DNA of 47,446 nucleotides from a virus, in the IMG/VR virus record IMGVR_UViG_3300037088_000144, positions 1 to 47,446 of that record; one strand, given 5' to 3'. Positions 1 through 47,446 of the stretch are shown here, in pieces (the stretch's first letter is position 1; each line of letters opens with the position of its first letter). The notes beneath the pieces were generated by a model. That model saw nothing but the letters and a program-made list of their open reading frames with translations, was not told the DNA's origin and did no database searches. The position numbers were made by a program, and so were the translations under genes.

Positions 1-2
1 TT

Positions 3-269
3 TTAACACCCCCCCCCCCCCCCCCCGCCTTTGTATTGAATTGACTTTAATTTAATTTGTAAATAAAGATCATAATTACGGCATGATATACTACAATATA
101 AAGCCCGAATATTTTTGGGTTGAAACCATTTCTTACAAGTTTTACAGCGTTTCTTTTTGTGTTTTACTTTTAATTTACTATTCCAATTCTTATAACTACA
201 TATTCGAGAACAAGTTTTATGATCCTTCCGTTTAGGTTTAAATGTTTGATGGCACCAAATACATCTCAT
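3..269 (-). CDS. Small Cys-rich putative zinc-binding protein with poly-Gly C-terminus
   Basis: 88 residues, very basic. It holds paired CxxC-type motifs: CIWC near residues 3-6, a C-x3-C near 20-24, CKTC near 42-45 and a C-x3-C near 59-63. These suggest two treble-clef or zinc-ribbon units like those in small phage HNH-related or DNA-binding proteins. The last residues are a run of Gly followed by Cys, encoded by the 18-base C/G homopolymer beside the window edge, so the true C-terminus depends on the exact tract length. The start overlaps the stop of the upstream metallophosphoesterase gene (ATGA), so it is the last gene of this leftward unit in the window. Function unknown. Confidence 0.6.
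   Translation of the reverse strand: MRCIWCHQTFKPKRKDHKTCSRICSYKNWNSKLKVKHKKKRCKTCKKWFQPKNIRALYCSISCRNYDLYLQIKLKSIQYKGGGGGGGC
9..26. repeat. Homopolymer of 18 C (poly-G in the coding sense)
   Basis: Uninterrupted C run at the extreme left of the window, inside the 3' end of the 88-residue gene. It may be a length-variable tract, a real genome end, or a place where assembly stopped. Confidence 0.85.
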
Positions 270-1582
270 TTAAGAGCCTCAATTTCTTCCATTAAATCAA
301 TCTTATAGCGTTGAGGCCCTTCTTTTTCATTCTCAGTTCTCAGTTTCACTGGCAGTCTCCAAGTAATTCCATATTTAGGGTGGCAACCATGAAGTAATTG
401 TGTTGGCTCTGAAAAACCAGAAAATGAATTATACGCATATGCATCTGTAGCAACCCACGTTCCATTTATAAGAAGTTCACCATCTAATTCACTTGTGGTT
501 CCAGGTCTATGAAAATGTCCGCAACAATAATAACGAATACGAGTCCCGCCTTGAATACCCGATAAGGACATAATACGTTGCTGTTTGCGAGTTAAACCGT
601 ACCAGGGAATTCCCAAGGAACTTTTCACATCATCACCGTGAAATATACAGAAGCCCACCCCGTTTATGTCAAGATTAATAGTCCATGAATCGGGTATAAT
701 AAAATTCACATTGTCAATATCTCGACAATAAAGCCGCGCAGTTTCCGCAATCAAATAATCCCAATTATCATGTGCGCCGTGATAGTCTTTCTTAATTGAC
801 CTGCGCCCATGATTACCTGGTACATAAACAATATTTACAGTTTCAAAATAAGGTGATAAATCTCTAAACATTAAGGAATGAAGTTGTCCAATTGCTAAAC
901 AATTTTTAAAACAATTTCGGAAATAAGAACGTTCTGTATTTCCATGAATCTCCCCACTAGTATGATCACCATATGCCAACACTGTAAGCACTGGAAATCG
1001 AAATGTTGGAGCTAAGGTCTGTTGAGTCCACTTCAAAACTGTATTTACATACTGTTCGGCTCTTGCCATACTAATTTTAAAATCATGTGTCTCTAGTCCA
1101 CCACATTCAATAGGACGAACAATCTGGTCATGATGTCCATCCGATAAATGCATCACAAGATGTTCTTCAATCCGATCCTTCGGTTGCTCACCAATTTTTA
1201 TCCACGGGGCTTTTGGTAAAGAGGTTAAAGGCTTGACGATGGTTTCCATCTCGTCTACAACAGCCTTAAATAATCCATGTGTTTTTGTTATAGCCTTTAA
1301 CTGGCGACGGGCTGAATTCCGTTCATCTGTTAAATGAACTACATCAGCCTCTAGTTCCATTATTTTTTCATTAGTTGGATCAAAAACAGGTAGAGGTTTA
1401 TGTTGCCCACCTTGATGCTTTCGAGGCAATAAATCATCAGCGTCCCTATGAACTCTTCCAGTTGCAATATCTGAAATTAAGGAGCGACTTACCCGAAATT
1501 TCTTAGCAATCTGAGGTTGCGTCAAAGTTCCTTCCAGCAACAATTCCTTAATATCACTTACTTTCTTCTGATTCAGTTTCAT
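266..1582 (-). CDS. HTH-fused calcineurin-like metallophosphoesterase
   Basis: 438 residues from the second of two tandem ATG codons; that Met sits 6 bases from AGGAG, the first (1585) only 3. Residues about 1-50 form a helix-turn-helix (TQPQIAKKFRVSRSLI). The rest is a metal-dependent phosphoesterase with its five blocks in order: LSDGHHDQ (about 147), GDHTSGEIHG (about 205), GNHGR (about 256), HGDD (about 314) and GHFH (about 353). Members hydrolyse phosphodiester or phosphomonoester bonds with two metal ions; in phages they are often called DNA repair exonuclease-like, but the substrate here is unknown. It lies two genes from an RNA ligase, so a nucleic-acid end-processing role is plausible. 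It overlaps the upstream membrane protein gene by about 30 bases. Confidence 0.85.
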   Translation of the reverse strand: MKLNQKKVSDIKELLLEGTLTQPQIAKKFRVSRSLISDIATGRVHRDADDLLPRKHQGGQHKPLPVFDPTNEKIMELEADVVHLTDERNSARRQLKAITKTHGLFKAVVDEMETIVKPLTSLPKAPWIKIGEQPKDRIEEHLVMHLSDGHHDQIVRPIECGGLETHDFKISMARAEQYVNTVLKWTQQTLAPTFRFPVLTVLAYGDHTSGEIHGNTERSYFRNCFKNCLAIGQLHSLMFRDLSPYFETVNIVYVPGNHGRRSIKKDYHGAHDNWDYLIAETARLYCRDIDNVNFIIPDSWTINLDINGVGFCIFHGDDVKSSLGIPWYGLTRKQQRIMSLSGIQGGTRIRYYCCGHFHRPGTTSELDGELLINGTWVATDAYAYNSFSGFSEPTQLLHGCHPKYGITWRLPVKLRTENEKEGPQRYKIDLMEEIEALK

Positions 1583-1778
1583 CATCGTCTCCTGGGGAAT
1601 CTTGTGTTGTTAATGCCGGCATAGCACAAATACATATACCAAATGCTAAACATCCCGCAACGATAAATAGGCGCTCCATTAAAGGTGTCGGTCCATTGAT
1701 TATATAAATAATCCCGCCACCAATAAGCGAGAGGAACATTAAAATACCACAAATAAATGCTATGATACCATCAATCAT
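1554..1778 (-). CDS. Small two-helix membrane protein
   Basis: 74 residues. Two hydrophobic stretches (about 3-27 and 36-56) separated by a short loop are followed by an acidic tail rich in Asp, Glu and Ser. AAGGT lies about 6 bases before the ATG. Placed between the RNA ligase and phosphoesterase genes. A holin is conceivable from the topology (two helices, charged tail), but no lysis genes are adjacent, so I leave the function open. Confidence 0.7.
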   Translation of the reverse strand: MIDGIIAFICGILMFLSLIGGGIIYIINGPTPLMERLFIVAGCLAFGICICAMPALTTQDSPGDDDETESEESK

Positions 1779-1786
1779 AAATTACC

Positions 1787-2857
1787 TTAATGGGAATCTG
1801 TCTTTCTTACAGCTAGATAATCAACTGATACCGCCTTGGCAATCAATCGTCCGCCCATAATATCTGAATACTCTTCATGAAGCGGTGTAATTACAATACC
1901 TTCTCGACCTTTAAATGAAGAATTAACCTCATTTGAATCAACAACAGTTGTAGGACCATCAACAAGCTGGTCAACAAGTTCCGGGTAAAATGGTCCCACA
2001 TATAGAACTGGAACTGTTGGAATACAAAACCGCTTACAAGCCGCTTCTACCTCTCCCCAGTTAATATAGTTACCATCTACTGCCACATCAAATACTCGAT
2101 AACCACTCTGACCTTCAACTCCATAATCCATAAACTGAATCTTAGAGCCGTAGATTTCTCCAAATACAATAACATTTGGCCCATAATTTTCTGCAAAATA
2201 CCAAAGCATCGCTTTCATGTCTTCTGTCAATGGGAGCCAATAAAGTGTTCGATTGCTATTGGTGTCAAATTCTTTCTTATTCGTTTTATGAGAACCACAA
2301 AAGTAATCACCACCAAGAAGCGCAACACGAGAATTCGTCCCGTGAATTTTCTCAGTAACTCTTATAGGAGTCCCCGTCTTAAATGCCCCTTTGAATCGAG
2401 CATTTCGATAGTTTTCAATATCAGTATAGCAATGAAACCGTGGATCACTCTTAACTTGATCCCCAGTTTTATTCCACCAAAGCGGTTCCTTTGGTTCATA
2501 TTTTACCCCGTGAAATCGATCTGTTAGATCCGTCCCAGCAGGAATATCCTGAAGTCCCAGTACAAACCCAAAAGAAGGAACTCCGCGCAAACGGGCGGCT
2601 GCCACTCGGCAGTGAGTCTTCCGGCCATCTCCTGGGTAGATTTCTGATTTAAGATATTTATCCACGCCCAATTGAGCAGCTATTTCTTCCGGTATCAAAA
2701 TATCCGGAGGAAAATATGCAACCACATCACCGGGCTTAAATTCACCCCGACCCACGATAGTTGTATATTCACCAATTGTTGCAATATCAAGACGATCCGC
2801 ATTAGGATGTGGTTTTACTGCGTCAATCTGTACCGTTATAATACGAACGTCACTCAT
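1787..2857 (-). CDS. RNA ligase, DRB0094 (DraRnl, Rnl5) type
   Basis: 356 residues. The N-terminal part (about 1-130) is OB-fold-like, as in Deinococcus DraRnl. The ligase domain follows, with the nucleotidyl-lysine motif EKIHGTNSR (Lys170), motif III FGEIYG (about 232-237), motif IV EGIVITP (about 318) and motif V around IAKAVSVDYL. This family seals 3'-OH/5'-PO4 RNA nicks using ATP, through a lysine-AMP intermediate. The start overlaps the stop of the upstream glycosyltransferase gene (ATGA) and has GGAGAG just ahead. Phage RNA ligases usually repair host-cleaved tRNA or other RNA; that role is inference here. All catalytic motifs look intact. Confidence 0.9.
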   Translation of the reverse strand: MSDVRIITVQIDAVKPHPNADRLDIATIGEYTTIVGRGEFKPGDVVAYFPPDILIPEEIAAQLGVDKYLKSEIYPGDGRKTHCRVAAARLRGVPSFGFVLGLQDIPAGTDLTDRFHGVKYEPKEPLWWNKTGDQVKSDPRFHCYTDIENYRNARFKGAFKTGTPIRVTEKIHGTNSRVALLGGDYFCGSHKTNKKEFDTNSNRTLYWLPLTEDMKAMLWYFAENYGPNVIVFGEIYGSKIQFMDYGVEGQSGYRVFDVAVDGNYINWGEVEAACKRFCIPTVPVLYVGPFYPELVDQLVDGPTTVVDSNEVNSSFKGREGIVITPLHEEYSDIMGGRLIAKAVSVDYLAVRKTDSH

Positions 2858-4494
2858 TTTCTCTCCATTAATTCGTCAATTGCTGTCACAAAATACTTTG
2901 GTTCCGGCGCTTCAAACAAAACCGATAAATCTAAACTTTGAACCCGAGAAGCCATTGTGTCCCGATAAGCACGATCTGTTACCATTTTCATAATCAATTG
3001 TTCATATTCTTGTTCTGTTGTGGCAACCAATTCACTCAACCCAACTCTACGGAGCAAATACGATGCCACTCGATTATACCATTGGTTTCCTTCCCAGGTG
3101 ATAACCGGAATTCCAAGGAATAAAGCATCTACTACACTATTATACCCTCCCCACGGGTATGAGTCAAGTGAAAAATGTCCATCTTCCAGATTTTTTAGGT
3201 GTTGTTGATACGGCTGATTAGGATAATAAACCGCTTGCCCCTTAAAAATATCATCCATATCTCGTAGAAAGGGGTATGCACAATTGTATCTATTAACACC
3301 GCAGCCAGGGAAGAAATGATAAATAATAGAGATGGGTGAACAAATTTGCACATCTCGAAGCAGTTTAAGAGTTGGATAATTGTACTTTGTGACGCCCCAA
3401 GGTACATTGACAATAACCGGCTCAGAAGCTTTCTGGGGCCGCGTGGGCACGCATGGCGGCCTTTCTGGGCGACTACCGCTCCCTGGTGCCAGAATTACTT
3501 TTTCATAATAATTCATTTCCAACAAATCTAATCGTTCAGCAGATTGTCCAGTAATAAAGTAATCAATTTGTGCCCCGAATGTCGAGCCAGGATTTCCATT
3601 TCCTGTTACTTGAATTGGCGCAATTCTACAATTTGCTAACATTACGGACTCAATTGACATTCCTATATCACAAAAATAAACAAGTTGAAAATCATTTTCA
3701 TAGATTTGAGACACATCCAGTTGTTTATTTTTATATTCAACACGTTTTACATTTTTAAACAATCTGGTATCAAGACGATTATCTTCTGGCCCCAAGGCTA
3801 CTAATGTTACAGTGTACTTCCGGGCTAACTCTTCAATCAAACTATACATCGTCTTATAAACCGCATGGCCTTCTACCCAACGATCTGCGATAAACGCAAT
3901 ATTATCTGCTTTAGGTGTATTAATAAACTCTGGCGCATGTCTTTGAAAACCAGCATTAATCTGGCCTCTAACAATTGGGGACATTATGGGATCAATGTAA
4001 CTCCCTAAGAAATAATTAGTCGTTGAACGAGACGTTGGTTGATAACGAACATCCAAAAATGAAAGATGCCACTTACTATTTTCCCATAACAATTCTGTAG
4101 TACGTCCTGCGGCCGGTTGTAAATACATATCATACCAAAGTGATGCTAATTCGGCATCATAGTCAAAAAATTCTCGGGGATTAATTTGAATTTGATTCCG
4201 AACAGTATATAAAATCATTTGCTTTGGATATGTCTTAGGTCTAGTGCGCAAAATCTCCAGTGTGGAGTCTGTCGTTTTAAATGAAGACATTGCAATCACA
4301 TTTGCCAAAACATGATTCGCCGTTAAAAGTGCAATCGCTTCATCCCGAGTCAATAGAAAATTAGGATCTGAAAATGTATGAAGAATATTTTGTGCAAGTG
4401 TGTTAATCTTAATTGCCGAGGCGGGAGATATTTTATTATAACCCACTTGGCAATAATAAAAAAGTTCGTCAAATATCTGTTTAGAGGTCAACAT
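2854..4494 (-). CDS. GT41/HMW1C-like glycosyltransferase, paralog B
   Basis: 546 residues, clearly a paralog of the next gene upstream. The C-terminal half has the layout of HMW1C/OGT-like GT41 enzymes: an RIAPIQVTGNGNPGSTFG block (about 287-305) followed by an IDYFITG strand, then LDSYPWGGYNSVVDALFLG (about 443-462), EGNQWYNRVASYLLRR and a VGLSELVATTEQEY tail. HMW1C enzymes transfer hexose to Asn in Asn-X-Ser/Thr of adhesins in the cytoplasm. This copy has GNP where paralog A has GHP, so a conserved His of the motif is missing and activity or specificity may differ. The N-terminal 200 residues are helical and not recognised. It overlaps the upstream gene by 14 bases. Confidence 0.75.
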   Translation of the reverse strand: MLTSKQIFDELFYYCQVGYNKISPASAIKINTLAQNILHTFSDPNFLLTRDEAIALLTANHVLANVIAMSSFKTTDSTLEILRTRPKTYPKQMILYTVRNQIQINPREFFDYDAELASLWYDMYLQPAAGRTTELLWENSKWHLSFLDVRYQPTSRSTTNYFLGSYIDPIMSPIVRGQINAGFQRHAPEFINTPKADNIAFIADRWVEGHAVYKTMYSLIEELARKYTVTLVALGPEDNRLDTRLFKNVKRVEYKNKQLDVSQIYENDFQLVYFCDIGMSIESVMLANCRIAPIQVTGNGNPGSTFGAQIDYFITGQSAERLDLLEMNYYEKVILAPGSGSRPERPPCVPTRPQKASEPVIVNVPWGVTKYNYPTLKLLRDVQICSPISIIYHFFPGCGVNRYNCAYPFLRDMDDIFKGQAVYYPNQPYQQHLKNLEDGHFSLDSYPWGGYNSVVDALFLGIPVITWEGNQWYNRVASYLLRRVGLSELVATTEQEYEQLIMKMVTDRAYRDTMASRVQSLDLSVLFEAPEPKYFVTAIDELMERK

Positions 4495-6244
4495 AAAATG
4501 GACCTTTATCTCGGGACTTTTGAATTAGGTTATGATTTTCTAAAATAAAATCAAAGGCTTTAACGAACCACTGAGGTTCATCATTATCACAAAGAAGCGA
4601 TTTTAACCGATCTACACTAGCAACCTGCGAGCGCGCTTCTTCTAATTTTTCAGATTTAGTTAATAACTCAACTGCTTTGTCAACATATTCTTCTTGACTC
4701 TTACAAACTAAATTGCTAAGTCCTACTCTCCGTAATAAAGCCGAGGAAGCACGATTATAAAATCGGGTCCCTTCAATTGCCAGGGCCGGGCACCCAACAA
4801 AGAAACTATCTACAATAGTATTGTAACCACCAAAGGGCCAGGAGTCCAATGCAATTGTCCCTTTTTCAAGTTCAATCAAATAGTCTTCATATGGTAACTC
4901 AGGTAATAAGACAAACTCATCACCAAACATCTGAGTTAAATCACGGATACAAGGTATCATTGAATTATACCGCCCGATAGTCCACGCAGGGAAAAGACGT
5001 ACCATTGAATTTGGCACTCGGTCTAAAATTTTACGAAGATTACAAAGCATTGTATAATTTATTTTTGGACTTGTCCATGCACAATTAATAATAGGTCTCT
5101 CAAACGATGGATTTCTTCGAGTATAATTAGGAAATACAGGGTGGGCTCCCAATCCTGGAACAAGAACTAATCTCTCACTATAATTTTCAAGAGCCTTTTC
5201 AGCTACTTCTGTTTCTTGTCCACCAATATAATAGTCACACAGCGAACCAAATGTACTCGACGGATGCCCGTAACCTGTTACCATAATTGGAGCTAAGCGA
5301 AGATTGGCTAAAATTACAGATTCATTTGACATGCCCACATCGGGGATATAGGCTAAATGACAATCCAGTTTTTGAAAAATAGACAAATCCAAATTACCTT
5401 TTGAAATATCTCCGGTGCAAATTACATCTTTAAATTGAGTTTTTGCAAGCGATTCACTATCAACTCCCAAATGAACCAGTGTTAAATCATATTTCTTTCC
5501 TAAAGCTTCTAATTGGTGCGCACTACTCTTATAGACCGCACTGGTAGGATACCAGCGCCCTGTAATAACTGCGATTTTTTTCTTTGATGTTTTTACTGGG
5601 GTTTTAAAATATGGGACTCTATTCCGAATTTGTTGATTCAAAACTGTTTTTATTTCTCGATCTTTTTGAGGAATAGCATACGTACAATCAAAATACGCGG
5701 GTGATGTCAATAAAAGAACCATGTTAAATTTATCAGGAATTTTAGAGTAGTGCCTAGAAATATTATCTGCTAGTAATTTTGTAGGCGAGCCACAACTAGA
5801 TGCTGAGTATGTAATCCACCACAATGTTGCTAATTTAGAATTCAAATCAAAAAATACATCCTGATTAAACATTGGCTGATTTCGGCATGAATACATTACC
5901 AAAATCTTAGCAAAATTTCCTGTTTGATGCATGATATGACGCAATAATGAATCCGTAGTTTCATAAGAGGAAACAGCAATCAAATTTGCCATCAAATGAT
6001 TCATTGTTATTAACGTAGGAATATGATTCTCTGGAATATTAAATTCAGATTGCGAAAAAATAAATAAAATAGCTGCAACAGTATCATCCAATATAGACTG
6101 GTCTACTGACCCTATACTTGTATAGCATGAAGACTCAAAATCATGCAACATATCAATAATTCGTTTGCAAACTTCGTCAAAATTATTCTGAGAATAAAGT
6201 TGCATTAACTCTTTTCCAGTAACATGGTGGTCAAATAATTTCAT
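4481..6244 (-). CDS. GT41/HMW1C-like glycosyltransferase, paralog A
   Basis: 587 residues. I chose the ATG at 6244, which overlaps the methyltransferase stop (ATGA), over a longer reading frame that begins inside that gene. The C-terminal half shows GT41-like blocks: LRLAPIMVTGYGHPSSTFG (about 312-330), CDYYIGGQ, LDSWPFGGYNTIVDSFFVG (about 465-484), EGTRFYNRASSALLRR and VGLSNLV. The GHP His is kept. The N-terminal region lines up with paralog B (for example SSYETTDS against SSFKTTDS), so the pair arose by tandem duplication. Its neighbours, a methyltransferase and a second type of glycosyltransferase, suggest a role in decorating virion or host-surface molecules. The acceptor is unknown. Confidence 0.77.
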   Translation of the reverse strand: MKLFDHHVTGKELMQLYSQNNFDEVCKRIIDMLHDFESSCYTSIGSVDQSILDDTVAAILFIFSQSEFNIPENHIPTLITMNHLMANLIAVSSYETTDSLLRHIMHQTGNFAKILVMYSCRNQPMFNQDVFFDLNSKLATLWWITYSASSCGSPTKLLADNISRHYSKIPDKFNMVLLLTSPAYFDCTYAIPQKDREIKTVLNQQIRNRVPYFKTPVKTSKKKIAVITGRWYPTSAVYKSSAHQLEALGKKYDLTLVHLGVDSESLAKTQFKDVICTGDISKGNLDLSIFQKLDCHLAYIPDVGMSNESVILANLRLAPIMVTGYGHPSSTFGSLCDYYIGGQETEVAEKALENYSERLVLVPGLGAHPVFPNYTRRNPSFERPIINCAWTSPKINYTMLCNLRKILDRVPNSMVRLFPAWTIGRYNSMIPCIRDLTQMFGDEFVLLPELPYEDYLIELEKGTIALDSWPFGGYNTIVDSFFVGCPALAIEGTRFYNRASSALLRRVGLSNLVCKSQEEYVDKAVELLTKSEKLEEARSQVASVDRLKSLLCDNDEPQWFVKAFDFILENHNLIQKSRDKGPFYVDL

Positions 6245-7410
6245 TGAACCCTCTGAATTGTTTGTTGTCTTAAAGTAAACACTGGGCAAGTAATTCCTCT
6301 GGCAGTCAATTCTAAACAAATATCCTGAGTACGCCAAGGGGTTGTAATAACAATCGCATCAGGTTTAATTTGCTCTATATCACCAGCATATCGAATCAAC
6401 TGCCCGGTGCCGGGAACAAAACGACCAGCTTTATTTTTGTCTGAGTCAATTACGATAGGAAACTGGTCGCAATTAATACTAAACAAATTTAAAAATGTTG
6501 CGCCTTTTCCAGTGCCACCCCAAAACGCCAAGACTGGATATTCTTTTTGAAGTTGTGCTAAAGCCACTGGAACATTAGTAAGCTGACTTTGCCATTTATC
6601 TTCAAAGGCGTCAAATCTTTTCTTTATCACTTTAATGCCAAAATTAGAAGGTGTTACACAGGCTACTAGAACTTCTCCAGAATAATATGAATCCACACTA
6701 TTAAGTACATAACTTGATGTACTTAACATTGTAGAGAGACTTCGACAATTAAAATTAGACACATGTTCATATAAATAGTCGCCGCACCGCCCTAACTCCA
6801 AGGCATGGCTAAAACTAGGAACTTCATAAATACAAACAGGTTTCAAATCATATTGTAGACTCCAATAGGCAATCTCAGCAATAAAGTCTCTTGGCTGTTC
6901 TAAATGTTCAATAACATGCCGACAAACAATTAAACCCGGTTGATATCGCTTTATATCTCGTTCAGGAACAAAATAGTCTTGTACTACTTCAAAATCAGTA
7001 ATCTTCTTTGCTTCAATACCAGGCTCGAAACCCAAAAATTTTTCATCGGGTGCCCACTTCTTTAATAACGAAAAGAATTGACCATCGCCACAGCCAATAT
7101 CAATAGCAACTTTATTATGCCATACATCTCGGTATTTAAACGCCAGTCGCCCAATATCACATAAATGTTCTTGCCATGCTCCGCCATTATTATACATTAA
7201 ATTGGAATCCTCAGCGTAGGGGATTCTAGTATAATCAAATTGAATATTCCACACATGCCCACAAAAGGCACACATTCTAAAATCCATTGGATACCGCAAA
7301 GCCTCAATCGCATCAATTTGACTTCGGGGCAAATTTAACGCTGCCAATGGTTGTGGCCCGGGGTTAAAAAGAGGGTATGAAGTGGCGTGGCCGCAGGCGA
7401 TGCATCTCAT
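6241..7410 (-). CDS. SAM-dependent methyltransferase with zinc ribbon and C-methyltransferase C-terminal domain
   Basis: 389 residues. The start at 7410 begins MRCIACG and has GAGG 6 bases upstream. Residues 3-50 carry two CxxC pairs (CIAC and CAFC), matching the zinc-binding head of TylCIII/NovU-type sugar methyltransferases. A Rossmann SAM site follows (AIDIGCGDGQFF, about 97-108), with a CRHVIEHL block later. The C-terminal third (VLAFWGGTGKGATF, about 290-303) resembles the C-terminal domain of the same sugar C-methyltransferases. These enzymes usually methylate NDP-sugars. It overlaps the next gene upstream by 47 bases and is followed by the two glycosyltransferases, so it may make or trim a modified sugar for them. 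Confidence 0.8.
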   Translation of the reverse strand: MRCIACGHATSYPLFNPGPQPLAALNLPRSQIDAIEALRYPMDFRMCAFCGHVWNIQFDYTRIPYAEDSNLMYNNGGAWQEHLCDIGRLAFKYRDVWHNKVAIDIGCGDGQFFSLLKKWAPDEKFLGFEPGIEAKKITDFEVVQDYFVPERDIKRYQPGLIVCRHVIEHLEQPRDFIAEIAYWSLQYDLKPVCIYEVPSFSHALELGRCGDYLYEHVSNFNCRSLSTMLSTSSYVLNSVDSYYSGEVLVACVTPSNFGIKVIKKRFDAFEDKWQSQLTNVPVALAQLQKEYPVLAFWGGTGKGATFLNLFSINCDQFPIVIDSDKNKAGRFVPGTGQLIRYAGDIEQIKPDAIVITTPWRTQDICLELTARGITCPVFTLRQQTIQRVQ

Positions 7411-7585
7411 AATAATCCTCAATACTTTCTGCAATAACTTGTGGCGATAAACTTTGCCATTGCTTTCCATCTAAAGAAATACCGCAGTAAACTTCCCGCC
7501 CATTTTTAGTTCGATGAATCGAAGCCACAACTCCTAAAGTACCCGTAGCACAACAACAAACTTTTCCTATTTTCGATTCTGGCAT
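7364..7585 (-). CDS. Small hypothetical protein, CCC motif
   Basis: 73 residues beginning MPESKIGKVCCCATG. It reads like a compact beta-strand fold (TLGVVASI, REVYCGISL) followed by a helix (QVIAESIEDYYEMH). The end overlaps the methyltransferase start by 47 bases and the start overlaps the upstream gene by 19 bases, which supports translation in this operon. Not recognised. Confidence 0.55.
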   Translation of the reverse strand: MPESKIGKVCCCATGTLGVVASIHRTKNGREVYCGISLDGKQWQSLSPQVIAESIEDYYEMHRLRPRHFIPSF

Positions 7586-7821
7586 ATTTCACAACCTTTT
7601 AATTTAAGAGTTTGTCCGTGACATTGCATTACAATTCTTGCGCAATGACATGCATCATTGTGCAAAATAAATAATTCCCTAGAGAGGCAATCAGGCCACA
7701 ATGAATAAAAACAAAATGGATTATTTGGATCTCGTTTATAGCCTTCAATGTCTCTAGGCGGTTCCCAACTTTCTTTTTCATATAAAATAAAGCCATCAGA
7801 TATTTGTGGAGACTTTAACAT
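7567..7821 (-). CDS. Small Cys-rich protein, paralog of the 21858-22343 product
   Basis: 84 residues. It shares with the protein at 21858-22343 the framework PP.D.EGY.R, W.DC..R, D..C.C.RIVM.C and a closing C..CQ. The conserved Cys (DACHCARIVMQC and CEICQ) suggest one bound metal ion. Two copies, in the early and in the structural operon, indicate a phage family of some importance, but I do not recognise it. It overlaps both neighbours. Confidence 0.65.
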   Translation of the reverse strand: MLKSPQISDGFILYEKESWEPPRDIEGYKRDPNNPFCFYSLWPDCLSRELFILHNDACHCARIVMQCHGQTLKLKGCEICQNRK

Positions 7822-8420
7822 GCTCTTGTTTCTGTAAAATTTATTGAACTGTAAACAATACCTTGTGGATCTACTTCAATATGAAGATAAATAGTATCTG
7901 TCGTTGTGCCGTAAGCTTGAGCTAATAAATCAATTTGTGCCGCGACACCTGCCTGGGTATTATAATACCCGATAACTCCAAATTGTGGAATTCTATAAGT
8001 CATATCAGAAAGAACAGATCCATCTAATCGACTCGTTATAATTACACGAATATTTTCATACCCAGCATAATACGGGACGGACCTAGATTGTTGATGATTA
8101 ATACAAGGCCCCCAACCACCGCCCCCACCTGAACAATCACCACACCAACCTTTTCCTAAAGCTGTTTCAAGTTTGTCAATAATTCCAGTTTTCCATTTAT
8201 CAATTGTTTCCTCAAAAGTATTCTCCGGGCAAATATGCTTTAATACCGCTTGAGCCTTTTTAATATCACTAACTGACCAAAGATGTGGATCTGTAACTTC
8301 ATCTAATTTATCGGCTTTGGGGCATGTCCCAGGGGGGTTTTGACCTTGCTCATTAATATCATCAATCAATTTATTCCACTGATAAATTTTAAATGGTCCG
8401 CTGTCATAATATACACTCAT
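7815..8420 (-). CDS. Hypothetical protein with Gly-rich hinge
   Basis: 201 residues in two parts. The N-terminal part (about 1-95) looks mostly helical and has a few Cys. A Cys/Gly hinge (CGDCSGGGGGWGPC) leads to a beta-rich C-terminal part (about 110-201; VIITSRLDGSVLSDMTYRI, DTIYLHIEVDPQGIVY). It overlaps its neighbours by 4 and 7 bases. The two-part shape could suit a small virion or surface-binding protein, but that is a guess. Confidence 0.6.
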   Translation of the reverse strand: MSVYYDSGPFKIYQWNKLIDDINEQGQNPPGTCPKADKLDEVTDPHLWSVSDIKKAQAVLKHICPENTFEETIDKWKTGIIDKLETALGKGWCGDCSGGGGGWGPCINHQQSRSVPYYAGYENIRVIITSRLDGSVLSDMTYRIPQFGVIGYYNTQAGVAAQIDLLAQAYGTTTDTIYLHIEVDPQGIVYSSINFTETRAC

Positions 8421-8956
8421 AGAAATCTCCCCAGAATTTCATCAAGCGAAAATGGACGCCATTCACCAAAAAGTCTATACGCATTATCCATACCAACATC
8501 AATCGCTCGACGACCTGGCCAGATTCTATTTAAAATTTCTTCCATTGAACCGTGGCAGTGACCATACAGATGAATTGAGCCATGCTCACGCGCCCTCCAT
8601 GAAGCAAGTGGATAGTGAGACATGTGAATCTTTTGCTTACCAAACTTCCGATAAACCATATTATTCATCGACGAAACATGACTTCTCAAAGACGAGGAAT
8701 CATGATTTCCAGTAACCACATGAATCTTTCGGCACTTAATTCGTTGACGATAGTGTCCATACTTAGACGCCTTCCATGCAAAATCACCGAGTATCCATAA
8801 CTCATCATTTGGCCACACATGTTCATTAATGCCATTAATAATCGCAGCATCCATCGCTGCAACATCACAACCAAATAAAGCGCTTCGCTCTGGTTGATGT
8901 CGTAGAATCCCGGCGTGTCCAAAATGTGTGTCAGCAGTCCAGAAGATATTAGGCAA
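8417..8956 (-). CDS. Calcineurin-like metallophosphoesterase, short phage type
   Basis: 179 residues. Metal and catalytic blocks are complete: TADTHFGHAG (8-17), LGDFAW (about 57), VTGNHDSS (about 82), MSHYPL (about 109) and LYGHCHG (about 131). This is the compact phosphoesterase common in phages and plasmids, often next to nucleic-acid genes. Its substrate is not known; cyclic nucleotides, phosphorylated RNA ends and protein phosphates all occur in the superfamily. It lacks the HTH of the larger phosphoesterase at 266-1582. The start overlaps the end of the gene driven by the 9232 promoter. Confidence 0.85.
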   Translation of the reverse strand: MPNIFWTADTHFGHAGILRHQPERSALFGCDVAAMDAAIINGINEHVWPNDELWILGDFAWKASKYGHYRQRIKCRKIHVVTGNHDSSSLRSHVSSMNNMVYRKFGKQKIHMSHYPLASWRAREHGSIHLYGHCHGSMEEILNRIWPGRRAIDVGMDNAYRLFGEWRPFSLDEILGRFL

Positions 8957-9194
8957 GTTCAGCTAACTCCTTCTGTAACTGTGCAATCAGTTCCGTCAAT
9001 TCAGCCTTCTTTGCTTCTCGTGCCTCCGTATACAAGCGTACTGCTTCATCCGCAGCCGCCGTAAGTTCCTTACTCAAACGCCGAGCCGCCTTAGCCGTCA
9101 GCACAAAGGCATCAAAGGAAAAACTATCAGGATCGGTAATAACCACATACATCTTACCATCCGTCAAACTCTCAAAAACACTAGCCTGTACCAT
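8949..9194 (-). CDS. Small coiled-coil protein, first gene after a promoter
   Basis: 81 residues. The N-terminal 30 form strands (ASVFESLTDGKMYVVITD), and the rest is a long Ala/Glu/Lys-rich helix (about 34-81) likely to form a coiled coil. AGGAG sits 7 bases before the ATG, and an extended -10 promoter lies about 40 bases upstream, so this is the first gene of a leftward transcript that reads at least to the RNA ligase region. Function unknown. Confidence 0.7.
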   Translation of the reverse strand: MVQASVFESLTDGKMYVVITDPDSFSFDAFVLTAKAARRLSKELTAAADEAVRLYTEAREAKKAELTELIAQLQKELAELA

Positions 9195-9231
9195 TGTTCA
9201 ATCTCCTCGTTAAAAAAGTTACCACTATTAC

Positions 9232-9259
9232 ATTATACCATCTCAAACGGCTAAGTCAA
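9232..9259 (-). promoter_or_regulatory. Sigma70-like extended -10 promoter
   Basis: On the minus strand: TTGACT (9259-9254), a 16-base spacer, then TATAAT (9237-9232) preceded by TGG, giving a TGnTATAAT extended -10. It sits in the only sizeable gap of this block, and its -35 overlaps the last codons of the HNH gene. Confidence 0.8.
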
Positions 9260-9739
9260 GAGATTTTTTCTTGATTTTATTTCTTCATCAGTAGGTTGTG
9301 AAGTATTTTGATCTAAATATTCGGCTGCCTTTCTTAAAAGCGTTGAATTATCTTGAAATTGTCCTAATCCAAAATTACATCGACCACACAAAAGTCCGCG
9401 AACTTTTTTAGTTAAATGATCATGATCAACAAGAAAATTAGTATTATATTTACCCAACGGTAATTTGCTGCCACAAATAGCACAAACTCCATTTTGCTTT
9501 TTAAGCATAATATTATATTCTTGTAAAGTGGTATCGAAATTCTTTTTTAATTCTCTGTTACGGCCAATATCTGGATTTTCTTTGTTATACTTTTTAACAC
9601 GTTGTTTTATTTTTTCCTTATGTCGTTGATAATGTTCTGCTTTTTGAATTTTTAAACATGTTTTACAATATACATTCCTATAATCTCTATTAGAGTCTGT
9701 CAATAAAATTCCACATCTGGCACAGCCTTTTTCTTTCAT
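9251..9739 (-). CDS. HNH protein of the recombination endonuclease VII family
   Basis: 162 residues. The first 30 residues carry a CxxC pair (CARC, then CKTC). A basic helical linker follows. The endonuclease VII core covers about 85-140: CAICG, then VDHDHLTKKVRGLLC.RCN and GLGQFQD. In T4 this family (gp49) resolves Holliday junctions and branched DNA before packaging, but the same core is also used by free-standing homing endonucleases. The small size, basic linker and insertion between two unrelated genes fit either. The overlap with the gene upstream is 4 bases (ATGA). Confidence 0.8.
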   Translation of the reverse strand: MKEKGCARCGILLTDSNRDYRNVYCKTCLKIQKAEHYQRHKEKIKQRVKKYNKENPDIGRNRELKKNFDTTLQEYNIMLKKQNGVCAICGSKLPLGKYNTNFLVDHDHLTKKVRGLLCGRCNFGLGQFQDNSTLLRKAAEYLDQNTSQPTDEEIKSRKNLLT

Positions 9740-10893
9740 TGATATCCCCGTAACCAGTGTTCATCCGGTTTATCATGAAGTTCATACCAACCTTTCCCGT
9801 ATAAATCTTGTAGTCGCTCAAAGTATGTTTGATATTGCCATTTTACATTTTCCATTGAATAGAGTTTCACAGCCCTGTCGTGAGTATACTGTCTATCGAG
9901 TAATGGTACATTCCGCGCTGCATGGCAAAATTCATTCAGCGTGTGACAACGAAATCCAGTGCGGCCATGTTCAACAGTTTCAGTAAAAGCCCCAAAATCT
10001 GTTGTGATAGCCGGCGTCCCGGCCATTTGTGATTCCACTGCGACCGCCCCGAAGGGCTCGATATATATGGTACTAATAAATGTACCTATAGCATTCTGAT
10101 ACAATTCGGCGCGTTTATTACCAGTGGCAAAACCTACATATTCTAAATTATCACCTTCATAAACTGCACCGTCAGCACAGAAAATCTTATTCCCTTCAAC
10201 CTTAGTGCAACCCTGTCCTGCAAGCTTCAATTTGACTCCGAGATTCTTGCAAGTTTCAACTGCGATGTGAATTCCTTTTCTCCGGATAAGTCGGCCAAGA
10301 TATAGGTAATAATCTCCTTTTTTAAGTTGGAGAGGATAATCATCTGGATTCAGATAATTAGGAATTACTGCATCATAGAGATGGCCATCAGGGTCATAAC
10401 CACCTTGCGCACCCCATATCTTGTGCATATGAGAATAAGACTCAAACACACGATACTTAGTAAAAGTTCCATTATAACCAATGCCGTATTCAACAGCCAT
10501 AAGTTCAGGAAGAGCATCTGCTACCGGCTTGCCAATTGTTCCGTTCATTATACACAAGAAGTCCCCTGGCTTACAACGGCGCTTAATCGCTGCACTAGCG
10601 CGGGCATTCATCAGCTTCCAGTATTCAGCATTTCCAGACCAATCGACTTCGTATAAGGCGTCGGGATTGTATTTACCAAAGTAACTTTCTTGTTCATTCT
10701 TTGACAAAATTTGAACGTGTTCGTCACATTCAGGGTTACTCCCTTCAACTCCATAGTGAAATACCGTGTGGCCTAGAGATTTCATCATAGCACAAAAATG
10801 AAAAATCTTCATCGTGAAGGCGCACGCAGAGTGACTCATATTTGTGACAGTGTGTGGTAGCGCAGGCACGTGAAATCTAAATGACTTTATCAT
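9736..10893 (-). CDS. Glycosyltransferase family 4 (GT-B) enzyme
   Basis: 385 residues. The ATG at 10893 has AGGAG 7 bases ahead; an upstream TTG would place that site inside the gene, so I reject it. The C-terminal Rossmann half has the family marks: YYLYLGRLIRRKGIHIAVE (about 195-215), GYVGFATGNKRAELY-like strand and helix, then the E-x7-E motif in EPFGAVAVESQMAGTP (about 285-300) and TDFGAFTETVEHGRTGF. These enzymes move a sugar from an NDP-sugar with retention of configuration. Together with the GT41-like pair and the methyltransferase further down the same strand it suggests glycan modification by the phage. It overlaps the helicase gene by 17 bases. Confidence 0.85.
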   Translation of the reverse strand: MIKSFRFHVPALPHTVTNMSHSACAFTMKIFHFCAMMKSLGHTVFHYGVEGSNPECDEHVQILSKNEQESYFGKYNPDALYEVDWSGNAEYWKLMNARASAAIKRRCKPGDFLCIMNGTIGKPVADALPELMAVEYGIGYNGTFTKYRVFESYSHMHKIWGAQGGYDPDGHLYDAVIPNYLNPDDYPLQLKKGDYYLYLGRLIRRKGIHIAVETCKNLGVKLKLAGQGCTKVEGNKIFCADGAVYEGDNLEYVGFATGNKRAELYQNAIGTFISTIYIEPFGAVAVESQMAGTPAITTDFGAFTETVEHGRTGFRCHTLNEFCHAARNVPLLDRQYTHDRAVKLYSMENVKWQYQTYFERLQDLYGKGWYELHDKPDEHWLRGYQ

Positions 10894-12820
10894 GTATAAC
10901 TCCTTCTTCAATCTCGCTATAAATGCCCTGGAATTCCCCTAATGTCATCTTCTCCAGATCCCTATTTTGCTTTAAAACTTTTAATACTGCCTCATCTGAG
11001 GAAAGATGGATGAGGTCTACAATCGTGCAACCCCGGTTCATATCAGCTCCAATTCTGTGAATTCTATCCTCACTTTGCGTCCGGCTCTCCGCTTCATAGC
11101 TATTTGACCAGTACACAGCCATCCGAGACTCTTGAAGATTTAATCCCATTCCGCCACTTTTGGGGTGGGCCACAAAGGCTACACGAGAATTATCTAAATC
11201 AACCCAATAATCCAGAATATCTTTACCAGCAAGTTGCTTACCTTCAACATCAAAAATTGAACCTCCACGACCATCCAATTGACAAACAGCCCACTTATTT
11301 TTTATACAAATTTTTGTAATTTTGTCAATTGAGCCAGTAAAGCCTGCAAAAATTACAATGCGACCTTGCTCTTCGCACTCATCTAGTAAATCAATTAAAG
11401 CCGGCTCTTTTGGACAAGCAACTTCCCGAACAATGCGTTCAATGTGATCTACTTCCATCGATCCACCACATGTTCCACAGGGCCATGTTACTTTCGTCAA
11501 AGTAGCCACATATTCTGGATCTAGGTAATCTGTCATATCATAAACTTTTTCCTCATCATCAGGATCGATCCAGACTGGTTTTGTTCCATCTTGACAAACG
11601 GGGCATTTTGTTTTTCCAACTATCTTCTCACGATATTGGAATCCATCGCTTAACTCTCTGAGTAATGTCAATCCAACAATTGTACTAGGAGCTGAACCTA
11701 AAATTGACTGAGCAACTCGGAGTGTTGTTGGTGTCGGCTCACACTTAACAATTCGATATTGTTTTTCAGGGAGATCCAGACAATCTTTCTTATGCTTTAC
11801 TACAACTAATCCCTTTAAACGCTCATACAGATAATCGCATTCATTAACGCTAGATTGAAATTGATGGGCTTCTGATTGCGTAGCCGAAGCAAATTCATCG
11901 TGCGGCCCGTCATCATAAAGCTTCCCACACACCGAACACTTAGCTTCATCATCCTTCCAACCTATTCGGTGTGGATATACACCAGATAAGCCTTCTTTAT
12001 TAACAATAAAAGCCAATCGCTTTTCAAAGGCTGAAGGATGTCCTTCTTTAATCCACCCTGGATATGCAATCTCGGTTTGGCTCCACCAATCTATCGGACT
12101 CTTCGGACTAGGTGTGCCGCTCATCAAAATTACATACCCTTCAAACCCCCAATCCGACCGAATCCCGTCGGCAAGAGCCTGTGCTGCTTGTGATCGCTGT
12201 GCATTGGCATTTTTGCAACGACTTGATTCGTCAAATATAACTCCATGTGGTGCTTGTCCTTCCCAATTCGCCATCCGTTTAACCAAACCCTCGTAAGTCA
12301 TTACCTCAATATCAAGAGTCTTACTAACACCCCACTTTTTAAATTCTCGTTCAACTGCCAACAGCCCGCTTTTAGGCCCGATCCAAAACCACCGTGGGCG
12401 TTCCGACTTTTCCATGACTTCAATAGCCGATAAAGTTTTACCCGTTCCCATTTCTGCCGCCCAAATTTGGTAATGATAGGTAAGTCCTAAATTGCTCATA
12501 TCCTTTTGATGTAGCATTAATGGGCGAGTATATGTATAACATTTAACTTCTCTATCAAACCAAGAAAAAGGATTCTCCCCCATTAAAAATTGAAGTTGAA
12601 TTCGGTTTCTAAGACAATCTTTTACCTTCCATACTTTACGGGGATTCTCTTCAGCAAAACCAAGCCATTTTGCTCCTTTCATACTTTTAATCTCGTCTTT
12701 TAACGCGAATGGGGATTTTAAGAAATAAATATATCCATCCTCATTAAAATCAAGTTTAGCGGGGGCTTTACGCCGCCCGCTTGAAGTTTCATAAATCAAT
12801 TTCGTATCAATGATACTCAT
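10877..12820 (-). CDS. SNF2-like superfamily 2 DNA helicase with zinc inserts
   Basis: 647 residues. The helicase blocks are in order: Walker A AAEMGTGKTLSAIE (about 120-133), the DExx box FDESSR (about 195), SGTPSPKSP (motif III, about 236), and C-terminal motifs VVIFAGFT-like, AHPKSGGMGLNL (motif V) and SEDRIHRIG (motif VI, about 583-591). Extra CxxC pairs between the lobes (CSVC near 292, CPVC near 405, CGTC near 447) suggest one or two zinc ribbons. Phage SNF2-type helicases are thought to act in replication, recombination or fork remodelling. It lies in the block left of the probable origin. It overlaps both neighbours by a few bases. Confidence 0.9.
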   Translation of the reverse strand: MSIIDTKLIYETSSGRRKAPAKLDFNEDGYIYFLKSPFALKDEIKSMKGAKWLGFAEENPRKVWKVKDCLRNRIQLQFLMGENPFSWFDREVKCYTYTRPLMLHQKDMSNLGLTYHYQIWAAEMGTGKTLSAIEVMEKSERPRWFWIGPKSGLLAVEREFKKWGVSKTLDIEVMTYEGLVKRMANWEGQAPHGVIFDESSRCKNANAQRSQAAQALADGIRSDWGFEGYVILMSGTPSPKSPIDWWSQTEIAYPGWIKEGHPSAFEKRLAFIVNKEGLSGVYPHRIGWKDDEAKCSVCGKLYDDGPHDEFASATQSEAHQFQSSVNECDYLYERLKGLVVVKHKKDCLDLPEKQYRIVKCEPTPTTLRVAQSILGSAPSTIVGLTLLRELSDGFQYREKIVGKTKCPVCQDGTKPVWIDPDDEEKVYDMTDYLDPEYVATLTKVTWPCGTCGGSMEVDHIERIVREVACPKEPALIDLLDECEEQGRIVIFAGFTGSIDKITKICIKNKWAVCQLDGRGGSIFDVEGKQLAGKDILDYWVDLDNSRVAFVAHPKSGGMGLNLQESRMAVYWSNSYEAESRTQSEDRIHRIGADMNRGCTIVDLIHLSSDEAVLKVLKQNRDLEKMTLGEFQGIYSEIEEGVIHDKVI

Positions 12821-13314
12821 CTTAAATCTTCCAGATAAAAGGTTTGACCTTGCGGGTGTTTTTTTCCAAAAACATCGGCTAATCCAATAGCTTGGAACTG
12901 TAAATACACTTTATCAAAACAAGCTCGAATCTCTTCATCTTGATCCTTCCGACAACCTCGCAAAACCGCCGATTTCCATTGTTTTAATGTACCCCCCACA
13001 ATAAGGGCTTGAACCCCTCGTATTCGAGTCTCTGATAGTGCAAATCCCATACCGTCAAGAATCTCCATGATTAGAAGCATGTTTTGTTCATCCGCAGCTA
13101 TGATGAATACAAAATACAACAAATTGTAGATATCTTGATAGTTTTTTGAATCTTTATTTCGGAACCCTGCCAAACACGCCATTAGATGGGGAAGTCCCGA
13201 AAGGCCAGCGGTGTCGGCTGCGCGTGCAGGAGAATAGCCTAACATCTCATTAGCAAGAGCTAAGAACGTAGGCAAATCATAGGCAGGTTTTGAAATCAAT
13301 AAAACATCAATCAT
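12817..13314 (-). CDS. Hypothetical helical protein before the helicase
   Basis: 165 residues, predicted mostly helical, with conserved-looking patches LSGLPHLMACLAGFRNKDS and LLYFVFIIAADEQN. The stop overlaps the helicase start (ATGA), so the two are probably translated together; a helicase partner or loader is possible but unproven. Not recognised. Confidence 0.65.
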   Translation of the reverse strand: MIDVLLISKPAYDLPTFLALANEMLGYSPARAADTAGLSGLPHLMACLAGFRNKDSKNYQDIYNLLYFVFIIAADEQNMLLIMEILDGMGFALSETRIRGVQALIVGGTLKQWKSAVLRGCRKDQDEEIRACFDKVYLQFQAIGLADVFGKKHPQGQTFYLEDLR

Positions 13315-13420
13315 TAAGCGTCTTAACTAATTTCTCAAGTAACTCTTTAATTTGATCAATGAGTCTTAATTGTAATAGCAACTTTTCACGTTTCTTACTT
13401 GGGGGTGGTACATGTCCCAT
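13307..13420 (-). CDS. 37-residue basic amphipathic peptide
   Basis: A small reading frame beginning MGHVPPPSKKREKL and ending in KTLND. GGAG lies 8 bases before the ATG. Its start overlaps the end of the membrane protein gene upstream, and its stop overlaps the start of the 165-residue gene by 8 bases, which is how the rest of this operon is packed. After a PPP/KKR head it is a single Leu/Lys/Glu helix. Probably expressed; function unknown. Confidence 0.55.
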   Translation of the reverse strand: MGHVPPPSKKREKLLLQLRLIDQIKELLEKLVKTLND

Positions 13421-13616
13421 TCCACTTTCTCCAATTCCAAATTGCTAAAGCTAAACATACTAAATCAATAAACAAAGCACTCCACAATTGAATTTGAATT
13501 GCGTATAGTGACCAACCAATATTGCCGATAATACTAAATAACCAACCAATCTTCCTCTTTTTACCTGTGTAGTAAATAGACAATATGATAAATATATTTG
13601 ATATCCAACCCAGCAT
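13395..13616 (-). CDS. Small three-helix membrane protein, PnuC/PQ-loop-like
   Basis: 73 residues with three hydrophobic segments (about 2-16, 23-42 and 44-62) and a basic loop (YYTGKKRKIGW). Spacing and Trp/Gly pattern (GWLFSIIGNIGWSLYAI) recall half of a nicotinamide riboside transporter (PnuC) or a SemiSWEET-type PQ-loop unit. The likeness is weak. It directly follows the DUF2061 gene, 0 bases apart. Confidence 0.6.
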   Translation of the reverse strand: MLGWISNIFIILSIYYTGKKRKIGWLFSIIGNIGWSLYAIQIQLWSALFIDLVCLALAIWNWRKWNGTCTTPK

Positions 13617-13823
13617 TTATTTTCCCCATTTTATTTGATGCCAGAGTTCGTCATGAGGAACAAATAAACCAAGCTTTATCAAGATACATACCAACGTAAA
13701 AATAAGGCAGTTCCCCAAATTACCGAAGATATAGTAAGCTAACCACAAACAAATAAAATTTGAAATAAATTCCCAGGAAACCGCTTTTACAAAAGTCCGT
13801 TTAAACGAATGTGGTCTAACCAT
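13617..13823 (-). CDS. DUF2061-type small membrane protein
   Basis: 68 residues. The pattern RTFVKAVSWEFISNFICLWLAYYIFG, a second hydrophobic helix with K near its end, and the closing HDELWHQIKWGK match the DUF2061 family of bacteria and phages, whose role is unknown. The start overlaps the upstream gene by 8 bases. It is one of several envelope-type genes placed together here. Confidence 0.75.
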   Translation of the reverse strand: MVRPHSFKRTFVKAVSWEFISNFICLWLAYYIFGNLGNCLIFTLVCILIKLGLFVPHDELWHQIKWGK

Positions 13824-14502
13824 GAATCCTCATCCTCCGTAATATTTCTAAAGCCATCGGTATAGCAGTATTAATAGTCACATCTTTTCGTTCTCTTAGT
13901 TTATATTCAATGGTGCTTGCTAGCTTATGCGCAGGTTCATACTTCCATCCATTATGGGACATTACTTGATCTTCAATATACTCATGAGCAATAAGAAAAG
14001 GCCACTCCTCCGTGTGTGTAAGGGCCTCGATCCAAAGTTCATTCGTTGGTATAAATTTATACCGTGCGCCATTACCGCCCTCAATGAAATCTACTTTAAA
14101 GCGATTACGAATAATAAAACCATTGACTGTCCAGATGGTAAACTGCTCATAATTTGCTATGTGACTAACTCGAATATCGCCTGGTTGTTTTACCCTATAA
14201 TTTGAGCGCATTTGTCTCTCATAAACTAACGCACGATTATAAGCCTCTTCCTTTGGCATCCCTCCAAGCATTAGCTTTTCACGCCAAAGTAAATTCGCAA
14301 CAACAAATGGAATTTCAATTTGCGAGACATCATCTTCCACCCAAATCTCATTTTTAGGGACCAATAGGGGGAAATCTGTATGAATTGCGCTTTCTCCAAA
14401 TTCTTCATTCCTGGGGCTAGAGTTTCTAACTTCTTCACCACAAACTGAAAAAGCCGTATATGGGCCATACTGCCCTATTTTTGTTTTTTGAAAATCTGGC
14501 AT
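13816..14502 (-). CDS. Hypothetical protein made of two similar halves
   Basis: 228 residues. The halves align by eye: YTAFSVCGEEVRN with FTIWTVNGFIIRN, then LLVPKNEIWVEDD with KFIPTNELWIEAL, then EIPFVVANLLWREKLM with EWPFLIAHEYIEDQVM, and a closing helix that ends in ALVYERQMR or ASTIEYKLRE. Half 2 has an HEYIE sequence that resembles an HExxE metal site; half 1 lacks it (ANLLW). The start overlaps the DsbD-like gene stop by one base (TAATG). Not recognised; an inactive-plus-active duplicated enzyme is one reading. Confidence 0.7.
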   Translation of the reverse strand: MPDFQKTKIGQYGPYTAFSVCGEEVRNSSPRNEEFGESAIHTDFPLLVPKNEIWVEDDVSQIEIPFVVANLLWREKLMLGGMPKEEAYNRALVYERQMRSNYRVKQPGDIRVSHIANYEQFTIWTVNGFIIRNRFKVDFIEGGNGARYKFIPTNELWIEALTHTEEWPFLIAHEYIEDQVMSHNGWKYEPAHKLASTIEYKLRERKDVTINTAIPMALEILRRMRIHG

Positions 14503-14993
14503 TATTTAACCTCTGCCACAAATTGAACTTCCTTTGGCATCATACAAACATTGTTGCTGCAAGCTGTATATCGAATTGTCCCTCGTACTGTGGGATACCC
14601 CTTTACAATATTAGGGAATCGTAATATAAATCCCCACACTACGGATCCTTCAAAAACCTCCCCGGATGCACTTAGCTCACTAATAACTACCGCAGGAATA
14701 TAAAGACTTTCACCAATTATTTCAAAATTTGCACCTGATTCAATTGTAATCTGTGTGTATGGATTTGTTGAATTTGGAAGTTTAGGATAAATATGATACC
14801 CAGAAGAAATAATAGCCGTAACTTTTAAATCAAAATAACCTTCCCTGTCACACGGAGTCAATGTAGTTGAAATTGTTACCGGATTTTCAACAATAGGAGT
14901 CACAGATTGATCCGTGCAAAATGAACTAACAAGAGCCACGGCAACAACAGCCAATACACCTAAACCTAAAATTGAGCGTGCATATTTCCACAT
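14502..14993 (-). CDS. Membrane-anchored DsbD N-terminal-domain-like protein
   Basis: 163 residues. The ATG at 14993 has GGAG 7 bases ahead; a longer frame to 15035 would run through the terminator. Residues 5-25 are a signal anchor or lipoprotein-like signal (LGLGVLAVVAVALVSSFC). The rest is a beta-sandwich with SSGYHIYPK and a C-terminal RYTACSNNVCMMP, in which Cys145 and Cys150 match the redox pair of the periplasmic DsbD N-terminal domain. That domain passes electrons from DsbD to partner proteins such as DsbC. Here the transmembrane and thioredoxin parts are absent, so it could act on host or virion disulfides outside the membrane. Function is inferred from the motif only. Confidence 0.75.
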   Translation of the reverse strand: MWKYARSILGLGVLAVVAVALVSSFCTDQSVTPIVENPVTISTTLTPCDREGYFDLKVTAIISSGYHIYPKLPNSTNPYTQITIESGANFEIIGESLYIPAVVISELSASGEVFEGSVVWGFILRFPNIVKGYPTVRGTIRYTACSNNVCMMPKEVQFVAEVK

Positions 14994-15018
14994 TATTAAA
15001 CTCCTAAACAACAGAAAG

Positions 15019-15047
15019 CCGGGAGCGGTCGCCAATGCCGCTCCCGG
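15019..15047 (-). terminator. Hairpin terminator after the 246-residue early gene
   Basis: A perfect 10-base GC-rich stem (CCGGGAGCGG pairing with CCGCTCCCGG) with a 9-base loop, followed on the minus strand by CTTTCTGTTGTTT. It lies between the stop at 15060 and the ribosome site of the DsbD-like gene, so it should cut or reduce read-through. Confidence 0.8.
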
Positions 15048-15059
15048 TCAGAGACAAAA

Positions 15060-15800
15060 TTATCGAGCCCGGCGTTTAGTAGCTGGTGCTTCTTCAACCT
15101 TTTCCACTTCTCCACTCTTTAGAGCATAAAACTTCTTAATTTCATCCGTGACAACATCAATAGGTGGAAGATTAGTAAAAGGAGTGGTACATTGGAAACT
15201 TACTGGCACATGCCAACCCCATGAACCCTTTGTAATATACTTAGCCTTCAAAGTACATGGAAGTGGTCCACGCGCTTCAACAGTCTTTCCAGTCCTTTCA
15301 CTGATTTGAGCGGCGGCTGCTGGAGAGATCGGACAGAAACTAAGAAATCGAGTTGATTCCCTACGACCAGATGCCGTTCCAAAAAACAATTCATAGAACT
15401 GGGCCTTATTTCTCTCAAATACAAGAAAACAAACACCATACATACAATGGCTATTATCTTCTTCATCGGACGCCTTTTTCATTCGCTGATATTCTGGCGA
15501 CTGAGAATCATAACTTACAATAACATTATCCCGATCCGCCATATCAATAGCCTTTGGTCGCCAGGCGAATGGTATAACATCAATCTCTGTTCCCAAATCT
15601 TCAATATTGTCTTCACTAACTGGAACCCCGTAATGTCCAGGGCCAATTAACTGTAAATCAACATACTTACCTTTTGTATAAAGCTGAATACGTTGGAGAA
15701 AGGTTGAATTCTGAATAACCCCACGAAAAACATCCATACTGGGGGCTAGATCCGGCAATGATTCAACTTGATAAACTGGAACCAACTCATTCTTTGACAT
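15060..15800 (-). CDS. Abundant-type early protein, unknown family
   Basis: 246 residues, mixed alpha/beta, ending in a basic tail (ATKRRAR). Landmarks are GVIQNSTFLQRIQLYTKGKYVD, MYGVCFLVFERNKAQFYELFF, GKTVEARGPLPCTLKAKYI and a final helix DEIKKFYALKSGE. AGAGGAG precedes the ATG. It is the only gene of this block followed at once by a strong terminator and is close to the promoter at 16996, so it is probably made in quantity; a DNA-binding or replication-accessory role would fit. I do not recognise the family. Confidence 0.7.
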   Translation of the reverse strand: MSKNELVPVYQVESLPDLAPSMDVFRGVIQNSTFLQRIQLYTKGKYVDLQLIGPGHYGVPVSEDNIEDLGTEIDVIPFAWRPKAIDMADRDNVIVSYDSQSPEYQRMKKASDEEDNSHCMYGVCFLVFERNKAQFYELFFGTASGRRESTRFLSFCPISPAAAAQISERTGKTVEARGPLPCTLKAKYITKGSWGWHVPVSFQCTTPFTNLPPIDVVTDEIKKFYALKSGEVEKVEEAPATKRRAR

Positions 15801-15835
15801 AATAAACTCTCCTCTTTGAAATAGGAATCTAAAAA

Positions 15836-16021
15836 CTACTCTTCATCAATCGCGTGACCATATGCTGCAATAAATATATTTTGCTCAGTTGCTAAATCAG
15901 TTAATTGTCTCCGCAACCTAGCAATTGATTCTGTCTCCCAATTCTTTAAGTTACATTGTTTTGCTAATTTTCTTACTTCCCGAGTAGACAACTCTTCAAT
16001 GATACTTTCAGGATTCTTCAT
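15836..16021 (-). CDS. Small SAP/HeH-like helical protein
   Basis: 61 residues. The stretch LSTREVRKLAKQCNLKNWETESIARLRRQL has the helix-extended loop-helix pattern of SAP/HeH DNA-binding domains. The start overlaps the ParB-like gene by 14 bases. A DNA-binding helper to the ParB-like protein is plausible. Confidence 0.6.
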   Translation of the reverse strand: MKNPESIIEELSTREVRKLAKQCNLKNWETESIARLRRQLTDLATEQNIFIAAYGHAIDEE

Positions 16022-16973
16022 TTAATGACTCTTGTATTGGTAGTTGTTGAATTAATTCATCATCCTGGCGATCCCGGCGGTCAGCCGTCCGATTTGCTAT
16101 TTTAACTTGTTGTTCTTGAAATTTATCCTGGGCTCGTTTTATCTGAGCCACCATGCTATCAGGATCTAAGTGCAAAACCCATGCCAAAGCTAGGTTCCAG
16201 GCATCTAATGGTTTAGTTATATTATTTTTTACTAACAAAACTGGACCTAATAACTGATGTTTATGTTCTGCAACAATAACTCTATAAAACTGAAGATAGG
16301 GGTGTGGTTCAAAATGTGTTTTATAGAAATTACCAACCCGTTCTTCTACGCGCTTACTCTTATACCCCCGCAACTGTTCACTACAAAAACGAGAAAATTC
16401 ATTTGCTGGTTTTACAATTGCATCTTCCTCTAAATCGACTTGCATCCATTTAGGAAGTTTAGCTAACATATAAGCAGAAGTAATAGGAATCTCGCCTCTA
16501 TCGACCCTCTTTCCAATCTCAGAAATAAGATTTAACAATCCTAACATTTTCTTAATCCAAGCTGGAGACTTACGTATATCTTTAGATAAACCAGCAAATG
16601 TCATTTTTGGATCCGCCATGAAAATTCGTTTCATTTGATTTGCAAATGAAACGGGCTTTGTCATCTGTTTTATTGCATTTGCTTGTAATTGTATTCTAAG
16701 AACTTCGGCATCATCTGCTTCAACTATAATTGCAGGAATAAATTCAAGTTCTAAGTCTTTATAACATAACCAACGTTTCATTCCATCAACAATCTCATAA
16801 CGATCTTCTTGGCGATTTGATGGTCTAACACAAATTGAATTGATTAAACCAAAATCCTTAATCGAATCCCTAAGCTCCAAATAAGCAAGTGACTTTTTGT
16901 TTACCAACCGCATAAGTAAATATGGTTGAAAAATAATTTTCACTGGGATCAATTCAACTCGTTCATTTGGCAT
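16008..16973 (-). CDS. ParB-like nuclease/partition-domain protein
   Basis: 321 residues. The N-terminal ParB domain shows LRDSIKDFGLINSICVRPS (about 33-51), then YEIVDGMKRWLCYKDL (about 59-74; the usual GERR.A box reads GMKRWLC), IPAIIVEADDAEVLRIQLQANAI (about 78-100). A helix-turn-helix follows (MTFAGLSKDIRKSPAWIKKMLGLL, about 123-146). Residues beyond 200 are basic. Phage ParB-like proteins serve as plasmid-type partition factors, CTP-dependent DNA clamps, nucleases or regulators. TAGGAG is 8 bases before the ATG, and a promoter lies directly ahead, leaving a leader of about 16 bases. Its position next to the mirrored repeats suggests it may bind them. Confidence 0.85.
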   Translation of the reverse strand: MPNERVELIPVKIIFQPYLLMRLVNKKSLAYLELRDSIKDFGLINSICVRPSNRQEDRYEIVDGMKRWLCYKDLELEFIPAIIVEADDAEVLRIQLQANAIKQMTKPVSFANQMKRIFMADPKMTFAGLSKDIRKSPAWIKKMLGLLNLISEIGKRVDRGEIPITSAYMLAKLPKWMQVDLEEDAIVKPANEFSRFCSEQLRGYKSKRVEERVGNFYKTHFEPHPYLQFYRVIVAEHKHQLLGPVLLVKNNITKPLDAWNLALAWVLHLDPDSMVAQIKRAQDKFQEQQVKIANRTADRRDRQDDELIQQLPIQESLNEES

Positions 16974-16984
16974 ACAATTTTCTC

Positions 16985-17079
16985 CTATACTACTTATGAT
17001 ACCATTTTGCCTCTCTTTACCAATAGAATCTAAAAATTTTTTGAGAATCTTTTTGATTACATCTTATAGGGTATTTACT
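16985..17079 (-). repeat. Left arm of a 95-base inverted repeat
   Basis: Reverse complement of 17325-17419 with equal length and no gaps; I count about 78 of 95 matching bases. Identity is nearly complete in the inner 43 bases and in the outermost 23 bases, and low between them except at the -35 box. Confidence 0.9.
16996..17023 (-). promoter_or_regulatory. Leftward promoter of the ParB-like operon
   Basis: Minus strand: TTGGTA (17023-17018), 16-base spacer, TATCAT (17001-16996) with TGG directly ahead (extended -10). The right arm repeats both hexamers and the spacing exactly while the spacer bases differ. Confidence 0.7.
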
Positions 17080-17324
17080 CTTCCCTAATAAGTCATATTA
17101 TTTTTTACTTAATCTTTCAACAGTTAAGTCACAACTTGTTTTTATAAAAGAGAGTTATGTCATTAGAAGCCGAATTAACTATCTCTCAGACTACAACCAG
17201 TAGAAATAAAAATCAAATAAAGTTATATTATATATAGGAGATAATACAGAAAATAGTTATTTTTCAAAATAATGCTATAACTTGATTCTATAACTAGATT
17301 TAGAATCCGCCTGTTGAATAATGA

Positions 17325-17419
17325 AGTAAATACCCTATAAGATGTAGTCAAAAAGATTCTCAAAAAAATCCAAGAATTCATTGGTACCAACCTATGAAAT
17401 GGTATCATAAGTAGTATAG
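17325..17419 (+). repeat. Right arm of the 95-base inverted repeat
   Basis: Mirror copy of 16985-17079. Both arms run from AGTAAATACCCTATAAGATG at the inner end to GTAGTATAG at the outer end. Confidence 0.9.
17381..17408 (+). promoter_or_regulatory. Rightward promoter of the primase operon
   Basis: TTGGTA (17381-17386), 16-base spacer, TATCAT (17403-17408) with TGG ahead. It should start RNA near 17415 and leave a leader of about 38 bases before the primase ATG. Confidence 0.7.
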
Positions 17420-17452
17420 ACCAAGAACCTGATATTGTAGCCGAGAAGTAAT

Positions 17453-20182
17453 ATGCCCAAAGTATCTGATGCAATAAAAACGTTTCTATCTCGTATCCAT
17501 CATAATTGTCCAGAGATGGCGGCTTGGTACACTGATGGTATGGAGGTTCAGATAATGGCTGCCGCTGATAAAGGTGAGCCGGTAGCAGGTAAACGTAATA
17601 CATGGAGTGATGGTATTACCGAATGGGGACATATTCGATTACCAAAAAATGCCGATACTGAACCTGTGGACAATGACTATGAGATGCGATGGCCTCTTCA
17701 TGAGCATGTTGACTATATCGGTATGACGGGTTGGTGTTATAAAAATAAACGTTCGATTCGAGTAGGTTTCGATTTTGATTCAATTATGGGGCACGCTAAT
17801 GGAGTTGGTGTCACCGATGATGAACTTTTAAGAGTTAGAGCCGCCGTTGAAAAAATACCCCAAGCGTGGTTATTTTACAGCACGGGTGGGTCGGGTCTTC
17901 ACTTATATCTACCCTTCGATCCTGATAACGCCCCTGAAACAGTAAACCACCATGAACATGCGGCACTTGCAAGATCCTGTTTAGGAGTTCTTTCTAACCT
18001 TGTAAACTATCCATTTGAAGCTGCTTTGGATGTTTGTGGTGGAAATATGTGGATTTGGGGTCGTAAGATGACAAGTGATAATCACGGATTATCACTTATC
18101 AAGAAAGGCGAAGGATTCTTTGAACCGCCGCTTCATTGGCGAGATCATATTTCTGTTGTTACTCGCAAACGAACAAAGATTCAAATTCACGGTGTGCCTG
18201 ATGGTGAAGAAACAGATGTTGAAAATATGGCTGCCAGTCGTCGGTTGATTCCTTTAGATGCAACACACCGTAAAATTATTGAAGAACTTCAAACACTTAA
18301 TTATTCAACTTACTGGGTTGATGATCACAATATGCTTCAAACCCATACTTGTGCTTTAAAAGAAGTGTTTAAAAGATTTGCAGAGCGTGGTGATCCATTA
18401 CACGGTCAATATGACACATTGAGTGATGGCACGGACCCTGGAAAGCCAAATTGTTTTGCCTTTGCCTGCCTTGATGGTGTTTTTAAAGTTATTAGGTATG
18501 GAGAAAATAAATCTACGGAGCATGTCACATGGAGTAAAGACAATAAAGGAAGGGCATATTGTTATTTCAATCAAAAATTAGATTTAAACATTGCTGCCAC
18601 GATTTTTGGTGGAATGGAAAATGCCTCCCGGGGTGGAGGCTATACTTTTCCAACAGCAGAAGAAGCTTTGGGAGCTATCAAGTCTCTCGGTTCATCATTT
18701 GATATACCCGCACAATTGGTGGGAAAACCCACAACGTTAAGAACACATAAGGATGGTCGAGTAGTTGTTGAAATCAAAGCTAAAACAGATGATCCTGTCC
18801 CAGGTTTTATTCAAGAACGTGGTAAATTTGTAAAGCTTTTGAATGTCCAAGCAAGGCCAACTGCCGAAGATGATGAAAAAGTTGAAAAATTTGATTTGGA
18901 AACTTTAGATCAAATGGTTAGGGCACTTCTGACTGTAAATTTGGATGAGGCCGGTTGGGCTTTATACGACTCTGAATTTAATCATTGGACAAGACAAACA
19001 AAAGATAATATTCGATCGGCGCTTAAAGCTAAAAACTTTGACTCTGACGCTACGGAAAAGATTATGGGGCACTCGGTAATGAAAGCTTGGTCCTTAGTAA
19101 ATATACCATTTGCTGATGAACAACCTGGTAATCGACAGTGGAATATTAATGCGGCTCAGTTTCGTTTTGCTCCGACACCATATCCTGATGATATGACATC
19201 AATGCACCCCCACTGGGATTTAATTTTAGAACATTGTGGTGAAGATTTAACGCAAGCATTAAAACATAGTGAGTGGGCGCGTAAGAATAGTGTCTCAACT
19301 GGAAAAGATTATCTACTATATTGGATTGCTTCAATGTTTCGCAATCCCTTTGATCGACTGCCCTACCTATTCTTTTTTGGTCCACAGAATTCAGGAAAAT
19401 CAATATTTCATGAAGCAATAGCACTTCTTGTAAAAGATGAAGTAGGTGTACAACCAGCCGATCAAGCTTTGACAAATCCTAATGGATTCAACGGTGAACT
19501 AGCAAACACCTTCTTATGTGTTGTTGAAGAAACAAACTTATCGAAAGAAAAATCGGCAGCATATAATAGAATCAAAGAGTGGACAATGGCTTTAATGATG
19601 TCTATTCATCCAAAGCGAATGCAAGTTTACAAACAACGAAATACAACTCACTGGATTCAGTGTGCAAATGAAAGAACATACTGTCCTATTTTTCCAGGGG
19701 ATACTCGTATAACAATGTCTTATGTGGGACCACTTGAAAGAGAAATTCCAAAGGATCAATTGATTAAGTTATTGGAGGCTGAAGCACCATATTTCATGGC
19801 GACTATATTATCTATTAAGTTGCCAGAAGCAGATGGTCGAGCAAAAATCCCGGCTTTAATGACGGGCAGCAAAGAACAAGCGGCGTCTGCAAATCGAAAT
19901 CCTTTGGAAGCATATTTAGAAGATATATGCCACCACTCACCCGGTTCCTTTATGTCTTTCAATGAGTTTATTGAACATTTTATGGATTCATTGCCATCAG
20001 TAGATCGGCCTCAATGGAATGAGCGGCGTATTCTTCAAGAATTACCAAATCAATACCCATCTGGACATTATAAAAAAGATAATAAGATTTATATCGGTAA
20101 TGTATCTTTTACAAAACCCGAAGATTCACTAACACATAAGTTTATTTTTGAAAATGGACAATTGGAAAGGGTGCTATTGTGA
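17453..20182 (+). CDS. Primase-polymerase/SF3-type helicase fusion
   Basis: 909 residues. The N-terminal part looks like an archaeo-eukaryotic-type primase: the acidic GFDFDS (about 106-111) and STGGSGLHLYLPF (about 142-154, the usual SxH motif). A linker region follows. The helicase is C-terminal: Walker A FFGPQNSGKS (about 641-650), Walker B-like FLCVVEETN (about 687-695), motif C-like WIQCANERTYCPI (about 733-745) and PGDTRITM. This is the D5/phage P4-like design that lays primers and unwinds DNA at the origin. It is the first gene of the rightward operon, directly beside the repeat-rich region. The ribosome site (GAGAAG) is weaker than at other genes. Confidence 0.9.
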   Translation: MPKVSDAIKTFLSRIHHNCPEMAAWYTDGMEVQIMAAADKGEPVAGKRNTWSDGITEWGHIRLPKNADTEPVDNDYEMRWPLHEHVDYIGMTGWCYKNKRSIRVGFDFDSIMGHANGVGVTDDELLRVRAAVEKIPQAWLFYSTGGSGLHLYLPFDPDNAPETVNHHEHAALARSCLGVLSNLVNYPFEAALDVCGGNMWIWGRKMTSDNHGLSLIKKGEGFFEPPLHWRDHISVVTRKRTKIQIHGVPDGEETDVENMAASRRLIPLDATHRKIIEELQTLNYSTYWVDDHNMLQTHTCALKEVFKRFAERGDPLHGQYDTLSDGTDPGKPNCFAFACLDGVFKVIRYGENKSTEHVTWSKDNKGRAYCYFNQKLDLNIAATIFGGMENASRGGGYTFPTAEEALGAIKSLGSSFDIPAQLVGKPTTLRTHKDGRVVVEIKAKTDDPVPGFIQERGKFVKLLNVQARPTAEDDEKVEKFDLETLDQMVRALLTVNLDEAGWALYDSEFNHWTRQTKDNIRSALKAKNFDSDATEKIMGHSVMKAWSLVNIPFADEQPGNRQWNINAAQFRFAPTPYPDDMTSMHPHWDLILEHCGEDLTQALKHSEWARKNSVSTGKDYLLYWIASMFRNPFDRLPYLFFFGPQNSGKSIFHEAIALLVKDEVGVQPADQALTNPNGFNGELANTFLCVVEETNLSKEKSAAYNRIKEWTMALMMSIHPKRMQVYKQRNTTHWIQCANERTYCPIFPGDTRITMSYVGPLEREIPKDQLIKLLEAEAPYFMATILSIKLPEADGRAKIPALMTGSKEQAASANRNPLEAYLEDICHHSPGSFMSFNEFIEHFMDSLPSVDRPQWNERRILQELPNQYPSGHYKKDNKIYIGNVSFTKPEDSLTHKFIFENGQLERVLL

Positions 20183-20358
20183 ATTACCGAATAGGAATTT
20201 ATAGAACCACAGTCCGACACGGCTCCGTAATTGAAACTAAGCAAATTGCCGAGGTAGATTGTTTTGAATATCCCGGTGATTTACAGGAAATTGCAGAGCA
20301 ATATGACGGTGATTTTGCAATAGTTGAAACTGAGGATTGTATCGAGGAGTTAGTATGA
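20179..20358 (+). CDS. 59-residue acidic protein with GTG start
   Basis: A frame starting GTG (20179) that overlaps the primase stop, reading VNYRIGIYRTTVRHGSVIE and ending ETEDCIEELV. Its stop overlaps the ATG of the next gene (ATGA at 20355). Sequence is compact beta-alpha with acidic tail and fills the gap exactly in the packing style of the operon. The start codon choice rests on that coupling. Function unknown. Confidence 0.65.
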   Translation: MNYRIGIYRTTVRHGSVIETKQIAEVDCFEYPGDLQEIAEQYDGDFAIVETEDCIEELV

Positions 20359-20735
20359 ATGAATTTCAAATGGCCGATAGTGGAGCACATCAATCCTTTG
20401 GTGAAGGACGAGCAATTCGAGATACCCCAACGAATAAACCTCGACCTGACCTGATCTCGCCGTTCGCTGAAGAGCGCCAAGGACACTGGCTCCGCATGGG
20501 CGCAGCAAAGTACGCCGAAAGGAACTGGGAGAAGGGGATGCCGTTCTCCCGTTGCGTGGCCTCCCTCAAGCGGCACGTCATGCGTTACCAGCAGGGGATG
20601 CGCGACGAGGACCATTTGGCCGCCATCATGTTCAACGCGATGGCCCTAATCCACTATGAGGAGATGATCGAACGGGGCGTGCTGCCAGCGGAACTCAACG
20701 ATATGCCGACTTATCAATTATCGGAGAAATCCTAA
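20355..20735 (+). CDS. dATP/dGTP diphosphohydrolase-type (DUF5664, MazZ-like) protein
   Basis: 126 residues. The ATG at 20355 is preceded by GAGGAG and overlaps the upstream stop. Family marks are GAHQSFGEGRAIRDTPTNKPRPDLI (start), MGAAKYAERNWEKG in the middle and RHVMRYQQGMRDEDHLAAIMFNAMALIHYE, with helical Glu/Asp/His positions expected to bind metal. The family belongs to all-alpha MazG-like NTP pyrophosphohydrolases; a member in cyanophage S-2L (MazZ) helps make the base Z. No other Z-genome gene is in this window, so simple nucleotide-pool control is likelier here. The central part (about 20440-20720) is visibly more GC-rich than the flanks, a sign of import or recombination. Confidence 0.8.
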   Translation: MNEFQMADSGAHQSFGEGRAIRDTPTNKPRPDLISPFAEERQGHWLRMGAAKYAERNWEKGMPFSRCVASLKRHVMRYQQGMRDEDHLAAIMFNAMALIHYEEMIERGVLPAELNDMPTYQLSEKS

Positions 20736-20953
20736 TGGATTCAAAGCTTGCTAGACAGTTTATTGCTGGAAGTTTTGCGGATTTTTTAATCTTTCTTGCT
20801 GCACTTCCGGATCCAATTATTGTTGGAGGAACTTATCCGAGAAATAAGTTAATGCAGGCATTTCAAAGTTGGACTGAAATTAGAGATTTTAATACAAATA
20901 ATGCCGATCTCTCAGCATGGAGAACAGCTTGCAGCCAGGGTGTGTTAAAATGA
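20735..20953 (+). CDS. Small hypothetical helical protein
   Basis: 72 residues. The start overlaps the previous stop (TAATG) with GGAG ahead. Two parts can be seen: ARQFIAGSFADFLIFLAALPDPIIVGG and KLMQAFQSWTEIRDF. Not recognised; the operon position suggests a link to nucleotide or replication functions. Confidence 0.6.
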   Translation: MDSKLARQFIAGSFADFLIFLAALPDPIIVGGTYPRNKLMQAFQSWTEIRDFNTNNADLSAWRTACSQGVLK

Positions 20954-21429
20954 AACAAATTCCACTCACACAAGGCAAGCTTACTTTAGTAGATGATCAA
21001 GATTATGATTTCTTGATGCAATGGAAATGGCATATTCAAAAAAGTCACAAAACAATTTATGCGATACGAACTGATAATTTCAATCACACAACAATTCGGA
21101 TGCATCGTATTATTGCAAAAAGAATGAGATTAGAAGGACATATAGATCATAAAGATCAAAATGGATTAAATAATCAACGGGATAATTTGCGATTTGCGAC
21201 AAACTCTCAACAAGGTGCAAACCAAAAGAAGCATAACAATAATACATCAGGGTATAAGGGTGTCTATTGGAGAAAAGATAATCATAAATGGAGGGTAGAA
21301 ATTAATGTCAATGGAAAAAGAATAAATTTAGGTTGTTTTGAAAATTCTAAAGATGCAGCAAGAGCTTATAATGAAGCAGCTATAAAATATCATGGTGAGT
21401 TTGCTGTTTTAAATGAGGTAATATTATGA
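20950..21429 (+). CDS. HNH-AP2 homing endonuclease
   Basis: 159 residues. The ATG at 20950 overlaps the upstream stop (ATGA). Residues about 50-85 form an HNH_3 nuclease core (MHRIIAKRM, GHIDHKDQNGLNNQRDNLRFAT), and about 97-145 an AP2 DNA-binding domain (SGYKGVYWRKDNHKWRV, KRINLGCFENSKDAARAYNEAA). Such genes spread as selfish elements, cutting uninfected relatives at a target site. It sits cleanly between two phage genes, with its stop overlapping the exonuclease start, so the insertion kept translational coupling. Confidence 0.92.
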   Translation: MKQIPLTQGKLTLVDDQDYDFLMQWKWHIQKSHKTIYAIRTDNFNHTTIRMHRIIAKRMRLEGHIDHKDQNGLNNQRDNLRFATNSQQGANQKKHNNNTSGYKGVYWRKDNHKWRVEINVNGKRINLGCFENSKDAARAYNEAAIKYHGEFAVLNEVIL

Positions 21430-22043
21430 CAACTCCCTACCCAAGTTTAACGTTGCAAGGTAATTTGATGGTCGCCATCGATGTTGAAACAACCGGAAGA
21501 TTAGCCGGCCACCATGAAATTGTACAAATCGCGGCGCAACCACTTAATACACAACTAGAACCTTTAGAAGGGGTTCTACCATTTTATATGAATATCCAAC
21601 CTGAATATATTAATAGAATAGAACCTGACTCAATGCGTGTTCATGGTTTATCACTATCGAATCTTAAAGAGACAGGTTTGGAGAAATGGAAAGTTGCCGA
21701 TTTATTTGATGAGTGGTTTCAACGGTTAGATTTACCACATCGGAAATCTTTGATTCCATTGGCTCATAATTGGGCATTTGAAGCTGGGTTTCTAAAACAC
21801 TGGTTAGGTTTAGAATCCTTCAGCCAATTTTTTCACCCCCACCCGCGAGATACAATGTTACTCGCTCTCAGCATCCAAGATCGGGCTGTCTTCCGGGGTG
21901 AGAATCTCCCCTTCAAGTCCTTTGGGTTGGGTGCTCTCTGCAAGTGGTTCGACATCCCTCTCGACGACCACCACGACGCTCTCGCTGACGCTCTCGCTGT
22001 TGCTAGGCTCTATAAAGGGCTCCTCTTGCTGGAGTTGATTTAA
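21426..22043 (+). CDS. DnaQ-like DEDDh 3'-5' exonuclease
   Basis: 205 residues. Exo I is DVETTG (Asp19, Glu21), Exo II is HNWAFEAGFL (about 115-124) and Exo III is HHDALADALA (about 182-191). In most family members the Exo II acid is Asp; here it is Glu119, a conservative change. The enzyme class degrades DNA or RNA from the 3' end and often proofreads. GAGGT precedes the ATG. From about 21840 the DNA turns GC-rich, and the last 186 bases run antisense to the Cys-rich gene of the opposite operon. Confidence 0.88.
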   Translation: MTTPYPSLTLQGNLMVAIDVETTGRLAGHHEIVQIAAQPLNTQLEPLEGVLPFYMNIQPEYINRIEPDSMRVHGLSLSNLKETGLEKWKVADLFDEWFQRLDLPHRKSLIPLAHNWAFEAGFLKHWLGLESFSQFFHPHPRDTMLLALSIQDRAVFRGENLPFKSFGLGALCKWFDIPLDDHHDALADALAVARLYKGLLLLELI

Positions 22044-22343
22044 TAATTGGCAATTCTGGCATGTTGATAAGTTTAAACGAGTATCTTTAAGTTTTGGATG
22101 TGTACATACCATCACTATTCGTACACAGCGACAACCTTCATCTCGCTGAACTAATGTACGATTTCTATAAGGGCAATCTTGCCACAGTGGTATAAATATC
22201 CAAGCATCAATTGTGCGTGGATTAGTGCCACGTCGTCGATACCCCTCCATATCTGGAGGCGGTTCACCGTGTCCCTTCATTGGGTAATAAGCAATACCAT
22301 CTTGAAAGAATCTTGGCATATCATAAATTTTTGTGCGAGCCAT
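21858..22343 (-). CDS. Cys-rich protein, paralog of the 7567-7821 product, with antisense tail
   Basis: 161 residues; AGGAG lies 8 bases ahead of the ATG. Residues 1-105 match the 84-residue protein at 7567-7821 (PPPDMEGYRRR, LWQDCPYRNR, EGCRCVRIVMVC, CQNCQ). Beyond that is a low-complexity acidic/Ser/Val tail (SESVSESVVVVVERD) read entirely from the strand opposite the exonuclease's conserved C-terminus. The tail may be merely what the opposite strand happens to encode before a stop. It is the last gene of the long leftward structural operon. Confidence 0.7.
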   Translation of the reverse strand: MARTKIYDMPRFFQDGIAYYPMKGHGEPPPDMEGYRRRGTNPRTIDAWIFIPLWQDCPYRNRTLVQRDEGCRCVRIVMVCTHPKLKDTRLNLSTCQNCQLLNQLQQEEPFIEPSNSESVSESVVVVVERDVEPLAESTQPKGLEGEILTPEDSPILDAESE

Positions 22344-22357
22344 TAAATTTCTCCTAA

Positions 22358-22939
22358 TTAGCAGGGTCCATTAAAGTGAGTTACACTTTGTCCGGCATTC
22401 ATTTTTTCATAGCCAAGTATCTTTAATGTTGTTACTGGGGCTATTTCTGTTAATCGAACACGGTGTATATAAATTCCAAATTGGCGTAATTGTTTTCTGC
22501 ACGCATGGGTTAATTCATGGGCCACTTGACCAGTTATTTCTTTGCAAAGAGAATCATATTCCCAATGAGTAATTGTATCAACTACAACTGCCATCGAGAT
22601 ATCATTAACTGTGGTATCAACATCCCAATTATTTTTACCAATTGCCTGCATCACATTCTGTATTGAAAATACAATCAAAGCACCTACGGCAATTTGTTTC
22701 CCATCTTGGGTAACGAGGGATTGAGTTGGCAAGTGGTGGGTTTGTCTAGCTACAACAATAGTTTCCCAATCCGTGGTAAGTGGCCAAACCCAATGCCAAC
22801 CAGGTTTCATTTCCTTTGCCCATTTTCCAAATCGCCACTTAACCCCGCCGTGTGTTAGACGAACAATAACAGGACGAGGAACAAATTTTAAAACTGCCTG
22901 AACAATATCATTTAGCCAAGAGAAATCCATATTATTCAT
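22358..22939 (-). CDS. SPFH/band-7 (prohibitin-like) domain protein
   Basis: 193 residues. A short amphipathic N-terminus is followed by a band-7 fold: GVKWRFGKWAKEMKPGWHW, TQSLVTQDGKQIAVGALIVFSI, VDTTVNDISMAVVV, ELTHACRKQLRQFGIYIHRVRLTEI. Family members (stomatin, prohibitin, HflK/HflC, YqiK) assemble into membrane rings and guard proteases or organise lipid patches. Here the usual C-terminal coiled coil is short or absent. A phage copy could influence the host membrane or FtsH, but that is inference. It overlaps the Cys-rich gene upstream by 8 bases. Confidence 0.8.
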   Translation of the reverse strand: MNNMDFSWLNDIVQAVLKFVPRPVIVRLTHGGVKWRFGKWAKEMKPGWHWVWPLTTDWETIVVARQTHHLPTQSLVTQDGKQIAVGALIVFSIQNVMQAIGKNNWDVDTTVNDISMAVVVDTITHWEYDSLCKEITGQVAHELTHACRKQLRQFGIYIHRVRLTEIAPVTTLKILGYEKMNAGQSVTHFNGPC

Positions 22940-23327
22940 GTACCTGTTGAGTTAGAAAATCATCACCAATACCTTCATCATTAATATCAAGTTTACCTTG
23001 ATTTTTTAACCAGTTTGCAGCATTGCAACATACATCAATGTGAGTTCCATCGTTTTGAATGTATACCCGGCAACTATTTTTAAAAGTAGGATTAAAACCA
23101 TGACACTCCCGGCAACAGCAAGCTTGTTTCCAATCTTTTAATTGCCAACATTTCTTAAAAATTTGTACATAAACTCGGCGACATTTTAAACATACTTTCC
23201 ACCAGCTAGGCAATTCAACTGAATGAAATGGTTGATGACATAGCCGGCATTCTGTAGGCAATGTTACGCACCAAATTCGTGTAAAATTTGAATATTCAGC
23301 AGGAAGTTTTGTATAAGTATATCTCAT
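22932..23327 (-). CDS. Cys-rich putative zinc-binding protein
   Basis: 131 residues from the ATG at 23327; the longer frame reaches into the tail-tip gene. About thirteen Cys, many in CxxC pairs: CRLC, CLKC, CCCREC and a later CC. Aromatic and basic residues surround them. No family recognised. It follows the 1118-residue tail protein after one base. Confidence 0.65.
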   Translation of the reverse strand: MRYTYTKLPAEYSNFTRIWCVTLPTECRLCHQPFHSVELPSWWKVCLKCRRVYVQIFKKCWQLKDWKQACCCRECHGFNPTFKNSCRVYIQNDGTHIDVCCNAANWLKNQGKLDINDEGIGDDFLTQQVHE

Positions 23328-23328
23328 A

Positions 23329-26300
23329 TTATGGCCCCGCTCCACTAGAACCACTAGGCCCACCGCCACCGCCGCCACCACTATTATCTGGTTGCAAGAA
23401 AGCAGTACCAGCTCCAAATTGTTGGCCTTCTTCATCATATCTGAAATCAAAGTTAGTAGGTGTATTTGTATCGTCATCCCAATATGCTAATGTGTCACCT
23501 AACAAGTAATTTGTATCAGGGTCAATCTTCTTAAAGAATGTATCTAATGTTGAAAGTGCTTGCGTGTTGGGATCATAGACATCAGTATTATGTAAATCTA
23601 TATAATCATTAAAAACCCCAGCCGGAATTGGCGCTAGATCAAGTTTATCAAATGGACTTAACATAATGGTTTCAGGATCAATGTGAGGCAGTGACGCATT
23701 AAATTTTGGTCGTCCTACAGGCGAATAAAATGGATTTGAAATCATTACAGCTTTCGGGACAAACCCAACATCTGTAGGATTTCGATCACCATAGTCCGCG
23801 TGAGGTCCAAATCCAATATTTGTGCCACCAATAAAAATTACCCCCGGCGTTGTTGGAACATAGCCAACAGGTAAAATTCCAACTGCAAATGTCTCAAACC
23901 CAGCGCCACCAGCATACCCTTCTGCAATTTCTTGAGCAGTTGGAAATTTTGTACCGGGTGGCAAAGATGCTGGCCAGAAAAAGGGATAAGGTGTCATTGT
24001 ACCACTTTTAAGCGGCGTTAAACACTCAAAATCAATGGTATATTTATCAGAGTTATATTGAGCCGACATTACAATAGCTTTTACGGGGTCATTGGAGACA
24101 TATTTCTTGTCTCCAAAGTTTAAAAGCACTGTATCAAAAGTTTCTATATTAAGCTTTTGTAAAAACGTGCTAAACTTAACTCGCTTCCAGGTATTGGATT
24201 TTCTAATCATCCAAAATGTTGCTACTTTGTAAACTATATCTGGTTGATTATAGATATACATATCATATGACTCTTCAAATAGTCCATATTTTTTAACATT
24301 GTGTCGAAGAATGATATGATTTTCACTGTCTTCATCCCACGTCATATGCCAGTTTACAGTATCTTTAGTTACAATATCTTCGGTAGACGCACTAGTTGAT
24401 GTTGACGCTGTTGTTAAATCAACTTCTATCCCTGTTTCAAAGTCAATATCATTTAAAGTAATAATACTATCAACGGTAGGTTCTTCCGCAATATATTTAA
24501 TAAAGAATACTCGATCTTTAAGATACAAGGCGCATCTTGCTTGAAATGCAATTTCATTTAAAACTTGAATGATATTTTTTCGATCCAAGATAGGAAAGTT
24601 TGCGGGGAAGTTTGCAAGTTTAGTTTTAACAACATTAAAACTTGCGGTATCCCATCTTAAGGAGGTATATTGTTGAATTAAATAAATCAAAATATCAACA
24701 ATATTCGGACCTACAGACGAGTGAAAAGTAACATATAGAGTATCTTCCCACCCTTCGGAAGTATCTGCTTCAAGATCCGCAGTGGGTGTTAAAGCTTGGG
24801 CTTGGGCTAGTTGGTCAGTTAAATTATTATTTAGTGTTATAGTGCCATCTGAGTTTATAATATATGTTGGAAAATCAACATAGCTACTTAAAGGTCTAGT
24901 AAGAATAATTTGAACGGCTGTTACTGGATATCGACTGTTGGGGTTTACTGCCCCATAATTAACTGTTTTCACAGTATAATAGTTTGTTGGTAATGCTGTT
25001 AAAACCCGGGCCTGTCCGGGAGGTTGTTTATACGCCTTTACTGATAATATTGTTCCAGGAACGATACTAGCAATATAAGTAAGACTTTCATCGCTGGCAA
25101 TAGTAACATTAGTCCCCGGGTCTGCCCAAAAACTTTGAGGCGTATAACTACTACTTGTATCTGGGTGTCCCCCACCGCTATGATTTTTATGGGCTTTGTC
25201 TTTTTGAGCTGAAGGTAATATTCCATCAGCAACAATAGTCCCCATAACAAGTTTTCGGTTATCAACTATACTCCCGCCACCTCCACCTCCGCTACCACTG
25301 CTTCCACCACCGCCACCTCCACCTCCGCTACCACTGCTTCCACCACCGCCGCCACTTATTATAACCACGGCCCCCTGCATAACTGGTATTTGCATTTCAA
25401 AGTGAAAATGAATGCCAGCCCCCGGATCTGAAAAAGGTGTTGGAATTAATTGTCCACCAATTTGGACATAACTATCTTCTGGTGCATCATCGGCAACAAT
25501 GCTGTCTTCTGTTGGACAACCAGGACTAAAACTACTACCGGCATCCTCATTAGCCTTATCCTGATTATCTGGATGATATCGGCTTGTAATTGTAAATAAA
25601 GCAGTGCCGGTGGGGTCTGTTCCAGTAGCCCCGCTAAAAGATCCGGTGAATAATCCTCCGCCAATATTTAAAGTTAAGGTAACATTTTGAGGAAAATCCT
25701 CACCCCCAATAATTTGAACAACGTCGGGGCCAGAACCTTTGGATGCTTCAGATTTAGATTTCGCAGCATGGCTAGTTGCTCGACAGGAGGCTCGCGCCTG
25801 GGCTTGTTGTTGCTGTTTCCGGCGGTCATCTTGTTGAGTAGCCCATTTATCATATTGATCTTGAATTTGCTGTTCGACTTTTGAAATTTGGTCATCAATT
25901 TCACTAGCTTTTTTTGTATACTGGTCAGCAGTCTTGGGAATTCTACTGGATAAGAAATCGGCCGCAACAGAATACGCGTCAGCACATTGTTTAAGAAAAT
26001 CTAATTGAATCTCAGCCACACGAGTATCAGGTTCATCGGTTTCTGCTGTATCAGTATCAACTTGTTGATTATTTGCGGCCCATGTACCAATATTATTTGT
26101 GCCACTAACAATTCCAACCCCAGTCGTAAGAACACCTTTTATTGCTTTAGTAATTTGTAATGCGGGATAATCTAAAACGGTCCCAAAAGCCATCGGCCAG
26201 GGGCTACCTACTAAATCAGCCGGCACCCAAGGAAATTCACCTTCTTCAGCACTAAAACCAATTTCCTGATCTTGTAATTGATTTATTACAGAAAATGTTA

Positions 26301-26685
26301 GTGTTCGGTCATGTTCATTCCATGAAATGGGTGTACAGATTTGTCCAGAAAAAACAAGAAACTTATCAGTCCAATCTAAACCCTCAAACCACTGCCAAAT
26401 TTTAGCCGGTTGTAAATGAAGATCATAGCTATTAAAAACATTCTTAATGGCCCCATCAGTATCATCAAGTTTTATTTCAATTGTTTGTGATGAACCAACT
26501 TGGTCTAAACTCACAACATCATCAAGACTACCGATCTCTAAAATTCTTCCAATAGCTTGTGGGATTGTTTTATCGGCATACCAACTTGAGGATCCTGAAA
26601 CCCATTGAACCTCCAAAATATTGATAGGAGCATTGCCGAATTTTGAGGTAATTTTTGTCAGTGCTGTAGGACTTAAATTACGCAT
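23329..26685 (-). CDS. Tail-tip/central hub protein with Gly-Ser linkers
   Basis: 1118 residues, the largest protein downstream of the tape measure. The N-terminal 210 residues (LEVQWVSGSSSWYADK, RILEIGSLDDVVSL, EIKLDDTDGAIKNVF) resemble the hub-type proteins of siphophages. A charged coiled coil with Gln/Lys follows (about 255-315), then a beta-rich insert and a Gly-Ser linker of about 28 residues (about 447-475). A second beta-rich half runs to the end, which is again Gly-rich (GGGGGGGPSGSSGAGP). Probably it closes the tail tube and carries fibre or receptor domains. The family call rests on position and overall pattern. Confidence 0.7.
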   Translation of the reverse strand: MRNLSPTALTKITSKFGNAPINILEVQWVSGSSSWYADKTIPQAIGRILEIGSLDDVVSLDQVGSSQTIEIKLDDTDGAIKNVFNSYDLHLQPAKIWQWFEGLDWTDKFLVFSGQICTPISWNEHDRTLTFSVINQLQDQEIGFSAEEGEFPWVPADLVGSPWPMAFGTVLDYPALQITKAIKGVLTTGVGIVSGTNNIGTWAANNQQVDTDTAETDEPDTRVAEIQLDFLKQCADAYSVAADFLSSRIPKTADQYTKKASEIDDQISKVEQQIQDQYDKWATQQDDRRKQQQQAQARASCRATSHAAKSKSEASKGSGPDVVQIIGGEDFPQNVTLTLNIGGGLFTGSFSGATGTDPTGTALFTITSRYHPDNQDKANEDAGSSFSPGCPTEDSIVADDAPEDSYVQIGGQLIPTPFSDPGAGIHFHFEMQIPVMQGAVVIISGGGGGSSGSGGGGGGGGSSGSGGGGGGSIVDNRKLVMGTIVADGILPSAQKDKAHKNHSGGGHPDTSSSYTPQSFWADPGTNVTIASDESLTYIASIVPGTILSVKAYKQPPGQARVLTALPTNYYTVKTVNYGAVNPNSRYPVTAVQIILTRPLSSYVDFPTYIINSDGTITLNNNLTDQLAQAQALTPTADLEADTSEGWEDTLYVTFHSSVGPNIVDILIYLIQQYTSLRWDTASFNVVKTKLANFPANFPILDRKNIIQVLNEIAFQARCALYLKDRVFFIKYIAEEPTVDSIITLNDIDFETGIEVDLTTASTSTSASTEDIVTKDTVNWHMTWDEDSENHIILRHNVKKYGLFEESYDMYIYNQPDIVYKVATFWMIRKSNTWKRVKFSTFLQKLNIETFDTVLLNFGDKKYVSNDPVKAIVMSAQYNSDKYTIDFECLTPLKSGTMTPYPFFWPASLPPGTKFPTAQEIAEGYAGGAGFETFAVGILPVGYVPTTPGVIFIGGTNIGFGPHADYGDRNPTDVGFVPKAVMISNPFYSPVGRPKFNASLPHIDPETIMLSPFDKLDLAPIPAGVFNDYIDLHNTDVYDPNTQALSTLDTFFKKIDPDTNYLLGDTLAYWDDDTNTPTNFDFRYDEEGQQFGAGTAFLQPDNSGGGGGGGPSGSSGAGP

Positions 26686-27116
26686 TATAGTTCATCCTCA
26701 TAGCCTTTAGGCACAACTTCAAATTCAAACTGAATGGAGGTATAATCTGATCCTACAGCGGGAGAAGGGCAACGAGATGATTGACCTCCTCCAGCTTCAT
26801 CGGTTGTAAATTCAAATGGGCTATTGACTGCATACCCCACCCACTCATTATTTAACCAATCTTTAACATATATCCGGGAAGCATAATATGAACGAAAAAA
26901 TGCCTCAAGTTCTAATGCCTTATGAAAAGTCATTTTTACTGAAAATAGCAAACGGCGTCTATGATTTTGGTGTTTTACGTAGGTATAAAGTGCTCCATTG
27001 ACGGCCCGTTTAATAGTGACCTCATCTTTTAGATTATAAGAATCATTCCAATCTGGACTTGGCAGAATGGATGTTGTTTGATTCAGGGGATAAGGGGCTG
27101 AAAATTGAATTGACAT
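26685..27116 (-). CDS. Tail-tip protein, distal-tail-like
   Basis: 143 residues. I prefer the ATG at 27116 (MSIQFSAPYPL) just after the previous stop; a GTG at 27164 would lie inside the upstream gene, although no clear ribosome site precedes 27116. The core (RRRLLFSVKMTFHKALELEAFF, IYVKDWLNNEWVGYAV, IQFEFEVV) has the same order of elements as the C-terminal 130 residues of the 756-residue protein upstream, so both seem to share a fold. Probably a baseplate-type component between tube and hub. Confidence 0.65.
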   Translation of the reverse strand: MSIQFSAPYPLNQTTSILPSPDWNDSYNLKDEVTIKRAVNGALYTYVKHQNHRRRLLFSVKMTFHKALELEAFFRSYYASRIYVKDWLNNEWVGYAVNSPFEFTTDEAGGGQSSRCPSPAVGSDYTSIQFEFEVVPKGYEDEL

Positions 27117-27117
27117 A

Positions 27118-29388
27118 TTAATTAAGTTGATAAGTTGCCGTATTATCGAATGAAGAAGCGCCACTATTTAAATCTAACTCGCCACTAGCAGAGTGTATTA
27201 CAACATCTTCAAGGTGTTGAATATTGATAAAATCAAAGAGATTCTTAGGATAAACTGCGTTTCGCTGAAGGATATCAGTAATTGGAAAATTAGATTCAGG
27301 CTGTCGATCAAAGAAGCCCTGTCGATTTGTATTACTATCAAAACTTAATGGAGTTGATACATCTAATGGATACTCATGAGTAGTAATTTCAAAATGAACA
27401 GTAATGGAGTTATTTTCAATACCATTTCTTACTACTGGATCTTGTATATTAGTAATAACCCCTCTAAAGATTCGCCCCAACCAATCCCTAAAACCAATTT
27501 CTTGGCCTAGTGTGTCATCAAGAAATTGAAGAAATAGTTGAGTTGAAGCTTCAGTTAATGCAGTAAACGACATAACCATTGTGGTATCTTTGGGCCAACC
27601 TGGGTCGGCAAAGATAATCAATCGTCCTGCCCGTGTATTTCTATTAATGCGTTGGAACATTAATTGATCTTTATTTCCGTAATCAGGTTTTCGGTGGGTA
27701 ATCCATTCATAGATTGTTGCTGCTTCAAATGGATAATAGAATCGCACACCATCGGAATCAATTAATGTCGGTTCATCTGGAGACGGTGGAACAGGATAGC
27801 CTAATGTATCTTTATTCCCAACAAATGGATGATATTGTTTTCGGACATCCTCATCTGTACTATAACCAAGACCACTAGAAAGAGCAATCTCGGTTATTGC
27901 TTGAAGTGAATTTCGTACAACATTTACTGTTGCAATATTATCAAATGGAAGTTGTTGAACCGCATCGGGGCCAGTAAAGGAACTTAATGACTGACCGAAG
28001 TTTACTTGAGTTTCAGCAGTAGCAAATGGTCCTAGATTTGCATAGTGGTCGAGTATTAAAGTCGTAGTTGCTGAGGCAGCAATAGCACTCGCTTTTAAAT
28101 TAACAACTGATACAAAATGATTTGTTTGTAGATACTGATTTAAATGGGAGTTTTGTTTAACATTACAAATAACCTGTTGATCTAAACCAACGTAAGATAT
28201 AATATATTGTAATGTATCAGGATCAAGTGTTAAGATTTTAGTGATAAGTTCTGACTTAGCACTAATATAATTTGGTTTTATAACCTGGACGGTTTGAGTT
28301 AAAGGAACCTGTTGTAATGGAACTGCAATATTATGGGTTATACTACTAGGAACAGCTATTTGACCCAGTAATAAAGGAGTTATTGCAGTAGCAGAATGGA
28401 AACTTTGTCTAACACTTTGAGTCAAGACAATTTGTGTTGAACATGATTCTTTTATCAATCCCCGATCAACACTGTGATCCAATGTAAGTTGAGATGATAC
28501 CCGTAACAGCCGGTCATAACTTGTGTTGCTATTAAAAGGTAGTGCGGTAGTTACAGTTCTAACTTTAACCCGAGTATCGGCATTTTGATTGTACGTTAAA
28601 GCTGTAAAAACTGAAACATATTTAGGGCCAATATAAGATAAAGTTTGACCCAATGAAAGTGCGGTTGTTACTGTCTTATTAATTTGAACTGGTACTCTTG
28701 CAACTGTATTTAAAATAAGTTGAGAGGTAGCAATTGCAAACTGTGGACCAACATATGTTGTTGTTTGTCCAAGAGTTAAAGCATGGGATAATGATTTGGT
28801 AATTGTTCGATTATGGCCAATAACTTGTTGAGTAAATGCTATCGGAGATATAACAGTTTTCCGAAGAGTACCAACGTGGGCTGATGCAGTTTGGCCAAGT
28901 GACAGTGTTGTTGTAGCAGTTCTAGGAGTTGGTACAATCTGAGTTTGAGTTAATTGTTGAGTAAAGGCAACTGAATTACTTATATTATAGTGTACCGAGC
29001 CATGAAGAGCGACTAATTGAGTTAGTGGAAAGTTAGTAGAAACAGATTTGGTATGAAGATTTGATATAACGGCTGATTGCGTTAATGATAAAGCGCTGGT
29101 TACTAAATGCCCTACATATGCAACACTAATATCTTGACCAAAAGTAGTTGCGGTCGCTAGCGACCGCAACCAATTACTGCCACTTAAAGCAAGAGTATCA
29201 TTAAAAGCGGTAGCTGTATCAACACTCAATTGTCCATTATGCAGAACATTTAAACTATCACCAAATGTTATAGGAGTGATAAGTTCATATGCTGGCCCCA
29301 ATACTTCAACATATTGTTGAGTAACTCGGAGCGCACCGCTACCGGGGCCTAATACTTCAACATATTGTTGAGTAGTTCTAAGAGCCAT
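27118..29388 (-). CDS. Repeat-rich tail protein
   Basis: 756 residues. The N-terminus repeats TQQYVEVLG twice (about 5-15 and 22-32). Residues about 40-520 are many degenerate repeats of 25-30 residues around a core like ALSLGQT or IAFTQQV (Leu-x-x-x-Gln with Thr/Ser), likely stacked beta hairpins. The last 200 residues (GVRFYYPFEAA, FADPGWPKDTTMVMSFTALTEAS, IGFRDWLGRIFRGVI) look like a distal tail or baseplate fold. The same Leu/Gln repeat ends the 216-residue neck protein at 37674. It probably forms or decorates the tail tip. Confidence 0.7.
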   Translation of the reverse strand: MALRTTQQYVEVLGPGSGALRVTQQYVEVLGPAYELITPITFGDSLNVLHNGQLSVDTATAFNDTLALSGSNWLRSLATATTFGQDISVAYVGHLVTSALSLTQSAVISNLHTKSVSTNFPLTQLVALHGSVHYNISNSVAFTQQLTQTQIVPTPRTATTTLSLGQTASAHVGTLRKTVISPIAFTQQVIGHNRTITKSLSHALTLGQTTTYVGPQFAIATSQLILNTVARVPVQINKTVTTALSLGQTLSYIGPKYVSVFTALTYNQNADTRVKVRTVTTALPFNSNTSYDRLLRVSSQLTLDHSVDRGLIKESCSTQIVLTQSVRQSFHSATAITPLLLGQIAVPSSITHNIAVPLQQVPLTQTVQVIKPNYISAKSELITKILTLDPDTLQYIISYVGLDQQVICNVKQNSHLNQYLQTNHFVSVVNLKASAIAASATTTLILDHYANLGPFATAETQVNFGQSLSSFTGPDAVQQLPFDNIATVNVVRNSLQAITEIALSSGLGYSTDEDVRKQYHPFVGNKDTLGYPVPPSPDEPTLIDSDGVRFYYPFEAATIYEWITHRKPDYGNKDQLMFQRINRNTRAGRLIIFADPGWPKDTTMVMSFTALTEASTQLFLQFLDDTLGQEIGFRDWLGRIFRGVITNIQDPVVRNGIENNSITVHFEITTHEYPLDVSTPLSFDSNTNRQGFFDRQPESNFPITDILQRNAVYPKNLFDFINIQHLEDVVIHSASGELDLNSGASSFDNTATYQLN
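29147..29170. repeat. Perfect 24-base GC-rich palindrome inside a tail gene
   Basis: GTTGCGGTCGCT followed at once by its reverse complement AGCGACCGCAAC, in an AT-rich coding region (residues about 73-80 of the 756-residue protein). It could form a strong hairpin in RNA or be a protein-binding site. Confidence 0.9.
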
Positions 29389-30449
29389 TAGACAGCCTCA
29401 ATACCAAATTGTGCCGCATTGACAGTAGTTTGTGTCCAGGCAGCATTTGCATTTCCTGGATCACCTTCTAACATTCTAGTTTTTAAGGTGTATGAGTTAG
29501 CAGTTAATCCCTGACCAGTATCACTATTATCTGTTCCATTAGATTTACAGTGTGTATATAGAGAATATGAATTAGCATCTGTTAATTCTGCCACTGTACT
29601 TATTTGTATGCCTTTAATATTGGTCGCAATAACTGATAAATCGTCATAGTTATATAAATCTTCATTTGTTGAGACAGTTGTTTGAACATAACTTGTTGTA
29701 TCATACTGGGACTCATTTACTCTTGCATAGTTACTACCCGAGTCTGGAGTAAATTGTGTTATATCTCCTGAAGCATTAGGACGTAAGGTTGAAACTCTCA
29801 TATTGCCTAAAAAGTCATTATTTACTGAGCCAGTAGCATCAAGAAAATAAAGATCATCAAAATAATTTTCTACACTTCCAGATATACCCATCCCCGAGAT
29901 GTAAAAACCATCATGATATGAATGTGTTCCTTGTTTAGTATTTGCACTAGCACTTGTTAATCCAGCAATTGTATTTCCATTAATTCGAGTTTCGTAAGTC
30001 CCTCCTGATGTAGCGCATTTAACTTTTAATTCAAAATAGTACCAAGCGCCGGTAACAATTCCCACACTTATAGGGCCTGCAAGACTCGAACCACCTCGAT
30101 ATATATAAAGTTGACCGCTTGTATTCATTTGTAAATTTACGCCAAGGGTGGTATCATCATACAATGAAATAAAATTAACCGGACCTACTCCTGGAAGGGA
30201 GTTAAATTTAATAGCAACACCAATAACAACAGTATCACTATTTGTCCAATCTGGACTTTTTACTACTCCAAGATCCGTATAAAGTCCATAGATAATACTT
30301 AATGAATGACCACCTAAGCGTCCATCCCTAACTTTCATTATAGTAGGAACGGCTGCTGTATATTTAAGTCCTACAACACCAGTTGGAAGCGGCGCACTTC
30401 CAACACTGTCGCCGTAAGAGTCAAAACCATCAATCCAAAGTAGGGCCAT
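29388..30449 (-). CDS. Tail/adhesin protein with LamG-like lectin fold
   Basis: 353 residues starting MALLWIDGFDSYGD, a start seen in many phage proteins with a concanavalin-like sandwich. Typical strands include VVIGVAIKFNSL, GAWYYFELKVKC, YETRINGN and YFDDLYFLD. The C-terminal 150 residues (RVSTLRPNASGDITQF, NEDLYNYDDLSVIATNIKGIQISTV) form a second domain. Such proteins sit at the tail tip or capsid surface and bind sugars. It touches the next gene by one base. Confidence 0.7.
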   Translation of the reverse strand: MALLWIDGFDSYGDSVGSAPLPTGVVGLKYTAAVPTIMKVRDGRLGGHSLSIIYGLYTDLGVVKSPDWTNSDTVVIGVAIKFNSLPGVGPVNFISLYDDTTLGVNLQMNTSGQLYIYRGGSSLAGPISVGIVTGAWYYFELKVKCATSGGTYETRINGNTIAGLTSASANTKQGTHSYHDGFYISGMGISGSVENYFDDLYFLDATGSVNNDFLGNMRVSTLRPNASGDITQFTPDSGSNYARVNESQYDTTSYVQTTVSTNEDLYNYDDLSVIATNIKGIQISTVAELTDANSYSLYTHCKSNGTDNSDTGQGLTANSYTLKTRMLEGDPGNANAAWTQTTVNAAQFGIEAV

Positions 30450-30468
30450 AAAGTCACCTTTATATTAA

Positions 30469-30499
30469 CCGGCAGGGTGGGTTTTACCCCACCCGCCGG
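30469..30499 (-). terminator. GC-rich hairpin between tail genes
   Basis: A 12-base-pair stem with one bulged A and a 6-base loop in the 80-base gap after the 200-residue gene. The tract after it on the minus strand (TTAATATAAA) has few T, so it may be a weak terminator or an RNA-stability element. Confidence 0.6.
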
Positions 30500-30529
30500 G
30501 CTGACGAGGGAGAGATTTGTTGCATCCAA

Positions 30530-31132
30530 TTAGGATGTGATAGTGTAAGTGACCTTGAGTTGGTCTCCATTTTGCACCGAGACAGAGCTACTAAAATCAG
30601 CGGTAGCCCATAATGTTCCACCACCAGCCGCATCATTCTTGGTATTGGCAGCAGTGCCACCACCAGCCACCAAGACGCCGTGTACGGTCCCGTTGGCTGT
30701 GATATTATAAATCATCGCGGAACTGTTTGTCATGCTTGGAGGAGCCCCAGAAGCCGCCCCTTCCGGCCATTCGGGACGGGTTAGCGTATTATCAGCATTG
30801 TTAGCATCCGTATAGTTAGTAAATTCCTTCCATTGGTTTGCTCCATTAATCTGAGCATATGTATCGGTAGCAGCCTCAGCCGTAAAGTTGGCATTGTCTA
30901 CTAAACCTGTGAACCAGGTGGCAATTTGTGTAGTATTGTGGAAGCCAACGTTCAAAAGCTTTGCCTTGCCTTCATTAGTCAAACCATTGTTGACTTCAAA
31001 TTCGTTGATTTTTTCTCCATCCCGCCAGTGTTCAATACGGACACGGCCACGAAGACTGGTCGGTGTGACTACTGGTTTGGCGGCCCGAACAACTTCGCAT
31101 CCCGCCGTTTGAGCAATTTCTAATCGGTTCAT
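30530..31132 (-). CDS. Minor tail/structural protein
   Basis: 200 residues. Begins with a helix and then beta-rich sequence: RGRVRIEHWRDGEKINEFEVNNGLTNEGKAKLLNVGF, TTQIATWFTGLVDN, followed by a second sandwich ending NGDQLKVTYTITS. This resembles short phage surface proteins found beside tail-tip genes in many siphophages. It lies between the tape measure and the LamG-type protein and is followed by a hairpin, so it could be made in higher amount. Confidence 0.65.
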   Translation of the reverse strand: MNRLEIAQTAGCEVVRAAKPVVTPTSLRGRVRIEHWRDGEKINEFEVNNGLTNEGKAKLLNVGFHNTTQIATWFTGLVDNANFTAEAATDTYAQINGANQWKEFTNYTDANNADNTLTRPEWPEGAASGAPPSMTNSSAMIYNITANGTVHGVLVAGGGTAANTKNDAAGGGTLWATADFSSSVSVQNGDQLKVTYTITS

Positions 31133-31149
31133 AAGAATCTCCTGTTAAA

Positions 31150-34100
31150 CTATAGTTTACTCGTCCCTCGCCGCAACTCACGACGAAGTGCGGTCGCAAT
31201 TTCACGAGCAGTTTGCCGACTTGGACCACCGCCAGTAACACTTACATTAATATCACCGAAGTTGGTTACTGAACCACCCTCTGCGCGCCCTTGTGGGGCC
31301 AAGCCAGCGTTCATTCCCACAAGTTGGCTATAAAATCTCCGTGAAGCTTGTGCATTCATTACAAATTCACCTGGAGTTAACATAACGGGTACGGTATCCG
31401 TTCCTCTTCCACCCATTGCTAGACCTCGTATTGATCCACCAAAAGCTGCAAATTGGCCTCCACTAGCTTGAGCCATTGCATCCGCCGCAGACCAAGCATA
31501 TGAAGCAACTTCAGCCAGTGTACTAGCTAGATCAGAAGCAGCACTATCAGAACTTGAAATATTTCGATCTAATTGAGCGGCTCCATCACTAGCACCTTTA
31601 CTTGCATCCTTTACTCCACCCATAGCTTTTTCAAGTGCAGCCGCCCCTTCAGGCATTTTCAATAATTCGGCTCGGATGCCTTGGAAGAATTGCAGTATTG
31701 CATCTCGTTTTTGTTCTAAGGCTTGGAGCGAATTTTCGTCAAAACCTAGAGAAAGTTTCTTTTCTCGAAGTTCACTTTCCTGTGTAACAATATTAGAAAG
31801 AAGTTTTTGTATTCCGGCAAGATTTGATTGTAATTCCGGGTGTCGAGTTAATTCAGCATTGAAGGTTTTTTGATATGCTGTAAGTTTACTAAAGGCATCA
31901 ACAATTGCATTATAACTTTCCGCAGTCCCAGGTGGAAGTTTTAATGCTTCTTGTGTTTGTTTTAAAATCTCATTATAACTTGCCCGAAATTCTTCGAGTT
32001 TCTTAACAACACCTGGACCAGCAAATGGACTTGCTTCCATGAATGTTGGAGAAATTCGAGTTTTTTGATACATAGTATCTATTCGGTCTGTAAGTTCCTT
32101 TGCAGCCGTTCCCGCTATTTTCATTCCAGCAGCATATGAATCTAATTGAGTGCGCTGTTGTTGAATTTCACTGGTTAATCGACTTAATTCTGTGCTCCAA
32201 TCCGGTAGTCGCATTGTTGCAAAATCAGGAAATAATTTTTTCATTGATTCTGGAACAAGTTTTGAAAACCCTAAGAATTGCGCATTAAACTTTGTAAAGT
32301 CAGCTTCAATTTGAACTTTGATTGATGGTAATTGGGCACCAAATGCTGCAATCTTGGAAGCAAGATCCAAAAGACCTAGCTGTTGAGCCATGTCTAGTTT
32401 TTTACCACCTAGACTTCGTTCAATAATAGCAGGCAATCGACCCATTGCCTCTTCAGCTTTTTTAAATCCTGCCTCCATTTGTTCAGGAGATTTTGCCCCC
32501 TCTGTATTATATCTCTTCAAACCTTCTGTTATCTCGGCAACCGCTTGCTTCATATCCTCATAAACCTGTCGCTCAATAGGCGCTCGGGCTTCTGCGGCAG
32601 CTTGTTCTTGTGAGATTAACTGTCTACGCTGATTTATTACAGCATTTAATGCAGTATAATAGTTTCGTTCACGGTTATGGTAGCTTTCTAGCATACTACC
32701 AGAATAACCCATTTGAATAGCTTGGTCGGTAGCATTTTTAGCATACTTGCCACCTTCTTCAATTAATTGTTTTGCAGCATTTATTTCTTCTTCTGTTTTA
32801 GCAATTCTCAGGTTTGAAAGCCCCAATGTCATTAGACTTTCTGCCTGGTCAGATTTCATTTTTAATTGAACCCATTCAGTTTGACCTAGTAATCTAAATT
32901 GGAACTCTCGGTCCAAATAGGTCATATTTTGCTTGCTCTGCTCCTGATTTAATTCCTGTTGTTTCTTTATTGAGCCAGCAATAATAGTATCTAAATGTTG
33001 AATGACACTTTCTTCTGCTTTTAGCATATCATTTAAGCGAGAATGAATTGTGTCAACAAATGCCTTATTCTGAGATTGCAATGCACTATTTAAAGGTTGC
33101 ATTAGTAATGTCATTGCTGAAACAACTTGCTGAGCCTCTTTATTTTGTTGAGTATCAGCTTGTCGTAATAAATCTCGTTGTTTTGCAAGAAACTTTGAAA
33201 GTTCTGCTAATTGCTTTTCTTGGGAGTCTTTTTGTTTTTGGAGTTCCTTACCCCAGTCCATAGTTGAAGGTTTTATAAGTTCACCGATAGCAAAACCAGC
33301 AGCAAATGCAGCAAAATAAGGATTAATGCCAAGAATCATGGCTTTTAAACCAGCCAAGGCACTTGTAGCAGTTGTTGCACCAGTAGCAAAGGTAGTGAAA
33401 AATCTTGTAACTCCAATACCTACTAATAGGGTTAGAGCCCCTCGTAATAAATCTACATTTTTAACAATAGCTGTAAAGCCTTCAGCAAGTAATATTAATG
33501 AAGGTAATAGTCTTGCACCTGTATCCATAAAGGTATTTTTTAACTCAGTCCAAGCTTTTTCAGCTTGTTTTGCTGGGGTATCTAAGACAAGTTTTGCCGC
33601 AGCTTCAACAACACCCTCTTGGGCATTTTTCATAGCATTAAAATTTTCAGCCAATTTCTGGGCGTGGCCGCCAGTAGTTTGTAACACACCGGTCATTGCC
33701 CGAATATTTTTGAAGAATTCTGACATTTCCTGAGTGCTGCCGTGGGCATGTTCACTTAGATTCTGTAATAATGGAACTAAACCACCAAAGAGGGTTATTG
33801 CCTGTTGTGCGTTTTCAACGCCCCACTCTGATTTCATCAAATCTTTTAGTTCTTTTGTTGGTTTTAATAGCTGATTAAAAACTGCTCGTAATTGAGTAGC
33901 CGCTGTATCAACTTTAACACCAGCAATTGTCATGGTGTCCATTGTTGCCATAACTTCTTCAAAACTAGCACCCATCTCCTTAGCAACTGGAAGTACCCGG
34001 CCTAGAGTATCGGCTAACTCATTAGCATGGTATCGACCACGTTGAACCGCTGTAAATAGAACATCGGTAACATGAGCAGCATCCCCGGCTGCAAGGCCAT

Positions 34101-35073
34101 AGCTATTTAATACGGCTGTTAAAGCTTTATCGGAATCAGCTAAACTAGTATTTGTTGCAATAGAAAATTTTAAGGCTTGGTCCAAAACCATAATAGATTC
34201 AGTAGTAGTTCCAACTCTAGCTGATAATTCTTGATAATAGCCTTCAGCAATGTCCTTGGCTGCTACACCATATTTATTTGACATTTCAATAATCGTATCG
34301 CCTAATTCTCGAATATCACCTTGGGTTTTCTTGAATGGGTCGCCCATGATGGTGACATCTTCAGCGATTCGTTTTCCAAAATCGACAGATTCTCTAACTC
34401 CTTCTTGAAGTAAAGAAATAAATCCACGGATTAAAGTGTGGACAGCCGTGGCCTGCATAATCATATACATTTGCTGCCAAGAAAGACCAATGCCTCGGGT
34501 CGCATTGGCTGCTTCATTTGCCATTTGTTGGTGGGCAGTTTTAACCGATTGAGCTAAATTGGCAGCTTTATTTGCTGCACCAGTCACTACTGTTCCATTA
34601 TTATTCCAGGCAGCCGTGACTTGATCTAAAGAGAGTTTATTTGCGGACGCAAATTGTGCTAAATTTGAAATAGCGCTTGCGTAAGCCCGTTTACTCGCGT
34701 CCGATGCCTTCATAGGAACAGATCCTAAAGCATCTCCTAATTGTTGAATTTGTTGAACATAATTTGATAAATCTGGTGGTGGAGCATTTATGGCACCAAC
34801 AGATGAGGTAGCTGCTTGTGCTTTGGATGATGCGGTTGCTGCCTGGGATTGAGCATTAGTTAAAGCCTCAATAGCTTTTTTCGCTGCGGTGGCAGCATTT
34901 TCCATTGCTTTAAATTGGCTTACAGCCGTACCCCCGATCGAATTCCATTGAGAAATAGAAGTCCCCGTATTACCCAACATCTCATTTAAAGATTGTAAGG
35001 CAGTATTAAGCAAATTAATATTTGCTATTGCCTGGGAGGCTTCAAAACCTAAAGTTTGGGTAATATCAGGCAT
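31150..35073 (-). CDS. Tail tape measure protein
   Basis: 1307 residues, the longest gene fully in the window. Ala/Gln-rich N-terminal coiled coils are followed by the phage minor-tail core (FGKRIAEDVTIMGDPFKKTQ, GYYQELSARVG, ALTAVLNSYG, HANELADTLGRVLPVAKEMG, DTAATQLRAVFNQLLKP; about 240-400). Hydrophobic segments occur near 525-600 (LLVGIGVTRFF, YFAAFAAGFAIGELI), then long helices and a Gly-rich C-terminus. It sets tail length and helps DNA entry. At roughly 0.15 nm per residue the tail would be near 190-200 nm. It lies two genes after the frameshifting chaperone. Confidence 0.95.
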   Translation of the reverse strand: MPDITQTLGFEASQAIANINLLNTALQSLNEMLGNTGTSISQWNSIGGTAVSQFKAMENAATAAKKAIEALTNAQSQAATASSKAQAATSSVGAINAPPPDLSNYVQQIQQLGDALGSVPMKASDASKRAYASAISNLAQFASANKLSLDQVTAAWNNNGTVVTGAANKAANLAQSVKTAHQQMANEAANATRGIGLSWQQMYMIMQATAVHTLIRGFISLLQEGVRESVDFGKRIAEDVTIMGDPFKKTQGDIRELGDTIIEMSNKYGVAAKDIAEGYYQELSARVGTTTESIMVLDQALKFSIATNTSLADSDKALTAVLNSYGLAAGDAAHVTDVLFTAVQRGRYHANELADTLGRVLPVAKEMGASFEEVMATMDTMTIAGVKVDTAATQLRAVFNQLLKPTKELKDLMKSEWGVENAQQAITLFGGLVPLLQNLSEHAHGSTQEMSEFFKNIRAMTGVLQTTGGHAQKLAENFNAMKNAQEGVVEAAAKLVLDTPAKQAEKAWTELKNTFMDTGARLLPSLILLAEGFTAIVKNVDLLRGALTLLVGIGVTRFFTTFATGATTATSALAGLKAMILGINPYFAAFAAGFAIGELIKPSTMDWGKELQKQKDSQEKQLAELSKFLAKQRDLLRQADTQQNKEAQQVVSAMTLLMQPLNSALQSQNKAFVDTIHSRLNDMLKAEESVIQHLDTIIAGSIKKQQELNQEQSKQNMTYLDREFQFRLLGQTEWVQLKMKSDQAESLMTLGLSNLRIAKTEEEINAAKQLIEEGGKYAKNATDQAIQMGYSGSMLESYHNRERNYYTALNAVINQRRQLISQEQAAAEARAPIERQVYEDMKQAVAEITEGLKRYNTEGAKSPEQMEAGFKKAEEAMGRLPAIIERSLGGKKLDMAQQLGLLDLASKIAAFGAQLPSIKVQIEADFTKFNAQFLGFSKLVPESMKKLFPDFATMRLPDWSTELSRLTSEIQQQRTQLDSYAAGMKIAGTAAKELTDRIDTMYQKTRISPTFMEASPFAGPGVVKKLEEFRASYNEILKQTQEALKLPPGTAESYNAIVDAFSKLTAYQKTFNAELTRHPELQSNLAGIQKLLSNIVTQESELREKKLSLGFDENSLQALEQKRDAILQFFQGIRAELLKMPEGAAALEKAMGGVKDASKGASDGAAQLDRNISSSDSAASDLASTLAEVASYAWSAADAMAQASGGQFAAFGGSIRGLAMGGRGTDTVPVMLTPGEFVMNAQASRRFYSQLVGMNAGLAPQGRAEGGSVTNFGDINVSVTGGGPSRQTAREIATALRRELRRGTSKL

Positions 35074-35081
35074 ATTTTATC

Positions 35082-35645
35082 CTATAATATTGTTCGAGAA
35101 CCATATCGTGAAACTGAAATTTTTACATGATCCCACGGATTGGGAAGATGCGTTTCTCGGGCACTTTTTTCAAATGCTGCCGCGCCTTTAGCTTGAAAAT
35201 GATATGGTCCAGGACGTTTTAATCGAGAAAAGACAGCCGAATCTCCGCCTTGATTAGCATCATTATATTCATTAAAAGTTAAATAATGTAAATCATTTGT
35301 GTATTCAAAATGATACTTGCCAGCGGTGGCATCAATTATCAACCGGCCAGTACCACATTGGGCTCCTAATGAAATTCTATTCAAAGCTGCGGCATGACCT
35401 GGGTGATTTTTTTCACCAGTTCCAGTCCATGCTACAGATTCAATAGGAATAGAAAATGAAATAATAGTAGCAAGTTGCAGGAATGTAGCGCGCGATGCTC
35501 CACTCCAAACAGGAATTACTGATAAAATGGTATTTATATATTCAAAGACACCTTTAGCCAACGCTTCCATGAGAGTCTTATCCAAAGCCTTCATGTATGA
35601 AGCCAGATTTATTTGAGGCTTTTCAAAGGTCGCTGAGAATTTCAT
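35082..35645 (-). CDS. Tail/neck completion-type protein
   Basis: 187 residues. The N-terminal helix and VWSGASRATFLQLA recall HK97 gp10-like and related tail completion proteins, and the beta-rich remainder has GTGRLIIDATAGKYHFEYTNDLHYLTFNE. The ATG overlaps the stop of the frameshift product (ATGA at 35642-35645), so it is coupled to chaperone translation. The place between chaperone and tape measure is unusual for a completion protein, so the call is tentative. Confidence 0.6.
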   Translation of the reverse strand: MKFSATFEKPQINLASYMKALDKTLMEALAKGVFEYINTILSVIPVWSGASRATFLQLATIISFSIPIESVAWTGTGEKNHPGHAAALNRISLGAQCGTGRLIIDATAGKYHFEYTNDLHYLTFNEYNDANQGGDSAVFSRLKRPGPYHFQAKGAAAFEKSARETHLPNPWDHVKISVSRYGSRTIL

Positions 35646-35869
35646 TGTACCGTGCCACCGTGAGATTTTATTTGAAACTCGTCCTCATCGTGGGATCTTA
35701 CTTGATCATAAGCAAGTAATAAAGCTTGTGTCCAGACATCACAATTATCCCATGTATCTCTAACGCCTGGTGGTTTTATGCTGAAGCGTTCACAGGCTCT
35801 CCAGACGGCATAGTCACCTGTTCTGTACTCTGGCCAGATGATTCTTCTGACTCCTTCACCTGACCACGT
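35642..35869 (-). CDS. Tail assembly chaperone, frameshift extension (gpT-like part)
   Basis: 75 codons in the -1 frame after the slippery site, read only as a fusion with the gene at 36306. Sequence WPEYRTGDYAVWRACERF, IKPPGVRDTWDNCDVWTQAL and LLLAYDQVR is typical of the second part of siphophage tail chaperones. No start codon or ribosome site is seen for separate translation. The fused protein would have 221 residues (146 + 75). In lambda the equivalent gpGT binds the tape measure and recruits tube subunits, then leaves. Its stop overlaps the next ATG. Confidence 0.85.
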   Translation of the reverse strand, partial: TWSGEGVRRIIWPEYRTGDYAVWRACERFSIKPPGVRDTWDNCDVWTQALLLAYDQVRSHDEDEFQIKSHGGTVQ

Positions 35870-36306
35870 AAAAAAAGCTTTCGGGCTTCTTCAAGCTTTT
35901 TCTCATCCAGAGCATTAGCTTGCATAACACAGACAATAACTCGATTGATTTCAATATTAGAAAGACCACCATCATGTAGATCCTTCATATAGTTAGTCCA
36001 GGTACTTGGATTATCTATATTAACGGTCGTCCATTCAATTTCACTGGGCTCCAGAGTTTTAATCACAAGATAAGCAAGACGCTTATTTTGATATGCCTCT
36101 AATACTGACTTATACCCCGGGTCATCAGGATTAGGTACAAATCCATCTTTTGTTCTCTTACCCGGAGGCTTGGGCTCAGGACAAAGTTTTTCAAATGTTT
36201 CCATATCAAGTACCGCTCGCGCACGGATAACAATCTGTTGATCACCACGAGGCAATACTAAAAGTTCTTCATTGGGGCCTTTTACTTCGATACCACCGAT
36301 TTTCAT
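35776..36306 (-). CDS. Tail assembly chaperone (gpG-like), frameshift donor
   Basis: 176 residues. The ATG at 36306 has AGGGAG 6 bases ahead; the TTG at 36324 would bury that site. It is the gene between tail tube and tape measure, the usual place for the chaperone. Content: MKIGGIEVKGPNEELLVLPRGD, ETFEKLCPEPKPPGKR, RLAYLVIKTLEPSEIEW, NRVIVCVMQANALDEKKLEEARKLFL. A slippery T TTT TTA lies at codons 145-146, after which most ribosomes should continue to VTMPSGEPVNASA and some shift to the gpT-like frame. Confidence 0.88.
   Translation of the reverse strand: MKIGGIEVKGPNEELLVLPRGDQQIVIRARAVLDMETFEKLCPEPKPPGKRTKDGFVPNPDDPGYKSVLEAYQNKRLAYLVIKTLEPSEIEWTTVNIDNPSTWTNYMKDLHDGGLSNIEINRVIVCVMQANALDEKKLEEARKLFLRGQVKESEESSGQSTEQVTMPSGEPVNASA
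35869..35875 (-). promoter_or_regulatory. Slippery heptamer for -1 ribosomal frameshift
   Basis: Minus strand T TTT TTA in zero frame CTT TTT TTA, the same heptamer class as the HIV-1 gag-pol site. Slipping gives TTT TTT then ACG in the gpT-like frame. A possible stem (TGGTCAG with CTGGCCA, one G-U pair) begins 2 bases downstream, and an AAGGAG lies about 14 bases downstream. Confidence 0.88.
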
Positions 36307-36329
36307 ATTTTTCTCCCTTATCAAAACGT

Positions 36330-36363
36330 GAATTGAACCGGGTCATTTGACCCGGTTCAATTC
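36330..36363 (-). terminator. Perfect hairpin after the tail tube gene
   Basis: A 16-base-pair perfect stem (starting GAATTGAACC) around a 2-base centre, followed on the minus strand by ACGTTTTGA. It lies between the tail tube stop and the chaperone ribosome site and would lower chaperone relative to tube expression. Confidence 0.8.
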
Positions 36364-36371
36364 GGTTTAAA

Positions 36372-37148
36372 TTACGCACTTGGGGATAGACGATCCTCAA
36401 CTGTTGATGTTCTTGAAACCGTAGCCTCAACAACATTGCACTTACCAGTTACCGCAATCGTTGCATCCTTGAAATTAAATTCCAAAGTTTCATAACGAAA
36501 TGCCGGTAGTGATGTGACTTCATGTTCCGCAGTTCCACAAGGTTGCTTATGGAAAACTTCAACGTCAACGGCATAAGGTCGGCATAGATCCGAGTCGGCA
36601 CTTACCCATTCTTTCGCTCCGTTGATTTGTTTCAAAGCGTCAACGGGAGTTACCTCTTCGCTGGTGCCAGTTGTAACAAATTCATAGAGGAAATCAGTCT
36701 TGACATCCACTGGTTTTTCGTCCCCGAACTTGACTTCATCAAGTAAACTTCTATCCAAAGTGTACTTGTAATCACGGTGTTCGGTGTAGGTTAAATTACC
36801 TTCACCGATGTGAATATCAAGTTGCTGTGGTAAGAAGGTTATTACATCGTTTGCTAATGGAGCATTTGCACCCCAAGCAGGCGAAAAATTAATAGACGTG
36901 ACAATGTTTGTATTATTAGTAATAGTACGTCCTGTCACGATATAAACTGTTGTGTTGTTATTGGTGTTAACAGTAAATCTTGCACCAATTGGGACAAGTT
37001 CAGAATCTATTGCCCGCGTCATATTAACAGTATTAGCAGTAAATGATACATTTGTATCGTTTGCTGTACCATTTGCATTAACGGTGGCTGTACCTGCTGT
37101 CCCGTCTCGAAAGCGGATCGTACAATCTCGCAATTGAAGTTGGGCCAT
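36372..37148 (-). CDS. Major tail (tube) protein
   Basis: 258 residues, beta-rich and Thr/Asn-rich. Features: MAQLQLRDCTIRFRDGTAGTATV, VPIGARFTV, HIGEGNLTYTEHRDYKYTLDR, FGDEKPVDVKTDFLYEF and RYETLEFNFKDATIAVTGKCN. A tube fold with an extra N-terminal domain (about 25-110) fits. Position ahead of chaperones and tape measure, and a strong hairpin after it, support abundant expression of the tube subunit. Confidence 0.85.
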   Translation of the reverse strand: MAQLQLRDCTIRFRDGTAGTATVNANGTANDTNVSFTANTVNMTRAIDSELVPIGARFTVNTNNNTTVYIVTGRTITNNTNIVTSINFSPAWGANAPLANDVITFLPQQLDIHIGEGNLTYTEHRDYKYTLDRSLLDEVKFGDEKPVDVKTDFLYEFVTTGTSEEVTPVDALKQINGAKEWVSADSDLCRPYAVDVEVFHKQPCGTAEHEVTSLPAFRYETLEFNFKDATIAVTGKCNVVEATVSRTSTVEDRLSPSA

Positions 37149-37161
37149 ATTGGACTCCTCT

Positions 37162-37674
37162 TTATCTGGTTGGGTTTAGTAGCATTTCAAACATACCATC
37201 CACTGCGGACTCACGGATAAGAGTATCAGATGTACCCATTCGACTAATTTGTCCGAAATGAATTACTCTTACGCCTCCATCGCGTGTTTTTTTTACCCGT
37301 AGGCATTCTAAAAATGATCCATCATCTTCAGGATCTTGTCCATGACGATAAATAGGTATTGGTTTATCCATAATCGCTTGGAAAGCACCCGCCCATTCTT
37401 GTAATCTATATGCATCATTATCATCACCTTGCATATAATCCACTAATAAAATATTAATAGGCATTTGCACTTGATAAATTCCAGCACTGATTTCAAAAAT
37501 AAACGGGCCATTTAATCTCAATTCAGCATGAGACGCTCTAAGATTTTCTGGTTGTCGGTCATCAATTCCTTCAACAATTAATGGTAATGATAAACTATTA
37601 GCAGTTGTCTTCATCAGATTTGCTGTTGAAGACCAAATCCATTTTCCCCAACGAGGTCGTTCATCTATTGCCAT
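37162..37674 (-). CDS. Probable tail terminator/neck protein
   Basis: 170 residues, mixed alpha/beta (LPLIVEGIDDRQPENL, AELRLNGPFIFEIS, YQVQMPINILLVDYMQ, VIHFGQISRMGT). It lies between the connector-type gene and the tail tube gene, where siphophages keep the tail terminator. The call rests on position. The start touches the previous stop by one base. Confidence 0.55.
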   Translation of the reverse strand: MAIDERPRWGKWIWSSTANLMKTTANSLSLPLIVEGIDDRQPENLRASHAELRLNGPFIFEISAGIYQVQMPINILLVDYMQGDDNDAYRLQEWAGAFQAIMDKPIPIYRHGQDPEDDGSFLECLRVKKTRDGGVRVIHFGQISRMGTSDTLIRESAVDGMFEMLLNPTR

Positions 37675-38324
37675 TAGTTTACTCCTACTGATTGATCTAA
37701 CAATATATCCGTAATACTAGACCGTTGATATAAGTCATTTGAAAGTTCAACATTTTGGTCTAATGACATATTAGTTGTACTAAAGCCTAAGTCTATGTGA
37801 CCTTCAGTAGTTGCCTCGGATGTTTGATTTAAAGCAAGGTTTGTTCGACTTAATCTCTGATGGAGATAATGATAAGTATTTGGAACTTGTGGTTCGGCAA
37901 AAGTTTCTTTTCCAACCACATTCCATCCAGTATGGAATTCAAACTCCTCATAACTTTTTATTTCATACCGACGATTATTATAGAGAATAAAATCATCCTT
38001 ACTGAAATTAAAATCTGAAGGTACATCCTGAGCATCAATAATAAATTGACGAGTTCCAGCATCATAACTTCCACCGTAAACCATCATCTTATTTGCGGCC
38101 ACAATTGTAATTGAGGTAGCAATTTCCCTAGCAACTTTTACGGGTAAAATAATGCCACGGGGTATCCGAGTGATAGTATAAAATTTAGTCTTGATACCTG
38201 TATCATATACGGTTTCTGCGGATACCAATTTATAGACTGTAATTGGACCACCAAACTGGCGTTTAAGCTGGTATAGTAGTAATCGAATTCGTCTGTTAAG
38301 ATTGGGATTTACAGAAATTGGCAT
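37674..38324 (-). CDS. Head-tail joining protein with Leu/Gln repeat tail
   Basis: 216 residues. The first 160 (RRIRLLLYQLKRQFGGPITVYKL, PRGIILPVKVAREI, DVPSDFNFSKDDFILYNNRRYEIKSYE) resemble neck proteins of the head-closure kind. The last 55 residues contain three repeats: TNLALNQTSEA, TNMSLDQNVEL and TDILLDQSVGV. These match the repeats of the 756-residue tail-tip protein. A tip-type repeat on a neck protein is odd and may make neck whiskers. Confidence 0.65.
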   Translation of the reverse strand: MPISVNPNLNRRIRLLLYQLKRQFGGPITVYKLVSAETVYDTGIKTKFYTITRIPRGIILPVKVAREIATSITIVAANKMMVYGGSYDAGTRQFIIDAQDVPSDFNFSKDDFILYNNRRYEIKSYEEFEFHTGWNVVGKETFAEPQVPNTYHYLHQRLSRTNLALNQTSEATTEGHIDLGFSTTNMSLDQNVELSNDLYQRSSITDILLDQSVGVN

Positions 38325-38326
38325 AA

Positions 38327-38614
38327 TTACTCCAGTGTTTCAGGTTGATCGGGTATTACTTCCCACCGTGGACATTTACCACATACACGATCAATAATTC
38401 GTCCAATCCATTTTAAACACTCCGAATTATTTGTTAAACTCACTGTTGTTTTCTTTAGTAAATCAACTAAGGTATCACGTTGGTATTTTTCTAATTCTTC
38501 AACTCTAATGGTTAGTCGGTCTTCTCGACGCCAATCACGCCAGATAAAGAAAAGAATTATTCCGATCCACGGACCAAATTCTCTCAATAGCATCCAAAAT
38601 GCATCCAATGTCAT
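38327..38614 (-). CDS. BhlA/UviB-like holin-type membrane protein
   Basis: 95 residues. I chose the ATG at 38614, which has AAGGAGG 8 bases ahead. One transmembrane helix (LLREFGPWIGIILFFIWRDW, about 5-24) is followed by a charged coiled coil (RLTIRVEELEKYQRDTLVDLLKK) and a CxxC near the end (CGKC). This design resembles the BhlA/UviB bacteriocin/holin-like proteins. Its place between coat and neck genes is unusual for a holin, so a structural or assembly role at the membrane is also possible. Confidence 0.6.
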   Translation of the reverse strand: MTLDAFWMLLREFGPWIGIILFFIWRDWRREDRLTIRVEELEKYQRDTLVDLLKKTTVSLTNNSECLKWIGRIIDRVCGKCPRWEVIPDQPETLE

Positions 38615-38642
38615 ATCCGTATCCTCCTTAGTTTGAGAAGAA

Positions 38643-38670
38643 CCCAGCAACCGCTTTTGCGGTTGCTGGG
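38643..38670 (-). terminator. Perfect hairpin after the coat protein gene
   Basis: CCCAGCAACCGC, a 4-base loop, then GCGGTTGCTGGG, followed on the minus strand by TTCTTCT. It lies 16 bases after the coat stop and should limit read-through into the tail genes. Confidence 0.85.
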
Positions 38671-38686
38671 ATTAAATCAACTCAAA

Positions 38687-40141
38687 TTAGCCAAGTAAAA
38701 CGCAACCAAGACGTGCATCTAGTAACGCAATACCGGCCAAGAGGTCCAATGTTACCACTGTACCTTGGGCAGCAATTTGGTACTGCATGGTGACACGCAT
38801 GGCGATATCGTTGTAGTTAGCAACCTGTGACCGAACACCCATTGCGGTGTTTGGTAGGGCTAGCGGACGAGATACCAATGCGAGTGCGTCCTTGTGCATT
38901 GCCAAATTGAAGGTTCCAGCGGGACCTGGGAATGCTTTTTGAGCATTCGTAAGGGCTACTTCAAAGGGTCGATCAAGCCAAACAATCCACTGAGCGGCGT
39001 TGGTTGGATCAACATAACCTTCGATTATGGTGTAAAGCCGACGATTTGCACCTGGAGCGCCAAAAGCGATCAACTGACCAACCTTGGGAGCCTCATTCCA
39101 ACTGCCAAGAGTAATTCCCTTGGAGTAGAGTGCTGCATAGTCACCAACTACGGCACACTGTTTGTAAACTGTGACCGTAGAGGCGTTGGTAACAGCATAC
39201 TTTAGAGGTGAGGCTGTACCATCGGTGTTGCCAAGGCTAACACCTGTGGTGTCGCCACCATTTAGAGTACGAGCAATTACCGTAGTCGGCTGCCCTTCGT
39301 CATCAAACACGGCGAATTCACCGACAGCGACATTATAACCAGTTATAGTAACAGCCATGTTACCAGTTGTACCGGCTGACTCAGCGCCGTTGGCAGTGCC
39401 ATCGACATAATCTGAGGTAGCCTTAGTATTAGCTGGCATGTTCTGGTCCATGTAGGTATCAAAACCAAGAACACGACCTAGAGATGCTTCACGCAATGCT
39501 GCACCACCATCACCACGTTGATAAGCGGCAATGAATAGTTCAGTTTGCAACATAGCAGTTTCGGCTCCTGGAGCCAAAATCATGTTACGGCCTTGTGGAT
39601 AAGCTAGATTCCGGTTTAACTGTTCACGGGCGTCAAGAATAGTATCCTTGGCGTTGGTGGAAGTTAATGCCTGAAGCTTGCCAGCTTTGTTGGCTAGGAA
39701 CTTGTGAACATGGCCCAAAATGGCACGGTCAATACCACGGGCAATGCCTTGCATACCAGGTAGCAAGTAAATCTGGATCAAGTCTTGGAATGACTTGCTA
39801 GCTTCACCGTCCTTGATGGTAAAGCTGACATAGAAGTGTTGGTTCAAGGCCACCTGAACGTTTAGAGCGGTAGCATCCTGAAGAACGATGCTATCAGCAT
39901 CTTCCTTCCGCTTGCTCTTAAATACGCCGGGCCGACGAGTATTTACCACGTCGCCGAAGTTTGCAACTTCCATAGAAAAATCACGGTGAACTAAGCTTGC
40001 AGCCACCATGTTCTCTTCAAGGATTGCTAGACCTTCGTGTGCCCATAATTCGGGAACGAAGGAATCAACACCGGTGCCACCAGTATCAAAGTTGTTGTCG
40101 TAACAAGCCAAAGCTGCTTGCATTTTGTAGAGATCGAACAT
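38687..40141 (-). CDS. Major capsid protein, P22 coat-like (HK97 fold)
   Basis: 484 residues. Regions resemble the P22 gp5 family: FVPELWAHEGLAILEENMVAASLV at the start, NFGDVVNTRRPGVFKSKRK, VSFTIKDGEASKSFQDLIQIYL, YPQGRNMILAPGAETAMLQTE, a central beta insert (about 235-340) and a C-terminal APGANRRLYTIIEGYV with FNLAMHKDALALVSRPLAL. GGAG sits 8 bases before the ATG. It is bordered by a scaffold gene upstream and a strong hairpin downstream. Confidence 0.92.
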   Translation of the reverse strand: MFDLYKMQAALACYDNNFDTGGTGVDSFVPELWAHEGLAILEENMVAASLVHRDFSMEVANFGDVVNTRRPGVFKSKRKEDADSIVLQDATALNVQVALNQHFYVSFTIKDGEASKSFQDLIQIYLLPGMQGIARGIDRAILGHVHKFLANKAGKLQALTSTNAKDTILDAREQLNRNLAYPQGRNMILAPGAETAMLQTELFIAAYQRGDGGAALREASLGRVLGFDTYMDQNMPANTKATSDYVDGTANGAESAGTTGNMAVTITGYNVAVGEFAVFDDEGQPTTVIARTLNGGDTTGVSLGNTDGTASPLKYAVTNASTVTVYKQCAVVGDYAALYSKGITLGSWNEAPKVGQLIAFGAPGANRRLYTIIEGYVDPTNAAQWIVWLDRPFEVALTNAQKAFPGPAGTFNLAMHKDALALVSRPLALPNTAMGVRSQVANYNDIAMRVTMQYQIAAQGTVVTLDLLAGIALLDARLGCVLLG

Positions 40142-40164
40142 TTTGTTTTCTCCATAATATAGTT

Positions 40165-40186
40165 AGGTTTTGTAATTACGAAACCT
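40165..40186 (-). promoter_or_regulatory. Hairpin ahead of the coat protein ribosome site
   Basis: A 22-base near-palindrome (AGGTTT...AAACCT, with a G-U pair inside the stem) in the 49-base gap between scaffold and coat genes. It may protect or process the coat mRNA 5' end or slow read-through from the scaffold gene. Confidence 0.5.
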
Positions 40187-40190
40187 CACA

Positions 40191-41045
40191 TTATCGGGTT
40201 TTCTTCAAACCCAAAGCAGCGGGATTTTCTTTGCGTAGTTTAATGTACTGTTCCGTAGTGAGTTTACGGGGATCAACACGCCCATCCGCACCCGGAGCTA
40301 AGCCCCCGGTAGCTGACCCGGATCCAAGGCCACTTACGACATTGGAATTAAATAAATTACCGTACTGTTGGCCCAATTCCTTCATTCGACGAACTGCCTC
40401 TTCAGGAGTTCGACGAGTCATGATTGATGCTCCTGTATTGGTATCAACATCAGGAAAATCAACCATTGGAACTAAGTCCCCAGTTGGTTGTCCATCGGCC
40501 AATTCTTCGACCATACGAGTCATAGGACGAAGTAGACCTACAATTTGATTTGGATTGTAAGCATCGTTAGACATTGCAGCATCCAGTAAAGCGCGATCAG
40601 TCACAGAACTCTTGTATTTGGCTTCCCAAATTACTACTGATTCTTTCAACTTTTGAGTATCTTCTTGATATCTCTTTTCTAATGCTTTCTTATCCATTTC
40701 TAATTGCATTTCTTTTGATGAGAAACGCTTTTGAACATCATCTAACTGGTCCTGTAACTTGGCTTTTTGTTCGGTAGTTAGATTTTGATTTTCCAAAGCC
40801 TCCTTGTAAGCACCTTCTAGTGCTTCTAACTTTTCCTTATTTTTTCGGCGATCTTCAGCCATGTAACGATTAACGTCTTCTTGGGTGAATACCTTTGGGG
40901 CTCCACCAGCACTTCCACCAGCATTGCTGTTAGCATTGCCGCCAGTATTGCTATCAAATAGATCGCCAGCATTTGGCCCTGCACCACTACCATCTGCGCC
41001 ATCATAAGCAGCCAAAGTAACTGGGGCTAGGTAATTAATATTCAT
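40191..41045 (-). CDS. Capsid scaffolding protein
   Basis: 284 residues. A Gly/Asn/Ser-rich N-terminus (about 15-50) precedes a long charged coiled coil (FTQEDVNRYMAEDRRKNKEKLEAL to KLKESVVIWEAKYKS, about 52-150). The C-terminal part is Gly-rich and ends in a basic helix (KLTTEQYIKLRKENPAALGLKKTR) typical of the coat-binding end. The gene lies directly before the coat gene. Scaffolds guide assembly of the procapsid and leave before packaging. Confidence 0.88.
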   Translation of the reverse strand: MNINYLAPVTLAAYDGADGSGAGPNAGDLFDSNTGGNANSNAGGSAGGAPKVFTQEDVNRYMAEDRRKNKEKLEALEGAYKEALENQNLTTEQKAKLQDQLDDVQKRFSSKEMQLEMDKKALEKRYQEDTQKLKESVVIWEAKYKSSVTDRALLDAAMSNDAYNPNQIVGLLRPMTRMVEELADGQPTGDLVPMVDFPDVDTNTGASIMTRRTPEEAVRRMKELGQQYGNLFNSNVVSGLGSGSATGGLAPGADGRVDPRKLTTEQYIKLRKENPAALGLKKTR

Positions 41046-41058
41046 GCGTTTCTCCTTA

Positions 41059-41577
41059 TTAAACCCTACTGGTTTTTACAGCTTTGCCATCTCGAATAAA
41101 CGGCTTTAGAATTCTCCATGCCGTCGCACTCGGAATGCCAGCAACCAGATGTTCAATCGGTTGTTGGATACGATTGTAGGTGGTTCGTATGCCAGCATAA
41201 CCTTGGCTTACAACAGCCAAGTTCTCTAACTCTACGTCAGGTTCAACTCCATCTAATAATGCAAAAGCAATTTCGTAACATGCTCGTTTAATTTGATCGG
41301 GCACAACGGTATCGCTTCCACGCGGGAATTCCAATTCCTGTGAAACCTCAGCAGTGCGAATAGCAGCGGGGTTAACCTCTGATATATCTAATACACCACT
41401 GAGTAAGCTATCAACTGGATGTTTATAGCCTTTAAAGTTTAAATTGTCAATCGCATGGGTTGCTGCTAGCAATGCCTTAGTTTGATCTTCTGGGGATGAA
41501 TTATCCCAAACAATTGAATGCAAACGTTCTGAAAAATAGGCATTTGCTTCAGCGAGTGTTGCATAGGCGGTTGACAT
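41059..41577 (-). CDS. Head-tail connector (DnaT-like/Ad1-type fold)
   Basis: 172 residues. The beginning YATLAEANAYFSERLHSIVWDN and the following KALLAATHAIDNLNFKGYK match a family labelled DnaT-like in databases but now seen as a head-to-tail adaptor. Further marks: FPRGSDTVVPDQIKRACYEIAFALLDG and WRILKPFIRDG. It forms part of the ring below the portal. It precedes the scaffold gene. Confidence 0.75.
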   Translation of the reverse strand: MSTAYATLAEANAYFSERLHSIVWDNSSPEDQTKALLAATHAIDNLNFKGYKHPVDSLLSGVLDISEVNPAAIRTAEVSQELEFPRGSDTVVPDQIKRACYEIAFALLDGVEPDVELENLAVVSQGYAGIRTTYNRIQQPIEHLVAGIPSATAWRILKPFIRDGKAVKTSRV

Positions 41578-41588
41578 GGTAATATTCC

Positions 41589-41786
41589 TTACTTAACGGT
41601 ATTATAGGTGTTTGTATCACCAGAAACATCGCCACCACGAGGGCCAATGTCGCCTTCTTCTTTTTCCTCTGCGGGAGTTTCTCGAAGATTTTCTACTGGG
41701 GGCATCGCATAAGCTTCAAATCCTTCAAAGGGATTAGAACGTAATGCACCCTCTGGTTTGTCCGCAGTAACAGTTCTCCAGTCCAT
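41589..41786 (-). CDS. Small acidic head-region protein
   Basis: 65 residues, disordered-looking and rich in Glu, Pro and Gly (FEGFEAYAMPPVENL, AEEKEEGDIGPRGGD). The phrase NPFEGFEAYAMPP recalls DAMPGFENFSAY and DAMPGFEGLNSY in the two genes upstream, so the three seem related by a short repeated motif. Function unknown. Confidence 0.6.
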   Translation of the reverse strand: MDWRTVTADKPEGALRSNPFEGFEAYAMPPVENLRETPAEEKEEGDIGPRGGDVSGDTNTYNTVK

Positions 41787-41801
41787 ATTTAATTCTCCTT
41801 G

Positions 41802-42410
41802 TTAATTTAAGTATTTGTAACCATCTGGAAACTTTCCAGATTTTTTCCAACGTTGGAATTTGTATTTAAGATTTCCTGGTTTGATACCCAAAGTCTTTTC
41901 AGCAAAGCATAGACTCTTATAAACAATATTATTAACCAATACTTTTCTAGGTTTATGGTATCCTGCTTGTTTTTTAAATTCTAACGAGCGTTTTTTACCT
42001 TTATTTGCTTGGCTAATTTTTTGTTTATGCTCTTCAGAAAACTTTTTTCCGAGATTTGATTTATTGCCTTTTGCAGCAAGACTCATTTTTTGTTTGGTTT
42101 CCGTAGAATGTTTTTTGCCTGCCCATGACGGAGGCACTCCACCCCCTTCATGAATATTATAACCATTAGGTTTTTGTGTATTATATTCTTTAATCTTTTC
42201 GATTTCAAGAAATTTAATAAAACTCTCATTTTCGTCTTGTCGAAGAATCTCAAATATAAAGTTTTCTTTACCATATTTTTTAATGGCGTTGAAAACTAAT
42301 ATTGAACCATTGCCAGAAAAATGTTGATATTTACGTTTTTCTGGATCGGTTGTAATCCCAATATAGGATTTATTATTCAACAGATTAGTGAGTTTATACA
42401 AGTACCACAT
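41802..42410 (-). CDS. GIY-YIG homing endonuclease with NUMOD3 repeats
   Basis: 202 residues from the ATG at 42410. GIY-YIG nuclease: WYLYKLTNLLNNKSYIGITTDPEKRKYQH (about 2-30) and a helix with IKKYGKENFIFEIL, EIEKIKEY. Three NUMOD3-like DNA-binding units follow (GKKHSTETKQKMSLAAKG, GKKFSEEHKQKISQANKG and a shorter one). The C-terminal helix-turn-helix-like end is KSLCFAEKTLGIKPGNLKYKF. It is inserted between two small related genes, and the upstream gene's reading frame runs 34 bases into it. No intron could fit in the flanks. Confidence 0.92.
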   Translation of the reverse strand: MWYLYKLTNLLNNKSYIGITTDPEKRKYQHFSGNGSILVFNAIKKYGKENFIFEILRQDENESFIKFLEIEKIKEYNTQKPNGYNIHEGGGVPPSWAGKKHSTETKQKMSLAAKGNKSNLGKKFSEEHKQKISQANKGKKRSLEFKKQAGYHKPRKVLVNNIVYKSLCFAEKTLGIKPGNLKYKFQRWKKSGKFPDGYKYLN

Positions 42411-42664
42411 AAACTTATTATAAACCAAAAGATATAATATCTATCAGGCGACTGCGATGTAGTTAAAGGCTGTGCTTTTCTAACATCGGGATTTTCTTGC
42501 AAATCTCGCGGCGCGGGCTTGTCTTGCTCATAATCGCCTGTTTCAGCAGCATAATTTTCATCACTGTATGCTGAAAAGTTTTCAAAACCTGGCATAGCAT
42601 CGCGTTCGCCTGATTCTTTATTCACCCCACTACGGTCTAAGGACACAAATCCTGGTTTATTCAT
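42377..42664 (-). CDS. Small head-region protein with C-terminus altered by homing insertion
   Basis: 95 residues from MNKPGFVSLDRSG. The first 70 are acidic and Pro-rich like the neighbouring genes (DAMPGFENFSAYSDENY). The last 20 (YYIFWFIISLCGTCINSLIC) are hydrophobic and come from sequence at the start of the homing endonuclease gene in another frame, so the original end seems replaced. Confidence 0.6.
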   Translation of the reverse strand: MNKPGFVSLDRSGVNKESGERDAMPGFENFSAYSDENYAAETGDYEQDKPAPRDLQENPDVRKAQPLTTSQSPDRYYIFWFIISLCGTCINSLIC

Positions 42665-42665
42665 T

Positions 42666-42944
42666 TTACTTTCCAATACTAGGTTGACTAGTTTTACTTG
42701 CAGGTGGGTATACACCCTGACCATAACCAGAACCACTGGTTGGCGCTGAGACAGATTTATAACTATTCAGCCCCTCGAAGCCTGGCATTGCGTCCTTGCT
42801 TGGTGCATCCACATTCCGTCCAAACCCTGGTTTAACAGATGCAGGTTTCGCCATAGATTGATTCTCTGTTTCTGGTGTGTGGGACCCACCTTTTGGCATT
42901 CGTTGAGGATCACTCCCCATTGGTTTTCCCATCATATCATCCAT
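42666..42944 (-). CDS. Small head-region protein with DAMPGFE motif
   Basis: 92 residues from the ATG that overlaps the previous stop (TAATG). Met/Pro/Ser-rich, low complexity, with KDAMPGFEGLNSYKS near the middle. It shares that motif with the next gene. Probably disordered; function unknown. Confidence 0.6.
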   Translation of the reverse strand: MDDMMGKPMGSDPQRMPKGGSHTPETENQSMAKPASVKPGFGRNVDAPSKDAMPGFEGLNSYKSVSAPTSGSGYGQGVYPPASKTSQPSIGK

Positions 42945-43159
42945 TACCACACCTTTGTCCTTCCACCCTTTTTTCCAATTTGTCCGGCCGTTTTGCCGAC
43001 ATTATCAACTACACCGCCAGTTCCATCGGGCTTGTCTTCTCCCTGTGGGTGAGTATCTGGCTCAACCCATTCGCCACTAGTAGACCGTGCTGGCCCTTTA
43101 ACTGGTTCAGTGAACCGGGTTCCCATCTCTCCTACACCTTTTTCTCCGAATTTAGGCAT
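42944..43159 (-). CDS. Small Gly-rich basic/acidic protein
   Basis: 71 residues (MPKFGEKGVGEMGTRFTEPVKG, DNVGKTAGQIGKKGGRTKVW). Looks disordered. It follows the collagen-like genes. Not recognised; likely a minor head-region or assembly protein. Confidence 0.55.
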   Translation of the reverse strand: MPKFGEKGVGEMGTRFTEPVKGPARSTSGEWVEPDTHPQGEDKPDGTGGVVDNVGKTAGQIGKKGGRTKVW

Positions 43160-43186
43160 TGTTATGCTCCTTGTTAAAAAGTTAAA

Positions 43187-43693
43187 TTATTCTAATAAAA
43201 GTTTAAACCATCGAGGAATTCCATTTTCAATGGTTAATTCATAAGAACCATCTTCAGTTGGTTGTGCTGGAACCCAAGCATTTACACCGCTAGCTCCTCT
43301 TACTCCAGCGTGTCCAGCGGCTCCTGTTGGCCCAGAGGCACCAGACGGGCCAACTGCTCCAGTAGCGCCTGTAGTCCCTTTAAGTCCGGTAGGACCTGAA
43401 GCACCAGATGCACCACTTGAGCCAACTGCTCCTGTAGCTCCAGCGACTCCTGTAGCTCCAGCGGCTCCTGTAGCTCCAGCGGCTCCTGTAGCTCCTGTAG
43501 GTCCTAATGAAGGACCGATTGGTCCGGTAGGGCCAATTTTTGTTTTTACATAAGTTTCAACTGATATTACTTCAGTAGATAATGCATCATAATCTGCTGA
43601 ATCAGGTACTTGATCCTCTTGACGAGAGGCCCTATTAGTGCCATCAAGTCCATCCCAGACTTCACCGGGGAATACTGATGTTTGTTGTGACAT
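43187..43693 (-). CDS. Collagen-like virion protein 1
   Basis: 168 residues. An N-terminal anchor ([20 protein letters not shown], then [18 protein letters not shown]) is followed by about 29 Gly-X-Y triplets (about 53-140) such as GATGAAGATG and GPSGASG, and a short beta-type cap ([17 protein letters not shown]). It should form a trimeric triple helix with a globular end on the virion. It is a paralog of the next gene upstream, sharing anchor and cap. Confidence 0.82.
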
Positions 43694-43702
43694 TGTAGTC
43701 TC

Positions 43703-44224
43703 CTATTCTGAAATCATGGGTTGCCAAGTAGCATTACCATTTTCAACAACCAACTTGTAATGTGCGTCAGCCGATGGTTGCGAAGGAACCCAGGCAGAAC
43801 CAGCGCCCGTGGGGCCGGCGGCTCCTGTGGCACCTGTAGGTCCTGTTGGACCGGAACCCGTAGCTCCAGTTGCACCTGTAGCCCCAGTTGCACCAGTTGG
43901 TCCTGATGGTCCCCCACCAGGTCCGACTGCACCAGTAGCTCCTACGGTTCCAGTAGCTCCATTGGCTCCGGTCGCCCCAGCTACTCCAGTAGCTCCGGTT
44001 GCTCCACTCACTCCTCCTGCGGGACCTGTAGGACCGGTGGCACCAGTAGCACCAGTTGCTCCGATTGGATTACTATTAAGATAAGTTTCTACTCCAATCG
44101 CTTCTGCGGATAATGCGTCATAATCTGCTGAATCAGGTACTTGATCCTCTTGACGAGAGGCCCGATTAGTACCCTCTATTCCATCCCAGACTGTACTGGG
44201 AAATCTTGCTGTTTGAGTTGCCAT
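43703..44224 (-). CDS. Collagen-like virion protein 2
   Basis: 173 residues with the same plan: anchor ([38 protein letters not shown]), about 30 Gly-X-Y triplets (about 55-145) rich in GATGATGATG and GPTG, and the cap [19 protein letters not shown]. The anchor DNA is nearly identical to that of the next gene while the collagen parts differ in order and length. Probably a second, alternate fibre subunit. Confidence 0.82.
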
Positions 44225-44248
44225 TCTTTTCTCCTATTTTGTTAAAGG

Positions 44249-47446
<3,198 letters not shown>

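Follow-up and report, generated by a model that had tools for sequence, protein, structure and literature searches.

What is the region between the divergent ParB-like and primase genes of this phage for, and what reads the sequence that it carries twice in mirror image? In the window, by which we mean the whole stretch of 47,446 nucleotides that was analysed, positions 16985-17079 and 17325-17419 are gap-free inverted copies of each other, identical at 78 of 95 positions; a blastn E value of ~3e-22 excludes a chance origin of the match. The first-pass annotation had described mirror-image 95-base arms with outward-facing promoter cores, in which the core elements are kept across a diverged spacer, and every part of that description is found in place. 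The features of the region, with strand and position, are:

15060-15800, minus strand: gene for a 246-aa protein, which follows parB in most of the family and is 46-52% identical in two relatives
16008-16973, minus strand: ParB-like gene, 321 aa, heading the leftward cluster (PF02195, 5.9e-13; PHROG 4715, 2.8e-20)
16980-16985, minus strand: Shine-Dalgarno GGAGAA of parB, immediately 3' of the core and kept in the third copy
16985-17079, minus strand: parB-side arm, promoter-proximal end at 16985, 78/95 identical to the primase-side arm
16985-17007, minus strand: 23-base core AAATGGTATCATAAGTAGTATAG, parB copy, exact in all three genome copies
16996-17004, minus strand: TGG-TATCAT, parB copy, exact relative to the other arm
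16996-17001, minus strand: TATCAT, parB copy
17018-17023, minus strand: upstream hexamer TTGGTA, parB copy, at equal spacing in all three copies
17037-17079, minus strand: inner 43-base upstream block, parB copy, 42/43 relative to the other arm, absent from the third copy
17080-17324, no strand: AT-rich centre (25% GC), candidate replication origin by its composition and by the genome GC-skew minimum here
17325-17419, plus strand: primase-side arm, 78/95 identical to the parB-side arm
17325-17367, plus strand: inner 43-base upstream block, primase copy, 42/43 relative to the other arm, absent from the third copy
17381-17386, plus strand: upstream hexamer TTGGTA, primase copy, at equal spacing in all three copies
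17397-17419, plus strand: 23-base core, primase copy, exact in all three genome copies
17400-17408, plus strand: TGG-TATCAT, primase copy, exact relative to the other arm
17403-17408, plus strand: TATCAT, primase copy
17453-20182, plus strand: primase/helicase-like gene, 909 aa, heading the rightward operon

Identity is spread unevenly along the arms. The outer 23 bases are exact, a changed stretch follows in which only (A)TTGGTA survives, at unchanged spacing, and the inner block is then identical at 42 of its 43 positions. Specifically, the -35-like TTGGTA, the 16-base spacing and TGG-TATCAT are exact in both arms, whereas the spacer between them is mostly changed; such exact blocks on either side of a changed spacer support the earlier view that selection acts on discrete blocks and not on the spacer. 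The pattern TTGGTA-N16-TATCAT occurs only twice in the window, and both cores face outward, toward the start codons of parB (ATG 16973, minus strand) and of the primase gene (ATG 17453, plus strand). The 245-base centre has 25% GC compared with 40.6% for the window, and also holds a small open reading frame of 26 codons with a plausible ribosome site (17157-17237, plus strand). The 909-aa primase matches PHROG 1156 DNA primase (9.6e-10) and, by profile, the PDB 6k9e primase (8.6e-7); compared with described phages it gave no match at either the nucleotide or the protein level.

The window is part of a larger phage genome. From position 14 on it agrees at 100% identity with a section of a 109,792-base record. 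The 23-base core led to a second record, of 56,254 bases, which overlaps each end of the longer one at 99.97-100%, so that the two close into a circle of ~139.6 kb. (Positions 1-26, at the contig start, are a poly-C run, and in its first 13 bases the window departs from the longer record that overlaps it, probably as an assembly-end artefact.) The second record carries a third exact core, ~43 kb from the mirrored pair, with the same TTGGTA and spacing. This copy resembles the parB copy over 61 bases at 90% identity, Shine-Dalgarno included, and has neither a mirror partner nor the inner block, which shows that the block is separable from the core, as had been proposed. With the same polarity, it heads a late cluster with terminase, endonuclease VII and portal genes; judged by how the genes are ordered and which strand they use, this cluster continues into the window's head and tail genes. 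Scanning the complete circle for the core gives three perfect sites, and the next best has six mismatches. Each copy lies immediately upstream of a gene, with a Shine-Dalgarno and ATG directly after it in two of the three cases. The parB/replication, primase and late units thus have one element in common: the pair of cores noticed at first is there, but its scope is wider than a pair, and common control of the ParB-like and primase operons is supported at the level of sequence.

One record considered as a different phage with the same promoter, L007, was rejected as such, being another part of the same genome. Elsewhere that genome encodes a phage tmRNA (tag AKPQLALAA; L026:14476-14773, minus strand) with four tRNAs near its gene (L027:107-843), a second ParB-like protein of 284 aa (L028:16509-17363, minus strand) and a TnpB-like transposase with a weak match to a Cas12f1-type TNB domain (L033:2818-4374, plus strand). 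The window itself also contains a glycosyltransferase of family 41 type (HMW1C-like; 4481-6337, minus strand), an RNA ligase (1787-2857, minus strand) and, at 43187-47383, GC-rich and much duplicated collagen-like repeat genes, which recur elsewhere in the genome.

The closed circle allows the locus to be placed relative to strand composition. When the cumulative GC skew is detrended, its minimum falls at 75,440, and the repeat occupies 75,430-75,864. The third-position skew of minus-strand genes shifts across the locus from about -0.27 to between +0.03 and +0.08, so the change is not merely a by-product of gene direction. One distant relative (G004) has the same skew contrast at its locus, and in another (G005) the GC skew is flat there, with no change. 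Because it sits at the skew minimum, the mirrored-repeat locus is probably a replication origin, in keeping with the first-pass annotation, in which the arms frame an AT-rich candidate origin.

More than 80 relatives were found, with hosts in the Planctomycetota. Alignment of the primase gave 78 viral loci and four Planctomycetota assemblies, and in 61 of these parB and primase are divergent neighbours. We compared each distinct region between the two genes with 100 dinucleotide shuffles of itself, using other intergenic regions of the same loci as controls; the controls are shorter, for which the per-region shuffles allow. An inverted repeat beating all shuffles is present in 51 of the 53 parB-primase regions and in 4 of the 102 controls (Fisher 1.5e-33). 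In ~31 of the repeat-bearing regions, by table count, both arm ends lie <130 bases from the start codons; in some relatives the strongest repeat is far from one start codon, and thus not every repeat need be a promoter pair. Among related phages the mirrored arms are therefore near-universal as an architecture, but their sequences are phage-specific.

The two distant relatives, with primases ~40% identical to that of the window phage, share its gene order and architecture but not its sequences. In G004 the mirrored arms are 76 bases long and a 22-base core occurs in three exact copies (next best, seven mismatches), one of them heading the late cluster; an extra inner block lies within the parB-primase region, and the late copy has a counterpart of the inner block. 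In G005 a 22-base core occurs in two exact copies (next best, five mismatches), on a contig that ends before the late-cluster head. Its parB-primase region (L069:12560-13220) contains many iteron-like CCGGAGGTA/ATACCTCCGG repeats in both orientations, and its primase frame (L069:8743-12453, minus strand; 1236 aa) has an insertion of ~300 aa within the primase, perhaps an intein. The gene at the late-cluster head (the orthologue of a 179-aa gene) could be inspected in 18 phages: eight have their own core there, in the direction of transcription in 8/8 and with none of 50 other phages' arms fitting equally, and the other ten show no third copy at this gene. One family member lies in a 444-kb Planctomycetota contig (QQVP01000119.1; L149, L224-L229) with an integrase on one side and housekeeping genes, IF-2 and RuvB among them, beyond; it is apparently an integrated prophage.

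Within a genome, then, the arms match, and between genomes they do not. The arm-versus-arm score within a genome is 15-49 (median 22), compared with a median of 5 and a maximum of 12 for same-side arms of phages with <70% primase identity. The change can be abrupt: L084 and L137 have primases that are 81.7% identical and arms with no similarity. It can also be gradual, as in one subgroup (L081, L082, L089, L090, L111 and L128, L132, L133) where the sequence drifts and both arms change alike. A search for a motif common to the cores of the family scored barely above shuffles, with scattered sites, and the cores have no excess of dyad symmetry (2.89 versus 2.71 shuffled). That the arms match within each genome despite differing between phages makes them appear to answer to a single partner protein that changes with them.

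The reading that best accommodates these comparisons, to which we give a probability of roughly 0.6, is that the cores are phage-specific promoters, read by one phage factor, through which replication is coordinated with the late genes and whose sequences turn over in concert. The arms would be two copies of one such promoter facing outward from the origin. With TATCAT taken as the -10, each core would span about -16 to +7; TTGGTA lies upstream of it, and the inner block further upstream still. The parB-side copy would start the parB/replication cluster leftward, the primase-side copy the primase operon rightward, and the third copy the late structural cluster. If one phage-encoded factor reads all copies in a genome, most likely a ~216-aa sigma-like protein together with the host RNA polymerase, sites and reader would change jointly and the sequence would be replaced in concert; a lone trans-acting reader that co-evolves with its sites predicts just this, a match within each genome and freedom to differ from one genome to the next. 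The transcription starts, the sigma-like protein as reader and the function of the inner block are inferred; the block probably serves as a distinct site for an activator or initiator. Several observations count against this reading: the ten phages that show no core at the late gene, the repeats remote from a start codon in some relatives, the weakness of the sigma matches by sequence, the flat skew in G005, and the fit of the window's core to a sigma-70 extended -10 promoter.

The best candidate for a reader is encoded in the leftward cluster. This 216-aa protein has weak profile matches to phage sigma factors (PHROG 351/1740; best PHROG E 2.7e-6), and it is diverging; sigma-like relatives were found in 20 of the 29 records, for the most part in long ones. 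A model built with 15 family members (pLDDT 81) has two helical parts joined by a low-confidence linker, and all 50 listed PDB matches of this model are bacterial sigma factors or sigma models. The best structural match has an E value of 5.6e-4 with a low overall TM, because the domain arrangement is not fixed.

The main rival is an asymmetric repressor of the stoperator type. The cores would then be operators for immunity or autoregulation laid over ordinary promoters, and their turnover would reflect selection for new immunity types. Like stoperators, the sites are asymmetric, phage-specific and in a single orientation relative to transcription (PMC9283540, PMC6550527), and the relative with an adjoining integrase in a planctomycete chromosomal contig makes some members look temperate. 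However, there are two or three sites per genome instead of up to ~30, the third copies are always at an operon head, and a tyrosine integrase, present in some relatives, was not found in the window phage. We consider repressor operators unlikely, though they deserve to be kept in mind; the asymmetry, polarity and position of the cores speak rather for a sigma-read promoter.

Sites for the ParB-like protein or a replication initiator, serving partition or the origin and not transcription, would suit the adjoining parB gene, the skew minimum at the locus and the extra inner block in the region of G004. But the cores lack dyad symmetry, as expected for promoters, and the late-operon copies keep a promoter-like position and polarity, which makes partition or initiator sites improbable as an account of the arms.

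The first-pass annotation had taken TTGGTA and TATCAT for sigma-70 elements, and plain host extended -10 promoters, duplicated in inverted form and kept alike by gene conversion, would indeed fit the 16-base spacing and, at each of the two window sites, a TG together with nine matching hexamer positions out of 12. A close relative argues otherwise. In L039, which is syntenic and has a terminase 80% identical to that of the window phage, the late-operon site reads GTAAA...AAATG-CCG-TCATAAGTA-TATA, followed by a Shine-Dalgarno: TATCAT has become CGTCAT and TTGGTA has become CCCGTA, whereas AAATG-N3-TCATAAGTA-TATA is kept. Loss of the hexamers with other bases retained speaks against a plain host promoter, as do the missing common -10 motif in the family and a promoter scan that yields fewer sites than shuffles, and this part of the original interpretation lacks support in the form given. 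(Exact-pattern searches for further copies in other viral contigs led back to the same phage or to L039; the remaining hits, in unrelated contexts, appear to be due to chance.) Nor do exact blocks split by a diverged spacer, with a third copy 43 kb away, resemble conversion tracts, and we regard host sigma-70 promoters as disfavoured, with little chance of being correct.

Promoters of a T7-type single-subunit phage RNA polymerase would share the core of ~23 bases that is near-identical within a phage and different between phages, but are barely credible here: no RNA polymerase was found among the large proteins scanned (a 1118-aa protein considered as one gave low-complexity matches only), and the PF00940 profile matched neither record, although it matched no control genome either.

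If the sigma-read promoter is correct, a stronger and distinctly tentative version can be drawn from it, which we think more doubtful than not: a lock-and-key at the origin, where the mirrored architecture is fixed and two or three sites are replaced wholesale in concert with the phage sigma reader, outpacing primases that are still 82% identical, so that each lineage has its own transcription identity. Such an identity could possibly amount to an exclusion or immunity type. More generally, the locus marks the likely origin and the main transcription units for a family of planctomycete phages, and it is a control element that can be recognised by mirrored placement without any conserved sequence motif. 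The ~50 phages form a natural series for comparing site sequence, architecture and candidate reader, which makes co-evolution of promoter and sigma factor directly testable.

Among open-licence papers we found none on this phage group or on such mirrored origin promoters, but parts of the arrangement have known counterparts. As in ParB/parS systems, a ParB-like gene adjoins repeated sites; unlike parS, the cores are non-palindromic, and one of the copies stands at the head of a late operon. T7-type promoters have a ~23-base core that differs from phage to phage but hardly varies inside one; here the sites are mirrored at the origin, the upstream block is also conserved and no RNA polymerase gene was found among the large proteins scanned. 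The stoperators of cluster A mycobacteriophages are asymmetric, lineage-specific sites, in one orientation and changing with their reader as the cores appear to do, but each is 13 bases long, they are numerous and their repressor is known, whereas here two or three sites, each longer, stand at the heads of operons (PMC6550527, PMC9283540). There is also a likeness in principle to phiEco32 and phage 7-11, which have few, well-conserved promoters of phage-encoded sigma factors (PMC4331800): there too a phage sigma gene accompanies a few conserved phage-specific promoters that start structural genes, some of them in the long, upstream-most intergenic region. Those promoters have a short TGATGT-type motif in about ten copies, whereas in the present phages the core is 22-23 bases long and occurs two or three times; two of the copies mirror each other on either side of a putative origin that separates parB from primase, and from one relative to another the sequence is replaced wholesale.
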